DNA of 53,351 nucleotides, taken from positions 1 through 53,351 of the forward strand of contig JACPZA010000005.1 in NCBI GenBank assembly GCA_016195715.1. Direction: 5' to 3'. The first letter of the stretch is position 1. Every line of letters begins with the position of its first letter. Below the pieces are notes generated by a model. It made no database searches and was not told the DNA's origin. It was given only the letters and a program-made list of their open reading frames with translations. This DNA comes from Candidatus Daviesbacteria bacterium (GTDB lineage: Bacteria > Patescibacteriota > Microgenomatia > Daviesbacterales > UBA10151). Position numbers and translations under genes: made by a program. This document shows positions 1-53,351 of the stretch, piece by piece.

Positions 1-142
1 GCTCATCTGACAAAGAGGCCAAAACCTTATCAATTGAACCAAGAGCTGCGTAATATTGAAATAAAATCGTGCCAACTAAAAATAAAAGTGTAAATCCTGC
101 CAGAAAATATAAAAGGAAAATAAGATGTTTTGAATTAAACAT
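1..142 (-). CDS. Membrane protein, N-terminal fragment cut by the window edge
   Basis: An open frame begins at an ATG at 140-142 and runs off the left end without a stop, giving 47 codons. Residues 8-27 are almost all hydrophobic (Leu, Phe, Ile), which fits a signal anchor or first transmembrane helix. The rest, with its two adjacent Tyr and several Ser, would lie outside the membrane. Too little is visible to name a family. It is divergent from the frameshifted gene that starts at 181, so the 38 bp between them must hold both promoters. Confidence 0.6.
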   Translation of the reverse strand, partial: MFNSKHLIFLLYFLAGFTLLFLVGTILFQYYAALGSIDKVLASLSDE

Positions 143-180
143 AAACTTTAAGTGTTACAATCAGTATATTCAGTTAAGCA

Positions 181-691
181 ATGAAAAATCCAGGACTCCT
201 TATTATTGGTGGCTTCTTTCTTTTAAGCTTAGTAATTGCAGTAATAGCTTTTGCACTCAGTGGAAGTACTAACTCCAATAATCCTACTCAGGTAGATAGT
301 TCCAAAAGTAATCGTGAAGTTGCTTTATCTTGTACTTTAGATATGTACACTCAGTTTCATATTCACCCTCACCTACAAATTATCATCAATGGTCAGGATC
401 AAATAATTCCAGCTGATGTAGGGATAATTGGTAATTGTTTACAATCCAATTCATACCCATGATGATAGTGGGATAATTCATGTTGAATCACCTGTTAAAA
501 GAGACTTCACCTTAGGTGACTTTTTTGCTATTTGGGGTAAAGCCTTTAATAAAGATCAAGTTTTGGACAGTAAAGTAGATGAACAACATGTCATCAAAGA
601 AACAATCAATGGTAAAGAGTCACAAGATTACGAGAGTACCATCCTAAAGGATCAAGATCAAATAGTCATCTCTTATGAGAGTAAGAGTTAA
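181..691 (+). pseudogene. Secreted His-rich-motif protein, interrupted by a one-base frameshift
   Basis: Two overlapping frames together make one protein. The first (181-462) has a signal-anchor helix at residues 5-26 and a segment containing QFHIHPHLQI. It then slips and stops. The second (in frame from about 440 to 691) continues with PIHTHDDSGIIHVESP and a C-terminal domain rich in Lys and Asp. The natural junction is Asn-Cys-Leu-x-Pro-Ile-His-Thr-His near 437-447, which needs one extra base removed. I recognise this as an uncharacterised extracytoplasmic family seen in CPR bacteria and some archaea. Its closely spaced His residues suggest metal binding, but that is inference. The break may be a real mutation or a consensus error. 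Confidence 0.7.
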
Positions 692-771
692 CGAGAGTGA
701 AAAAAGATCAGTCCTAACATTATTGTATCCAAAATATTTTTGTATAATATTCAAGGCTTAAGGAGCCAATT

Positions 772-791
772 TAATAGTATCTTTACTATTA
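772..791 (+). other. Perfect 8-bp hairpin in the leader of the small membrane gene
   Basis: TAATAGTA (772-779) and TACTATTA (784-791) pair perfectly around a TCTT loop. A TATAAT box lies upstream at 743-748, and a short GGCT/AGCC hairpin lies between. There is no strong T-run, so it is weak as a terminator. It could be a leader structure for the gene at 821 or the end of the preceding transcript. Confidence 0.35.
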
Positions 792-820
792 GCTACTTTT
801 GTTAGAAAATTTAGTAAGCA

Positions 821-1042
821 ATGAATACTTTAGGGTTAATATTAATAGTAGCTGGTTGGTTATATCAACTAAGTAGCGTTTCTAAGAAAAATCCTAAAAT
901 CCAACCTAATTTTTTAATTCTTTATAGTCTAGGCAGCTTAATATTAATTTATACTAATTTAAATGGGGGGATTTTCCCAACTATTTTTAATATTCTTGCT
1001 TTAGTTGCTGCATTAGCTGTTTATATGAAGCTTAAAAAGTAA
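821..1042 (+). CDS. Small three-helix membrane protein, unknown function
   Basis: This 73-residue protein has three hydrophobic stretches, at about residues 3-16, 31-46 and 51-69, separated by a basic loop (SKKNPK) and a short Asn-Gly turn. It resembles small integral membrane proteins annotated as CBU_0592-like, but I cannot assign a role. It is followed by a bidirectional hairpin and faces the converging RQC/HTH gene. Confidence 0.6.
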   Translation: MNTLGLILIVAGWLYQLSSVSKKNPKIQPNFLILYSLGSLILIYTNLNGGIFPTIFNILALVAALAVYMKLKK

Positions 1043-1078
1043 AACAGACTGGCTAAGAAAAATCCTAACCAGCCTGTT
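1043..1078. terminator. Bidirectional hairpin between converging genes
   Basis: Bases 1043-1055 and 1066-1078 form a 13-position stem with two mismatches around an A-rich loop. It lies exactly between the stop codons of two converging genes, the usual place for a shared terminator. The downstream T-run is weak on both strands. Confidence 0.5.
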
Positions 1079-1083
1079 ATCTC

Positions 1084-1761
1084 TTAAACTGTAGTTTGAG
1101 TTTTGGATTGGTCTCTAATTAATTTAGCTCTGACCCATTTTAGATCTTCCCAACTAAAAGAAGGATCTAAACTTTGTTTCACTGGAGCTAAAAATTCTAA
1201 ACCTAGTTTTTGAAAACTTTGAGCAATTGTTTGTTGCTTTTCTTTAGAAACAAACTGATTAATATCAATCTGCTCACCTTTTTCAAAAGAGTAAGCAAGA
1301 TGATTTAAAACAGTAGTTTGGGCAAGCTTTCTTTCCTGCGCAATTTCCTCAACAGTTTTGCCTTGCTTAAATAATTCAAAAGTTTTAGCTGCACTTTCTC
1401 CTTTAAAGCTAAAGTCAGCTTTTAAATTTGGATCAGGTTGAGTTAGTTCAACTTGCTCTTTACCAGATTGAGCTAAATTAGCTTTATCTAGCAATTTAAT
1501 CACTGGATATTCATCTTGAGTTTTAGTTAAATAACCTTTTTCAATTAACTCTTTAATCCAAATTTTAACTTGCTCCAGGGGATACTGTTTGAGTGCTCCG
1601 TAGACATCAAGCTGGTTGTGACTATATTTTAAAATCTTTTGAGAATTTGAACCAACTAAAATTAAAGCAATATAGTTTAGTCCAAATCTTTGTTGAATTT
1701 CATAGACACAGCAGAAAATAGAGTTAGCTACAGCCGTTCCATTAAAATCTTTCACCATCAT
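1084..1761 (-). CDS. Free-standing RecQ C-terminal module (RQC winged helix plus HTH), no helicase
   Basis: In full-length RecQ helicases this region follows the helicase core and binds duplex DNA. Here residues 1-95 match an RQC winged helix (QRFGLNYIALILVGSNS, then a YGALKQY segment and an IKELIEKGYL recognition region). Residues 120-225 match the RecQ/YpbB-type helix-turn-helix domain (FELFKQGKTVEEIAQERKL, then HLAYSFEKGEQ). No DEAH-box or helicase motif is present. I chose the ATG at 1761, not an in-frame start 60 bp upstream, because GGGAGGTGA lies 9 bp before it, one of the best Shine-Dalgarno sequences in the window. A -10-like TATTAT lies within repeated GAATAT words about 50 bp upstream. 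It may act as a DNA-binding regulator or work with a separate helicase; both are inference. Confidence 0.75.
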   Translation of the reverse strand: MMVKDFNGTAVANSIFCCVYEIQQRFGLNYIALILVGSNSQKILKYSHNQLDVYGALKQYPLEQVKIWIKELIEKGYLTKTQDEYPVIKLLDKANLAQSGKEQVELTQPDPNLKADFSFKGESAAKTFELFKQGKTVEEIAQERKLAQTTVLNHLAYSFEKGEQIDINQFVSKEKQQTIAQSFQKLGLEFLAPVKQSLDPSFSWEDLKWVRAKLIRDQSKTQTTV

Positions 1762-1856
1762 ACCTTTTATCACCTCCCTTACCTTAGAACTTATTACCCG
1801 AATATAATACGAATATATCAAAGAAGAAAAATTATGTCAAGAGGGTAAAATAATCT

Positions 1857-2933
1857 TTAATTATCGTCTATTTCAGAGACAGTATTGAAGCCAGAGCCAG
1901 AGTTAGTAACATAAACATGATTATTAGTTAAATTTACTTCCATCCCTCTTGGTCCACTACCAGTTGGCAAGCCAATAGTTTGAATAACTGTATAGCTATT
2001 ATCTGGATCAATAATTGAGACAGAATCACTTCCATAATTAGAGACATAAACATGGTGGTGCCCTGAATTAGTATTAACTGCTACTCTCCTTGGATCAGTT
2101 CCTACTGGAATACTGACATTAACTCCTCCAATTTGGACTCTAGTTTCAGTGGTTGTGTCATAAACCCAAACTGAATTATCAGTAGTATTGGTCACATAAA
2201 GTCTGTTATTTGGTATATCCACTACTAAACCTCTGGGTACATTGCCTGTAGTTAGAGTGTTAACTACAGTATTAGTTAAACCATTGATAACTGAGATAGT
2301 GTTATCATCTCTATTGGCTACATAGATATGATGGTTATTAGGATTAACAGCTACTCCTAAAGGGGAATTTCCAACTGTGACATAAGTCATAATAGTTGGA
2401 GCTGCTGGGTAGTTATTATTGTTGATCACAGCTACTCTATTCTGTTTATAAAGAGGAACAAATATTCTGTGGGCATGGGTTGTACCAACATCATAAGAGA
2501 CCATATCATTATCTCCAGCAAAACCATGTTGCCCCCCAGAATCAGGGAAGTTAACTGTTTGCTGTAGTCCTCCAGAAGAAGAATCAATAATAGATAAACT
2601 TTTCCCCGCATCATTAGAGATATAGGTTACGCCGTTTGAAGAAAGCCAACTACTAGGATCCTCACTACAGCCTGTTGGTTCAGCATCAACAGGAGTGGTG
2701 TGCAAAACATTAGTCCAATTATCAACCTCTAATTTTTTAACCTCAGCTGCATTCCAGTTAGCTACAAATAATCTAGTAGAAGCTGGGTTTAAAACTGCAC
2801 AATCAGGCTCTGAGTTAGTTCCACCAGAGGTAAAAGGAGTTAATAATGTAGCTGCTAAAGAAGGGGTAACACCAAGAGTTAAAAATAAAAAAAGAGAAAG
2901 AAAGGCTGCAGATGCTTGCTTGGCCAAATTCAT
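1857..2933 (-). CDS. Secreted YVTN/NHL-type beta-propeller protein
   Basis: The 358-residue product has a clear signal peptide (residues 1-27, basic start, Leu/Phe core, ending SLAA). The mature part is built of repeats of about 45 residues carrying IYVANRDDNTISVI, LYVTNTTDNSVWVY, VYVSNYGSDSVSII and VYVTNSGSGFNTV, the hallmark of YVTN beta-propellers. Such proteins are exported and usually act in surface binding or as envelope scaffolds. No enzyme motif is visible. Two Cys (near residues 45 and 90) may form a disulfide. The gene has a textbook promoter whose predicted start point is the A of the ATG. Confidence 0.85.
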   Translation of the reverse strand: MNLAKQASAAFLSLFLFLTLGVTPSLAATLLTPFTSGGTNSEPDCAVLNPASTRLFVANWNAAEVKKLEVDNWTNVLHTTPVDAEPTGCSEDPSSWLSSNGVTYISNDAGKSLSIIDSSSGGLQQTVNFPDSGGQHGFAGDNDMVSYDVGTTHAHRIFVPLYKQNRVAVINNNNYPAAPTIMTYVTVGNSPLGVAVNPNNHHIYVANRDDNTISVINGLTNTVVNTLTTGNVPRGLVVDIPNNRLYVTNTTDNSVWVYDTTTETRVQIGGVNVSIPVGTDPRRVAVNTNSGHHHVYVSNYGSDSVSIIDPDNSYTVIQTIGLPTGSGPRGMEVNLTNNHVYVTNSGSGFNTVSEIDDN

Positions 2934-2939
2934 AAATTG

Positions 2940-2968
2940 ACAATAGTCTTTTATATGAGTTTTGTCAA
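2940..2968 (-). promoter_or_regulatory. Consensus promoter giving a leaderless beta-propeller mRNA
   Basis: On the reverse strand, TTGACA (2968-2963) and TATTGT (2945-2940) are separated by 17 bp, and only six bases separate the -10 box from the ATG. The expected start point is the first base of the start codon. TTGACAA and TTGTCAA at the two ends form an inverted repeat that could also be an operator. Confidence 0.75.
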
Positions 2969-3017
2969 GCGATTAACTTTAATTTAGAATGAATTGTTGG
3001 TACAATCCATTATCTTG

Positions 3018-3380
3018 ATGATTAGATTTTGGGGGAAAATTAAATTAGGTCAAAAAAGAGGTAAAGCTTTAGGTTTTCCTACAGCGAATATCAATTTAAA
3101 TAAAAAAGTTGATCAAGGAATTTATATCTCTTTAGTCAAACTAAATCAAAAAATTTATCCTGCTTTAACTTTTATAGGAGAAAATATCACATTTGGTGAA
3201 AAAATCTTTCAAGCAGAAAGCTATATTTTAGATTTTAATCAAGATATTTATAATAGTTGGATTAGTGTCAAACTTTTAGAAAAAATTAGGGGTAATCAAA
3301 AATTTGCTAGTGTTTCAGATTTAATCATTGCTATGAAAGATGATCAGAAAAAAGCCCGGGAATATTTCTCAAAAAAATAA
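3018..3380 (+). CDS. Riboflavin kinase, single-domain
   Basis: It phosphorylates riboflavin to FMN. The family signature is at the N-terminus (GKIKLGQKRGKALGFPTANI), followed by the beta-barrel with a Gly-Ile-Tyr (GIYIS) segment, the acidic ESYILDFNQDIY strand and a basic C-terminal helix. Bifunctional RibF also carries an N-terminal FAD synthetase domain, absent here, so this 120-residue protein should stop at FMN. I chose the ATG at 3018 because a TACAAT -10 box lies 11 bp upstream at 3001-3006; a TTG further upstream would lie before the predicted transcript start. It is four bases from riboflavin synthase, and the two likely share a transcript with hpt. Confidence 0.8.
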   Translation: MIRFWGKIKLGQKRGKALGFPTANINLNKKVDQGIYISLVKLNQKIYPALTFIGENITFGEKIFQAESYILDFNQDIYNSWISVKLLEKIRGNQKFASVSDLIIAMKDDQKKAREYFSKK

Positions 3381-3383
3381 TTT

Positions 3384-3986
3384 ATGTTTTCAGGGATTGT
3401 AGAAGGATTAGAAAAAGCTAAAATATTTAAAAAAAATGCTCAAAGTTTAGAGTTAACTTTACCTGCTCCCAAAGGCTGGGAAATTAAACAGGGAGAAAGT
3501 ATTAATATAGATGGAATTTGTTCCACAGTTAAAAGTGTAAGTAAAATTGATTTTTCTGTTTACTACATGCCAGAAACTATTAGGGTGACTAATTTAAAGT
3601 ATTTAAAACCAGACCATAATTTTAATTTAGAGCGCTCTTTATCTTTAAATAATTTAATTGGTGGTCACCTTGTCTCAGGTCATATAGATACTACAGCTAA
3701 AGTTGAATCAATTGAACTTAAAGAGCAGTCAAAAGTTTTAAAGTTTAAAATTGAAGAAAAATTTATCCGCTACATTATATATAAAGGTTCAATTGCAGTT
3801 AATGGGGTGAGTTTAACTATAGTTTCAGAAGCTAAAAATTATTTTACAGTTTCTTTAATTCCCTATACTTTAACTCACACCAACTTAAGGAATTTAAAAG
3901 TAGGGGACTTAGTTAATATTGAAGTTGATTTAATGGCAAAATATTTAGAAAAATTACTTAAGCCCTGGAGTGTTAAAATAAAATAA
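3384..3986 (+). CDS. ribE: Riboflavin synthase, alpha subunit type
   Basis: It converts two molecules of 6,7-dimethyl-8-ribityllumazine to riboflavin. The 200-residue protein has the two tandem lumazine-binding barrels: MFSGIVEG and INIDGICSTV in the first (the catalytic-region Cys is kept), NLERSLSLNNLIGGHLVSGHID at the junction, then GSIAVNGVSLTIV and VSLIPYTLTHTNL in the second. No sign of decay. No other riboflavin biosynthesis gene (ribA/B, ribD, ribH) is in the window, so the substrate source is unknown. It lies between riboflavin kinase and hpt with 3-4 bp gaps, so it is almost surely cotranscribed. Confidence 0.9.
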   Translation: MFSGIVEGLEKAKIFKKNAQSLELTLPAPKGWEIKQGESINIDGICSTVKSVSKIDFSVYYMPETIRVTNLKYLKPDHNFNLERSLSLNNLIGGHLVSGHIDTTAKVESIELKEQSKVLKFKIEEKFIRYIIYKGSIAVNGVSLTIVSEAKNYFTVSLIPYTLTHTNLRNLKVGDLVNIEVDLMAKYLEKLLKPWSVKIK

Positions 3987-3989
3987 CTA

Positions 3990-4511
3990 ATGGAAGAAGT
4001 CTTAATTTCCAGACAACAGATTAAAGATAAAATTTTTGAACTAGCAAAACAGATTAAATTAGATTACCAGGACAAAAAATTATTTCTAGTAGGTATTTTG
4101 GATGGCTCGTATATTTTAATGGCTGATCTGTCCAGAATGCTATTTGAACAAGGTTTTTCAAATTTTGAAATTAATTTTATTGGTGTATCAAGTTATGCTA
4201 ACAGCCGTGAGTCATCGAAAAACCCTAAAATCACCAAAGATTTAAATCTAGATATTTTAGACAAACATGTTTTATTAGTTGAAGATATAGTTGACACTGG
4301 TTGGAGTTTAGATTTTGTTCAAAGATTACTAAATGAAAGGAAACCTGCTTCTTTAAAAACTTTAGTACTACTTTCCAAGCCAGATCGACGTGAGGTAAAA
4401 GTAAAACTAGATTACCTTGGTTTTGAGATAGAAAATAAATGGGTGGAAGGTTATGGATTAGATACTGCTGGTTTAGGCAGAGGTAATCCAGATGTTATTC
4501 AAAAGAAATAA
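3990..4511 (+). CDS. hpt: Hypoxanthine phosphoribosyltransferase
   Basis: It salvages hypoxanthine or guanine with PRPP to give IMP or GMP. The PRPP-binding loop is VLLVEDIVDTGWSL (about residues 92-105), and the GILDGSYILMADL and FIGVSSYAN segments match the family. The C-terminal base-binding part contains KWVEGYGLDTAG. At 173 residues it has normal length. It ends the riboflavin kinase/synthase cluster, and its stop lies two bases from the stop of the converging CYTH gene. Confidence 0.9.
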   Translation: MEEVLISRQQIKDKIFELAKQIKLDYQDKKLFLVGILDGSYILMADLSRMLFEQGFSNFEINFIGVSSYANSRESSKNPKITKDLNLDILDKHVLLVEDIVDTGWSLDFVQRLLNERKPASLKTLVLLSKPDRREVKVKLDYLGFEIENKWVEGYGLDTAGLGRGNPDVIQKK

Positions 4512-4513
4512 TC

Positions 4514-5083
4514 TTAAGCTACTTTATTAAAGGTAAAAAATTTTAGCTTGGAAACAGGAATTTTGTAGCGATTTTCTATTAAATATCTAGTTGATTCCAT
4601 ACAAACATCTTTCCAATCTAAGCCTATTTTTTTGACAGCTTCTTTCAACTCCAATTCTGATTCCCCTTCGAGTTCAACTAAAGGAGGAATATTAGCTGGA
4701 AATATATCAATATCAACTGAGACTTTATCTAGTTTAAAGCTGTGTCTTTTCTTTTCTTGATGTCTAAAATCTACTAGACCAATCTCTTTTAAAAATTGTT
4801 TAGCTTTTTCTAAATCTTCAACTTTAAATTCAACCTCAACTGTACCATCAGCGGATTTTTCTATTAGTTGTTTAAAAGCCAGAAAAATTCCTTGATTATT
4901 TTTTCTTAATCTAACGATCTTTTTTTCTTGATATTGCCATTTTAAGTCTTTGTCATAAAAAATAATTTCAGTAAATAAATCTTCACCTTGATCCGCTGCT
5001 CCAAGTGAGTTTAATTTTTCAATAATTTCTTGAGGGTTAATTTCTAAGAAGCGAACTTCAATTTCTCGATTAGCTTTTTTCAT
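4514..5083 (-). CDS. CYTH-domain protein
   Basis: CYTH proteins bind triphosphorylated substrates in a beta tunnel; known activities include class IV adenylate cyclase, thiamine triphosphatase and inorganic triphosphatase. The protein opens with REIEVRF, a form of the ExExK signature in which the Lys is Arg. It also has VRLRKN, FLAFKQ, VEVEFKVED and SVDIDIFP strands, as expected for alternating charged residues lining the tunnel. Its start overlaps the end of the cupin gene by 14 bp, so they share an mRNA. The substrate cannot be told from sequence. Confidence 0.8.
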   Translation of the reverse strand: MKKANREIEVRFLEINPQEIIEKLNSLGAADQGEDLFTEIIFYDKDLKWQYQEKKIVRLRKNNQGIFLAFKQLIEKSADGTVEVEFKVEDLEKAKQFLKEIGLVDFRHQEKKRHSFKLDKVSVDIDIFPANIPPLVELEGESELELKEAVKKIGLDWKDVCMESTRYLIENRYKIPVSKLKFFTFNKVA

Positions 5084-5528
5084 TCCAACCCCGATTTGGA
5101 TTTTTTCTCAATTCTTCAGTTTCAGTTGGACGAGCATAATCATCTTCCAAACGATAAGTATTGCCAAGTTCAGGGGTAGAAACTTCTAGCACATCCGAGT
5201 CTTCAATCCCTACAAGCCGATGTTTTTGGCCAAGCTTGGTAGTATATCCAACTCCTGTTTGCATATCTACTTCCTCAAGCTCTCCTTTATTATTTTCAAT
5301 TATTAACTTAACTTTACCTTTTATCAAAAACCAACTTTCAGTTTTTTGATCATGAGCTTGCAGGGATGGTCTTTTTCCAGCATTAATATGTAAAACTTTA
5401 CCCATATAGGGTAAATCATCTGGTGTAAAATGCAGTTCATAGCCCCAAGGCTTTTCGACTTTTTTAATATAAGAAGAAGTATCAAATTTAGATTTATCAA
5501 TATTTTTTAAAAAATCATCCATTGGCAT
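5070..5528 (-). CDS. Cupin protein, phosphomannose-isomerase-like fold
   Basis: The single cupin barrel of this 152-residue protein carries KPWGYELHFTPDD, KVLHINAGKRPSLQAHDQKTESWFLIKGKV and a second motif ending GQKHRLVGIEDSDVLEVSTPE. The order resembles type II mannose-6-phosphate isomerase cupins and WxmM-like proteins. The spaced His and Glu residues could hold a metal. The start overlaps the upstream regulator's stop by 14 bp (or 8 bp if the second Met is used), marking it as the middle gene of a three-gene operon. Confidence 0.75.
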   Translation of the reverse strand: MPMDDFLKNIDKSKFDTSSYIKKVEKPWGYELHFTPDDLPYMGKVLHINAGKRPSLQAHDQKTESWFLIKGKVKLIIENNKGELEEVDMQTGVGYTTKLGQKHRLVGIEDSDVLEVSTPELGNTYRLEDDYARPTETEELRKNPNRGWNEKS

Positions 5529-6822
5529 TTATTAATTTATAACCCCTAGTTTTAACAGTCACAATTTCCAAGGGGCTTTTTTGTAACTTTAGTTTATTAC
5601 GAAGCCTGGCAATTAGTCTATCAATCGCCCAATCAGTCACTCCTAAGTTATCTACTTCTGGCCAAACTGTTGCTATTATAGCTTCTCTTTCGCACACCAT
5701 CCCTAAATTTTTTTGCAAGAAGCTAAACAAAGTATGTTCTTTTTTAGAAAAATCAACAGAAGATAAGTTATCACCATTTGTTTTGGTTTGGCGAGTTTTA
5801 ATAAAACTCTCAAAAAGTGGACTAAAAAAGTCATATTGATTGTTTTTTTGAATTAACATCCCAGTATCAAAAAGATATTTTCCTTCCTCAAAATCTGATT
5901 CAGTCAAGTTTGAGTTTTTACTAGCCTTAACTAAAACTGTTTGTTCGCTGCTATTTAAGCTTTCCCAAAGCTCTTCAGATTGTAAATTAATTCTTTCATC
6001 TTTGACCAAAGTGGAGAGTAGGTCGGCTGCCTCTAGATTATGTTCATGTAAATAAATTAAAGCTAGTTGCATATATTGATAATAACCATCTACAATCTCC
6101 AGTAATTTTTCTTCAACATCATTTGAGATTTTTAATTTTGAGCGTTCTTTTGAAATATCTAAAATGGTTTTTGAATCAGTTTTAGTTTCAGGTTTAATAT
6201 ATTGTTCTATACAAAAATCCATAATATCTGCTCGAGAGAAAACTTCAGGTGAAAGCTTATCTAAAGTGCGATAGCTTGTAAAAACATAACTTAATTTTTG
6301 ATGAGTAGCATCTTGCAATCCTTGCAAATTATCAAAAAACTCAGGAGTCGCAGCGTCTTTCATTCGGTCAAATCTAATGAAAAATATAGTTGGTAACACC
6401 CCAGACTCCACAATTTTAACTAAACTTTTGCGCAAACTTTCTATTAGTAAAAATAAGTCTTTGGATTGAATTGAATCCAAAAATAAACTCTCAATATATT
6501 TTTTAACATCATCTTTTAAAATAGGGGATTTTTCCACTTCGTCAACAATTCGTTTTAGAGTTAAAATCCAAAAAGGGAATATCTCTCGCTCCACTAAATT
6601 GTTTAAATCAACTGGGATAAATAAGTGGTTTTGATCATCTTGGATATAGGTTTTGCTAATTTCTGGATGATATAGAAAAAAGCGGATAAATGAACCAATT
6701 CCAACTCGCTTCATCCCGACTAAAACTACATTTCGACGATTCTGCAAATTCTTACCAAGAGATAAAGCATCATCTGCTCGAAAGCTAATTGGAAAATTGG
6801 CTTCAATGATTGATTTATCCAT
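5515..6822 (-). CDS. STAND-like ATPase-fold protein with degenerate P-loop and OmpR-type winged helix
   Basis: The first 300 residues look like an AAA/STAND-type P-loop domain: the GMKRVGIGS loop (residues 36-44) sits where Walker A should be, and TIFFIRFDRM where Walker B would be. The Walker A Lys is replaced by Ile, so nucleotide hydrolysis is doubtful. The last 95 residues are a Trans_reg_C winged helix (KKEHTLFSFLQKN, REAIIATVWPE, IDRLIARLRNKL, VKTRGYKL). In OmpR/PhoB proteins that domain follows a receiver; here it follows the pseudo-ATPase. Architecture suggests a transcription regulator sensing a ligand or partner through the N-terminal domain. It heads the cupin/CYTH operon and its start overlaps the coding strand of a divergent region. 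Confidence 0.75.
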   Translation of the reverse strand: MDKSIIEANFPISFRADDALSLGKNLQNRRNVVLVGMKRVGIGSFIRFFLYHPEISKTYIQDDQNHLFIPVDLNNLVEREIFPFWILTLKRIVDEVEKSPILKDDVKKYIESLFLDSIQSKDLFLLIESLRKSLVKIVESGVLPTIFFIRFDRMKDAATPEFFDNLQGLQDATHQKLSYVFTSYRTLDKLSPEVFSRADIMDFCIEQYIKPETKTDSKTILDISKERSKLKISNDVEEKLLEIVDGYYQYMQLALIYLHEHNLEAADLLSTLVKDERINLQSEELWESLNSSEQTVLVKASKNSNLTESDFEEGKYLFDTGMLIQKNNQYDFFSPLFESFIKTRQTKTNGDNLSSVDFSKKEHTLFSFLQKNLGMVCEREAIIATVWPEVDNLGVTDWAIDRLIARLRNKLKLQKSPLEIVTVKTRGYKLINANG

Positions 6823-6852
6823 TAGCTGGAATTTTAATGAATTTAACTCAAC

Positions 6853-6881
6853 TTGACAAGCAGAGAAGCGAGGACTATGCT
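6853..6881 (+). promoter_or_regulatory. Promoter for the unknown gene at 6897
   Basis: TTGACA (6853-6858), a 17-bp spacer and TATGCT (6876-6881) make a good sigma-70 promoter about 30 bp inside the divergent region next to the wHTH gene's start. Its predicted transcript begins about nine bases before a GTG codon, which argues that coding starts there and not further upstream. Confidence 0.65.
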
Positions 6882-6896
6882 TACCTTAGCCCAATA

Positions 6897-7280
6897 GTGT
6901 CAGGGTTTTGTAAGAAAATTGTCTTTAAAAATATGAGTTTAAAATTAGAAGGACTTTTACATGGACTACCTCATCTTCTTAATGGAAAAGATGGGGTTAA
7001 TGAAGGTGGCTTAATAACTAGTCGAGCTGCTATATGTGATGAAAATCAGTTAGATGTTGTTCGATCTGAGGTATTAGTCCCAATTCAACAGCCGAGACCA
7101 AAAAGACCTCTAGATGGATTAGAAGTACGTCTAACTGATCAATCCATACCCAGCTTGCGTGTTCCTTATAAAGATTCTAGGTGCACAGTGGTTCTAATTG
7201 GACCAGAGCTTGGGGCAAATGGACAGCACTTAAGAGTAGAAAGACTAGCTCCTCCAAAAAATATTCCACCAGCCAATTAA
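6897..7280 (+). CDS. Protein of unknown function
   Basis: I recognise no family in this 127-residue product. I placed the start at GTG 6897 because a consensus promoter ends 15 bp upstream; an ATG at 6933 is the alternative. The N-terminal third contains LEGLLHGLPHLLNG, the middle is mixed charged/hydrophobic, and the C-terminal part has CTVVLIGPELGANG followed by a Pro-rich tail. No signal peptide or membrane helix is seen. It lies between the divergent regulator and the fructose-bisphosphate aldolase/phosphatase gene. Confidence 0.5.
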   Translation: MSGFCKKIVFKNMSLKLEGLLHGLPHLLNGKDGVNEGGLITSRAAICDENQLDVVRSEVLVPIQQPRPKRPLDGLEVRLTDQSIPSLRVPYKDSRCTVVLIGPELGANGQHLRVERLAPPKNIPPAN

Positions 7281-7341
7281 TTAATTTTATGTCAGGATTT
7301 AGTCAAGCATTGGAACTTAAACATTCCTAAGATCTTTATTT

Positions 7342-8796
7342 ATGCCAGGTAAGCTAAGCTACAACCACACTCCAATTGCCCCATATCCAAAACCTATTAG
7401 CAGTTTTTATGAACAGACCAAAGATTATTTAGCTAATCTTCCTCAAACTATGTTAGAGGCAGATACTAACTCTAAATCCAGCATGCCAAATATTTTTAAT
7501 GTGCCACTACAAGGAATGGATGGAGTTTGGAATGTAAAAGAGGGGATTAAATCGATGTTTGTAATCACTACTAAAGCTGATGTAGGTGGAGTGGGCGGAC
7601 ATGTTGAAGTATCTTTGCGTACTCAAGCCACAGTGTTAGATCATGTCTTGCGCCACAATCGCTATGGAGATGAAAATCTACCTATTTTTAGAAGTTTAAT
7701 TGTTACACACACTGGTGATGATGTTTGTATTACTGGGATAGTTGATGGCGATGTGATCAAAAACAGACAAGTAATTGATGAGTTGCTTTGGGATGCATTT
7801 AAAAAAGGTGAAGAAGTAGCCTATATAGAAGGTTTGTACGGACCAGGTCAAGATTTAAAAGCAGATGCTTTTTCTGGAAATATTAGAGGTTTGGGTCCAG
7901 CCAGTATTACTTTGCCTTTGCCTGTGCGTGACATGAATCCTTCCCAAACAGTTTTGCTTGCAACAGCTGATAAAACTGAACCAGGAGCTTATAACTATTT
8001 AACCACTGGAGCTTACTTAAACCCAGATTATAATACAGGTTTATTAATTGCTGAATCTAGTTTATCCAAAGGTTATATTTTTGAAATTATGGATTTGGAT
8101 ACCAAAGCTCAAGCTTTTGAAGAAGGTGTAGCTATGACAGATAGCAAAAAGTTAGAAGCTGTGATGGAAAAATTAGGTAAAACTGAGCGCTCAATACTAC
8201 TTTCTGGACCTGAGGATTACTATAATATTGGAGCTTTAACTATGGCTTCATCTAGATTTGTAATTGCTAAAATTTATACTAAAGGTAACGGTGGGAAGCC
8301 AGGACAGTTAGGAGTAGTAGTTTCAGCTGAGAGATTACACAATATTAAAACTTCAAAAGGGTTTACTTATGGAGGTAAAGATGATCCAATCATGTTATCT
8401 TTGTGTCAAGGAGATTGGCCAGCACCAGGAGAAATTACTTCACCTTTAGTTAAAACTCCACTAGTAGCTGGAGATTGTCGAGGTAGTCATCATTTAAATT
8501 TATATCCAATGCCAATTAACTCTCAAACAAGCTACTGGTCTGGACCAATTATCTCTGTAGTTACACTAAGCATTAACATTCATACTGGTAGGATTGGAGC
8601 AATCTCTGATCAACTTGGTCAGGGTACGCCTTGGGATACATACAGGGCTCAAGCTGCTAAAAAAATGGCTGAGTTTAGATCTGCCCAAGGCTATAAACAA
8701 CCAGGGACACTCCCAACTGATGAGATTGAATACCAACCTGGATTTAATAGAAGAATGGCTGAGTTGAATAGTAGATTTGTAAGAAAAGCTACCTAA
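7342..8796 (+). CDS. Fructose-1,6-bisphosphate aldolase/phosphatase, archaeal type (FBPase class V)
   Basis: This bifunctional enzyme of gluconeogenesis joins triose phosphates and dephosphorylates the resulting fructose-1,6-bisphosphate. Family landmarks are all present: KADVGGVGGH (metal-binding Asp and His), THTGDD, YGPGQDLKADAFSGNIRGLGP, ADKTEPGAYN, RLHNI and the YGGKDDP segment holding the Schiff-base Lys and its partner Asp, then VAGDCRGSHH. At 484 residues it is about 100 longer than typical archaeal enzymes; much of this is a 75-residue N-terminal extension. The family is found mostly in archaea and some deep-branching bacteria, so ancient transfer is plausible. It opens the carbohydrate block to 13.8 kb. 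Confidence 0.9.
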   Translation: MPGKLSYNHTPIAPYPKPISSFYEQTKDYLANLPQTMLEADTNSKSSMPNIFNVPLQGMDGVWNVKEGIKSMFVITTKADVGGVGGHVEVSLRTQATVLDHVLRHNRYGDENLPIFRSLIVTHTGDDVCITGIVDGDVIKNRQVIDELLWDAFKKGEEVAYIEGLYGPGQDLKADAFSGNIRGLGPASITLPLPVRDMNPSQTVLLATADKTEPGAYNYLTTGAYLNPDYNTGLLIAESSLSKGYIFEIMDLDTKAQAFEEGVAMTDSKKLEAVMEKLGKTERSILLSGPEDYYNIGALTMASSRFVIAKIYTKGNGGKPGQLGVVVSAERLHNIKTSKGFTYGGKDDPIMLSLCQGDWPAPGEITSPLVKTPLVAGDCRGSHHLNLYPMPINSQTSYWSGPIISVVTLSINIHTGRIGAISDQLGQGTPWDTYRAQAAKKMAEFRSAQGYKQPGTLPTDEIEYQPGFNRRMAELNSRFVRKAT

Positions 8797-8910
8797 AATG
8801 CTCCAAAATTGATTTTAGCCTCAGATCTGTCAGGATATAGTCATTTTTAGGTTCCTAAAAGGTCAAGCGAGCATAATAATATTAGGATAAAATATGTCCT
8901 ATAACTAAAT

Positions 8911-10344
8911 ATGCAAGAACAATTTGCAATCCAAAAGCCACAAGCTGAAGTACAATCGCTACCTACTATGCCCATTCAAGATGGTACTTTGCCTGAGGTA
9001 CGACGACAAGTTTTAGCTTCTTCAATCAGCCCTATAAATCCAGTAGGATTATTGCGGTTAGGTAAACAGTATGATCCAGGTACAGTAATTCTTGTTCCCA
9101 TACATGATGCTGAACGTAGGAAAAAGACGATCATTGAAACAGTTACAACCCTGGCATATCAACAAAACAGAGGTAGAATAAGTTTTGTGCTTGCCAATAA
9201 TGGTCTATCCAATGGTGAAGTTGGTCCAATACAATCAGTTGTAGAAAGTTTAGGTGTTCCTTTTGCAGTCGCCGATGCCCGTCCAGTTCACCCAGGCCAA
9301 AGGAGCCCTGCTTATGCAAGGAATGTAGGGGTAAAGCTAATTAGAGAATTAGCTAGACAAAACCCCGCCTTTCGTGGTGATACAATAGGTTTCCTAGATA
9401 GCGATACAGCATTTACACCAGAGAGTTTACCTGAACTATTAGCAACTTTTACACAATATAACGATGCGGTTGCAGTAATGCCAACGGTAGTGCCAGTTGA
9501 TGAGTTAGATAATAACACCTATCGCTTACATAAAGCAATCCAGGATAGATCTGTCAGAGAGACAGTTTTTCCTCTTCCTAGATTAAGGTACCCCGACGGA
9601 TCAGTAGATGTATCCTCAATCGTTGCTTTTTCAAGTGATATCGCTGGTAAAACCACAGGATTAATAGCAGATAGGGATATTGTTTTTGATATTGACGAAA
9701 GAACCGGACAATTGTTTGTGCAAATGCCAAAAAGTAGTGGTGAAGATATGATGTTTGCAGTGGCATTAAATGAATATGGAAGAATATATAGCAATCCTAA
9801 TGCTAGGGTTTTAGATGAAGCTCGCCAAACCCGCCCAGACACCCGAAAGCAACAAATGGCTTGGGGATACGATCACGTTATTTTACTAAATGATCTAAAG
9901 ATTCAAAGTTTGGTAGACGCAGGATTAACTGTTATGGAACCTGTGGGGGATCATTGGGAAGAATGGACTATTCCTGGAACGAATCATATTACTGGAAGAG
10001 TTATTAATCCTGCCCAATTAAGAATTGTAGCAAGAATGTTAGAGCATTTTGTGAGTGATCCATCTATATTCGGAGATTCTACTCCTAAAATAGTGGATGG
10101 TATTGTAGTGTTAAATAGAGTGCTAGGTTTTATTGAATTAAGTAGACCTCAGGCTGAACCTGTTGTTAAAGAAGGGTTACCAAGACCCACTTTAGTAGAT
10201 ACTTCTCATCCTCGTTTTTCAAGCGTAGCAACAACAGCTCGTTTAGCTGGAAATATAATGGGAATGTATGATATACAAGAGGTAAATGGAGAAATACCTC
10301 AAGCCTTTATGTTCGGTTTAAGACAAGCTGCTAGGTGGAATTAA
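8911..10344 (+). CDS. GT-A fold glycosyltransferase, family 2-like
   Basis: The nucleotide-sugar-binding half begins with TVILVPIHDAERRKKTI (about residue 57), followed by ANNGLSNGE, YARNVGVKL and the acidic FLDSDT motif (161-166), which would hold the divalent metal. GEDMMFAVALNEYG (from about 277) fits the ED acceptor-side motif of GT2 enzymes. No membrane helix is visible, so it is likely cytosolic. The downstream HAD phosphatase begins five bases after its stop, suggesting that the product is a sugar-phosphate ester that is then dephosphorylated, as in mannosyl- or glucosyl-3-phosphoglycerate pathways. It does not show the GT55 or GT81 signatures I know, so the product is unknown. Codon choice looks less A+T-biased than in neighbours. 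Confidence 0.75.
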   Translation: MQEQFAIQKPQAEVQSLPTMPIQDGTLPEVRRQVLASSISPINPVGLLRLGKQYDPGTVILVPIHDAERRKKTIIETVTTLAYQQNRGRISFVLANNGLSNGEVGPIQSVVESLGVPFAVADARPVHPGQRSPAYARNVGVKLIRELARQNPAFRGDTIGFLDSDTAFTPESLPELLATFTQYNDAVAVMPTVVPVDELDNNTYRLHKAIQDRSVRETVFPLPRLRYPDGSVDVSSIVAFSSDIAGKTTGLIADRDIVFDIDERTGQLFVQMPKSSGEDMMFAVALNEYGRIYSNPNARVLDEARQTRPDTRKQQMAWGYDHVILLNDLKIQSLVDAGLTVMEPVGDHWEEWTIPGTNHITGRVINPAQLRIVARMLEHFVSDPSIFGDSTPKIVDGIVVLNRVLGFIELSRPQAEPVVKEGLPRPTLVDTSHPRFSSVATTARLAGNIMGMYDIQEVNGEIPQAFMFGLRQAARWN

Positions 10345-10348
10345 TTAA

Positions 10349-11323
10349 ATGAGCGAGCAAGATAGATTTGTGATTTCTCAGTCAGCTGAACTTGCCGGAC
10401 AAGATTTCCCTTTAATAATAGAAAGAGAAGGAAAGCGATTTGCTGTAACAGCCTTTACAGATCTAGATGGTACAGCTAATGATGAAACCCTACCTGAATC
10501 AGAACGTCTAGCAACTATAGAACCTGCAAGAGAAGCGATTGCTGAGTTAGAAAAAAGAAAAATACCAGCAGGTATTGTTTCAGGTAGAAGTTTTGGAGAA
10601 GCATTACTGTATCAAAATGCACTCAAAGGCCATGGGTTTATAATCTGTGAGGATGGAGCTGTGGTTGTATTACCGAATCTTGGTTTAGATCTAACTAGCG
10701 AAGCGTCACTAGGTTCAAGGTACCATCTAACAGAACATGAAGGAAGGAGAGCACTAGTTTTAAGTAAAATAGATACAGCAACGATCGGTAAATTCTTATC
10801 AGTGGTTGGTCTTAGAAGTGATGCAGTTACTACAATTTATAGTTCCCCCGAACAAATTCAACAAGTCGTAGGCCATCCTACATCACTAGCAGCCCGCCTA
10901 AGCGCTGATCGTTTAGCTTCAGCTTATATCGCCCAAGCATCTCCCGAGCAACTCCAGCGAGTAACTGCAATGGCTCCAGAGTTTGGTATAAGAACTTTTG
11001 GTGTCCCACTACATTTAATTGGAACCGATGCAGACAAAGGAGAAGCCCTCCAAGTTATTAGCGATAATGTATCTATCTTTTTTCCCAATAGAGGACAATT
11101 AGCAGGAATAATTCCAGTTGTATTTGGAAATAACGTAAATGATATAAAGCTTATACAACGTGCGGAAACTATGGGAGGAGTAGGGGTATTAGTAGGACAT
11201 CCTATGGGAGGGTATTTTGTTCCTGAAGATCAGATACCTCAAACCACAATTAAAGCTACCAAACCTTATGGTTTAGGAATGAGAGAAGCTATACCTCAAG
11301 TTTTAGAACGATTAAAAATATGA
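10349..11323 (+). CDS. HAD-IIB family sugar-phosphatase
   Basis: The HAD motifs are in order: TDLDGTAND (nucleophile Asp38, acid Asp40), GIVSGRSF for motif II, ADKGEAL for motif III and FGNNVNDIKLI for motif IV. The large insert between motifs II and III is a C2B-type cap, as in mannosyl-3-phosphoglycerate phosphatase and sucrose-phosphate phosphatase. The 324-residue length fits with a short N-terminal extension. Five bases separate it from the glycosyltransferase stop, so the two likely act in sequence: glycosyl transfer to a phosphorylated acceptor, then removal of the phosphate. The substrate is not determined by sequence. Confidence 0.8.
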   Translation: MSEQDRFVISQSAELAGQDFPLIIEREGKRFAVTAFTDLDGTANDETLPESERLATIEPAREAIAELEKRKIPAGIVSGRSFGEALLYQNALKGHGFIICEDGAVVVLPNLGLDLTSEASLGSRYHLTEHEGRRALVLSKIDTATIGKFLSVVGLRSDAVTTIYSSPEQIQQVVGHPTSLAARLSADRLASAYIAQASPEQLQRVTAMAPEFGIRTFGVPLHLIGTDADKGEALQVISDNVSIFFPNRGQLAGIIPVVFGNNVNDIKLIQRAETMGGVGVLVGHPMGGYFVPEDQIPQTTIKATKPYGLGMREAIPQVLERLKI

Positions 11324-11342
11324 TATTATCAATCGAATAGTT

Positions 11343-12728
11343 ATGAGCCTAAAGTTTCCTAAGTCATTTAAATTTGGCGTTGCTGATGCTGACTTACAGG
11401 TAGTAGGTGAAGGTTTTACTAGAAAGTTTGAAGATTCTGAGGTTTCCAGCTGGGATTACTTTGCAAAACATTCAGGAGTTGTATATCAGAACCAGCCTCC
11501 TGGAGCAGGATCTGACAGATACAATAAATGGCCAGAAGATGTTGAGCTAATGAAAAAGATGGGTGTAAAACATTATAGAACTTCTGTATCTATGTGTAGG
11601 ACTTTGAAAAAGGATAGCACTATAAATGAAAAAGCGATTGCATGGTATAAAAATTTCTTCCAAGCCCTCAATCAAGCAGGTATAAAAGTTTATATCACAC
11701 TTTATCATTGGGAACTACCGCATCATTTAGCCAAAGAAGGTGGCTGGAAAGTTAGAAAAACAGTTGATTATTTTGTTAGACACGCTGAAATTACCCATAA
11801 ATATCTAGACCCATATATTGAAGAGTATTTTATTTTAAACGAGCCTTGGTGTAGCTCAATTTTAGGCTACTATTATGGAGCTAATGCTCCGGGAGAAAGA
11901 AACCTAAAAAACGCTCTATTGGTAGCTCATAATCTTTTATTAGCTCAAGGTTTAGTTTATAAAAAATTAATTGCCAAAAACCCCAAATTAAAAATTGGTA
12001 CAGTATTTAATACTGAGCCGTCTTATGCAGATACTGAAGATGAAAAAGATATTCTTGCTGCTAAGTACGCAGACGGCTTCTTTAACAGATGGTTTATGGA
12101 CCCACTGTTCATTGGGGAATACCCAGAAGATATGTTGAAATTATACGGAGAAAATGTACCGAAATTTACTAAAGAGGAGATGGGGATTATTAAAATCGGA
12201 GATAAGCTACATACATTTGGAGTTAATTATTATAGAGGTAATACAGTACGCTATGATGCTAAATCTGATTTGAAATTTGCAGGTTATATAACTAAAAAAG
12301 GCTGTTTAAGAAATGATTTAGATTGGGATATTTATGTTCCACCTTTTTTCCAAGAAGGTTTATATGATGTCTTATCACAAATATATTACTCATATAAACA
12401 ATTTGGGCTCAAGAAAATGTACATTACTGAAAATGGTATGGCTCAAAATACTCCATGGGATGGTAAAAGTTCTGTAGTTAACGACGATAGAAGGGTATAT
12501 TATCTTAGAGAACATATTAGACAAATTCATAAAGCTCTTACGCGTGGTATACCGATAGAAGGATATTTTGAATGGACCTTAATGGACAATTATGAGTGGG
12601 CTAGAGGATATGTTCCAAAAGGATGTTTTGGAATTATTCATGTAGATAGAAAAACAATGAAAAGAGTTTGGAAGAAAAGTGCTCATTGGTATAAACAACT
12701 AGTTGACACCCATATATTGCCTGAGTAA
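11343..12728 (+). CDS. Glycoside hydrolase family 1 (beta-glycosidase)
   Basis: GH1 enzymes hydrolyse beta-glucosides and related sugars with retention. The acid/base Glu167 is in ILNEPWC and the nucleophile Glu363 in YITENGM. The N-terminal FKFGVADADLQ, HYRTSVSMCR, YITLYHWELPHHL and C-terminal EWTLMDNYEWARGY segments are standard family landmarks. No signal peptide is seen, so a cytosolic substrate is likely. The usual N-terminal FxWGxATxxxQ appears as FGVADADLQ, a mild deviation. It follows the HAD phosphatase by 19 bp, and an extended -10 (TGATATTAT) lies just upstream, so it may also have its own start point. Confidence 0.9.
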   Translation: MSLKFPKSFKFGVADADLQVVGEGFTRKFEDSEVSSWDYFAKHSGVVYQNQPPGAGSDRYNKWPEDVELMKKMGVKHYRTSVSMCRTLKKDSTINEKAIAWYKNFFQALNQAGIKVYITLYHWELPHHLAKEGGWKVRKTVDYFVRHAEITHKYLDPYIEEYFILNEPWCSSILGYYYGANAPGERNLKNALLVAHNLLLAQGLVYKKLIAKNPKLKIGTVFNTEPSYADTEDEKDILAAKYADGFFNRWFMDPLFIGEYPEDMLKLYGENVPKFTKEEMGIIKIGDKLHTFGVNYYRGNTVRYDAKSDLKFAGYITKKGCLRNDLDWDIYVPPFFQEGLYDVLSQIYYSYKQFGLKKMYITENGMAQNTPWDGKSSVVNDDRRVYYLREHIRQIHKALTRGIPIEGYFEWTLMDNYEWARGYVPKGCFGIIHVDRKTMKRVWKKSAHWYKQLVDTHILPE

Positions 12729-12740
12729 ACTGCATTTTAA

Positions 12741-13814
12741 ATGCAAGTTTCAGAAGTAGTATCTATTCAGCAAAATTTTTTAACTGAGTTAAAAGATGCC
12801 AATTCTGGTAAAAAAACTAGTTTACCTTTTATTATTCATCAACTTCCAGAAAGCTCTTTAGTTAAAGATGGAGAGGTATTTCAAGTGATTGTGATTGGTG
12901 GGAGTGTTTGTTGGAAAGCTTTTGTAAAAAAAGAAGCTGGGAAAATTAAAGTCTTAAAACAGCTGGGTATTAATCCAGTTTTTTTAATAAAATATCAAGA
13001 TTTGCCTGATTTTATAGAACGAGAGTTAGATAAAAATGTCCGAGTTTTAGCCATTAATTTTGCTTTTCCCATGGATCCTATTTTTGAAAAAGGCAGACTG
13101 GATGGCAAATTAATCTCTGGTTCAAAAGAATATGAATTTAAAGGATTGATTGATAAAAAAGTCGGCGAAGAGATTGAAAAATATGTTCAAAAAAAGCAAA
13201 ACAGAAAAATCACAGTTTCAGTTGCTAATGACACAATTTGTTTGCTTTTATCTGGTTTAACTAAATTTAGTTGGGAGCAGCTAGTGGGTGGGATTGTGGG
13301 AACTGGGATTAATTTTGCTTTTTTTCTAGATGAAAAAAAGCTAGTTAATCTAGAAGCAGCTAATTTTGATAAATTTTTATTAAGCAATGAAGCTAAAGAG
13401 TTAGACAAGTCTTCTGTTCATCCAGGCAGAGCCTTACTGGAAAAAGAAGTCTCTGGGGCTTATTTGTATAAATTATTTAATACTGCACTAAATAAACAAA
13501 ACTTAAATCACCAACCTCTTTCTTCAACTAAAGATTTAGATGAATTAATGATTGGGGAAGATAAAAAATTAGCTAATTTAGCCAAACATTTTATGGATAG
13601 ATCATCTGAGCTAGTCTCAGTTGAAATGGGAGGAATAGCCCTTTTTAAAAAAACAAATTTAGTTTTTATTATGGAAGGATCTTTATTTTGGTTAGGTTTA
13701 GGTTATAAAAGACACATTAAAGCTATTTTAGATAAAACAATTCCTGATCTAGATATTAAATTTACTAAAATAGAAAATAGCACTGTATTGGGCGCAGCTA
13801 AACTGGTTTGTTAA
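12741..13814 (+). CDS. Hexokinase-like sugar kinase (eukaryotic hexokinase fold family)
   Basis: The 357-residue protein carries divergent versions of the Hexokinase_1/2 motifs: VIVIGGSV (51-56) for phosphate-1, SVANDTICLLL (160-170) for the catalytic region around NDT, GGIVGTGINFAFF (183-195), NLEAANF (203-209, hexokinases have N-x-E-W-G-x-F), then HPGRALLEKEVSGAYL and a C-terminal MEGSLFWLGLGYKRHI matching the DGS adenosine motif. It likely phosphorylates glucose or a related hexose with ATP. Bacteria mostly use ROK or glucokinase families, so this class is unusual. It is 12 bp after the GH1 gene, consistent with capturing the sugar that GH1 releases. Divergence keeps the substrate uncertain. 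Confidence 0.7.
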   Translation: MQVSEVVSIQQNFLTELKDANSGKKTSLPFIIHQLPESSLVKDGEVFQVIVIGGSVCWKAFVKKEAGKIKVLKQLGINPVFLIKYQDLPDFIERELDKNVRVLAINFAFPMDPIFEKGRLDGKLISGSKEYEFKGLIDKKVGEEIEKYVQKKQNRKITVSVANDTICLLLSGLTKFSWEQLVGGIVGTGINFAFFLDEKKLVNLEAANFDKFLLSNEAKELDKSSVHPGRALLEKEVSGAYLYKLFNTALNKQNLNHQPLSSTKDLDELMIGEDKKLANLAKHFMDRSSELVSVEMGGIALFKKTNLVFIMEGSLFWLGLGYKRHIKAILDKTIPDLDIKFTKIENSTVLGAAKLVC

Positions 13815-13854
13815 AACTTGATTTTCTCAAAGCAAGCAATTATCTTAATTAGAG

Positions 13855-14469
13855 ATGATCTCTCGTTTAGAAGCTTCAGTAGGGTCTCAGCCAGCTGAAA
13901 GTTCAAATACTCTAGGTAAGTTAATCATATTTCCTCAACCCCCAACCCTAACTACTATGCCTTTAAGATATTTAAACGGAGTTTTAGATAGATTTACAGA
14001 TATTGTTAATGGAGTTTGTGATCAAGCTAAAGGAGATTTTTTTAGTGCTCATGTGGTTGACTGGCAGCTACCAGCTACTCCTAGATCACGTGTTCCAAGA
14101 CCACTTCAGCCTGGAGTTAGTCTACCGATGTTATTTGCTACTGATGCATTAACACCTCATCTAAGAGCAACTGTTGAAAATTGGTGGGATAAAAAAGAAG
14201 GATCTTTTACTGATAGAGGAGTTCTTCTTCATAACAAAAGAGAAGTTGTTGTTTATGATTTAACTCCAGATTCTGACGGTATTAGAGGGATAGTAGCATT
14301 TGATAAAAATGGGATGGTTGATACAAAAACTACCCTGGTTCTTGCATCTCATTTTTTAGCTGCACTTGAGGGTGTTGTTGAGCAAAGAGATTCTGGGGCT
14401 AATGTGTTTGCAACTGTTGGTTTAGCTTTGCCTGAAAGATTATCAGCTTTTGAACTCAGTCAACTTTAG
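13855..14469 (+). CDS. Protein of unknown function
   Basis: I recognise no family. The 204 residues are mixed alpha/beta without signal peptide or membrane helix. Visible parts are a Pro-rich beginning (FPQPPTLTT), a Pro/Arg-rich middle (TPRSRVPRPLQPG), a REVVVYDLTP strand and a hydrophobic helix SHFLAALEGVVEQ near residue 168. The gene overlaps the converging FNR-like gene by four bases and has its own A+T-rich upstream region after the kinase. Confidence 0.5.
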   Translation: MISRLEASVGSQPAESSNTLGKLIIFPQPPTLTTMPLRYLNGVLDRFTDIVNGVCDQAKGDFFSAHVVDWQLPATPRSRVPRPLQPGVSLPMLFATDALTPHLRATVENWWDKKEGSFTDRGVLLHNKREVVVYDLTPDSDGIRGIVAFDKNGMVDTKTTLVLASHFLAALEGVVEQRDSGANVFATVGLALPERLSAFELSQL

Positions 14470-15206
14470 GGAGCAGTGTAACCAGGGAAGAAGTCTTGTT
14501 TAATTTGATTTTTAGCTACACCCATTTTAGTTAACGTCTCACCAAACGCTTCAACCATTGGCTCTGGACCTGAAACATAAATCATTGGTAAGTTACGTTT
14601 TGCGCGAGCAAAAGGCAAGCTTTGCTTATAATTGTTTATTGCTAATTGAATGGCTTTTTCATCAATTCTTAATGGATCAACATAGTACTCAATTTTAAAC
14701 TCTGGATGCTTTTTTTGAACACTTTCTAGCTCTGATTTAAAGATAAAGTCAGGGGTTCTATTGGCGTATAAAAGCTTAATATTAATTGGTTTTTGATTGT
14801 GATTTAAATCCAGAATAATTGATCTAAATGGGGTAATTCCAATTCCTCCAGCGATGAAAATAAAATTTTTATTCGAAGAAGAGCTTTGCTCACTAGGATC
14901 TTCAACTACAAAATCTCCACTTGGTCCTGAAGCCTCTAAACTATCTCCAATTTTTAAATTCAGTAAATCTTTTTTAAAAGTACTGCCATCTCCTGGCACA
15001 AATCTAGTTGTAATCATAATTAGTTTTTCAAATGGAGCTGAAGCAATTGTAAAATAACGGTTAGTTTTTCTGGTGTCTGGATTGAGATCTTCTAAGTGAT
15101 ACCTAAAAAATTGCCCAGCTTGCCAAGTTAAATCTATCTCTGGCTTAAATAAAAATGATTCAACATTTGCAACCTCCGGTTTTTTATTGACTAAAGTTAA
15201 CTTCAT
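14466..15206 (-). CDS. Ferredoxin-NADP-reductase-like flavoprotein oxidoreductase
   Basis: It should transfer electrons between NAD(P)H and a carrier through FAD. The FAD-binding barrel has the RYFTIASAP motif (about 50-58) and GDSLEASGPSGDF. The nucleotide half has FIAGGIGITPFRSI (about 116-129) and YVSGPEPMVEAF (about 210-221), ending with FFPGY near the C-terminus as in two-domain FNR proteins. No iron-sulfur domain is attached. A Ser-rich loop before the pyridine-nucleotide domain is unusual but harmless. It starts about 40 bp before a Yip1-like membrane protein gene on the same strand. Confidence 0.85.
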   Translation of the reverse strand: MKLTLVNKKPEVANVESFLFKPEIDLTWQAGQFFRYHLEDLNPDTRKTNRYFTIASAPFEKLIMITTRFVPGDGSTFKKDLLNLKIGDSLEASGPSGDFVVEDPSEQSSSSNKNFIFIAGGIGITPFRSIILDLNHNQKPINIKLLYANRTPDFIFKSELESVQKKHPEFKIEYYVDPLRIDEKAIQLAINNYKQSLPFARAKRNLPMIYVSGPEPMVEAFGETLTKMGVAKNQIKQDFFPGYTAP

Positions 15207-15246
15207 GGGGTTAAAAGATTATATGGTGATAGTAATTTTAGTGCAA

Positions 15247-15900
15247 TTAGTTAGTTTTTATATTGATGGAATCTATTTGATTGGATTGATTAATGACTGG
15301 AGGAGGATTGAGAGTTGAATTAACTGATGAGAAAAATAATGTTCCAAGCAGTCCTAAAAGGGTAATTGCTAAAACTAAAATCATTAAAGGGACTGAGACA
15401 GTTACAATAGTTTTTCCCAGTGAATATTCATTAATCTTTTTTAAGCCAAAACCAACAAAGTAAACTGTCAGTAAAAATCCAATTAATCCTAATGCTGGTA
15501 CTTGAGTAAATATTAAAGTTAAACTTGAGTAAGCTAAAACCGATAGGGTTTGTTCAAAACTGCCTTTTCCACTTAGCAACTTGGAAATTACAAAAAAGAT
15601 GGCGGAAAAAGTTATTAGTAAAAGTATTAAAAAAGGCACAAGCATAGTAAGTTGAGAGATGCCAAAAAAGAATGAAGTGGAACCAAAGTTGAAAGCTTCT
15701 TGGACCAATCCTCCCATAATATATGCAACACAAACGTTAAGAGCAAAAAAAATTAGAGATGATTGCAAGCTAGCTTTGATTGGAATTTGCTCGACGTAGT
15801 TTCGCGGACTCAAAAGACTATATCGTAAAAGTTGGATATAATTTTTTAAATTTAGTTCAAAATTTAATTTAACTGATTTTTTAAGTTTAACCTTTGTCAT
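15247..15900 (-). CDS. Yip1-family multi-pass membrane protein
   Basis: The 217-residue protein begins with a basic cytoplasmic region, then has five hydrophobic helices (about residues 45-65, 78-105, 118-150 in two parts, 165-190). The NYIQLLRYSLLSPRNYVEQIP start and the KGSFEQTLSVLAYSSLTLIF segment match the bacterial Yip1 domain family, whose role is unknown. The C-terminal tail is Asn/Ser/Pro-rich and likely outside. Its upstream region carries a divergent promoter for the small anchored protein at 16013. Confidence 0.7.
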   Translation of the reverse strand: MTKVKLKKSVKLNFELNLKNYIQLLRYSLLSPRNYVEQIPIKASLQSSLIFFALNVCVAYIMGGLVQEAFNFGSTSFFFGISQLTMLVPFLILLLITFSAIFFVISKLLSGKGSFEQTLSVLAYSSLTLIFTQVPALGLIGFLLTVYFVGFGLKKINEYSLGKTIVTVSVPLMILVLAITLLGLLGTLFFSSVNSTLNPPPVINQSNQIDSINIKTN

Positions 15901-15958
15901 AACTTTTTGAAGACAATGTAGCTTTTAGCTTAGAAATAGTCAAGGAACTTTTTGAGGA

Positions 15959-15987
15959 TTGAAAGAATCAAAGGCTTTGCATATACT
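15959..15987 (+). promoter_or_regulatory. Promoter of the small anchored protein gene
   Basis: TTGAAA (15959-15964), 17 bp, and TATACT (15982-15987) precede the GTG start at 16013 by 25 bp. This leaves room for GGAAAGAGG as a ribosome-binding site, so this transcript, unlike many here, has a normal leader. Confidence 0.65.
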
Positions 15988-16012
15988 ATCCTAGAATTCC
16001 TGCCGGAAAGAG

Positions 16013-16279
16013 GTGATTAAAACTTTGAGCCGGAATGTGACGATTGTTGTTATAATTTTAATTATTGTTTTACTTGCAGGTTATTTAGTTTGGCTCAGGG
16101 GAAGATACTCATCAGCTAATACTAATGCAGTACCTGAGGCATCTATAGTGGTGAGTCCAACCCCCACCCTTGAACCTACACCAACGGCTAGTAGTTCTGC
16201 AACACCGGTTGCCAGTAGCTCAGCTAGAGTTGCTACCCCTTCAGCAAAAGTAGGGTCTGGGTCAGCTAAAGTTAAATAA
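16013..16279 (+). CDS. Small membrane-anchored protein with Pro/Thr/Ser/Ala tail
   Basis: GTG start, supported by a GGAAAGAGG site just before it. Residues 9-28 form one transmembrane helix (VVIILIIVLLAGYLVWL) with a basic cytoplasmic side, and the last 60 residues are low-complexity (VVSPTPTLEPTPT, then Ser/Ala/Val/Lys repeats). Such tails are common in exported CPR proteins and may be glycosylated spacers. No folded domain is visible and the function is unknown. Confidence 0.65.
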   Translation: MIKTLSRNVTIVVIILIIVLLAGYLVWLRGRYSSANTNAVPEASIVVSPTPTLEPTPTASSSATPVASSSARVATPSAKVGSGSAKVK

Positions 16280-16334
16280 TTCATTAATTAAAAGAATTTT
16301 AATTTAAAACTTACATTTGAGTAAGTAATTTTTT

Positions 16335-17276
16335 ATGGAAAAGATTGAAAAGCTCGTAATTATTGGTTCTGGACCGGCTGGTTTGACAGCTGCAATTTAT
16401 TCTGCTCGGGGAAATTTAAATCCAGTTATGGTTGCTGGACGAGTGGCTGGTGGACAGCTAACTTTAACTACTGATGTGGATGATTTTCCAGGTTTTCCGG
16501 AAGGTATTCAAGGGCCAGATTTAATGGTCAATATGCGTAAGCAAGCTGAGAAATTTTTAACTCGATTTATTGATGAAGACGTAGTCTCAGTAGATTTTAA
16601 GCAAAAACCATTTATTATCCAAACTGAATCTCAAACTTTAAAAGCTCAAAGTGTAATTATAGCAACTGGAGCATCAGCTAAGTGGCTTAATTTAGAATCA
16701 GAACAAAAATTTATTGGTAGAGGAGTTTCAGCTTGTGCAGTTTGTGATGGCTTTTTCTTTAAGGATAAAACTATCCTGGTTATTGGTGGTGGAGATACAG
16801 CCATGCGTGAGACTCAGCATTTAGCTAAATTTGGTAAAAAAGTAATTTTAATGCATCGGAGGTCAGAATTTAGAGCTCAAGCTGCACTTGTTAATTTAGT
16901 TAAATCCAAAACTAATGTGGAATTTTTAATGAATTTTAACTTAGAAGAAGTATTGGGTGAGCAAAAAGTGACTGGAGTCAAGATAAAAAATGTAGAGACA
17001 GGTGAGATAAAACAACTTGAGATGGATGGAGTATTTATAGCCATTGGTCATAAACCCAATACTGATTTTTTAAAGGGGCAGATTGATTTAGATGAACAAG
17101 GTTATATCAAAGTTTTAGATGAAATTAAAAGTTCAGTCGAGGGAATTTTTGTGGCAGGAGATGTGGCAGATCACAGATACAGACAAGCAGTGACAGCAGC
17201 TGGAGCTGGTTGCAAAGCAGCTTTAGATGCAGAAAGCTTTTTAGAACAGCTGCATGTAGTAGAAGTGACTACTTAA
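16335..17276 (+). CDS. trxB: Thioredoxin reductase
   Basis: It passes electrons from NADPH through FAD and a CxxC disulfide to thioredoxin. The FAD site GSGPAGLTAAIYSARGNL opens the protein. The redox motif CAVC is at residues 134-137, preceded by the TGASAKWL segment. The NADPH-binding GGGDTAMRETQ and the C-terminal GIFVAGDVAD are in place. At 313 residues it is standard length. Nearby exported proteins with Cys pairs could use reducing power derived from it, but no thioredoxin gene is in the window. Confidence 0.95.
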   Translation: MEKIEKLVIIGSGPAGLTAAIYSARGNLNPVMVAGRVAGGQLTLTTDVDDFPGFPEGIQGPDLMVNMRKQAEKFLTRFIDEDVVSVDFKQKPFIIQTESQTLKAQSVIIATGASAKWLNLESEQKFIGRGVSACAVCDGFFFKDKTILVIGGGDTAMRETQHLAKFGKKVILMHRRSEFRAQAALVNLVKSKTNVEFLMNFNLEEVLGEQKVTGVKIKNVETGEIKQLEMDGVFIAIGHKPNTDFLKGQIDLDEQGYIKVLDEIKSSVEGIFVAGDVADHRYRQAVTAAGAGCKAALDAESFLEQLHVVEVTT

Positions 17277-17299
17277 TCGTTTTCTAAATCTTCGCTTGT

Positions 17300-17305
17300 T
17301 ATAAT
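17300..17305 (+). promoter_or_regulatory. -10 box for a leaderless transcript of the 17314-20217 pair
   Basis: A perfect TATAAT ends eight bases before the ATG at 17314, so the predicted transcript starts at or one base from the start codon. No good -35 box is obvious. Confidence 0.55.
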
Positions 17306-17313
17306 AAGCTCAT

Positions 17314-17844
17314 ATGCCCGATTTAAAAGATGTTAGTTTACCCAATCCTAGCGAAGTTCAAACAACTTCAAATACAATTAGAGATTTAGACCAAGAAGCT
17401 GATTTAGCTGAAGCAAATTTGCATCAAGGTACAGCTGAACAGTTAACCCAGGCTACTGGAGGATCTCCGGAGAAAATTGCGGCTTTTCAAACCAAACCTG
17501 CTACTTCCCAAACTGTACTCTCAAATCACAGTGGTTTAACACGTTATGAAATGAATTTGCCTCAAACTGAGTCTCAGATAACGAAGGCTACAGTTCAAGA
17601 TCCAAGTTTGACTCAAATCGAAAAATCTCCAAACCTATTTAGTAAAATGTTTAATAAGATTGGCGATATCATTAATAGTTTAATTATAAGGTTTAAAAGA
17701 GAAGGCGAGTTTGTAGTTAAGCAAGAAGGAAGCGACTTAGGGTTATATAATACAACAGTTCAAAAAACTAATATTCAAGAACAAACTCTTAATCGTTTTG
17801 GAGAAATAGTTAAATTAAGAGGCGGACAAGTCAAACAAGTTTAA
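17314..17844 (+). CDS. Unknown soluble protein preceding a VirD4-like ATPase
   Basis: The 176-residue product is polar and Gln/Thr/Ser-rich over its first 110 residues, with a helical stretch DLDQEADLAEANLHQ. Then comes an amphipathic segment NLFSKMFNKIGDIINSLIIRF (about 117-137) and a short C-terminal domain. No family is recognised. It is three bases upstream of the coupling-type ATPase gene and shares its promoter, so a role as an accessory or adaptor of that ATPase is reasonable but unproven. Confidence 0.55.
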   Translation: MPDLKDVSLPNPSEVQTTSNTIRDLDQEADLAEANLHQGTAEQLTQATGGSPEKIAAFQTKPATSQTVLSNHSGLTRYEMNLPQTESQITKATVQDPSLTQIEKSPNLFSKMFNKIGDIINSLIIRFKREGEFVVKQEGSDLGLYNTTVQKTNIQEQTLNRFGEIVKLRGGQVKQV

Positions 17845-17847
17845 ATT

Positions 17848-20217
17848 ATGGAAGTTACAGATCAAGCCACTCAAGCAGCGACACAAGCCGGAGCAACATT
17901 TGATCCCTTAGTTTTTTTAGGGATTATTTTTGGAGTATTAATTTTTTTTCTGATTTTATTTGGAATAGGTTATTTACTTTTTCCTTATTTTGTCGGTTGG
18001 TATAAGTATAGGAATAGAGAAAAAACTTCTTTGGAATTTGTACTCCTTCAAATCTCTGTCCCTAAAGCCAATGAGATAAAAATTGATGCAGCTGAACAAT
18101 TATTCGCCACATTTTATTCAATTAAATCAGGTGGGGGGATGTGGGGATTTTTGCAACCTCAACCCCATTTATCTTTTGAGGTTGTTGCTTTAAATGAGTC
18201 AATTAGATTTTATGTTTCCTGTCAAAAAAAGTACCAAGATTTAGTTGAAAAACAGATTAACGGAGCCTACCCAGACGCTGAGATTAAAGAGGTTCCAGAA
18301 TATAATATTTTTTCTGAAACTGGCCAAGTAGCTTATTCTATGCTTGGACTTCGAGCAGCGGCTTATTTTCCAGTTAAAACTTATAAAGATTTACCAACAG
18401 ATTCCATGTCTGCTTTAACTTCTGCTTTATCTAAAATGCAAGTTGGTGAGGGAGCAGCAGTGCAATTAATAATCTCTCCAGCTGATAATAAGTGGAAAAA
18501 TTCTGGAAAGTCTTTCTTAAAAAAAGAAAAAGATCCAGGTACAGGTGATAAACCCAAAGCTCCACCTGATGCCAAACAACTTGAAGCAGTGGAAACTAAA
18601 GTTGCTAAGCCTGGATTTAGTGTTGCTTTAAGAATCATTGTTTCATCTAGTTCAAAAGACGCCGCTAAAGCCCACTTATCTAATATTAGATCAGCATTTG
18701 AACAATTTAATGGTCCATTTAATGGCTTTTCAGCAGCTAAAGTTTCATCAGAAAAAGGTTTTATGACCGACTTTGTTTATCGCTATTTACCTCGTTATAC
18801 TAAACTGCCAGTTTTAACTGCAGATGAGATTGCTTCAATTTATCATCTGCCAAATAAATCAGTTGAAACTCCATTTATCTCTTGGCTACCAGCCCGTCAT
18901 GCCCCAGCTTCAGAAAAAATTCCTATGGAAGGCTTGTATTTGGGAAAATCTATTTTTCGAGGCACCGAACGTCCAATCTATATCTCTGAAACAGATAGGC
19001 AGCGTCATATGTATATTGTGGGAAGAACTGGTACTGGTAAATCGCAGTTTTTACTAACTTTAGCTTATCAAGACGTCTTAGCTGGTAAAGGAATTTGCTT
19101 TATTGATCCACACGGTGATGCAGCTGAAGAGCTTTTGCAACTCATTCCACCCCAGCGGGCTCAAGATGTTATTTATTGGGATCCATCTGATATTGAAAGA
19201 CCCTTTGGTATGAATATGTTGGAGTTTAATACTGAGCAACAAAAACACTTTGTGGTGGAATCAATCATTGGGCTTTTATATAAGCTCTATGATCCAAATC
19301 ATACTGGAATTATTGGGCCAAGGCTTGAGCATGCTGTCAGAAATGTTTTATTAACTGTCATGAGTAAACCTGGTGGGACTTTAGTTGAGGTGGTTAGGTT
19401 ACTGACAGATACTGAGTTTATTAAAGAGATGCTGCCATTAGTTCAAGATCCACTGGTTCGTCGCTACTGGACAGATCAGATTGCTCAAACTACAGATTTT
19501 CATAAATCAGAAACGCTAGATTACTTTGTTTCTAAATTTGGCAAATTTGTGACTAATTTGATGCTTAGAAATATTATTGGTCAATCTCAACCTTCTTTTT
19601 CTTTGCGTCAAGTTATGGATCAAGGTAAGATCTTAATTGTTAATTTATCTAAAGGAAAAATGGGCGAGGATAACTCAAACTTTTTAGGTTTAGTTTTAGT
19701 ACCAAGGATTTTAGCGACCGCTATGTCTCGGGCAGATATGCCAGAGAGTCAACGAAAAGATTTTTATTTATACGTTGATGAGTTTCAAAACTTTGCCACT
19801 GAGTCCTTTGCCAGCATTTTATCTGAAGCTAGAAAATATCGACTTAATTTGGTCGTAGCTAATCAGTTTATTGGTCAAATAGATGAAAATATTAAAAATG
19901 CCATTTTTGGAAACGTTGGTACAGTTATGGCTTATCGCGTTGGCGTAACAGATGCTAATTTTTTGCAACATGAGTTTGCTCCAGTTTTTAATGAACAAGA
20001 TTTAGTGAATGTGGAAGCTAATACTTTATATGTTAAGACTCAAGTCAAAGGTGAACCAGTTCCACCATTTTCCTTAAATGTCTATAAAGATATGAAGGCT
20101 TGGTACGGGATGCTTCGACCTGATATTGGTAAAGCAATTAAAGAATTATCAAGATTAACTTATGGAAGAGATAGAACCACAGTTGAAGCTGAAATCTCTG
20201 CTCGTGCTAAGCTGTAA
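17848..20217 (+). CDS. VirD4/TraG-like membrane-anchored P-loop ATPase
   Basis: Proteins of this type bind DNA or protein substrates and drive them through type IV secretion or related pores. Residues 23-50 form the N-terminal membrane helix. A large mixed domain follows, then the motor: Walker A GRTGTGKS (392-399), FIDPHGDAAEELL, and Walker B LYVDEFQNF (641-649). The SEARKYRLNLVVANQFIGQ segment fits the TraM-recognition region of TraG/TraD proteins. A Lys/Pro-rich linker near residues 215-245 separates the domains. No relaxase, VirB4 or pilus gene is near, so conjugation is not supported; CPR genomes often carry this ATPase alone, possibly for DNA uptake or pilus-linked transport. Confidence 0.8.
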   Translation: MEVTDQATQAATQAGATFDPLVFLGIIFGVLIFFLILFGIGYLLFPYFVGWYKYRNREKTSLEFVLLQISVPKANEIKIDAAEQLFATFYSIKSGGGMWGFLQPQPHLSFEVVALNESIRFYVSCQKKYQDLVEKQINGAYPDAEIKEVPEYNIFSETGQVAYSMLGLRAAAYFPVKTYKDLPTDSMSALTSALSKMQVGEGAAVQLIISPADNKWKNSGKSFLKKEKDPGTGDKPKAPPDAKQLEAVETKVAKPGFSVALRIIVSSSSKDAAKAHLSNIRSAFEQFNGPFNGFSAAKVSSEKGFMTDFVYRYLPRYTKLPVLTADEIASIYHLPNKSVETPFISWLPARHAPASEKIPMEGLYLGKSIFRGTERPIYISETDRQRHMYIVGRTGTGKSQFLLTLAYQDVLAGKGICFIDPHGDAAEELLQLIPPQRAQDVIYWDPSDIERPFGMNMLEFNTEQQKHFVVESIIGLLYKLYDPNHTGIIGPRLEHAVRNVLLTVMSKPGGTLVEVVRLLTDTEFIKEMLPLVQDPLVRRYWTDQIAQTTDFHKSETLDYFVSKFGKFVTNLMLRNIIGQSQPSFSLRQVMDQGKILIVNLSKGKMGEDNSNFLGLVLVPRILATAMSRADMPESQRKDFYLYVDEFQNFATESFASILSEARKYRLNLVVANQFIGQIDENIKNAIFGNVGTVMAYRVGVTDANFLQHEFAPVFNEQDLVNVEANTLYVKTQVKGEPVPPFSLNVYKDMKAWYGMLRPDIGKAIKELSRLTYGRDRTTVEAEISARAKL

Positions 20218-20251
20218 AATCTACCAAAACCTGATAAAATACCAGCAGTTT

Positions 20252-20323
20252 GGAGCTGTAGCTCAACGGTAGAGCAAATGTCTTATACACATTTGGTTCC
20301 TGGTTCGAATCCAGGCAGCTCCA
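20252..20323 (+). tRNA. tRNA-Ile (anticodon UAU)
   Basis: A complete 72-nt cloverleaf: acceptor GGAGCTG/CAGCTCC, D stem GCTC/GAGC, anticodon stem AATGT/ACATT with loop CTTATAC (anticodon TAT), T stem CCTGG/CCAGG with loop TTCGAAT, discriminator A. CCA is not encoded (CC then T). Most bacteria read AUA with a lysidine-modified CAU tRNA, so a UAU anticodon is uncommon. C38 in the loop is also unusual for isoleucine tRNAs. Confidence 0.85.
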
Positions 20324-20354
20324 CCTTAATTTTGTTTGGGTGAGTTTACACAAT

Positions 20355-20384
20355 TGGTCCTAGGTTCAAATCCTAGTCCGCGCA
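20355..20384 (+). tRNA. 3' remnant of a tRNA gene (T arm and acceptor strand only)
   Basis: CTAGG (20360-20364), loop TTCAAAT and CCTAG form a perfect T arm, followed by TCCGCGC and a discriminator A. The matching 5' acceptor strand, D arm and anticodon arm are absent; only 31 bp separate it from the intact tRNA-Ile. Such 3' fragments are typical leftovers of integration at tRNA genes, and a tyrosine recombinase gene lies 400 bp downstream. A deletion within a tandem tRNA pair is the alternative. Confidence 0.6.
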
Positions 20385-20395
20385 CAGGATAAGCT

Positions 20396-20769
20396 TTAGG
20401 ATAATTGGTCTACTACTGATAATAAATGTTTAGTATTTGGGTGATTAGGATCGCGCGCTCCTTCTATAATCGCAGTTCTAGCAATTCTCACAAAATCTGA
20501 TCTACTTTCAAGGGTCACAATGTCTGAATCACATATTCCACCATACTGTTGAGCAAGATTTTCGTAAAATCCAATTCTCTCAAATCCGCCAAATTCGTCA
20601 ACTACAGTTAAACTTCTAATGTCTTTGCTTGTTGAGTAGAGTAAGTATTGTCCAGGCTGATCTTGAAAACCAAACAATACAATACCACCAAGTGAGTGCT
20701 AGAATCCTTTATTTGTCTACTTAAAAGTTGATGAACCTGAGTAGGAATATCTATTTGACCTTCAGTCAT
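20396..20769 (-). pseudogene. Small unknown gene with a frameshift, downstream of the recombinase
   Basis: The likely start is an ATG at 20769, nine bases after the recombinase stop. That frame gives about 25 sensible residues (beginning MTEGQIDIPTQVHQLL), and the open 3' frame to 20396 gives about 95 more (LGGIVLFGFQDQPGQYLLY, then an Arg/Ile-rich helix and a C-terminal LLSVVDQLS). The two are offset by one base near 20680-20700, so the gene is broken or the assembly has an error there. Read alone, the second frame would need a TTG start with no ribosome-binding site. No family is recognised. Confidence 0.5.
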
Positions 20770-20778
20770 AAAGAATTT

Positions 20779-21648
20779 TTAGAGTTCTTCGAGTTTTACT
20801 TTTGATTCAGAAGAGCGGCCTTGAATAAATTGCAGATATCTTTCAGTGGTTGAAACTCGCTTATGACCAGCTAATTTAGAAATTAAAGTTAAAGATGTTC
20901 CAGAAGATAAATGATGTGCTACCCAAGTGTGTCTTAAATCATTAACTTTCGCTCCTTTAATTCCAGCCAGTTTAAAATAGCGATCAATAGCTGTTCGGAT
21001 ATTTCTCACCAGCAGTGGTCTGCCAGTTTTTGTGACAAAAAGGGCTTTATTTTGAGTTTTTGGTCTAACTTCTAAGTATTTTTTAACAGCTTCAACTGCT
21101 GGTCTATTAAGCGGAATAGTTCGCTCAACTGCACCTTCAACTGCTGGTACATGAACAGTTGTAGCATCAGAAGCTAGCTCTAAATCCTCAACTCGCAAGC
21201 TAGCAAGCTCTCCAATTCTAATTCCAGTTTGTAAAAGTAACTCAATAATGGCAAAAATTCGAAGATCACCTCTGGCAGCATCTCTTAGAGCTCGATATTC
21301 AATTTTTGATAAAATTCTAGGAGGTTTGTTTTCAAATTTAGGGTGCTCCAAAGCGGCAGCAGGATCAACTTCAATCAAACTAGAAGTTTTTAAGAACTTA
21401 AAGAAAGTTTTGGTGGAATTAGTTTTTCTAGAGATGGATTTAGCAGTATAACCTTCTTTGGAGAGCTTCTCCATAAAACTCATTAGGTCTTCAGTTTGAA
21501 CCTGATCTGAGGTTTGTTTATCAGCTTGGTTTAAGAAAGCGACAAGTTGATCAATGTCTTTACCATAAGCTAAGATAGTAGCAGAGGCACGGGATTTACC
21601 CTTTAAATGGCCCACAAACTGTTGATGGGCGTCTTTTAAGTTGATCAT
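20779..21648 (-). CDS. Tyrosine recombinase (XerC/D-like or integrase)
   Basis: It cuts and rejoins DNA through a covalent tyrosine link. The N-terminal SAM-like domain (residues 1-95) precedes the catalytic domain with Arg144 (TGIRIGEL), DLRH (Arg239), GHKRVSTT (His262) and the nucleophile Tyr271 (ERYLQF). The usual first His of the HxxR motif is Asn236 here, a change seen in some integrases. The 289-residue length fits housekeeping Xer proteins as well as compact integrases. The neighbouring tRNA remnant favours an element-derived origin; the position beside the FtsB-like division gene would suit a Xer role. I cannot separate these. Confidence 0.85.
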   Translation of the reverse strand: MINLKDAHQQFVGHLKGKSRASATILAYGKDIDQLVAFLNQADKQTSDQVQTEDLMSFMEKLSKEGYTAKSISRKTNSTKTFFKFLKTSSLIEVDPAAALEHPKFENKPPRILSKIEYRALRDAARGDLRIFAIIELLLQTGIRIGELASLRVEDLELASDATTVHVPAVEGAVERTIPLNRPAVEAVKKYLEVRPKTQNKALFVTKTGRPLLVRNIRTAIDRYFKLAGIKGAKVNDLRHTWVAHHLSSGTSLTLISKLAGHKRVSTTERYLQFIQGRSSESKVKLEEL

Positions 21649-21703
21649 ATCCCATATAATATATATAAAGGCTATAAAATGTCAAGATCTCAATCAATAT
21701 AAA

Positions 21704-22057
21704 ATGTTAAAAAAAGCTTCAATTGGAGTTATTATCTTGCTAATTTTAATAGCTCTTTTTGGCCTCACAAAGCAAATTACTAAAGCCCTGCAAGCTGGAA
21801 AAAGGTTAGATATAGCTACAGATGAGGTCAGCAAGCTTCAAGATGAGAATAGAAACTTGCAACAACGATTAAGCGAGGTAAAAAGTTTAAGCTTTATAGA
21901 GCAGCAAGCTAGAGATAAGCTCAATTTAGCTAAGCCTAATGAAACAGTGGTCATAATTCCTAAAGAGCAGATAGAAAAAGTTTTAGGTGAGAGTAAAAAA
22001 ATAGAAGATATTAAACTGACTAACTGGCAAGCCTGGTTGAAGTTAGTTTTTAAGTAG
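21704..22057 (+). CDS. FtsB/DivIC-type septum formation initiator
   Basis: These bitopic proteins link early and late divisome proteins. The 117-residue product has a basic N-terminus, one membrane helix (about residues 6-24, IGVIILLILIALFGL) and a coiled coil (TDEVSKLQDENRNLQQRLSEV). A conserved-type segment IEQQARDKLNLAKPNETVVIIP closes the family match. I placed the start at ATG 21704, just before MLKKASIG; an upstream in-frame start would add a segment unlike the family and overlap the divergent recombinase start. Confidence 0.8.
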   Translation: MLKKASIGVIILLILIALFGLTKQITKALQAGKRLDIATDEVSKLQDENRNLQQRLSEVKSLSFIEQQARDKLNLAKPNETVVIIPKEQIEKVLGESKKIEDIKLTNWQAWLKLVFK

Positions 22058-22079
22058 GCTATAATAACAATGTTTATAC

Positions 22080-22401
22080 CGCGGGGTAGAGCAGTGGTAG
22101 CTCGCGAGGCTCAAATTGGGCTCACTAAAGAGTAATTTTTAGTGATATCTTGGCTCATAACGGTGAAATCTTGAAAGTTTTAAGATAATACCGTGGGAAT
22201 TCCATAAAATTGGAACCCGTAACGACTTATATGAGGATTAAATTTAGTTTAACTCATTTTATAGAAGGTATCAGATAATCTGAAGTTAAACTTCTATAAC
22301 ACGCCGAGCTCCTGAAAAACAGGATGAAGGTATAGTCTAGCTTCTCAGTAATGAGATAGAGCATAATCTCGAGGTCAGTGGTTCGAATCCACTCCCCGCA
22401 A
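22080..22401 (+). tRNA. Initiator tRNA-fMet (CAU), interrupted by a group I intron
   Basis: The exons (22080-22111 and 22362-22401) join into a 72-nt tRNA that begins CGCGGGG and ends CCCCGCA plus discriminator A, giving the C1-A72 mismatch diagnostic of bacterial initiators. D stem GAGC/GCTC, anticodon loop CTCATAA, T stem AGTGG/CCACT. The anticodon stem reads CGAGG/TCTCG, so the usual three G-C pairs next to the loop are A-U, G-C and G-U. CCA is not encoded. The intron falls between U33 and C34. Confidence 0.9.
22112..22361 (+). other. Group I self-splicing intron in the initiator tRNA
   Basis: The 250-nt insert follows a U and ends in G, as group I introns must. An internal guide (GGCT of the 5' exon with GGCT-complementary bases at 22119-22122, with a terminal U-G pair) can form P1. 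AACGACTTAT (22221-22230) and TATAGTCTAG (22331-22340) contain the GACT/AGTC pairing expected for P7. No homing-endonuclease ORF is present. Size and placement resemble the small tRNA introns of cyanobacteria (IC3-like). Confidence 0.8.
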
Positions 22402-22430
22402 CATAAGTTAGTTCAGATTGTTGTAATAGT

Positions 22431-23093
22431 CTAAAGTTTGACCACCTTACAGATATTTTCAGCTCCAGTGAAAACAACTTGGGATTTGTCAAACAAACTA
22501 TTCAAGATAGGCTCTTCTTTTAACAGAGTTGAAGTAGCAAAGAGGAGCGTAATAAAAAAGATTATTAAGGACACAAATAATAACCTATCCTTTTTCTGAT
22601 ATGAGGCGTTTTGAGGAACAGGGCAATTATTATCACAGTTTGGGTCCCTGACTCTTCTTATAAGAAAAAATAAGGGTAAAACTAAAAGAACTACAGACAA
22701 TGCTTTTAATTCTAATCCCTTGAAGGGAAAAACAGCTAATCCTCCAGTAATTCCAACTAAAGATAGTAGTACTCCTGAGCAAATAGGACAGCTAGCTGCA
22801 AAAGCACCCACCAAAGTGCCTAAAACTGTACTGCCTCCCTCTTTTCCTCTCAGGTTATTGGTTTGGCGAAAAACATGAACAGTTAAACTTAAATCTAAAC
22901 CAAATAATATAAAAGCTAGGATGCTTGAGACTATATAAAACCAGATGTAAAAAGGTGTATCTGAAGTATTGGTCAAAAGAGTTGTGATACTTGAGGTTCT
23001 TGTCAGTAAAAAATTATAAAGAACAAATAAAGCTAGAGCAGCATCTAGTCCGATAATTGTATAGAAAGTGGTTGTTAAGAATCTTTTATTCAA
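22431..23093 (-). CDS. Multi-pass membrane protein with CPIC motif, partner of the Cys-rich protein
   Basis: The 220 residues show five or six membrane helices (about 7-27, 45-68, 92-112, 120-145, 170-190). SCPICSGVLLSLVGITGG places two Cys at a helix start, and a hydrophilic loop has NCDNNCPVP with two more. The protein ends ENICKVVKL. These Cys suggest a redox or metal role at the membrane. The gene overlaps the upstream secreted Cys-rich gene by four bases (ATGA type), so they are translated together. I know no name for the family. Confidence 0.65.
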   Translation of the reverse strand: MNKRFLTTTFYTIIGLDAALALFVLYNFLLTRTSSITTLLTNTSDTPFYIWFYIVSSILAFILFGLDLSLTVHVFRQTNNLRGKEGGSTVLGTLVGAFAASCPICSGVLLSLVGITGGLAVFPFKGLELKALSVVLLVLPLFFLIRRVRDPNCDNNCPVPQNASYQKKDRLLFVSLIIFFITLLFATSTLLKEEPILNSLFDKSQVVFTGAENICKVVKL

Positions 23094-23677
23094 GATTCAC
23101 CTCCACAACCATCAGAGTTATTTAATAGATCTACGATTTGGTTTGAGGTAAAGTGATAGCTTTTGACCAAATACTTTGATAGTCCCTCATAAACATACCA
23201 TCTCCAACACCGACAGCAACAATAACCCTTCTCGTTTGTTTTAGGCAGGGCATCATCTAATACCTTTTGTTCATCTTGAGTCAGGGTAAGAGTATTATCG
23301 TAATTAAGGAGTTCTTTAGCTAAGCTGGCTGGAATATCATACGGGTCAGAAGGTATTTGTGGAATATCCTGATATTTTCTTAACCCCTGAACCTGTTCTT
23401 TATATCTGCTAAAAATCATCTTACTACAACAAGAACCTTGGATATGTTGACCATCACTCATATTAGAAATAGAACTGGTAAACTGTTGGGAGCAAGATGA
23501 ATTACCTTGAGTTGAGAGTAGTTGGAACTTCTGCTCTAAGGGATTACTGGCTGTAATGGGTTTTGGTTGAGATAATGTTTTATTAGGAGTCGAAGGATGA
23601 TTGCTAGCTATTATTGCAACGACTGTCAATGCTGATATTCCTAAAAGTAGATAAGCAGAAAGGTTTTTTGAGTGCAT
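23090..23677 (-). CDS. Exported cysteine-rich protein with CCCRCWRW motif
   Basis: A membrane anchor or signal peptide (residues 6-24, LSAYLLLGISALTVVAIIA) precedes a soluble domain with GSCCSKM (about residue 82) and GYCCCRCWRWYVYEGLSKYL (about 152), ending in DGCGG. I recall similar proteins in CPR bacteria and archaea, without known function. The clustered Cys could bind a metal such as copper, mercury or zinc, or carry disulfides. It is coupled by a 4-bp overlap to a CPIC membrane protein, which points to a two-part envelope system. Confidence 0.65.
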   Translation of the reverse strand: MHSKNLSAYLLLGISALTVVAIIASNHPSTPNKTLSQPKPITASNPLEQKFQLLSTQGNSSCSQQFTSSISNMSDGQHIQGSCCSKMIFSRYKEQVQGLRKYQDIPQIPSDPYDIPASLAKELLNYDNTLTLTQDEQKVLDDALPKTNEKGYCCCRCWRWYVYEGLSKYLVKSYHFTSNQIVDLLNNSDGCGGES

Positions 23678-23763
23678 CTTTTAACTAATTTTAACATGGA
23701 AAAGTATTATGTGTTTTTAACTTATATAAAGTAAAGCTAAAAGTTCATTTTTAATCCCATAGT

Positions 23764-23792
23764 TTGACTAGATTAGTGATTTGAATTATACT
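23764..23792 (+). promoter_or_regulatory. Promoter of the RluA-family gene, leaderless type
   Basis: TTGACT (23764-23769), 17 bp, TATACT (23787-23792), then eight bases to the ATG at 23801. The predicted transcript begins at or next to the start codon. Confidence 0.7.
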
Positions 23793-23800
23793 GTTTAGTT

Positions 23801-24550
23801 ATGTCGTATTCAGAACAACAAGTAGCCAGTTTGAGAAGTCATTTTAATGATTTAGTTTTGTATGAAGATAGCAGGATATTAGTTATGAATAAACCAGCTG
23901 GAGTTTCTGTGACTGGAGATGAAGTTAATAGAGTAGGTGTTTCAGAGATAGCTAAAGAATTAAGAGGATCAGAAATTGCTCTGGCACATCGTCTAGATAT
24001 GTATACATCAGGAGTCTTATTGTTAGGTAAGACTCGGGGAGCTCGACGCAGTTTATCAGATCAATTTAAAGAAAGACAGATAGGTAAAACTTATTTAGCT
24101 TTGGTTGATGGAGAATGGAATCCAAGTTTAGCTGGAATAGTCGCCCCCATATTTAGATCAGAAGATGAGGGTTTAATGAAAGTTGGGCTCAATAATCAAG
24201 CAAAACCAGCTGCAACAGCTTTTGAAGAAATTGCCCAATTAGGAATTGGTGAACAACTTAGATCACTATTGAAGGTGGATTTACTAACTGGACGTACTCA
24301 TCAAATTCGAGTACATTTAGCCTATTTAGGCTATCCGGTTACTGGAGATCAACTCTATAATCCAGACAAACTCGGATTTATAAGACCATTACTTCATGCT
24401 TATGAAATATCTTTTAGGCACCCTCATACTGAAGAAGAAATGATTTTAACAGCACCTTTAGCTGATGATTTCTATAGCTATCTAGCTAATAGCTGGGTTC
24501 TTAACCATTCTGGGTTTTTCGAGGAAGTTATAGCTAACTCTGCAAATTAA
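23801..24550 (+). CDS. RluA-family RNA pseudouridine synthase
   Basis: It isomerises specific uridines in rRNA or tRNA. The catalytic motif is HRLDMYTSGVLLLGKT (about 66-81), with the active Asp in HRLD. The opening VLYEDSRILVMNKPAGVSV, the later LLTGRTHQIRVHLAYLGYPVTGDQLY and the C-terminal LHAYEISFRHPHTEEE are all family landmarks. No S4 domain is attached, so it is a short form (249 residues). The target base cannot be told. It runs toward a reverse-strand tRNA-Met gene. Confidence 0.9.
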   Translation: MSYSEQQVASLRSHFNDLVLYEDSRILVMNKPAGVSVTGDEVNRVGVSEIAKELRGSEIALAHRLDMYTSGVLLLGKTRGARRSLSDQFKERQIGKTYLALVDGEWNPSLAGIVAPIFRSEDEGLMKVGLNNQAKPAATAFEEIAQLGIGEQLRSLLKVDLLTGRTHQIRVHLAYLGYPVTGDQLYNPDKLGFIRPLLHAYEISFRHPHTEEEMILTAPLADDFYSYLANSWVLNHSGFFEEVIANSAN

Positions 24551-24552
24551 AG

Positions 24553-24626
24553 TAGCAGGGGTGGGGATCGAACCCACGACCTTGGCGTTATGAGTGCCAC
24601 GCTCTAACCAACTGAGCTACCCTGCT
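24553..24626 (-). tRNA. tRNA-Met (CAU), probably elongator
   Basis: On the reverse strand: acceptor AGCAGGG/CCCTGCT, D stem GCTC/GAGC, anticodon stem TGGCA/CGCCA (last pair A-C), loop CTCATAA, T stem GTGGG/CCCAC, discriminator A, no encoded CCA. The paired A1-U72 excludes an initiator. CAU can also belong to a lysidine-modified tRNA-Ile, but the nearby tRNA-Ile(UAU) makes that less needed. Confidence 0.85.
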
Positions 24627-24669
24627 GCTGCTAAATTCTAGCAAATTAGGGAAAAATTAGAAAGTAAAG

Positions 24670-25695
24670 CTAAAAAGATAGTTTTTTAAGTAGATTTGAT
24701 AAGAAAGACTCTTGAGTTTGGATAACTTTGCCATTTTCTGCAGATATAAAAGCTTTGGTTTGGGTATTAATTGGGATTAAGCCAAACAGGCGATTAGTTT
24801 TAAAGCCATTGATCTCATAAACTAACTGATTGTCTTGCAAAGAAAGTCTAATAGTATTGGCTGAGCTGGTAGCCAACTCTGGTGATAGTTTATTTATTTC
24901 CGACTCTAAGCTATCCAATAAATGATCAGACAAAGCACTGCTAATAGCTTGGTCTGGAGTTATGGAAATACTTTTTATACCAGAGGCTGTATTAACGGTT
25001 AATTTTTTAGATTCTAAATCAAACTCAACAGGCAAATCTACCAGTGCGGTATTTTTCTTATCCATTAGTGCGATTTCTGCTCCAGCAGAGGCAATTTTTA
25101 AATTATCATCAGACAACTCTTGTTCAAAATCACTTAAATCATTATCTGAAAGATCTTCTCCAAGCTCATTTTCTGTTTTGACTTTAATAATCCCATTTTG
25201 GGGAGTAAATTTAACTCTGCCTTTTTGGGGAGGAAGATTTTTTAAGTCAAAAATGTCTTTGCTAAAAAAATTATCAATGTCTTTCTCAATCGCTGCCTCA
25301 TTTTCTTGTTCAAATTCCTTATTTAATTGCTCACTCGCTTCTTTATTAACCTGAATAGGTGGCACTGCAAAACTATTAGGAGGTAAAGGAGCCACAGGAG
25401 CTGTAGTGTTTGAACTTCCAGAATCACCTGACGATCCTCCGGATGATGTTTCTCCCCCAGATGATCCTTCAGAACTACCTGAGGAAGACGAACTTCCAGA
25501 TGAGCTACCTGAAGATCCTCCACTGCTATCATTTCCACCTTCAGCTAGAAAAACTCCCTGAACTCCAGGATAATTTTGGGGATATTTTTTAGAAACTTGA
25601 TAGTTTGCTGAAGCTACTAAACTTAAAACTAAAACCAAAGCTAAGGCTGCAAAGATATGAGCAAAACCTGACTCATTTAAGTGTTTTTTGGACAT
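24670..25695 (-). CDS. Anchored extracellular protein with pilin-like leader and Ser/Gly linker
   Basis: The start (KKHLNESGFAHIFAALALVLVLSLVAS) has a short basic leader, a GF junction and a hydrophobic helix, reminiscent of type IV pilin or CPR surface-protein anchors. Residues 53-95 are a Ser/Gly-rich spacer, then a Pro-rich bit. The rest (about 115-341) is an acidic alpha/beta domain with strands such as KTENELGEDLSD and LVYEINGFKTN. No enzyme motif is visible. A surface or pilus-associated role is inference from the architecture only. Confidence 0.6.
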   Translation of the reverse strand: MSKKHLNESGFAHIFAALALVLVLSLVASANYQVSKKYPQNYPGVQGVFLAEGGNDSSGGSSGSSSGSSSSSGSSEGSSGGETSSGGSSGDSGSSNTTAPVAPLPPNSFAVPPIQVNKEASEQLNKEFEQENEAAIEKDIDNFFSKDIFDLKNLPPQKGRVKFTPQNGIIKVKTENELGEDLSDNDLSDFEQELSDDNLKIASAGAEIALMDKKNTALVDLPVEFDLESKKLTVNTASGIKSISITPDQAISSALSDHLLDSLESEINKLSPELATSSANTIRLSLQDNQLVYEINGFKTNRLFGLIPINTQTKAFISAENGKVIQTQESFLSNLLKKLSF

Positions 25696-25719
25696 TAATT
25701 TAATTAAAACACAGATTAC

Positions 25720-26928
25720 TTAGTTTGAGAAGACTTTCAGTTCTTTGCCTACTTTTTCAAATACTTTTAAGGCAAAATCTAGATCTTTTTTAGAATGAGT
25801 TGCTGATGGCATTACTCTTATTCTAGCTTTACCTAAAGCGACCATGGGGAATTTAATAGCAGTAGCATAAACCCCGTTTTCAAATAACTTATTACTAAAA
25901 TCTTTGGCTAAATTTTCATCACCTAACATCACTGGAGTAATTGGTGTACCACTTTTGCCACAATCAAACCCAAGTTTAGTCAAATTTTCTTTCAAATATC
26001 TGGCATTTTCCCACAGCTTTTTAACTAAACTATCTGATGTTTCCATGATCTCAACTGCAGCAATTAAACCAGCTGTATCAGGAATTGATAAACCATTGGA
26101 AAAAAGAAATTGCCTAGCTTTTTGGCGAAGGAATTCAATAATTGCAGTTTTACCAGTCACAAAACCACCAACTACCCCAAAAGCTTTAGAGAGTGTTCCA
26201 ACTTCTAAATCTACCTGACCATTTAAATTAAAATGATGGGCAATCCCTCGGCCGTGTGAACCTAATACTCCTTCACCATGAGCATCATCAACCATGGTTA
26301 GAGCGTTGTATTTTTTAGCTAATTTAACTATCTCTTTTAGGGGAGCTAGATCACCATCCATGGAAAAAACCCCATCTGTGACTATTAACATAGTGGGTAA
26401 ATTACCATCACTTTTGGGTTTTTTAGCAACTTTGGATGCTTCTTTAAGCTTTTCTTCCAAATCAGCACTGTCTGCATGTTTATAAATAAATTTGTTACCA
26501 ACTTGAGCAAGTCTAATCGCATCAATAATTGAGGCATGATTTAACTCATCAGAGATAACTATATCTTCTTTTCCAAGCAGAGTTTGGATACAAGCTAAAT
26601 TGGCCATATAACCTCCTTGCAAAACTAAACCAGCCTCTGCATGTTTAAATTTAGCTAATTTTTTTTCTAGCTCAACATGTAAAAAGTTTGTGCCTGATAG
26701 AGCTCGAACTGAGCCTGTACCGACCCCATACTTTTTGACAGCTTTGATCACAGCCTCAGTTAATCTTTTATCTGAAGCTAAACCTAAATAGTTATTAGAG
26801 CATAAATTCAGCTTTTTTTTGCCTTTAATGGTTAAATAAGCACCTTGACCAGATTCAATGACTTTAATGTCATTATATAGGCCTTTTTGGCGCATCTGCT
26901 CAATAATTTTTTCAAAGTCACTGTTCAT
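25720..26928 (-). CDS. kbl: Glycine C-acetyltransferase (2-amino-3-ketobutyrate CoA ligase)
   Basis: This PLP enzyme of the alpha-oxoamine synthase family splits 2-amino-3-ketobutyrate with CoA into glycine and acetyl-CoA. Landmarks: [45 protein letters not shown] (PLP-binding Asp and His) and [13 protein letters not shown] with the PLP Lys. 8-amino-7-oxononanoate synthase has the same fold, but the gene directly follows tdh with a 3-bp gap, which favours Kbl. The N-terminal segment also fits Kbl. Confidence 0.85.
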
Positions 26929-26931
26929 AAT

Positions 26932-27939
26932 TTAGGGCTCTAAGACAATCTTTCCAGCCTTACGACTTTTCATTACTGCCATAGCTTGTTCAAAGTCCTT
27001 AAGTGGGAAGTGGTGAGTAATAATCTTTTTTAAATCAACCTTACCTGATTTTAAAAGTTCAGTGGTTTGATGCCAGGTTTTCCAAATTTGTCTACCAAAA
27101 ACAGATTCAATGGATAGCTCTTTATTAATCATGAACTTCCCCCAATCAACTGAGATATTTTCCTTAGGAATGCCAAATGCAATCAATTTTCCAGCAATTC
27201 TAACAGCTTCAAATGCTATTTCTATACCTAACCTATTACCACTCATCTCTAAAACTACATCATAGCTATTATATTCGCTAGGATCTAATTTCTCTTCTGT
27301 CCGATCAAACCAACCAGTTTTATCTGCCAGCTCACGTCTGTATGGTTCATCATTAATTCCGACAATTTCTTTGGCGCCGTAAGCTTTAGCTGCTCCTCCA
27401 GCACAAAGTCCAGTTGGCCCAAGTCCCATGATTAAAACTCGCTTATCTTTAACCTCAGCTTTAGTCACCACATTAACAGCATTGCCCAGTGGTTCTTGAA
27501 CACTCATTACCTCTGGATCAATTGAAGGATCATTTTTCCAAGTTGTTTTTAAAGGGATAGTGGCATACTCGGCAAAAGCGCCATTTCTGCCAATCCCAAA
27601 TAGCTGCATATTCTCACAAACATGATAGTTTTTAATCTCACATTGATAGCAATTTAAGCAATAAATATGAGTTTCTGAGGAGACTAAATCACCAGGTTTA
27701 ATTTTAGTTTCTTTATCAGAATTAATTTCTATTACTTCACCCACCATCTCATGACCAATAATTTTTGAGGGATGAATGTGTGAAGCTGCCCAGGGAATCC
27801 AATCGTAAATGCCAATATCAGTACCACAAATTGAAGCATATTTAACTTTGACTAGGACTTCATCTTTTTGCGGGATAGGTTTAGGAACATCTTTTAGAAC
27901 TACACCTGGTGCGGCTTTATCTTTAACTACAGCGAGCAT
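26932..27939 (-). CDS. tdh: L-threonine 3-dehydrogenase (zinc alcohol dehydrogenase family)
   Basis: It oxidises threonine to 2-amino-3-ketobutyrate with NAD. The catalytic-zinc motif SICGTDIGIYDWIPWA and GHEMVGEV are typical of Tdh, followed by the structural-zinc Cys cluster (CLNCYQCEIKNYHVC) and the NAD-binding GLGPTGLCAGGAAKAYGA. I placed the start at ATG 27939, not an in-frame TTG nine bases upstream, because a TATAGT -10 box ends right before that TTG and the transcript should begin near the ATG. Tdh and Kbl together turn threonine into glycine and acetyl-CoA. Confidence 0.85.
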   Translation of the reverse strand: MLAVVKDKAAPGVVLKDVPKPIPQKDEVLVKVKYASICGTDIGIYDWIPWAASHIHPSKIIGHEMVGEVIEINSDKETKIKPGDLVSSETHIYCLNCYQCEIKNYHVCENMQLFGIGRNGAFAEYATIPLKTTWKNDPSIDPEVMSVQEPLGNAVNVVTKAEVKDKRVLIMGLGPTGLCAGGAAKAYGAKEIVGINDEPYRRELADKTGWFDRTEEKLDPSEYNSYDVVLEMSGNRLGIEIAFEAVRIAGKLIAFGIPKENISVDWGKFMINKELSIESVFGRQIWKTWHQTTELLKSGKVDLKKIITHHFPLKDFEQAMAVMKSRKAGKIVLEP

Positions 27940-27948
27940 AATTTTCAA

Positions 27949-27954
27949 ACTATA
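27949..27954 (-). promoter_or_regulatory. -10 box for the tdh-kbl operon, leaderless type
   Basis: TATAGT on the reverse strand ends nine bases before the ATG at 27939. The predicted start point is two or three bases from that ATG. No strong -35 box is apparent. Confidence 0.5.
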
Positions 27955-28037
27955 CCAAATTTTTTTGAGTTTGTCCTATGGTAAGTGCTTATTAGTCGTT
28001 AATTTTTAAAAATTCCTTCTGATATAAAAAATCCCAG

Positions 28038-28069
28038 TTGAAAAAATAGGACTAAAATGTTAATATAAT
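28038..28069 (+). promoter_or_regulatory. Promoter of the 28165 gene and its leader
   Basis: TTGAAA (28038-28043) lies 17 bp before TAATAT (28061-28066) or 20 bp before TATAAT (28064-28069). Transcription should begin near 28075, giving a leader of about 90 nt that contains two hairpins before the gene. Confidence 0.5.
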
Positions 28070-28122
28070 TATCCTTTGAAAGATCTTACTAAGGTAAGAA
28101 AATTAAATATAGGCTTAAAGAT

Positions 28123-28146
28123 TATCCCGCAAGGGATATTTTTTTG
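28123..28146 (+). terminator. Intrinsic terminator inside the leader of the 28165 gene
   Basis: TATCCC (28123-28128) pairs with GGGATA (28133-28138) across a GCAA tetraloop, followed by eight T residues (28139-28146). It ends 18 bp before the ATG and cannot serve the upstream gene, which is on the other strand. Upstream, TCTTAC (28084-28089) can pair with GTAAGA at 28094-28099, or with further copies at 28147-28152 and 28158-28163. Confidence 0.65.
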
Positions 28147-28164
28147 TAAGAAAGGGGTAAGAAA

Positions 28165-28707
28165 ATGATCGAATGGTTTAGTGACTCTAGACGAATAAGA
28201 GAGGTTATCCGGGTAATTGACGGGGTAAGAATAATTGGTTCAGATGAGATTGAAATGGCAGTAGTCTCACTTAGAGATAAAGAAAAACAACCCGAAATGG
28301 CTCAACTTGTCCCAGTTGCAAAGAATGGGCGATTGGTTACTGAAGAGGCGTTATTTTTCCCAACCGATTTAGTAGTTGTGGGTGGACTTTATGATGATTA
28401 TTATTTCCCTGGGATATCCCGAAGTCAGCTTAGATGGTTAGATCAGATCCATGAAGTTACACCTGATGGTAATAGAACATTTTTAAAAGTTGGCTTAGCT
28501 CTTCAGTTTCCTGAAGCTCATCAACAAATGATTGATGCCGGTTTAATTCAAGCTTTGGGCTATTCTGTTAAGAGGAAGAATTTTGGGGATGAAGAAACTA
28601 AGATTCCGCAACCAGCATCAATTTTACTCAGACTAAACAGAGGAATCCAACGTATATTTGCAGGTTTTATAAGGTCAGACTGTTCTGTGGCTAAAGGATC
28701 GATCTAA
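28165..28707 (+). CDS. Protein of unknown function behind a leader terminator
   Basis: I recognise no family in this 180-residue protein. The first half is rich in charged residues and beta-like (RIREVIRVIDGVRIIGSDE), with an acidic aromatic stretch GLYDDYYFPG near residue 75. The second half is helical with a basic C-terminus (LLRLNRGIQRIFAGFIR). The start has an AAGGGG site seven bases upstream. The stop codon lies in a 12-nt sequence (28705-28716) that is the exact reverse complement of leader bases 28094-28105. Regulation by premature termination is likely. Confidence 0.6.
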   Translation: MIEWFSDSRRIREVIRVIDGVRIIGSDEIEMAVVSLRDKEKQPEMAQLVPVAKNGRLVTEEALFFPTDLVVVGGLYDDYYFPGISRSQLRWLDQIHEVTPDGNRTFLKVGLALQFPEAHQQMIDAGLIQALGYSVKRKNFGDEETKIPQPASILLRLNRGIQRIFAGFIRSDCSVAKGSI

Positions 28708-28727
28708 TTTTCTTACAAAAATCCCTA

Positions 28728-28757
28728 TTGACAAGCAATTCCTAAGTTAGCTATAAT
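28728..28757 (+). promoter_or_regulatory. Strong promoter of the attenuator-controlled 28920 gene
   Basis: Perfect TTGACA (28728-28733) and TATAAT (28752-28757) with an 18-bp spacer. The predicted start, near 28764, is eight bases before the ATG of a 22-codon leader ORF. Confidence 0.75.
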
Positions 28758-28771
28758 ATAGCTTATAGTTT

Positions 28772-28840
28772 ATGAATAAGCGCTTTAAATGTATGTGGCA
28801 TCAAAGAATCGTCCTTAAAGGAGGCGGTTGTGGGGCATAA
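28772..28840 (+). CDS. 22-residue leader peptide overlapping an antiterminator arm
   Basis: ATG (28772) to TAA (28838-28840) with the start MNKRFKCMWHQ and the end KGGGCGA. It begins just after the predicted transcript start, has one Trp codon (ninth), two Cys codons, and a run of glycine codons that coincides with the GGCGG arm of the attenuator. Its stop abuts the AAGAC/GTCTT hairpin. A ribosome in this ORF would decide which downstream hairpin forms. Translation is inferred, not shown. Confidence 0.5.
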   Translation: MNKRFKCMWHQRIVLKGGGCGA

Positions 28841-28898
28841 GACAAAAGTCTTAAATAAAAAGCATCACCCAAGCCGCCACTAAAAAAGGCGGTTTTTT
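28823..28898 (+). promoter_or_regulatory. Antiterminator/terminator attenuator
   Basis: GGCGGTTGTGGGGC (28823-28836) can pair with 28862-28878 (ending CCGCC) around an inner AAGAC-AAAA-GTCTT hairpin. The same CCGCC (28874-28878) can instead pair with GGCGG (28888-28892) followed by six T residues, an intrinsic terminator. The two folds exclude each other. The terminator ends 21 bp before the gene start, which has its own GAAAGGA ribosome-binding site. Confidence 0.7.
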
Positions 28899-28919
28899 AG
28901 TAGAAAGAAAGGAAAAAAT

Positions 28920-29228
28920 ATGGCTGGAGACAGAGTTGAGCTAAATAGTCAGGTTAGAAATGGAAGATTAGGGTCACAAGTGTCAGGTAGTGAAGTAGTG
29001 AGGTCATCAGAACTTAGATTTGGAAAGGGAGGAACTTTTGTTAGAGTTGAACCAAAGGATTCAGAAGTATTTGACGCGACATGTTCAAGTGTTGAGCGTA
29101 ATGGAATGGTAAATTTAGGAGGATTATTGGAGCCGAGAAGAACTATTTGGAGAGCAGATATCGAATCATTGGTTAATGGGGGAGATGAATTATGTCGCTA
29201 TCAAATCATAGACGAGCAAAACCTCTAA
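28920..29228 (+). CDS. Protein of unknown function under attenuation control
   Basis: The 102-residue product is soluble, Gly/Ser/Arg/Glu-rich and largely beta-like, with FGKGGTFVRVEPKDSEVFDA in the middle and two Cys (about residues 55 and 92). No family is recognised. An AAAGGA sequence lies eight bases before the ATG. The next gene, trpS, starts 42 bp downstream with its own promoter-like sequence (GTGACA, 17 bp, TATAGT), so the attenuator acts mainly on this gene, though read-through into trpS is possible. Confidence 0.55.
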   Translation: MAGDRVELNSQVRNGRLGSQVSGSEVVRSSELRFGKGGTFVRVEPKDSEVFDATCSSVERNGMVNLGGLLEPRRTIWRADIESLVNGGDELCRYQIIDEQNL

Positions 29229-29270
29229 AGTGACAATCCCAGGACTCTAGTATATAGTAGTTATAAATCT

Positions 29271-30269
29271 ATGAAACGCATTTTAACAGGTGATCGTCCT
29301 ACAGCAGATAGGTTTCATTTGGGGAACTATTATGGCAAGCTCAAAAATACTCTTAGCTTGCAAGATGAGTATGAAGTTTTTATACCAATTGTAGATCTAC
29401 ATGCTCTAACTACTCATTTTGATCAAACAGCTAAACTAGCAGAAAATATTAGGGGATTAATGCTAGATTATTTAGCAGTTGGTTTGGATCCTAAAAAAGT
29501 GACTTTTTTTATTCAATCTAGCGTTCCAGAGGTTTTAGAGCTGGCTTTTATTTTAGGTTGCTTAACTCCAAGATCAATTATTGCAAAACAACCAGCTTTA
29601 AAAGAAAAATTAGATCAAGGTGCTCAAGATACTGTTGGGCTGTTTTATTATCCAGTTTTAATGGCAGCTGATATTTTGCTTCCCAAAGCCAATTTAGTGC
29701 CAGTTGGTAAAGATCAAAAAGCCCATGTTGAATATGCCAAAGATATTGCCCAAAAATTTAATAATCTTTACGGCGAAGTTTTTCCTTTGCCTGAGCCAAT
29801 GATTCCTCCTGATATAGGAACTTTACCTGGAACTGATGGGCAAAATAAGATGAGCAAATCTTTAAATAATGCAATCTTTTTATCAGATTCTAGTGAAGAA
29901 GTTGAGAAAAAAGTTATGAGTATGTATACCGATCCAAATCGAGTCAGTGCTACTACCCCAGGAAAAGTGGAGGGAAATCCAGTTTTTCTATATCTTGATG
30001 CTTTTTCTAATGAGTCTGAAAAAGACCAAATTAACAAATATAAAAATCTCTATAGGGCAGGCCAAGTTGGGGATATTGAGGTTAAAAAGTACTTGGTCAA
30101 AATTTTGAATGAATTCCTAGATCCAATTAGAGTTAGACGGGCTGAATTTGAAAAACAACCAGAGTTAATAGATAAAATCTTAAAAGAGGGAACTGAAAAA
30201 GCGAGAATCGAGGCCCAAAAAACTTTGAGTGAAGTTAAAAGAGTAATGAAGATAGATTATTTCAGTTAA
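29271..30269 (+). CDS. trpS: Tryptophanyl-tRNA synthetase
   Basis: It charges tRNA-Trp. Class I signatures are present: TADRFHLGNYYG for the HIGH region (about 11-22) and KMSKS at 193-197. The FYYPVLMAADILL and VPVGKDQKAHVEYAKDIA segments are standard for TrpRS. The 332-residue length is normal. A TATAGT box at 29253-29258 with GTGACA 17 bp upstream gives a short leader of about five bases. No T-box leader is present. Confidence 0.95.
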   Translation: MKRILTGDRPTADRFHLGNYYGKLKNTLSLQDEYEVFIPIVDLHALTTHFDQTAKLAENIRGLMLDYLAVGLDPKKVTFFIQSSVPEVLELAFILGCLTPRSIIAKQPALKEKLDQGAQDTVGLFYYPVLMAADILLPKANLVPVGKDQKAHVEYAKDIAQKFNNLYGEVFPLPEPMIPPDIGTLPGTDGQNKMSKSLNNAIFLSDSSEEVEKKVMSMYTDPNRVSATTPGKVEGNPVFLYLDAFSNESEKDQINKYKNLYRAGQVGDIEVKKYLVKILNEFLDPIRVRRAEFEKQPELIDKILKEGTEKARIEAQKTLSEVKRVMKIDYFS

Positions 30270-30311
30270 AATACCATTGACAATTTGGTTCAAGGAGCAT
30301 ACATTTAAGCC

Positions 30312-30671
30312 ATGGAAAGCAAAAGATTTGGTTCAATAAGAGTTGATTATGATGATGAGGCAAACAGTGGTTATGTACATTTTACTCCAGATATTCACTA
30401 TGGTTTAACTCAGGATGGTTCAGATCAAGATGGAGGGGAATTGACTTCAGTTGAGGCTGGCGAGATAGTTGTTTTAGATTTAAACTCTGGTGGAGAGATA
30501 GTAGGAATTGAAGCAATACCTGTGTCAGGTGATTTCCAGACTTATCCCCAGGTTCTTAGAGAAATAGTTAAAGCAAGTCCTTTACAAGCTAATCTTAAAC
30601 CAAGTTTACTTGACGGATTTAATAAAAGACTTGTTCAATTATCAGAAGCGTTACAAGCTCAGCCTTCTTGA
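30312..30671 (+). CDS. DUF2283-like small protein
   Basis: The N-terminal 75 residues match the DUF2283 pattern: VDYDDEANSGYVHFT (usually YDxExDxLYI), then VEAGEIVVLDLNSGGEIVGIEAI. A C-terminal helical tail of about 45 residues ends the 119-residue protein. DUF2283 proteins are small, often near toxin-antitoxin or regulatory genes, and have no established function. It lies between trpS and a tRNA-binding protein gene with 40-bp and 18-bp gaps. Confidence 0.7.
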   Translation: MESKRFGSIRVDYDDEANSGYVHFTPDIHYGLTQDGSDQDGGELTSVEAGEIVVLDLNSGGEIVGIEAIPVSGDFQTYPQVLREIVKASPLQANLKPSLLDGFNKRLVQLSEALQAQPS

Positions 30672-30689
30672 ATTTTTGCTTATTTTTAT

Positions 30690-31010
30690 ATGATTAATAT
30701 TGAAGATTTTGCCAAGGTGGAGATTAAAGTTGGGACTGTTTTGGAATGTGAGGAAATTCCCGGTTCTGATAAGCTCTTAAAGCTAAAAGTAGATTTGGGT
30801 GAACAGTTTCCTAGACAAGTTTTATCTGGAATCAAACAGTGGTATAAACCCGCAGATTTAATTAATAAGCAATTTGTATTTGTGACAAATTTAGAGCCAA
30901 GAATAATGATGGGTTTGGAGTCTCAAGCTATGATTATGGCAGCAGATGGGAAAAAACCAATTCCTCTTAAACCTGCAAAAAAAGTTGCTAGTGGCGCTAA
31001 AATTAGGTAA
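30690..31010 (+). CDS. Free-standing tRNA-binding OB-fold protein (MetG C-terminal/CsaA type)
   Basis: The 106-residue protein is one EMAP-II-like OB fold: FAKVEIKVGTVLECEEIPGSDKLLKLKVDLGE, then RQVLSGIKQWYKP, VFVTNLEPRIMMGLESQAMIMAA. In bacteria this domain occurs at the C-terminus of MetRS, in PheRS beta or alone as CsaA. As a separate gene next to trpS it may be a tRNA-binding helper of a synthetase or a chaperone; sequence cannot decide. Confidence 0.8.
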   Translation: MINIEDFAKVEIKVGTVLECEEIPGSDKLLKLKVDLGEQFPRQVLSGIKQWYKPADLINKQFVFVTNLEPRIMMGLESQAMIMAADGKKPIPLKPAKKVASGAKIR

Positions 31011-31055
31011 TTTCTAGGGTAGTTTTTTGAAGCTAGTTGGTGTATAATTTGCTTC

Positions 31056-32948
31056 ATGGCTACTCTTAAAAGACCACAACTTCCAAAATTGAGTACAAAT
31101 AGAAAACTTCCCAAACTTCCCCAAAATAGATTTGTTTCTATATTAAAAGGTTTTGCAATTTATTTAATGATTGGTTTAATTGCTTTAATCTTTTTTGTCA
31201 ATTTAACTGGCGGATTGAGCACAAGTCAAGAAGTGCCTTTGTCTCAAATTGTAACTGATGTCAAAGATGCCAAGATCTCAAAACTTAGTTTAGAAGGTGA
31301 TAAAGTTATTGCCACATATAAAGATCAAGGAAGTACACCTAAAGTAGTTGAATCCCGTAAAGAGCCAGGTGAATCAATCTATCAAGTCTTAAAAAACTCA
31401 GACATTGATCCAAAAACTGTCTCGATTGAAGTTAAAGATATCTCTTTTCAGCAAGCTTGGCTATCAATTTTAGGGACAATTTTACCAATTGTAGTCATGG
31501 TTATCTTCTTTTTCTTAATTTTCAGACAAGCCAGAGAAGGGGCACAAGGTATTTTTTCATTTGGTCAATCAAGAGCTCGGATGTTTAATAAAGATTCACC
31601 TCAAGTTAAATTTAATGATGTAGCTGGAGTTGGAGAAGCTAAAAGAGAGTTATCAGAGATTGTGGAATTTTTGAAAACTCCAGAAAAATTTAAAGCTTTG
31701 GGGGCTAGAATTCCCAAGGGAGTCTTATTAATTGGTCCAGCTGGAGTTGGAAAAACACTTCTGGCTCGAGCTGTTGCAGGAGAAGCGAATGTGCCATTTT
31801 TTTCTATTGCTGGATCTGAGTTTATGGAGATGTTAGTTGGAGTTGGAGCTGCCAGAGTTCGTGATATGTTTGCAACAGCTAAAAAAAACGCCCCAGCGAT
31901 AATTTTTATTGATGAGATTGAATCAATTGGAAGGCAGCGAGGAATGGGAATCTCTGGTGGTCATGATGAAAGAGAGCAAACGCTAAATCAAATTTTGGTT
32001 GAGATGGATGGATTTACTCCCAATGATCATGTGATTGTGATTGGTGCAACTAATAGGCCAGATTTATTGGATCAAGCTTTAATTAGACCAGGCAGGTTTG
32101 ATAGACGAGTAGTTTTGGGCATGCCAGATATTGAGGAGAGAAAAGCGATTATTAGCATTCATATGAAAGGTAAACCCTTTACTAAAGAAGTTAGTATAGA
32201 GAAATTAGCTAGACGTACTGTTGGATTTTCTGGAGCAGATTTAGCTAATGTCTTAAACGAAGCAGCAATTTTAGCTGCCCGTGAGGGTAAAACTGCTATT
32301 GATGGTAAGGATTTAGAAGAAGCCGCTACAAAAGAAAAATTAGGACCTCAAAGAAAAAGGATGCAATCTGATTATGATCGAAAGTTATCTGCTTATCATG
32401 AAGCAGGTCATGCGATTGTTGGACACTTCTTAAAACATATTGATCCAGTGCACAGGATCTCAATTGTATCTCGGGGTATGTCTGGCGGGCATACTATGTT
32501 CCCCCCCACTGAAGATCGCTCCAATGAAACTAAAACCCGCTTAGTTGAACAAATTACTGCTGCTTTAGGTGGACAAGCAGCCGAGGAGATTGTTTTTAAA
32601 GATATCTCAACTGGAGCTTCATCTGATATTGAAGTGGCGACCAACTTAGCTCGGGCTATGGTGACAGAGTATGGAATGAGTGGACTTGGACCAATTAATT
32701 TACACCCAAAATCCATGTTTGGAATTTGGGGTAGAGGGGAAGATAGTGCGGATATCTCCCCAGAGCTTAGAAATGCTGTTGATAGAGAGGTTAAAAAATT
32801 ACTGGATAATGGTTTTAGAGAGGCTTTAAGTTTAATTAGAAAACATAGATCAGGACTGGATAAAGTTGCTAAAGAGTTACTTGATAAAGAAACTTTAGAT
32901 GGAGATGAATTTGAAGCAATAGCTGGCAAAAAAGTCTCTGCTGGCTAA
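31056..32948 (+). CDS. ftsH: ATP-dependent zinc metalloprotease FtsH
   Basis: A membrane-bound AAA protease that degrades membrane and regulatory proteins. Two membrane helices (about 30-50 and 138-158) flank the extracytoplasmic domain. Walker A GPAGVGKT is at 227-234, Walker B IIFIDEIE follows, the second region of homology [18 protein letters not shown] is intact, and the zinc site HEAGH is at 448-452. Length (630) is standard. TATAAT (31043-31048) ends seven bases before the ATG, predicting a leaderless mRNA. Confidence 0.95.
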
Positions 32949-32960
32949 AATATGATTAAT

Positions 32961-32989
32961 TTGACAAGTAGAAAATATAGGAATATTAT
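32961..32989 (+). promoter_or_regulatory. Consensus promoter of a tiny leaderless ORF
   Basis: TTGACA (32961-32966), 17 bp, TATTAT (32984-32989). The predicted start point coincides with the ATG at 32996 of a 14-codon ORF. It lies 13 bp after the ftsH stop. Confidence 0.7.
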
Positions 32990-32995
32990 TGGCCT

Positions 32996-33040
32996 ATGAT
33001 TGAACAAGGACCTCAAGAAGTTAGACAACAACATGGTTAA
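32996..33040 (+). CDS. 14-residue ORF (MIEQGPQEVRQQHG)
   Basis: The ATG sits exactly where the upstream consensus promoter should start transcription; the ORF is in-frame to TAA at 33038-33040. It is too short to judge by composition. It may be a leader peptide, or chance coding within a small RNA that starts here. A second promoter begins 16 bp downstream. Confidence 0.35.
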   Translation: MIEQGPQEVRQQHG

Positions 33041-33055
33041 TATTGTGCCCCATAG

Positions 33056-33084
33056 TTGACAAAAGTTTAATTTCAGTTTACACT
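33056..33084 (+). promoter_or_regulatory. Promoter of the ABC exporter leader
   Basis: TTGACA (33056-33061), 17 bp, TACACT (33079-33084), start near 33091. The leader to the exporter ATG is about 230 nt. A seven-codon ORF (33090-33113) begins at the predicted start point and is followed by the longer leader ORF. Confidence 0.7.
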
Positions 33085-33134
33085 TTTACATGGTCAACTT
33101 TAATTCATACTAAAGATTTAAAAGTAGCCTGTTT

Positions 33135-33230
33135 ATGCTCTCTAAACACGTACCCAGTTTGAATAATATTTTTGGCGGGACTCGATTCAATCGAGTGGTT
33201 CTCGCAACTTATAAAGGAGAAAAAGTTTGA
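33135..33230 (+). CDS. 31-residue leader peptide upstream of the ABC exporter
   Basis: ATG (33135) to TGA (33228-33230). The peptide starts MLSKHVPSLNNIF and ends LATYKGEKV. It spans the first hairpin and the antiterminator 5' arm of the attenuator, so ribosome position on it could set the fold. No ribosome-binding site is obvious. I rate it as a regulatory ORF by analogy with drug-exporter leaders; it has no recognisable relatives. Confidence 0.5.
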   Translation: MLSKHVPSLNNIFGGTRFNRVVLATYKGEKV

Positions 33231-33296
33231 GTTAAGTACTTAAAAATCATCTTAAATAAATTGCGAGTAACCAGCTAAAGTCAGCTGGTTTTTTTG
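33175..33296 (+). promoter_or_regulatory. Three-state attenuator before the ABC exporter
   Basis: Hairpin 1: GCGGG (33175-33179) with CTCGC (33201-33205) and inner ACTCGA/TCGAGT. Antiterminator: GGTTCTCGCAA (33197-33207) with TTGCGAG-T-AACC (33261-33272), 11 pairs and one bulge. Terminator: AACCAGCT (33269-33276) with AGCTGGTT (33283-33290), then a T-run. Hairpin 1 blocks the antiterminator, and the antiterminator blocks the terminator. Confidence 0.75.
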
Positions 33297-33318
33297 TTTT
33301 AAAAAAAAGGAAAAAATT

Positions 33319-35088
33319 ATGTCAAGATTAAAAAGGGTGAATTTTTTAGAAAAAATTTGGGGTTTGTTAAAGCCTTTTCATCGGGATTTTTACCAAATCA
33401 TAATTATCAGTACTATCTTTCAAATCGTCCGCATGGGTGGGCCGTATATTTTTGGAAAAATTTTAGATTTATTAATTGCCAGTAAAGGCTTACTTAACTT
33501 GCAAACAGCTTTGTTTATAGTTGGAGGATTAATTGGGATTAGAATTCTATCTTTAATTATTGATTATCTAATTGATATTTTGATAGTTTTTTTGCTTTGG
33601 AAATCAGAACAATTTGTTTCGCGTGAGACCTTTAATAAATTATTGGAGTTATCACTTGATTATCATGAGAAAGAAAACACTGGCAATAAAATTAATATTG
33701 TTAACAAAGGTAGAGATAAATTAATTGATTTACTGGCAACTTATGGTTGGAGTTTTCAGCCAGTAGTTTTGCAACTGATTGTGACAGCAGGATTAATGAT
33801 GTTAGTTAACTTTTTATTCGGCGCAATCTTTTTTATCTCTTTAGTGCCATTTATTTTTAACATGTTTAAAACTTATCAATCAACCGCAACTTTGCGTGCT
33901 AAAAGACATGATTCTTATGAACTCTCCAGTGGTGAAATAGGAGATACTTTGGCTAATATCACAGTAGTTAAAGCTTTTGCTCAAGAAAAGCGGGAGTCAA
34001 AAGCTTTTGGTTCAATCTGGGATGAGATTAAAAGTCTTTCAGTTAAAGAGTTTAGATCACATATGGTTAATGGTTTTTTAAGATCTTTGAGTATTGAAAT
34101 AATGTATGCAGTTTTAATTATTGTGGGAATTGTTGAGATTAAAAATAGTTTATTAACTGTGGGAAGTTTGGTGTTTTTAATTTCTTTAACGGAAAGAGCT
34201 TACTCAAATATTTTTCAGTTAGGTTGGATTTATGAAAGAGCGATTGATGCATCAGAGCCTGTGGATCGAGTGATCTCACTTTTGCAAAAGCAGCCAAGCA
34301 TTCAGAATTCGCTAAATCCTATCAGAGCAGAAAACTTAAATGGTCAAATTAGCTTTAAACATGTAACTTTTGCTTATACAAAAAGACGGGTTTTAAAAAA
34401 TGTCAGTTTTACTATTCCAGCTGGATCATTTAGCGCTTTTGTAGGTAAATCAGGTTCTGGTAAATCAACCATTGCTAAGTTAATTAGCCGCTACTATGAT
34501 CCAACCAAAGGTGCAATTATCATCGATGGAAAATATGATCTAAGGCGGTTGGATTTAGACACTTTTAGAAAACAAACTGCGATTGTTTTTCAAGATTCGC
34601 CTGTTCCAAATCGAAAAATTTGGGAGGTAATCTCTTATGCAAGTGGTAAAAAAACTTTTAGTGAGATTAAAGATCAAGTTGTTAAAGCTGCCAAGTTAGC
34701 TCATGCTGATGAGTTTATCAAAGAGCTAAAAGATGGCTATTTAACTCAAATTGGCGAGCGGGGTGTGAAATTATCTGGTGGACAAAGACAGCGTTTAGCA
34801 ATAGCTAGAGCGCTGTTTGCTTGCCCAAAAATATTAGTTATGGATGAGCCAACTTCACACCTAGATACTGTATCAGAGGCTTTAATTCAACAAGCTTTAG
34901 TTAATATTTCCAAAGAGCGCTCGATGACTAAAATAATTATTGCCCATAGATTATCGACAGTTCAGCGAGCTGACCAGATTTTAGTGATGGAAAAAGGTAA
35001 ATTAGTTGAACATGGGACGCATAAATCACTTTTGCTAAAAAATGGAATTTATAGTCAAATTGTCAAACAATCTGAGTTAAAAAATTAA
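33319..35088 (+). CDS. ABC exporter half-transporter (membrane plus ATPase domains)
   Basis: Residues 1-320 form a six-helix exporter domain (first helices near 25-45 and 62-95). The ATPase follows: Walker A GKSGSGKS (376-383), signature LSGGQRQR (485-492), Walker B ILVMDEP (505-511) and the H-loop IIAHRLS. It should act as a homodimer like MsbA or multidrug exporters, or with an unseen partner; the cargo is unknown. AAAAGGA lies before the ATG. The leader holds a three-state attenuator with a leader ORF, reminiscent of the ribosome-sensing control of bmrCD in Bacillus, so a role in drug or peptide export is plausible. Confidence 0.85.
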   Translation: MSRLKRVNFLEKIWGLLKPFHRDFYQIIIISTIFQIVRMGGPYIFGKILDLLIASKGLLNLQTALFIVGGLIGIRILSLIIDYLIDILIVFLLWKSEQFVSRETFNKLLELSLDYHEKENTGNKINIVNKGRDKLIDLLATYGWSFQPVVLQLIVTAGLMMLVNFLFGAIFFISLVPFIFNMFKTYQSTATLRAKRHDSYELSSGEIGDTLANITVVKAFAQEKRESKAFGSIWDEIKSLSVKEFRSHMVNGFLRSLSIEIMYAVLIIVGIVEIKNSLLTVGSLVFLISLTERAYSNIFQLGWIYERAIDASEPVDRVISLLQKQPSIQNSLNPIRAENLNGQISFKHVTFAYTKRRVLKNVSFTIPAGSFSAFVGKSGSGKSTIAKLISRYYDPTKGAIIIDGKYDLRRLDLDTFRKQTAIVFQDSPVPNRKIWEVISYASGKKTFSEIKDQVVKAAKLAHADEFIKELKDGYLTQIGERGVKLSGGQRQRLAIARALFACPKILVMDEPTSHLDTVSEALIQQALVNISKERSMTKIIIAHRLSTVQRADQILVMEKGKLVEHGTHKSLLLKNGIYSQIVKQSELKN

Positions 35089-35127
35089 CTTTGACAAACT
35101 AGTATCTTTATCTTTAACATTGGGTAT

Positions 35128-35838
35128 ATGAAACTGGCTTTAAGTATAGTCATCCCCACTCTTAATGAAGAGAAGTATTTACCTAGTCTACTAAATTCTA
35201 TTCAAAATCAAACTAAACTTCCCAAAGAGATAATTATTGCTGATGCAAAATCTTCTGATCAAACCAGGAAAATTGCCAGAGATTTTAAGTGTAAATTAGT
35301 TGATGGAGGATTACCAAGTGTAGCCCGCAATAATGGAGCTAAAGCTGCAAAGGAAAAATTGATCCTTTTTTTGGATGCTGACATTTTACTATCTCGAAGT
35401 TTTTTAGAAGTAGCTTTGCTTGAGATGAGGCAAAAAAAACTTGATGTAGCATCTTGCTTTGGTATTCCACTATCTTCAGCCAGAATTGATAAGATTATCT
35501 TTCGCTCAAGTGCTAGAGTAATTAAACTAGCTGAAAAAATTTCTCCTCGGGCCAGTACGCCCTGTTTGTTTATTAAAAAAAGTTTGCATCAACAAATTGA
35601 TGGTTTTGATGAATCAGTTGTCCATGCAGAAGATCATGACTACGTTAAAAGAGCAGCCAAAATTGGTAAATTTGCTTATTTAAAGGGAGTTAAAGTTTTA
35701 ATATCTACCAGAAGATTCAGCAAAGAGGGTCGGTTAAAACTGGCTTTAAAGTACGCTATTTCAGAAATGCACCAAACTTTTGTTGGACCAATTAGAAAGG
35801 ATATTTTTAAATATGAGTTTGGAAACTATGAAGAATAA
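35128..35838 (+). CDS. Glycosyltransferase family 2
   Basis: The GT-A start is LSIVIPTLNEEKYLPSLLNSI, with EIIIADAKSSDQT, VARNNGAKAA and the metal-binding LILFLDADILL (about 86-96). HAEDHDYVKRAAKIG gives the acceptor-side ED motif. No membrane helix is seen, so it works at the inner face of the membrane or in the cytosol. It heads a three-gene run with an integral membrane protein and a second GT2, linked by short overlaps, which suggests a shared glycan or glycolipid product. Confidence 0.85.
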   Translation: MKLALSIVIPTLNEEKYLPSLLNSIQNQTKLPKEIIIADAKSSDQTRKIARDFKCKLVDGGLPSVARNNGAKAAKEKLILFLDADILLSRSFLEVALLEMRQKKLDVASCFGIPLSSARIDKIIFRSSARVIKLAEKISPRASTPCLFIKKSLHQQIDGFDESVVHAEDHDYVKRAAKIGKFAYLKGVKVLISTRRFSKEGRLKLALKYAISEMHQTFVGPIRKDIFKYEFGNYEE

Positions 35839-36268
35839 GCTAAATTTAGAAAAAATTCTAAAAAGTTATTTACTTTTTGGAGGGGTTTATATGATTTTTG
35901 AAAGTTTAATTCATCTAAGTCAGATTAGATTAGTAGATGTAAAATCCAATTGGCCAGATTCTGCTTTAATTTATGCTACGCTTTTTAATTATCTTTATGG
36001 ATCTTTTGCTCTTTTTTTAGCAGCTTTAGTTTTTTATCTGCAAAAAAACTTAGTTAAAAATCGCAATTTAATAAATTTACTGGCTATTTTTGCTTTTTTG
36101 CATGCTAGTTTAGTAGTTTTTTTAAGTTTAAATTTTAATTTTGATTTAAGCTTTGCTCAATTTAACTCTTTGCGATTTTGGATACCAATTTATAATTTTT
36201 ATTTACTATTTGAGGCAATTTTGCTTTATTTTTTTTGTTTGTTAGTTTATTTGTGGAATAAAAAATGA
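35813..36268 (+). CDS. Four-helix membrane protein between two glycosyltransferases
   Basis: The protein has four hydrophobic segments (about residues 18-36, 52-75, 85-110, 125-150) rich in Leu and Phe and no enzyme motif. I chose ATG 35813, preceded by GAAAGGA about 11 bases upstream; ATG 35828 is also possible. Either start overlaps the preceding GT2 gene, and the stop overlaps the next GT2 by four bases. It may anchor or assist those enzymes. Confidence 0.6.
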   Translation: MSLETMKNKLNLEKILKSYLLFGGVYMIFESLIHLSQIRLVDVKSNWPDSALIYATLFNYLYGSFALFLAALVFYLQKNLVKNRNLINLLAIFAFLHASLVVFLSLNFNFDLSFAQFNSLRFWIPIYNFYLLFEAILLYFFCLLVYLWNKK

Positions 36269-36987
36269 AAAAAGAATTTTTAGTTTCTGTGATAATTCCG
36301 GCTTTTAATGAACAAAAAAATATCGCTATTTGTTTACAGTCTTTAGTTGATCAACAAACAAATTACCCTTTTGAAGTGATTGTAGTTGATAATAACTCAA
36401 CAGATAAAACTAGTGAAATGGCTTACAAGTTTAAAAAAAAGCTGGATTTAAAAGTTGTTAATGAAGAAAAGCAGGGTAGAGGAATAGCTAGATGGAGAGG
36501 ATTTAATGAAGCAAAGGGAGAAATTTTACTTTCATTGGATGCAGATACTAAAGTTCCAGCTAATTGGCTAGACAGTTTAGTCAAAGCGCTGGATCAAAAA
36601 AAAGTTGCTGCTGTCACAACTGCTGTTAAAATTAATGATTGTTCAGTATTAACTAATACTTTGTTTAATTTAACTCAACCTTTAGTTTTGCAACTTTATA
36701 GAGTATTAACTGGACACCTTTGGTTAAATGGTTTTAGTTTTGGAATTAAAAAAGAAATTTATCAAAAATCCGGTGGGTTTAATCCTAACTTACAAGCTCA
36801 AGAAGATTTAGATTTGGGATTTAGAGTAGCTAAACTTGGGAAAATTAAATCAATTGATTTAGTGGTAATATTTTCTGGTAGAAGATTTAAACATGGACTA
36901 CTAACTGGTGCGCTACCTTACTTTAAAACCTTTTTTCAGCTTTACTATATGAAAAAAGAAGACATCTACTTAAGTAATCCTAGGTGA
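36265..36987 (+). CDS. Glycosyltransferase family 2
   Basis: Starts LVSVIIPAFNEQKNIAICLQSL and continues with EVIVVDNNSTDKT, GRGIARWRGFNEAKGEILLSLDADTKVP (DxD about 91-93) and AQEDLDLGFRVAKLGK. The C-terminal RRFKHGLLTGALPYFKTFFQLYYM may lie on the membrane. It differs clearly from the first GT2, so the two likely add different sugars. Overlaps the upstream membrane protein gene by four bases (ATGA). Confidence 0.85.
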   Translation: MKKEFLVSVIIPAFNEQKNIAICLQSLVDQQTNYPFEVIVVDNNSTDKTSEMAYKFKKKLDLKVVNEEKQGRGIARWRGFNEAKGEILLSLDADTKVPANWLDSLVKALDQKKVAAVTTAVKINDCSVLTNTLFNLTQPLVLQLYRVLTGHLWLNGFSFGIKKEIYQKSGGFNPNLQAQEDLDLGFRVAKLGKIKSIDLVVIFSGRRFKHGLLTGALPYFKTFFQLYYMKKEDIYLSNPR

Positions 36988-37001
36988 TAAAATAATATTT
37001 G

Positions 37002-38378
37002 ATGATTGAACAACCAAGTAGATCTTTTTTAGATAAATCTCATCCTTCCTTAGAAGCACTTCAACCTAGAGCTAATGTTGAGGAGCGAGTATTAACAGGA
37101 TTTACTCCTGAACTGCGTCAGCAAATTAGAGTCGGAATGCAAAATTATCCAGAATCTTTTAGAGTGGAGGTCAAAAACCCACCTTCATATCGAGCTACAG
37201 TCATAACTCCTAAGTTCTTACCTGAATCAGCTCTTCCAAAACAGGGAGTTATTTGGTTGCCTGGATTTACTGGTAGCGCTTCAGATAATGCTGATGTTGC
37301 AGCTCAGCTTTATGAAAAAATTCCAAGTCAAGACAAAGATGGTCAGCTTGCTTTAGCTGCTAGCTTAAGTTCATCAATTGGTAGGGATTTGCAAACTTGG
37401 CGTTTTCCTCAAAGTCATCTAGAAAGAGCAACTTATTATGCTGCTTTTATTATGCAGTTAGTTAAACAAAGTCCTTATCCGCTTGATGATTTAAAAATAA
37501 TTGCCCATTCTTTGGCTGGCATGGAAGCAGCTTATATAATTCCTATGTTAAGGAGCTTACTTAGACAAAATAATTCAAAAACTAAAATTGGAGCAGTAGT
37601 TTTAACTCAACCAGGTGGCATGTACGATCAAAATCGGTTTGGATTTGTGGGAAAAAGAACAAATGAGGTAACAAGTCTTCAAGGAGAGATGGCTGAGATG
37701 TTTCCTAGTATTTTTGATATTCAAACAGTTAAAGACAACCTAGAAAATGTCCAAGTTCAACAAGATCCAGCCAGAGTTGTGTTGTTAAAACAACAACTTC
37801 TGGAGATGGAGCAAAAAAGGCAAAACCCAGCTAATTTAACAGCTGAGCAAAAGCAAGCTTTAGCACAAATTGATGAAGCACTAGAAAGTTCAGACAATGC
37901 AGATGGAGGTATGACCAAATCCTTGCTCAGACATAGGAAAAAATTACTTAAACCAGTCATTCAAAAAGTTTTACGGGGAGCTGATCTGAGAGGCAAACCA
38001 ACCTTTAAAGAGAAGATACAAAACTCGGTTAATTTAGTTCAATTTCTGACAGCTAATTTTTTACCCAGAAGATTTGGATTAACTACTGCTTTGCCTGAGG
38101 CAATAAATAAGGGTTTAGATGATGTGCCAGTTGTATTAATATTTGGTGAGCAAGATGGCTACTTTAAATTAAAGGAGTACCAAGAATATTTAAAGAAACA
38201 AGCAACTAAAGGGAAACATCCATTACAAGCATCAGCTAAACGTTTTATAGCTCAAATTGCTAATTGGCCACATATTGCACCAGCTACTAATCCTGCAAAA
38301 TTTGCCAGTATTGTAGGAGATATTTTCAGGAGAATGAATGAGCCAGCTGCTTCTGCCATTACTGAACTTAAGTATTAA
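37002..38378 (+). CDS. Alpha/beta-hydrolase fold protein
   Basis: GVIWLPGFTGSASDN supplies the oxyanion-side strand and loop. The nucleophile elbow is IAHSLAGMEA (Ser near residue 172), the acid is in VVLIFGEQDGYF, and the catalytic His in NWPHIAPATNP close to the C-terminus. Between nucleophile and acid is a long, charged helical insert (about 235-330) of unusual size, probably a lid. At 458 residues it is larger than most esterases. I chose ATG 37002 over a TTG just before it because TAATAT lies upstream at a leaderless distance. Substrate unknown. Confidence 0.7.
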   Translation: MIEQPSRSFLDKSHPSLEALQPRANVEERVLTGFTPELRQQIRVGMQNYPESFRVEVKNPPSYRATVITPKFLPESALPKQGVIWLPGFTGSASDNADVAAQLYEKIPSQDKDGQLALAASLSSSIGRDLQTWRFPQSHLERATYYAAFIMQLVKQSPYPLDDLKIIAHSLAGMEAAYIIPMLRSLLRQNNSKTKIGAVVLTQPGGMYDQNRFGFVGKRTNEVTSLQGEMAEMFPSIFDIQTVKDNLENVQVQQDPARVVLLKQQLLEMEQKRQNPANLTAEQKQALAQIDEALESSDNADGGMTKSLLRHRKKLLKPVIQKVLRGADLRGKPTFKEKIQNSVNLVQFLTANFLPRRFGLTTALPEAINKGLDDVPVVLIFGEQDGYFKLKEYQEYLKKQATKGKHPLQASAKRFIAQIANWPHIAPATNPAKFASIVGDIFRRMNEPAASAITELKY

Positions 38379-38404
38379 TAATCTTAATTTGATACAATTC
38401 CTTC

Positions 38405-40654
38405 ATGAAAAGGTTAGTTCTCATCGATGGAAACGCATTACTTCATAGAGCTTATCATGCTACTCCTCCTTTAACTACGAAAGCTGGGGAGTTAGTCAAC
38501 GGCGTTTATGGATTTACCTCGATGTTGCTTCGTTCAATTACAGATTTAAAACCAGATTTTATTGGCATTGCTTGGGACAAAAAAGCACCCACTTTTAGAC
38601 ATCAAGTTTATACTCAATATAAAGCCACGCGTGGGCCAGTGGATGATGGGTTAAGTTCTCAATATAAAAGAGTTCATGAAGTTGTTGATGCATTAAATAT
38701 TCCAGAGTTTGAGCTAGCTGGTTTTGAAGCTGATGATTTAATTGGTACGTTAGCAACCCAAGCTGTTAAAAAAGAAAAAAATATTGAAGTAATTGTAGTA
38801 ACAGGAGACCGGGATATTATGCAGATCATTGATAAAAATATCAAAATTTTAATGCCTAAAAAAACTTTACAAGATGTTGGATTATATGGCGAAGGGGAAT
38901 TTTTCTTAAGGTTTGGTTTTGAACCAAAGCAAATTATAGATTATAAAGCTTTAGCTGGTGATCAATCAGATAATATCCCTGGAGTAGCTGGAATTGGTGA
39001 GGTAACTGCGACCAAATTAATTAAACAGTTTGGTTCTGTTGAAAAAATTTATATTAAAGAAAACTTAGCCAGTTTGCCAGAGCGAACTAAAACTTTACTC
39101 GCTGAAGGAGCAGAGTCAGCAGTTTTAAGTAAAAAATTAGCTACATTAGATTTAAATGCGCCAATAAAGCTGAATTTAGCTAAGTGTGTTGTCTCTGATT
39201 ATGATCAAGCAAAAGCCATTAAACTTTTTGAAGAACTTCAATTTAAAAGTTTGATTTCCAGACTCCCTGGCATCGCTCAAGGTCCTGCCGCTTCGGTATC
39301 TCAGGTGCGTCCTCGTCTGCTAACAAGCAAGACTGCGGTCGACGCTCGGGATCTCGCTCCTTCAGTGCCACCCCTAAAAACATCTGTCACTCAAAATCAA
39401 GCTACTACAAATTTAGATTTGGAAGTAGAAAAAGTTTTGCAAAAAATGTCAAAAGTGGGGATTTTAATTGATCTAAAATTTTTAGATAGTTTTGGGAAAG
39501 ATTTAAAAGTTAAACTTGCTAAAACTGAGAAAGAGATTTATAAATACATTGGTCATGAGTTTAATTTAAATTCTCCCAAACAACTTTCTGAAGTATTATT
39601 TGATGAGTTGCATTTACCAGTATTTAGAAAGACCAAAACTGGCCGTTCAACGGATGAAGCTACTTTAAATGAGCTCTCTGCTGCCCATCCAGCTGTATCT
39701 TTAATTTTAGAGTATCGCCAGCTTTTTAAGTTAATATCAACTTATGTTGATACACTACCTAAATATGTAGATAAGCAGAGCTTGAAAGCTAACGCTTTTA
39801 AAAAAGCTAGGATTCACTCCACTTTTAATGTTGAGGGCGCAGCCACTGGCAGGCTATCTTCTCAAGATCCAAATTTACAAAATATTCCAGTTAAAGGTAC
39901 ACTTGGTGGAGAGTTACGTAAAGCCTTTATTGCTCCAAAAAATAAAATTTTACTTGGAGCTGATTATTCCCAAATTGAGCTTCGGATCATGGCACATTTA
40001 GCTGATGACCCAGGGCTTAAAAAAGCTTTTCAAGAAGGTTTGGATATCCATAGCGCAACGGCTGCTAAAATTTTTAAAGTTCCAGTTGAAAAAATTTCTA
40101 AAGAGCAAAGATTAGTTGGTAAAACCATGAATTTTGCGACTTTATATGGTCAAGGTCCAAGAGCGCTGTCCCAGCAATTAAAAGTTGATTTTCAAACAGC
40201 CAGGCAATTAATTGCTGAATATTTTGAACAGTTTCCTAAAGTTAGAGAATGGATGCAAAAGACACTTGAGTTTGGGATGAAAGAAGGTTATGTCCAAACT
40301 TTGTGGGGAAGAAAAAGATTTATTCCAGAACTCCAAGCTTCCAATAAAATGATCCAATCAGCCGGGGAGCGAATGGCAGTTAATATGCCAGTCCAAGGAA
40401 CTTGCGCTGATATGATCAAAAAAGCCATGGTGGAAATAGATAAAAATTTAAAAGGTGAGGGTTGTGTAATGATTTTACAAGTTCATGATGAATTGTTGTT
40501 TGAGTGTGATGGTTTGGCAAGCTCAGCAAAGGTTCTAGAAATTGCTAAATTAATTTGTGACAAAATGGAGAATGCTATTAAGCTTTCTGTGCCAATCAAA
40601 GTAGATTTAAAAGTTGGCAAAAACTGGGGAGAGATGGAAAGGTTAAGTTTATGA
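38405..40654 (+). CDS. polA: DNA polymerase I, without a 3'-5' proofreading domain
   Basis: It replaces RNA primers and fills gaps. The 5' nuclease is residues 1-290 (LIDGNALLHRAYHA, FEADDLIGTL, GDQSDNIPGV). The polymerase is about 350-749: DYSQIELRIMAHLA (motif A), KTMNFATLYGQGP (motif B) and QVHDELLFE (motif C). Only about 60 residues join them, so no exonuclease domain, even a decayed one, is present. The linker is encoded by a visibly G+C-rich stretch (39270-39360) unlike the rest of the gene. TACAAT (38393-38398) ends six bases before the ATG. The next gene overlaps by four bases. Confidence 0.95.
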   Translation: MKRLVLIDGNALLHRAYHATPPLTTKAGELVNGVYGFTSMLLRSITDLKPDFIGIAWDKKAPTFRHQVYTQYKATRGPVDDGLSSQYKRVHEVVDALNIPEFELAGFEADDLIGTLATQAVKKEKNIEVIVVTGDRDIMQIIDKNIKILMPKKTLQDVGLYGEGEFFLRFGFEPKQIIDYKALAGDQSDNIPGVAGIGEVTATKLIKQFGSVEKIYIKENLASLPERTKTLLAEGAESAVLSKKLATLDLNAPIKLNLAKCVVSDYDQAKAIKLFEELQFKSLISRLPGIAQGPAASVSQVRPRLLTSKTAVDARDLAPSVPPLKTSVTQNQATTNLDLEVEKVLQKMSKVGILIDLKFLDSFGKDLKVKLAKTEKEIYKYIGHEFNLNSPKQLSEVLFDELHLPVFRKTKTGRSTDEATLNELSAAHPAVSLILEYRQLFKLISTYVDTLPKYVDKQSLKANAFKKARIHSTFNVEGAATGRLSSQDPNLQNIPVKGTLGGELRKAFIAPKNKILLGADYSQIELRIMAHLADDPGLKKAFQEGLDIHSATAAKIFKVPVEKISKEQRLVGKTMNFATLYGQGPRALSQQLKVDFQTARQLIAEYFEQFPKVREWMQKTLEFGMKEGYVQTLWGRKRFIPELQASNKMIQSAGERMAVNMPVQGTCADMIKKAMVEIDKNLKGEGCVMILQVHDELLFECDGLASSAKVLEIAKLICDKMENAIKLSVPIKVDLKVGKNWGEMERLSL
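39270..39360 (+). repeat. G+C-rich repeat-like island inside polA
   Basis: Within an A+T-rich gene, these 90 bases contain CTTCGG, GTGCGTCCTCGTC, GACTGCGGTCGACGC and GGGATCTCGC. The words CGACGC and GGATCTC recur in the same order in a glycosyltransferase gene (45251-45263). It stays in frame and encodes the Ala/Pro/Arg-rich linker between domains. Confidence 0.4.
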
Positions 40655-41016
40655 GTCCGGAAAGAAAACCTAAAAAAGGCTTCTTCGGCAAAAAGTTTGA
40701 ATTGCCAGATGAAGCTTGGGGTGGGGATTTAAGTCCTGGAGTGGGTGAGCATGCAACAGAAATGCCAAGCTACCGGGGAGATTTAGAGGCAGATAGCTTA
40801 TATTATGCTTTACAGGCAGGGTTAGTAGAAGAAGCTTTAAAGCGTGATCAGGTTATTGGTGCAAGACTTTTCGGGAACAAAAAAACTTTAATTTTTGGTA
40901 GTTTAGCTGCTGTTGGTCTAGTTGCTGGAGGAGTTTTGCTTTACAAAAATAGAGATGAAGCAATAGAGATTTTAAGAAAAGCTGGTAGAGCAATGAAGCC
41001 AAAAGATAAACCTTAA
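40651..41016 (+). CDS. Small membrane protein coupled to polA
   Basis: The 121-residue product has a polar, acidic first 70 residues, one membrane helix (about 83-100, LIFGSLAAVGLVAGGVLLY) and a basic tail. No family is recognised. Its ATG overlaps the polA stop in an ATGA arrangement, so it depends on polA transcription and translation. It ends four bases into the converging membrane protein gene. Confidence 0.6.
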   Translation: MSPERKPKKGFFGKKFELPDEAWGGDLSPGVGEHATEMPSYRGDLEADSLYYALQAGLVEEALKRDQVIGARLFGNKKTLIFGSLAAVGLVAGGVLLYKNRDEAIEILRKAGRAMKPKDKP

Positions 41017-41921
41017 ACCATCATTTTTTTGACCTCGCGCATCTCTATGCTAAATCTGATGAAATTAGTTTTTTCTAGGATTAAAAATATTAACCAAATT
41101 AAAGGATTTAATAATAATTCCATTATTGATAAGAAAAAACTCAGGGAAAAATAAAGCAGCAGGGAGAGTCCAAAAGGAATAAATTGTTTATATGGAGCAA
41201 TAATATTTTGCAGTTGGTTATTAACTGTATCTTTAATTAATGAGCTAGGACTCGTTTGAGTAGTGCTTAAATTATTTAACAAACTTGGATCAATTCCAGC
41301 TTGTTTGAGTAAACTTGGATTTTGTTTTAATAAATTAAGCTGATCAGAGCTAACACCCGGTAAATTATTTTGGAGTGAATTTAGATCATTGTTTTGACTT
41401 TGGGGAACAAACTTTAGCGCATTATCAATTAAAGAGTCTGGAATTTTAAAGCCATTTTTTTCTATATCTTGATTAATAGATAAAAAATAACCAATTGAAG
41501 CAATGATAATTAAAAGTGAAGCTAGTTGCTTAATAGATGGAGTAAGTAAAGTAGTTGGATGAAAATTTAAGTAAGTTATAAGTTGGTTTCTAAGCGGTAA
41601 AAAAATTAGCGAAAATGCCAGTAAACTAAGCCCTCCAAGTACTATATTTATATTACTAGGTAAAAAAAATATTAAAATTACAGAGCCTAACAAGCTTAAA
41701 GGTAGCGAGTAGATCCAATCTTGGACAAAACTAGAAAAAAGTATAAAAAATAAACTAGAAATTAAAGCTAAAGCTGTTAAAGTTAAAAGAGCAATCAAAG
41801 TATCTAAACTCAAAGAAAAAACCAAATTAGGAATTTTTAAAACTAGATCTAGCTGGCTCCCAAAAAAGGCAAAGCTAATTAAAAAAATTGGAGCAAAGGT
41901 AAATTTTTTTAATAAATTCAT
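41013..41921 (-). CDS. Multi-pass membrane protein with an extracytoplasmic loop, unknown
   Basis: Hydrophobic helices lie at about 10-28, 40-65, 72-90, 95-112, 140-155 and two near the C-terminus (242-262, 265-285). A long polar Asn/Ser/Gln-rich loop (about 160-240) with several LLKQ and SLLNNL repeats lies between the last groups. The end is basic. I know no family for it. Its origin in a region of tightly packed genes and the 4-bp overlap with the converging neighbour suggest normal selection. Confidence 0.55.
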   Translation of the reverse strand: MNLLKKFTFAPIFLISFAFFGSQLDLVLKIPNLVFSLSLDTLIALLTLTALALISSLFFILFSSFVQDWIYSLPLSLLGSVILIFFLPSNINIVLGGLSLLAFSLIFLPLRNQLITYLNFHPTTLLTPSIKQLASLLIIIASIGYFLSINQDIEKNGFKIPDSLIDNALKFVPQSQNNDLNSLQNNLPGVSSDQLNLLKQNPSLLKQAGIDPSLLNNLSTTQTSPSSLIKDTVNNQLQNIIAPYKQFIPFGLSLLLYFSLSFFLSIMELLLNPLIWLIFLILEKTNFIRFSIEMREVKKMMV

Positions 41922-41971
41922 TGATGTGGCTCTCGACTAGACTAAAACAATAATTTAATATTAGCAGATAA

Positions 41972-42505
41972 ATGAAAACCTATGCTAATTTAAGTCGAGC
42001 AGAGCGAATTGAAAAAGTTATGCAAACTAGAAGAGCAGATTTAGCGCTAGTTTTAGAAAATTTAGCAGAGGATTTAAATATTTCAGCAATTTTAAGAACG
42101 GCAGAGAGTTTTGGAGTGGGCAAAATATGTGTTATCCACGCTGAAGGTAAACTTCCTAAAATCTCTAAAAATACTTCTTCTGGTGCATCAAAGTGGCTTG
42201 ATGTAAAAAATTTTACTTCATTAAAGAAGTGTATCAATGAACTTAAAAAAGATAGATTTAAAATAATAGCAGCACTTGTTGACCCTGATGCAAAAGTGTT
42301 ATGGGAGCAAAAATTTAATGGTAAGATCGCAATTTTAGTCGGTAATGAAGCTTTAGGAATGAGTGAGGAAGCCAAGAAATTAGTTGATGAAAATATTTAT
42401 CTGCCAATGTTTGGGTTAACTGAAAGTTTAAATGTCTCAGTTGCAGCAGCAATATTTTTGTATGAAGTTATCAGACAAAAAGAAAAAGTGACAAGTAACA
42501 ACTAA
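41972..42505 (+). CDS. SpoU-family RNA 2'-O-methyltransferase, TrmH-like
   Basis: It should methylate a ribose 2'-OH in tRNA or rRNA using SAM; TrmH acts on G18 of tRNA. The three SpoU motifs are present: NISAILRTAESFGV (about 36-49), ILVGNEALGMS (about 115-125) and IYLPMFGLTESLNVSVAAAI (about 136-155), which together form the trefoil knot. The size (177 residues) fits a minimal SpoU enzyme without an accessory RNA-binding domain. The N-terminal extension is short. Confidence 0.85.
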   Translation: MKTYANLSRAERIEKVMQTRRADLALVLENLAEDLNISAILRTAESFGVGKICVIHAEGKLPKISKNTSSGASKWLDVKNFTSLKKCINELKKDRFKIIAALVDPDAKVLWEQKFNGKIAILVGNEALGMSEEAKKLVDENIYLPMFGLTESLNVSVAAAIFLYEVIRQKEKVTSNN

Positions 42506-42523
42506 CGAGTTAAAATACTTCAT

Positions 42524-43339
42524 ATGAAAACTTTAGTCACCCATATTAATCCTCATTTAGATGATATAGTTGGCATTTGGTTGGTTAAAAAATTTATGCC
42601 AGACTTTGAAGATAGCAAAATAGAATTTATTAGTGCAGAGCAAGGTAAATCTGGGTTGTCTGATTCTGATGATAAATTATTTATTGGAGTAGGGATGGGT
42701 AAGTTTGATGAACATAAAGGGGATTTAGATGAATCAGCTGGATCTTTAGTCTGGAAATATTTAAAACAAAATAGTTTTGCACCAAGCGATGAAATATCTC
42801 AAAAAGCTTTAGCTGAACTTTCAGAGTGGAATAGGTTAATTGATACTGGCAAAGCACCTATTACAGAGTTTAGCGAATTTAGTGTCCAATCTTTTATCCG
42901 TTCACAAGATAGTCAAGACGTCAGTTCTCTAAAATCAACTGAACTTGGTTTAGAAATTTTAGATAGAATTTTTGCAATTTTAAAAGCTCAACAACAAGCG
43001 CTAAAAGATTGGGAAAAAAGGCAAGAGTTTGAAACAAAATTTGGCAAAACTATTGCAGTTAAATCTAGCGCTGTAGATAGAGCTTTTTGTAAAAGAGAGG
43101 GAAGCGCTAATTTATATTTGATTTTTGATCCTAAAAACACTTCAGTTCAATTTTTTACTCCTTCTTTTGATAGAGATCTTGAGCCTATTTATATAAAAGT
43201 TAAAAGTTTAGACAAAGAAGCCAATTGGTTTTTGCATCAATCTCATCACATGGTAATTTGTGGATCTTCCTCTGCTCCTGAATCTAAAAAAACTAAATTA
43301 AGCTTTGAGCAGTTAATAGAAATTGCTAAAACTATCTAG
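42524..43339 (+). CDS. DHH/MYG1-like uncharacterised protein
   Basis: The opening THINPHLDDIVGIWLVKKFMP, later KFDEHKGDLDESAGSLVW and the C-terminal WFLHQSHHMVICGSSSAPE give a pattern of His and Asp residues like that of DHH-type and MYG1 phosphoesterases, which hold metals. I recall similar sequences as a recurrent CPR family without assigned role. Middle region 75-180 is helical. A TAAAAT box ends seven bases before the ATG, indicating a leaderless start. Activity as a nuclease or phosphatase is inference. Confidence 0.6.
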   Translation: MKTLVTHINPHLDDIVGIWLVKKFMPDFEDSKIEFISAEQGKSGLSDSDDKLFIGVGMGKFDEHKGDLDESAGSLVWKYLKQNSFAPSDEISQKALAELSEWNRLIDTGKAPITEFSEFSVQSFIRSQDSQDVSSLKSTELGLEILDRIFAILKAQQQALKDWEKRQEFETKFGKTIAVKSSAVDRAFCKREGSANLYLIFDPKNTSVQFFTPSFDRDLEPIYIKVKSLDKEANWFLHQSHHMVICGSSSAPESKKTKLSFEQLIEIAKTI

Positions 43340-43356
43340 TGAGGTGAATTTTAATT

Positions 43357-43524
43357 ATGTGTTTTAACTGTGGGTGTGGAATGCCAGCAGATGATATGGG
43401 TGATCCTAAAAATATTACTGAAAAAACTTTTCAAGAAGCAGCTAAAGCTTCTGGACAATCAGTAGAAGAAGCAAAGAAAAACGCTTTAAAAATACTAAAG
43501 CGCCAAATTGGTGACAAAGAGTAA
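43357..43524 (+). CDS. 55-residue protein with CxxCxC motif
   Basis: The product starts MCFNCGCGMPADDMGD and continues as a helix FQEAAKASGQSVEEAKKNALKILKRQ. The three Cys could hold half of a zinc site or bind a metal on dimerisation. I recognise similar small proteins in CPR bacteria and archaea, of unknown role. GAGGTGA lies 12 bases before the ATG, a strong ribosome-binding site. Its stop overlaps the AlkD start in TAATG, so the two are translationally coupled. Confidence 0.75.
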   Translation: MCFNCGCGMPADDMGDPKNITEKTFQEAAKASGQSVEEAKKNALKILKRQIGDKE

Positions 43525-44231
43525 TGTTGAATAAATTTCACCAAGAGATTTCAGATCAGATAAAAAGTAACTCCAGACCTTCTAAAAATCTCTACCAAGG
43601 AGATAGTTATGTTAGCAGTGGACATGAATATTATTATGTTTCTGTACCCAAATTTAGAGAAATAGCTAAAAATTGGGCAGTTCAAAACAAGGATATCTCT
43701 ATCTCAGCTTTATTAGAAGTACTTGATTCAATAATAAAAGGTAAATCTTATGAGGAGAAGATAATGGCAGGGATAATTCTTGATTATTTACCAAAACAAA
43801 GATCTCAGCTAGATCCTCAATTTTATAATAAATGGCTAGATTATTTAGTCGGCTGGGCTGAAATAGATTCTTTATGCCAATCAGCATTTAGCTCCAAAGA
43901 AATACTTTCAAAATGGAACCAATGGGAAAAATTGATTATAGATTTTTCACAAGATCAAAACATCTCTAAAAGAAGGGCTAGCTTAGTTTTATTAACAAGT
44001 CCAGTCGGGCAAAGTGATAATCAAAGATTAGCAGATTTAAGTTTTCAAATTATAGATAAATTAAAATCTGAAAAAGATATTTTGATCACTAAAGCAATTT
44101 CTTGGCTACTTAGAAGTTTAATTAAAAATCATAAAAATAGATTACAGGAATATTTAAAACAAAATATGAATTCTTTACCAAAAATAGCCATCAGGGAAAC
44201 TAAAAATAAGCTCCTAAAAGGCAAAAAGTAG
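43524..44231 (+). CDS. DNA alkylation repair protein, AlkD family
   Basis: AlkD glycosylases built of HEAT-like helical repeats remove bulky or cationic alkylated bases. Landmarks: YYVSVPKFREIAKNWA near the start, WLDYLVGWAEIDSLCQ (about 107-122, with the Trp and Asp used in catalysis), ISKRRASLVLLTSPV and DILITKAISWLLRSLIKNHK. The C-terminal AIRETKNKLLKGKK is basic. Length (235) fits. The gene shares a start/stop with the CxxCxC protein, which may be a functional partner. Confidence 0.85.
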   Translation: MLNKFHQEISDQIKSNSRPSKNLYQGDSYVSSGHEYYYVSVPKFREIAKNWAVQNKDISISALLEVLDSIIKGKSYEEKIMAGIILDYLPKQRSQLDPQFYNKWLDYLVGWAEIDSLCQSAFSSKEILSKWNQWEKLIIDFSQDQNISKRRASLVLLTSPVGQSDNQRLADLSFQIIDKLKSEKDILITKAISWLLRSLIKNHKNRLQEYLKQNMNSLPKIAIRETKNKLLKGKK

Positions 44232-44260
44232 TTGACCTATAGCAATTAAATTGGTATAGT
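44232..44260 (+). promoter_or_regulatory. Promoter of the unknown gene at 44272
   Basis: TTGACC (44232-44237), 17 bp, TATAGT (44255-44260), 11 bases to the ATG. Transcription should begin about four bases before the start codon. Confidence 0.65.
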
Positions 44261-44271
44261 TCTGGTTTAAT

Positions 44272-44628
44272 ATGTCAAATAATAGTCGGGAGAGATTATT
44301 ACGAGCTTATGCAAAAGCTAATACTTCTTATTCAGTACCGCTGAGAGCTTCTGGTCTTCGAGATTGGGATGTAGTAGCTTACTCTAGATACACAAAGGAA
44401 GATGATCATGAAGCAGCCCAATCACTTCTGGATTTAGGAGTCGATGGTAGAGATATAGAGCGTACACAGCGATACTGGGAAAGAGGAAATATTAAGCCAA
44501 CCAGGCTAGAGGCTGCTTTAGCTTATTATACAGAAATGTTTGGTCCTTCTCAGGCTCTGTTTAGAAGAGAGCGAGAGCTGCTAAAAGGGAAATCTCACTC
44601 TACTAAAAGTAAAAGATATAGAAGATAA
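44272..44628 (+). CDS. Small basic protein, unknown
   Basis: The 118 residues are highly charged and helical, with paired Arg and a basic C-terminal tail (KGKSHSTKSKRYRR) that could bind nucleic acid. A middle segment (EAAQSLLDLGVDGRDIERTQRYW) looks like two helices with a turn, but I do not recognise a helix-turn-helix family. No membrane helix. It is a single gene between AlkD and a glycosyltransferase. Confidence 0.5.
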   Translation: MSNNSRERLLRAYAKANTSYSVPLRASGLRDWDVVAYSRYTKEDDHEAAQSLLDLGVDGRDIERTQRYWERGNIKPTRLEAALAYYTEMFGPSQALFRRERELLKGKSHSTKSKRYRR

Positions 44629-44660
44629 CTTAACCTGCCATTTGCTACAATTACCTATAG

Positions 44661-45788
44661 ATGAAAGTTGCGCTAGTTCATGATTATTTAATTGAATTTG
44701 GTGGTGCTGAGAGAGTTCTGGAAGCTTTGCATGAGATTTTTCCAGAAGCGCCAATTTTTACAGCTTACTTTAATTTAAATTTGCTTGGTCCACATAAAGA
44801 TAGAGTTAAAAACTGGGATTTAAAATCTTCTTGGCTACAAAATTTTCCCTTGGCTAGAAAATTAATCTCACCATTTAGAATTTTTGCTCCAGCAATTTTT
44901 GAAAGTTTTGATTTAACTGAGTTTGATTTGGTCATCTCATCTTGTAACACTTACTACTCAAAAGCTGTGATAACTCGTCAAGATGCACTTCATTTAAGTT
45001 ATATTCATACTCCGCCCAGATATTTATATGGATTTACAACTTCTTTTAACTATAAAAAACATTGGTGGACTAGAGTAGTTGGTGAGTTAATGAATCACAT
45101 TTTGCGAGTTTATGATTTTGAAGTTTCTCAGAGACCGGATATTTTAATCGCTAATTCTAAAAATGTTCAGGAAAGAATTAATAAGTTTTACAGAAGAGAT
45201 AGTGTAGTTATTTATCCACCAGTCTCTCTCCTTCATCCGCAGAAGCTTGCGACGCAGGATCTCAAGAAAAATTATTATTTATCTTTATCTAGATTGATAA
45301 GAGGAAAAGGAGTTGAAATTATTGTGGCAGCTTGTACAAAGTTAAATCTGCCTCTAAAAGTAGTAGGATCTGGTAAAGAATTAGATAATTTAAAAAAAAT
45401 TGCTGGCAAATCAATAGAATTTTTAGGTCATGTTGACGATCAAAAAAGAGTAGAACTTTTAACTTCAGCTAAAGCTTTAATTGTGGCTTCAGAAGATGAA
45501 GATTTTGGAATAACTGCAGTTGAGTCAATGGCTTCTGGCACACCAGTTATTGCTGTCAAAGCTGGGGGATATTTAGAGACGGTAATTGAAAATAAAACTG
45601 GAATATTTTTTGAAAAAGCTTCAGCAGAATCATTGATGGAAGCATTAGAGAAATTTGATCAAAGTAAATTTAAAGCAGAAGATTTAAAAAAACATTCAGA
45701 AAAATTTTCCAAAGAAAGATTTAAAAAAGAGATACTTGATCTAGTGAATAAACATTATGCCGGAGCTTCCAGAAGTAGAGACTATTAA
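44661..45788 (+). CDS. Glycosyltransferase family 4
   Basis: A GT-B enzyme: MKVALVHDYLIEFGGAERVLEAL opens the acceptor half. The donor half has YLSLSRLIRGKGVEIIVAAC, VVGSGKELDNL, IEFLGHVDDQKRVELL and the SEDEDFGITAVESMASGTPVIA motif (about 268-290) with the catalytic-type E-x7-E. It likely builds cell-surface glycans. A short G+C-rich insert (45222-45264) encodes a loop between the halves. TACAAT ends nine bases before the ATG. It overlaps mutM by 32 bp. Confidence 0.85.
   Translation: MKVALVHDYLIEFGGAERVLEALHEIFPEAPIFTAYFNLNLLGPHKDRVKNWDLKSSWLQNFPLARKLISPFRIFAPAIFESFDLTEFDLVISSCNTYYSKAVITRQDALHLSYIHTPPRYLYGFTTSFNYKKHWWTRVVGELMNHILRVYDFEVSQRPDILIANSKNVQERINKFYRRDSVVIYPPVSLLHPQKLATQDLKKNYYLSLSRLIRGKGVEIIVAACTKLNLPLKVVGSGKELDNLKKIAGKSIEFLGHVDDQKRVELLTSAKALIVASEDEDFGITAVESMASGTPVIAVKAGGYLETVIENKTGIFFEKASAESLMEALEKFDQSKFKAEDLKKHSEKFSKERFKKEILDLVNKHYAGASRSRDY
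45222..45264 (+). repeat. G+C-rich repeat-like island in the family 4 glycosyltransferase
   Basis: Contains CATCCGCAGAAGCTTGCGACG followed by CAGGATCTC. CGACGC and GGATCTC recur in polA, CTTGCGACC in the MFS gene (48324-48332), and AAG...CGCAGG in the intergenic repeat at 50421. It adds an in-frame loop. Confidence 0.35.
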
Positions 45789-46500
45789 ATTAGGCCTTCA
45801 GAGAAAAATTATTGGTCTAAAAATTAAAAAAATCACTGTGCTAAACTCTAAAAGTTTTGAGGGAAATGAAAAATTACTAGAGGGTAAAAAAATACTCAAA
45901 ATTGATAGATTAGCTAAGGTTTTAAGGCTGGATTTTGATTGTAAGTTTTCGTTGTTAATTCATCTAAAAATGAGCGGACAGTTAATTTATCAGGGAAAAG
46001 ACAAATTTATTGGTGGACATCCAACGCTAGATATGCAAGGACAGATGCCAAATAAAAGTACCAGAGTGATTTTTGAATTTAGTGATGAAAAAAGTTTTTC
46101 CTGGCAAATTTTAAAAGAAAATTTATATAAACACAGAAATTTAAATATTAAAGTTGCCATACTTGATCAAAAAATAGTTTCTGGAATTGGGAATATTTAC
46201 GGCTGTGAAGCGCTATTTTTAGCTAAAATTCACCCTCAGACTAGAGTGAAAGACTTATCTGATAATCAATTTAAAAAGCTGCATCAAGCAATTATTGATT
46301 CATTAAGCTCTGGTATTAAACATGGTGGGTCAAGCAAAGTCCACTTTGTAAATGAAGCAGGCAAAAAAGGGCTGTTTTTAGATCATGCCTTTGTTTATGC
46401 CAGAGAAAATTTAGCTTGTAAAATTTGCAAAAATAAAATTCAAAAAATTAAACTGGCAGGTAGAGGAACCTATTTTTGCCCTAATTGCCAAAAGTCTTAA
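45757..46500 (+). CDS. mutM: Formamidopyrimidine-DNA glycosylase with a shortened middle
   Basis: It removes oxidised purines. The catalytic MPELPEVETI start (Pro2, Glu3) is intact, as are LAKVLRL (Lys), HLKMSGQLIY, the H2TH segment ILDQKIVSGIGNIYGCEALF and the zinc finger CKIC...CPNC with GRGTYF. At 247 residues it is about 25-30 short. The gap falls between the N-terminal domain (FSWQILKENLYK) and the H2TH domain, where the LGPEPL segment is missing. The DPRRFG loop is DEKSFS, so the Arg that fills the flipped-base gap is lost. It may be altered in activity. Overlaps the upstream glycosyltransferase by 32 bp. Confidence 0.85.
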   Translation: MPELPEVETIKLGLQRKIIGLKIKKITVLNSKSFEGNEKLLEGKKILKIDRLAKVLRLDFDCKFSLLIHLKMSGQLIYQGKDKFIGGHPTLDMQGQMPNKSTRVIFEFSDEKSFSWQILKENLYKHRNLNIKVAILDQKIVSGIGNIYGCEALFLAKIHPQTRVKDLSDNQFKKLHQAIIDSLSSGIKHGGSSKVHFVNEAGKKGLFLDHAFVYARENLACKICKNKIQKIKLAGRGTYFCPNCQKS

Positions 46501-47189
46501 GTAATTCTACCAACCCTTGCTAAAGTTTTTGCAGATGCTCCAAATTCTTCGGCGGTCCAGAATGGTAAGCGAAGTATAAAGCCATCTAATTGATGATCTT
46601 GAAGGCATCTAGCTCTAGCTGCAAAATAAGGCGTCTCTTCTGGAAAAAAACGCGCTAGAGCAACTAGACCAATTGGTGCATGATCAACTCGTTTTAAAGC
46701 CTTCTCAAATAATTGACGATGTGGCTCTCTTTCTGAAACTTTAGCGTCTAAAAGTTGAGCTAGCGACCTTAAGGAAACTTCTTGGAGATCTTGGTGCCAA
46801 GGAGATCTAATTTCTGCAAGCGTATCTCTTTTTGCAAAGCCAGCTACAGATGCAATCGCCCCAGTTGCCTTTATAACCCCTATTAAGTGAAGCAATTCGG
46901 CAACAGGTGCAGAATTAGCTTGGATTTGTTTATCAGTTTGTTGACTCCATTCGTCGGCTATTGTTACACAAGCTGTTTTAAGTCTAAGGGCAATTTCACC
47001 ACTTCCGGAATACCTTTGAGTTGCCAAATCAACCATTCTCGACGATAAGTTTTTATAACCATCTCTCAGAGGTGGAAAAACCTGGGTATCCAATCTTTCT
47101 AAACGCCTTCTGACAACTTCAGTCACTTCAGGTTGTGACATAGACCCTAGAGCTTCTTGAGCTTTATGTAGATTAGATCTTTCTAGCAT
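46497..47189 (-). CDS. Helical protein of unknown function
   Basis: The 230 residues are almost entirely amphipathic helices with many Arg, Glu, Leu and Ala. Segments such as ELLHLIGVIKATGAIASVAGFA and QEVSLRSLAQLLDAKV suggest a HEAT-like repeat, but no family is recognised. No signal peptide or membrane helix. It ends four bases into the converging mutM and has A+T-rich sequence shared with the divergent MFS gene upstream. Confidence 0.5.
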   Translation of the reverse strand: MLERSNLHKAQEALGSMSQPEVTEVVRRRLERLDTQVFPPLRDGYKNLSSRMVDLATQRYSGSGEIALRLKTACVTIADEWSQQTDKQIQANSAPVAELLHLIGVIKATGAIASVAGFAKRDTLAEIRSPWHQDLQEVSLRSLAQLLDAKVSEREPHRQLFEKALKRVDHAPIGLVALARFFPEETPYFAARARCLQDHQLDGFILRLPFWTAEEFGASAKTLARVGRIT

Positions 47190-47291
47190 TGAAATCTTAT
47201 ATCATAGTTGAAGCGAAAGAAGCAAATTTTAACATTTGTTTTCAACTTGCTATCTTCTTTTACAAAACGTAAAATTACCCTTAACCTTCTT

Positions 47292-48665
47292 ATGCAAACC
47301 AGTAGTTCTTATGCTTCAGTTTTAAAAAATCCAGGTTTTTTAAATCTTTGGGTGAATCAAATCTTAGTTCAGTTTGCCTATAATTCTTTAAACTTTGCTT
47401 TAATTTTATGGGTTTTTAGAATAACTAATTCAAATACCGCTGTGGCAGCACTTTTAGCATCAGTTTATCTACCCTCATTACTTTTTGGGATTATCTCAGG
47501 AGTGTTAGTTGATGTAATTGATAGAAAAAAAATTATTATTTTAATTGATTTGATTTTAAGTGGGCTTTTTATAAGTTTAATGTTTTTCAAAACTTCTTAC
47601 ATTTCAATCCTGTTTTTAACTTTTTTAATCAATTCTTTAGTCCAACTTTATTTACCTGCCGAATCCTCAGCTCTGCCTTTAACAGTTAAAAAAGAACAGT
47701 TGTTTGTAGCTAACTCACTTTTTTCTACCACCTTTTTTTCTACATTTTTAATTGGTTTTGGTTTAAGCGGGCCATTAATTACTCTTTTTGGAATCAATTT
47801 TATCTTTAAATTAGGTGCAGGGGTGATGTTTTTAGCATTTTTACTGGCATTAAAATTTCCTTCAATCACTTCGAAAGAAGATGCAAGTTCAATTAAGCTT
47901 AGAGCGGCGATGTTCGGTGGAAATATAAATTCTTTTTTTGAAATTGTCTCTTTAGAGATTAGACAAACTATTAATATGATTAGAAAAAATTTACCAATTG
48001 TTTCAGCCTTGTTTATTTTAGCTGGAGTTCAAACTGTGATTGGAGCAATAGCTGTATTACTTCCTTCTTTTTTAGAAAAAGTTTTACAAATTCGTCCAAC
48101 TGATATTTCTTACATTGTAGTCATTCCACTGGGTATTGGGATGGTGCTTGGGGCAATTTTAATAGGCAGAATTGGCCATGGAATTCCCAGAAGAACACTG
48201 GTTGCCAGATCAATTTTGTTTGCAGGATCAATGCTATTTTTAGTAGGAATTGCACCACTAATTTCTCCTGCTATTCAGCATTTCCCCCGTCCCAGAGCTG
48301 TGTCTTTTTTGCATCAACCATCGCTTGCGACCATTATGACTTTAGGTTCGCTACTTTTAGGAATTTCAGTTGTCTCAGTGATTATTCCCTCCCAAACTGT
48401 ATTGCAAGAAAATACTCCAGAACAAGATCGAGGCAAAGTTTTTGGGGTATTACTAGCGATAGTTTCAGGGCTATCACTTTTGCCAATTTTATTTGCTGGA
48501 ATTTTATCAGATCTTTTTGGAACCATGCCCATTTTTATCGCCATTGGTGGATTTATTGCTATTTTTGGGCTGCTTATCTTAAAGCCTGACTTTTTCTTTG
48601 AAGAGCGTCACTTGCCATTTAGAATTAGAGAATTCTTAGGTCTGGGCCACTGGAAAAAGAATTAA
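47292..48665 (+). CDS. MFS transporter, EntS-like family
   Basis: A 12-helix major facilitator with the motif-A loop GVLVDVIDRKKIIILIDL between helices 2 and 3. The order of helices and NPGFLNLWVNQILVQFAYNSL start resemble the MFS_3/EntS efflux group, so drug or siderophore export is likely. I chose ATG 47292; an in-frame TTG 84 bp upstream would add a basic segment before the family's usual start. A loop near residue 335 has a Pro/Arg stretch coded by a G+C-rich island. No neighbour reveals the substrate. Confidence 0.8.
   Translation: MQTSSSYASVLKNPGFLNLWVNQILVQFAYNSLNFALILWVFRITNSNTAVAALLASVYLPSLLFGIISGVLVDVIDRKKIIILIDLILSGLFISLMFFKTSYISILFLTFLINSLVQLYLPAESSALPLTVKKEQLFVANSLFSTTFFSTFLIGFGLSGPLITLFGINFIFKLGAGVMFLAFLLALKFPSITSKEDASSIKLRAAMFGGNINSFFEIVSLEIRQTINMIRKNLPIVSALFILAGVQTVIGAIAVLLPSFLEKVLQIRPTDISYIVVIPLGIGMVLGAILIGRIGHGIPRRTLVARSILFAGSMLFLVGIAPLISPAIQHFPRPRAVSFLHQPSLATIMTLGSLLLGISVVSVIIPSQTVLQENTPEQDRGKVFGVLLAIVSGLSLLPILFAGILSDLFGTMPIFIAIGGFIAIFGLLILKPDFFFEERHLPFRIREFLGLGHWKKN
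48279..48335 (+). repeat. G+C-rich island in the MFS gene
   Basis: CCCCCGTCCCAGAGCTG and CGCTTGCGACC stand out in an A+T-rich gene and encode an insert (FPRPRAVSFLHQPSLAT) in a loop of the transporter. LHQPSLAT resembles LHPQKLAT encoded by the island in the glycosyltransferase gene. Confidence 0.3.
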
Positions 48666-48677
48666 GTGTAGCTTTAA

Positions 48678-48938
48678 CTACGCTAAGTGTACTTGTTGGA
48701 ATCGTCTAACTCTTGCCATCTCTTCAGGGTGAGTATAATAATATTGTAGTGCTTCTCTGATACCAGCTCGGCTCAAATGAGGGTAATCTTCTCGTAATGC
48801 CCTGATGCCTCTGCCAGACATATGATTAGTTTCACCTATAATCCAAACAGGAACTCTAGTCCCTGTAATAGCTACTTCACCACTTACTATACGAGGATCC
48901 TGATTTAAACGTTTATAACCTTCTATATTTCCTGCCAT
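48678..48938 (-). CDS. DUF433 protein (VapB45-like antitoxin family), orphan
   Basis: The 86-residue product carries the DUF433 pattern: RIVSGEVAITGTRVPVWIIG followed by DYPHLSRAGIREALQYYYTHPEE. This winged-helix-like domain is usually the antitoxin next to a PIN-like DUF5615 toxin. No such toxin is beside it, so it may be an orphan or have another role. A strong GGAGG lies about eight bases before the ATG on the reverse strand. Confidence 0.75.
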   Translation of the reverse strand: MAGNIEGYKRLNQDPRIVSGEVAITGTRVPVWIIGETNHMSGRGIRALREDYPHLSRAGIREALQYYYTHPEEMARVRRFQQVHLA

Positions 48939-49004
48939 TAAGATGCCTCCTAGTGCATTATTTTATCACATAAGTCAATCCTTGGAGATTAAATTTTTAT
49001 AGAC

Positions 49005-49033
49005 TTGATTTGAATGGGTCTACCCGATACTAT
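49005..49033 (+). promoter_or_regulatory. Promoter of recF, leaderless type
   Basis: TTGATT (49005-49010), 17 bp, TACTAT (49028-49033), then seven bases to ATG 49041. This start point supports the second in-frame ATG as the true start. Confidence 0.7.
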
Positions 49034-49040
49034 TTCCTTC

Positions 49041-50117
49041 ATGTTCTTAAAGAGTTTAAAATTAGTTAATTTTAGAAATTATTCAAGTTGCAATTTTGAA
49101 TTTAAAACTCCACTAATAATTTTATTGGGCAATAATGCTCAAGGAAAATCTAATTTTTTAGAATCAATTTATTTTTTATCCACTACTAAATCTCACAAAG
49201 CTGAAAAAGATGAGGAGTTGATTAAAAAAGCAGAAAACTTTTTAAGAGTTGAGGGACAAGTTCAGAATGAAGAAAACAATGACCAAACCCAACTGGAGAT
49301 AGCTATGCAAATTGTTGATGGAAATTTAGTCAAAAAAGTTAAAGTCAATGGGGTAACCAGGCGCATTGTTGATTATATTGGTAATTTATCAGTGGTAACT
49401 TTTTCACCTGAAGATATTAATTTAGTAACTGGTTCTCCAAGTTTGCGCAGATGGCATATTGATCTAACTTTAGCTCAAATTGATAAGGAATATAAAAAAG
49501 CTTTAACAGAATATGGTGAGATTATTATTCGCAAAAATCGCTTGTTAAAAGCTATTAGAGAAGGCATAGCCAAAATTGAAGAGTTAAATTTCTGGGTGAA
49601 TGAGCAAGTTAGATTAGGTGAAATAATCAGTACAAAAAGGTTTAAGTTTTTTAATTTTTTAAATTCAGTTGAGAAAAAATTTGATAGTTTCTTTTTTGAG
49701 TATTTACAAAATGAGCTGTCTTTAAAGCGAATTCTTGAATATCAAGTTAGAGAGATAGCTTCTGCTACTTCTTTAATTGGACCACATAGAGATGATTTTA
49801 GATTTTTAACTGGTAAAGACAAAAGAGATCTAGCTCACTTTGGATCACGCGGCGAACATAGAACAGCCATTTTAGATCTAAAATTATCCGAGGTTTCCTT
49901 TGTTGAATCAACCATTGGCAGTAGGCCAATTTTGCTTTTAGATGATGTTTTTTCTGAGCTAGATGATACTCACCAAGAGCACGTTTTAGGATTAGTTAGT
50001 TTGCAGCAAACTATTATCGCCTCTGTTGAGCTAGATCCTCATTTAAAACTTAAATTAAAAGATGCTAGCTTTTTCTTTGTTGAAAATGGGCAGCTAAACG
50101 AGATAGTTGATAAGTAA
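49041..50117 (+). CDS. recF: DNA replication and repair protein RecF
   Basis: An SMC-like ATPase that helps load RecA at gaps. With the start at ATG 49041, it opens MFLKSLKLVNFRNYSSCNFEF. Walker A GNNAQGKSN is at about 30-38, the signature region is SLIGPHRDDFRF...FGSRGEHRT and Walker B ILLLDDVFSELDDTHQ. An upstream in-frame ATG at 49014 overlaps the predicted -35 to -10 region, so I rejected it. Length (358) is normal. It overlaps a small membrane-protein gene on the other strand by 53 bp. Confidence 0.9.
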   Translation: MFLKSLKLVNFRNYSSCNFEFKTPLIILLGNNAQGKSNFLESIYFLSTTKSHKAEKDEELIKKAENFLRVEGQVQNEENNDQTQLEIAMQIVDGNLVKKVKVNGVTRRIVDYIGNLSVVTFSPEDINLVTGSPSLRRWHIDLTLAQIDKEYKKALTEYGEIIIRKNRLLKAIREGIAKIEELNFWVNEQVRLGEIISTKRFKFFNFLNSVEKKFDSFFFEYLQNELSLKRILEYQVREIASATSLIGPHRDDFRFLTGKDKRDLAHFGSRGEHRTAILDLKLSEVSFVESTIGSRPILLLDDVFSELDDTHQEHVLGLVSLQQTIIASVELDPHLKLKLKDASFFFVENGQLNEIVDK

Positions 50118-50346
50118 TTAAAACTGCCAAAAGGGTAATAAGTAAAGCATATAAAAATTTGGAAAGCAGTCCAGAACCTGGAATTCTCGGTTCGATAAAT
50201 TCTTTAACAAAGTCTTGGATAGTTTCATTCCAAGCTAGTGCTGCTACCAACCCAAATCCAGAAGTAGATAAAGTTAAAAGCTGAGTCACTAACTCTTCTC
50301 TAAAATTTTTCTCCTGTTTAATTTGATTTGCCTTTCTTTTTGCCAT
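50065..50346 (-). CDS. DUF5654-like small membrane protein
   Basis: The 93-residue protein has a basic start, a first hydrophobic segment (about 20-40, LLTLSTSGFGLVAALAWNETIQ) and a second (about 60-80, LLSKFLYALLITLLAVLITYQL), with the WNETI and FVKEF pattern I associate with DUF5654. No function known. Its 3' end overlaps the end of recF by 53 bp in tail-to-tail fashion. Confidence 0.6.
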   Translation of the reverse strand: MAKRKANQIKQEKNFREELVTQLLTLSTSGFGLVAALAWNETIQDFVKEFIEPRIPGSGLLSKFLYALLITLLAVLITYQLSRLAAHFQQRKS

Positions 50347-50420
50347 ATTAATATTCTAACAAATCTAAAAAATTAGCGTTAAGTTTGGTTTTTTGCGGGA
50401 AATATGCGACAATTAGCTTG

Positions 50421-50503
50421 GACCCTACTTCGTCAAGACTACGCAGGGACTAGCATATCTCAATTTGACTGCTTGCTCTACCGTAGCTTTAGCGAAGGCG
50501 AGC
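50421..50503. repeat. Inverted pair of G+C-rich repeat units
   Basis: Unit A (50428-50450) reads CTTCGTCAAGACTACG plus CAGGGAC. Unit B, on the other strand (50503-50477), reads CTTCGCTAAAGCTACG plus GTAGAGC, the same element with few differences. Each has short flanking pairs (CCCT/AGGG and GCTC/GAGC). They lie between the DUF5654 and DedA genes, a 190-bp gap with no gene. Such palindromic units resemble dispersed repeats of CPR genomes. Confidence 0.5.
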
Positions 50504-50537
50504 CAGATTATCCATTACATATCTTTATCTGCTAATT

Positions 50538-51239
50538 ATGAAAATCGAGTCAAAAAAACCATCACTAATTTTATCTTTAATGCTAATTGTGGCATATATT
50601 TTAATGGTTTTTTTACTAAAAGATATTTTGCCAAGTAGTGAGGAAATTTTAAACAGTTTTAGCAAAGTATTTACTAGATTTGGCTATGAAATAGTTTTTT
50701 TTGGAGCATTTTTAGAAGCAGCTTTAATTATTGATTTACTAGCTCCAGGTACATCTGTTGTTTTAGCTGGAGCTTTTTTTGCAGGTCAAGGCTTACTATC
50801 TTACCCAATTTTTTTAGCAGTTGCTGCAGCGGGATTTTTCTTGGGTTATTTGCTTGATTATCTAGTTGGTTTTTATGGATTGTCAGATATTTTAGTTAAG
50901 TTTGGTTTTGGAAATCAGTTACAAAAAGTCCACAATCAAGTTGAAAAATGGGGTGGTAAAGCTTTTTTTATTGGCTATTTTCATCCAGATACTGCCACAA
51001 TTTTTGCAGTAGCTGCAGGAATAGTGAAAATGGATATTAAAGAGTTTATAGTTTTTAATTTTTTAGCTGGATTTTTATGGTTGAGTTTTTGGACTGGGTT
51101 AGTTTATTTATTTGGTTCATATTTTAAGCAGTTTTTTGATAATGATCTACTTTGGATAGTTTTTCTTTTGCCTCTTGTTTTGTTAAGTTTAAATATAATC
51201 AAAGATAGAAAAATCTTTAGCAAAATATTAGGTAGTTAG
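50538..51239 (+). CDS. DedA-family membrane protein
   Basis: DedA proteins move lipid carriers or phospholipids across the membrane. The 233 residues have hydrophobic helices at about 10-28, 48-68, 70-105 (with LLAPGTSVVLAGAFFAGQG), 140-180 and 195-220. FHPDTATIFAVAAGIVKMDIKEFI corresponds to the family's FxRFxPxxR region, with His-Pro-Asp in place of the usual Arg-x-Pro. Its stop directly abuts the Fic start. Confidence 0.75.
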   Translation: MKIESKKPSLILSLMLIVAYILMVFLLKDILPSSEEILNSFSKVFTRFGYEIVFFGAFLEAALIIDLLAPGTSVVLAGAFFAGQGLLSYPIFLAVAAAGFFLGYLLDYLVGFYGLSDILVKFGFGNQLQKVHNQVEKWGGKAFFIGYFHPDTATIFAVAAGIVKMDIKEFIVFNFLAGFLWLSFWTGLVYLFGSYFKQFFDNDLLWIVFLLPLVLLSLNIIKDRKIFSKILGS

Positions 51240-52316
51240 ATGTTTATCCCAAAATATACAATTAACAATTCTATTTTAAAAAACATTGGGGTAGCTGATG
51301 CCTCTCGTGAAGTGATTTTAAACTCACCTTTAATCCCAGCTTGGGAAGCAAAATTTAGGAAAGAAGCTTTGGAGCGAACTGTCCATCATGGTACCCATTT
51401 AGAGGGGAATAAACTATCAGAAGAAGATGTGCAAAATGTTTTGGATGGAAAAGAGGTTTTAGCTCGCGATAGAGATATTCAAGAAGTGCTAAATTATCGA
51501 AATGTCCTAAAATTTATTGATGGAATAGCTACTCAAATTGGAGCAGGTCATCCATATTTTTTAACTATTGAAACTATTTTAGAGATGCATCGGCTAACTA
51601 CTGACAAAGTGATTGCCTTAGATGCTTGTGGTAAATTTAGAGTTAGACAAGTGGTTGTTAAAAATACCCAAACTAATCAAATTTCTTATACCCCACCACC
51701 AGCAGCTGAAGTGCCATATTTAATTGAGGATTTAGTCAACTGGATTAATTCAGCTGAAGTAAAAGAGCTACATCCTATTATTAAAGCTGGAATTATTCAT
51801 TATGAGTTGGCTAGAATTCATCCATTTGTCGATGGTAATGGTCGAGTTGCTAGAGCAACAGCCACATTAATTATGTTTTTAGATGGCTATGATATTAGAA
51901 AATTATTTTCGCTGGAAGAATACTTTGATGAAAACCCAATGGATTATTATTTAACTTTGCAAGCTGTTTCAAATCAGTTGGTAATGGATACACACGAGCG
52001 GGATCTAACTCCTTGGCTGGAATATTTTGTCAAAGGTGTAGCAATTGAGTTAAATAAAATAAAAGAGCGAGTTAAAAGAATTTCACTTGATTCCAGAGTT
52101 AAAGATAAGTTAGGGGAGCAAGTGGAGTTGAATGAGCGTCAGATGATGATTATGGAGTTTTTGCACCGTCATAAGGAGATGATGAATAAAGATTTTCGCA
52201 AAATTTTTCCAGATTTTTCAGATGATACAGTACTTAGAGAGTTAAAGTTTTTAAAACAAAAAGGTTTAGTCAAAAAAACTGGTGGCACCAAAAAAGCTAT
52301 TTACGTTTTAAAGTAG
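51240..52316 (+). CDS. Fic-domain protein with C-terminal winged helix
   Basis: Fic enzymes attach AMP or similar groups to proteins. The catalytic motif HPFVDGNGRVARA is at 194-206. The N-terminal THLEGN (Glu55) is the class II autoinhibitory motif, so activity is held in check within the same chain. A DNA-binding-like winged helix fills about 290-358 (RQMMIMEFLHRHKEMMNKDF, then LKFLKQKGLVKKT). Self-modification controlling its own transcription is known in similar proteins. The ATG directly follows the DedA stop. Confidence 0.9.
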   Translation: MFIPKYTINNSILKNIGVADASREVILNSPLIPAWEAKFRKEALERTVHHGTHLEGNKLSEEDVQNVLDGKEVLARDRDIQEVLNYRNVLKFIDGIATQIGAGHPYFLTIETILEMHRLTTDKVIALDACGKFRVRQVVVKNTQTNQISYTPPPAAEVPYLIEDLVNWINSAEVKELHPIIKAGIIHYELARIHPFVDGNGRVARATATLIMFLDGYDIRKLFSLEEYFDENPMDYYLTLQAVSNQLVMDTHERDLTPWLEYFVKGVAIELNKIKERVKRISLDSRVKDKLGEQVELNERQMMIMEFLHRHKEMMNKDFRKIFPDFSDDTVLRELKFLKQKGLVKKTGGTKKAIYVLK

Positions 52317-52321
52317 CTAGA

Positions 52322-52350
52322 TTGCAATCTTTGATTTTTAGCAATATAAT
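52322..52350 (+). promoter_or_regulatory. Promoter of the receiver-like gene, leaderless type
   Basis: TTGCAA (52322-52327), 17 bp, TATAAT (52345-52350), then eight bases to the ATG at 52359. Confidence 0.75.
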
Positions 52351-52358
52351 CCGCTCAA

Positions 52359-52766
52359 ATGACAGAAATTCCTTCAGTTGTATTCTTTGCAACCCTACGA
52401 GATAGAGGAGCCTTGACTGGTCTTAAATTACAGCAATTTTTAGGCAATGAACATTTGATAACTGATGAATCAGGTGATCCTGAGCAGATCTTGGCCAGAA
52501 TAGAGGCTGAGCGACAATCGGCAAGGTTAGCTGGAGTTGTAGTGGATCAACCTTTAAATCAAGCTAGACTGCTTCTTGCCAAAATAAGAGAAAAAGATGG
52601 TAAGTTATCAGTACTTGTAATGGAAGGTTCAGATTTTGGACAAGTCAAACCAGATGATTGGCGAGAGTGGGGAGCCAGTCAAGTTATACCCAGACCTTTA
52701 ACTACTGCTTCATTGGTAACAACTGGCCATGCTTTACGCAGACTGCTTGCACCTCAAGCAGCTTAG
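52359..52766 (+). CDS. Receiver-like domain protein, degenerate
   Basis: The 135 residues look like a CheY-type alpha/beta fold: VVFFATLRDRGA, AGVVVDQPLNQARLLLAKI, LSVLVMEGSDFG and QVIPRPLTTASLVTTGHALRRLL. The last matches the K-P loop end of receivers, with Arg-Pro in place of Lys-Pro. The phospho-acceptor Asp is not clearly in position (VVVDQP is nearest). It stops 8 bp before the converging GGDEF gene's stop. A pseudo-receiver role is inference. Confidence 0.5.
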   Translation: MTEIPSVVFFATLRDRGALTGLKLQQFLGNEHLITDESGDPEQILARIEAERQSARLAGVVVDQPLNQARLLLAKIREKDGKLSVLVMEGSDFGQVKPDDWREWGASQVIPRPLTTASLVTTGHALRRLLAPQAA

Positions 52767-52774
52767 TAATCACC

Positions 52775-53351
52775 CTAGGGTTTAGCTTTTTGTTGATGAA
52801 AAACGACTTGATTCTTTCCCAAGGCTTTAGCTTTATAGACTGCATCATCAGCTTTTTTAATCACAGCTTCAATATTTGAACCAGGTGATATTGTTGTCAT
52901 TCCCATTGAAAGAGTTTGAGGCCGCCCTAATTTATCTTCAGGCAGTTTTGGGTTTTGTCTGACTCTTTCTGGTATTAAGGAAATCATTCTAGAAGTTAGC
53001 GTGGTAACGATATCTCTATTAGTAGTTCCTATAAAAAGCAGAAACTCATCTCCACCTTTGCGACCAACAAATATATTAACTCTGTTTCCTGACTGATTAG
53101 CTTGAGCCAGCGCCTCATCTACTGCGTCTTGCATCGCCTTGGCAGTTGTAATGATTAATTCATCACCACCTTCGTGACCCAATCGAGTATTCGCACCTTT
53201 TAAATCATCAAGATCAAGAAATCCCACATAGCCTTTGCCGCCAGAATGCTTGAGTATTCTTTGTTCAGCTTCAACCCTATCTGTGAAACTTCTTAAGTTT
53301 GGAAGTTTAGTCAAAGAATCAGTTGTGGCGCGATTTTCCCCTAACAATATT
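52775..53351 (-). CDS. Diguanylate cyclase (GGDEF), 5' end cut by the window edge
   Basis: The frame has no stop up to the right edge, so the start is likely beyond it. The GGDEF domain is complete: DSLTKLPNLRSF, FLDLDDLKGANTRLGHEGGDELI and the active-site GRKGGDEF, then the C-terminal MGMTTISPGSNIEAVIKKADDAVYKAKALGKNQVV. With DDLKxxN and GGDEF both intact it should make cyclic di-GMP. The I-site RxxD is not evident. Any sensor domain would lie outside the window. Confidence 0.85.
   Translation of the reverse strand, partial: ILLGENRATTDSLTKLPNLRSFTDRVEAEQRILKHSGGKGYVGFLDLDDLKGANTRLGHEGGDELIITTAKAMQDAVDEALAQANQSGNRVNIFVGRKGGDEFLLFIGTTNRDIVTTLTSRMISLIPERVRQNPKLPEDKLGRPQTLSMGMTTISPGSNIEAVIKKADDAVYKAKALGKNQVVFHQQKAKP

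Follow-up and report, generated by a model that had tools for sequence, protein, structure and literature searches.

In a Candidatus Daviesbacteria genome, the gene of an ABC exporter is preceded by a conserved leader that we read from its sequence, with moderate confidence, as a leader-peptide transcription attenuator, ribosome-mediated and similar to that of bmrCD; the pump is probably turned on by ribosome stalling. Comparison with related genomes brings out the parts of this leader, their conservation and covariation, an open reading frame and a positional logic, and defines the leader as a narrow RNA family. Bacteria of the Daviesbacteria type are tiny and mostly uncultured and, to our knowledge, little has been learned about gene regulation in bacteria of the candidate phyla radiation (CPR). 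Ribosome stalling serves as the switch for some antibiotic-induced pumps.

The window, that is, the whole stretch of 53,351 nt that was analyzed, is a contig of a 1.15-Mb genome. The leader lies between ftsH (31056-32948) and the exporter gene (33319-35088), whose product is a single ABCB-type half-transporter; family searches returned general ABCB/MsbA-like matches, none above the NCBIfam cut-offs. Among 45 genomes of the Daviesbacteria-type family we found nine orthologues of the exporter including our own, the other eight being 62-74% identical, and its relatives include several Candidatus Daviesbacteria MAGs. Since the gene neighborhood is kept across most orthologues, with ftsH near the exporter gene in most genomes and polA nearby in several, inheritance has been mainly vertical. 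In the tree our exporter groups with those of G040, G019, G038 and G009 (100/100); the remaining four branch at the base without resolution, so that the tree does not settle gain versus loss of the leader. The region after the exporter gene (35128-36987) encodes a pair of GT2 glycosyltransferases and a protein of 162 aa that has no Pfam match, and this protein is kept together with a glycosyltransferase near the exporter in G009 and G019, partly in another orientation.

Seven of the nine orthologues are preceded by a homologous leader (Table 1), in which a promoter and two 5' hairpins, the capped stem P0 and P1 with the start codon, are combined with a short ORF, an inner hairpin, an antiterminator of long range and a terminator. 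Besides our own, clear homologues stand upstream of the exporter in G040, G038, G009, G019 and G010, and a divergent one in G027 has a GTG start, a terminator and an antiterminator, P0 being unrecognizable. The preliminary description had held that relatives with the exporter and none of the stems would refute the switch. Two such relatives exist: the leader is absent in G013, and in G012 the promoter element CCCATAGTTGACA is kept and leads directly into the exporter gene. The leader is therefore common and not obligatory. A covariance model of the 5' domain, run against the 45 family genomes and 374 genomes of the class, retrieved six true copies, which scored 65-81 bits and all precede this exporter. 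G026 had the next match, at 23.8 bits; this one and four weaker ones were rejected on reading, as they showed no layout of promoter, ORF and terminator. In this set of 45 and 374 genomes no copy was found outside the family or before another gene. A search for further copies in our own genome gave only short chance matches, and the conserved P1/start motif was not found in viral contigs. Rfam returned no leader match in the window at gathering scores, and chance-level matches only when the leader and its relatives were searched at loose thresholds.

Table 1. Features of the leader and the exporter gene, in window positions. Permutations are exchanges of helix arms between species, counted when as good as the real pairing.
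Feature	Position	Strand	Support
Promoter: CCCATAG extension, TTGACA (33056-33061), 17-nt spacer, TACACT (33079-33084)	33049-33084	+	-35 and -10 kept upstream of relatives' leaders
P0: outer GG/CC (33092-33093 with 33128-33129), main stem (~33098-33106 with 33115-33124), loop	33092-33129	+	Covariation, RNAalifold
P1: hairpin TGTTTA/TAAACA enclosing the start codon of the leader ORF	33130-33148	+	6/720 permutations
Leader ORF, 31 codons, MLSKHVPSLNNIFGGTRFNRVVLATYKGEKV	33135-33230	+	All seven frames read through the antiterminator 5' arm; 7/1000 in codon-pattern test
Hairpin 1, full: GCGGGA-CTCGAT...ATCGAG-TGGT-TCTCGC; outer stem GCGGGA/TCTCGC would compete with antiterminator	33175-33205	+	Present here
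Hairpin 1, inner stem CTCGAT/ATCGAG, which a ribosome on codon ~10 would meet next	33181-33195	+	7/5040 permutations
Antiterminator 5' arm, GGTTCTCGCAA, within leader ORF	33197-33207	+	Best partner of 33258-33272 in whole leader
Antiterminator 3' arm, TTGCGAG-T-AACC, T33268 bulged	33261-33272	+	2/5040 permutations
Intrinsic terminator: 8-pair hairpin (33269-33290) and T-run (33289-33295)	33269-33295	+	4/5040 permutations
ABCB-type exporter, fused membrane and ATPase domains, 589 aa	33319-35088	+	Pfam PF00664, PF00005

The TTGACA-N17-TACACT promoter (33056-33084) is present where the preliminary description had placed it. Taken alone it is no better than chance in a local scan (20 found versus 17 expected), and it is retained in relatives despite this. 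The sequence CCCATAGTTGACA (33049-33061) occurs in exactly one copy each in G000, G010, G027 and G012, always at the promoter of this exporter, and is a possible candidate for the site of an upstream factor. A second promoter with a better match (TTGACA-N17-TATTAT, 11/12) lies just 3' of ftsH, within 32961-33040, and is followed by a 14-codon ORF, MIEQGPQEVRQQHG, that begins at the predicted transcript start, 32996. This arrangement is not general, because almost nothing lies between ftsH and the leader promoter in G019.

The leader ORF, likewise found at the position first assigned to it, is open over the 5' arm of the antiterminator in all seven leaders; it overlaps this arm and ends between the two arms. 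Shuffling gives probabilities of 0.15-0.31 per species for such an open frame, with a product of about 4e-5 if the species are independent, and the other two frames contain stops in all but one case. The frame relative to the arm varies between species and stays open throughout. At the peptide level the first ~13 codons are conserved (M-A-I-[QH]-V-P-x-x-N-x-L-x-G), unlike the C-terminal half. In our genome the peptide starts M-L-S-K-H-V-P-S-L-N-N-I-F-G-G, and in the relatives M-A-I-Q-V-P-S-I-N-I-L-A-G (G040), M-A-I-Q-V-P-N-I-N-N-L-A-G (G038), M-A-I-Y-V-P-I-M-N-I-L-A-G (G019), M-A-I-H-I-P-D-A-N-T-L-V-G (G009) and M-A-Q-H-V-P-S-L-N-N (G010). Amino-acid similarity beats column shuffles in 993 of 1000 cases, and indels comprise whole codons within the conserved stretch, which is not so just before the ATG. 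A conserved N-terminus followed by a variable but open C-terminal half is the pattern expected if the first half senses and the second is only read through, and the ORF is presumably translated. No Shine-Dalgarno sequence precedes it, though the anti-SD end of the 16S rRNA is canonical. Within the antiterminator loop (33213-33235), a strong SD-like AAAGGAG stands 7 nt upstream of TTG-AGT-TAA, a frame of two codons and a stop that overlaps the stop of the leader ORF and was not seen in relatives.

Hairpin 1, an 11-pair antiterminator and an 8-pair terminator had been proposed as three mutually exclusive states in a chain, and each of the three structures is found at the coordinates proposed for it. 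The RNA from 33091 to 33300 (210 nt) folds more stably than its shuffles (z = -2.85). Covariation was assessed by swapping the 5' and 3' arms of each helix between species and asking whether an arm pairs better with its native partner than with those of other species. Across the relatives, covariation is seen for the inner stem of hairpin 1 and for both antiterminator and terminator; for the outer stem of hairpin 1, 1098 of 5040 permutations were as good, and the proposed chain reduces to the antiterminator/terminator pair because this stem does not covary. As the helix windows had been picked by eye, we added a less guided check in which the 15-nt segment with the shared AACC at its 3' end was compared with the whole upstream leader. 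The best partner of our own 3' arm was its 5' arm, equalled or beaten by 3 of 500 shuffles. The homologous 5' arm was the best partner in six of seven species, significantly in five (shuffles as good, of 500: G040, 4; G038, 0; G019, 87; G009, 1; G027, 0). The exception is G010, where the usual antiterminator register is absent.

The terminator recurs, with covariation, in all six relatives that have the leader. Any exclusion of the terminator by the antiterminator would depend on AACC (33269-33272), used by both; the two share only these ~4 bases, are nearly balanced in energy, and the antiterminator core coexists with the terminator in the minimum-energy free fold. The antiterminator of G019 does not hold AACC, and this species is a poor fit. 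A trp-like 1:2 helix (33150-33155 with 33175-33180), predicted in our sequence, was discarded as it does not covary (2651/5040). In three relatives (L018, L019 and L021) the antiterminator loop upstream of the exporter is made of near-repeats of AAAATTCAAAATTTAAAATTC and is almost free of G.

Over the leader start codon lies a conserved 5' domain (33092-33148) that was absent from the preliminary description. The loop of P0 carries an almost invariant AYACYAAA(A), and a single permutation of its arms between species (1/720) was as good as the real pairing. Jointly, P0 and P1 reach a covariation score of 0.451 versus 0.178 for shuffles (0/500) in an alignment fitted to the model, while RNAalifold recovered P0, the inner hairpin and the terminator unaided. 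A pseudoknot between TTGG and the P0 loop would be complementary, but its changes are one-sided only, and we do not claim it. The domain is a new RNA element, and one that needs explanation.

To follow the positional logic, each of the seven leaders was folded with a ribosome footprint at every codon. With the ribosome anywhere from codon 1 up to ~14 (12 in G027) the antiterminator core persists; with the ribosome on codons ~18 to ~24 it is gone, the boundary falling just after the conserved peptide. This pattern holds in the six species with a strong predicted core, and the weak core of G010 behaves alike. Blocking the 5' arm removes the competition that the antiterminator offers to the terminator. 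Folding with a placed ribosome thus yields the outcome that the preliminary description had proposed for stalling: the antiterminator survives on the conserved codons and is lost further on. When the whole terminator is available, equilibrium folding often favors it even if a ribosome occupies codon 9, and antitermination would therefore have to be kinetic. In most species the arm is uncovered again once the ribosome has come to rest at the stop codon.

In the mechanism that we propose, transcription would start near 33092 and a ribosome would initiate the short ORF inside P1. Moving freely, it would cover the 5' arm (33197-33207) while RNA polymerase makes 33261-33290, so that the terminator would form and the transcript would stop at ~33290-33296. 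A ribosome stalled on the conserved first ~13 codons would leave the 5' arm free to pair with 33261-33272; the antiterminator would then grip the foot of the terminator (AACC), and the polymerase would read into the exporter gene. Stalling and real antitermination are what we infer here, and the stalling signal would presumably be a ribosome-targeting compound or a general translation stress that the pump relieves.

The 5' domain invites a different explanation, in which P0/P1 is a true ligand-sensing or protein-sensing domain (a riboswitch or a protein-binding leader) that gates leader translation or read-through directly, with the ORF being secondary. We consider this unlikely: we found no pairing by which P0 or P1 would be linked to either antiterminator or terminator, the domain stands before no other gene in the 45 family and 374 class genomes and has no Rfam match, conservation at the N-terminus of the ORF is codon-like, and the G027 leader keeps ORF, antiterminator and terminator with no recognizable P0. 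What the explanation does account for is the strong covariation of P0, its almost invariant loop AYACYAAAA and its GG/CC base, and because P1 encloses the start codon of an ORF that has no Shine-Dalgarno sequence, the 5' domain could indeed control initiation. Both ideas could be joined in a two-input switch, a tentative and rather improbable reading, in which P0 and P1, standing in for a Shine-Dalgarno sequence by recruiting the ribosome or sensing a ligand, set how often the ORF is initiated, and termination then depends on the nascent M-A-I-[QH]-V-P-x-x-N peptide. If so, it would represent an RNA family and a stalling peptide found so far in only one CPR family.

That there is no regulated switch at all seems quite improbable. 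The leader terminator would then act constitutively, lowering exporter expression or releasing a small RNA, and the long-range helix would merely shield the RNA, an arrangement that agrees with the coexistence of antiterminator core and terminator in the free fold, with their overlap of only ~4 nt and with G012 and G013, which manage without the leader. It sits poorly with a conserved open frame exactly across the helix arm (7/7) and with a conserved peptide segment that ends, again in 7/7, where a ribosome would begin to block this arm. An amino-acid attenuator of the trp/his kind, in which stalling results from missing charged tRNA, shares the layout of ORF, antiterminator and terminator; it is very improbable here, as the seven peptides contain no run, shared repeat or conserved excess of one codon and the gene encodes an exporter, not a biosynthetic or uptake function. 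A T-box reading of GAGTGGTTCTCGC was rejected, UGG not being kept in relatives and no Rfam match being found.

The relatives are numerous enough for covariation and a conserved peptide, which turns the proposed attenuation by a leader peptide into concrete, testable bases and codons. If stalling is the input, cells with reduced genomes would detect inhibitors of translation, which may come from hosts or competitors, and respond by means of an export pump. In the literature that we searched, no leader-peptide attenuator has been described in CPR bacteria.

The closest parallel is Bacillus subtilis bmrCD, for which attenuation by ORF, antiterminator and terminator was demonstrated experimentally: efficient translation leads to the terminator, and slowed translation to the antiterminator, the weaker structure (PMC4191407). 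As in bmrB-bmrCD, a short ORF stands before an ABC multidrug-type exporter, a terminator is combined with an antiterminator that is the less stable of the two (bmrB also has a predicted anti-antiterminator), and slowed translation of the ORF is the proposed signal. All structures of bmrB lie inside its ORF, whereas ours ends between the antiterminator arms; the pump encoded here is a single ABCB-type half-transporter; our start codon lies within a conserved, structured 5' domain and has no Shine-Dalgarno sequence before it; and an anti-antiterminator, whose role in bmrB is itself uncertain, is not conserved (PMC4191407).

Similarly, in B. subtilis tlrB (yxjB) a ribosome stall on a leader peptide, there drug-dependent, decides whether a terminator forms (PMC6851288). 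The tlrB peptide differs in having 9 codons with an RYR motif at the end, and in that system it is the stalled ribosome that obstructs the terminator, with RNA polymerase pausing as a requirement (PMC6851288); an R/K-x-R/K motif is not conserved in the leader peptides studied here. A further parallel is the Escherichia coli uORF toiL before topAI-yjhQ, which acts on a different gene and on translation and Rho-dependent termination, unlike the intrinsic terminator found here. Ribosome-targeting drugs of several classes are proposed to be sensed there through stalls at different codons (PMC12121999); stalling would likewise be the signal in the exporter leader.
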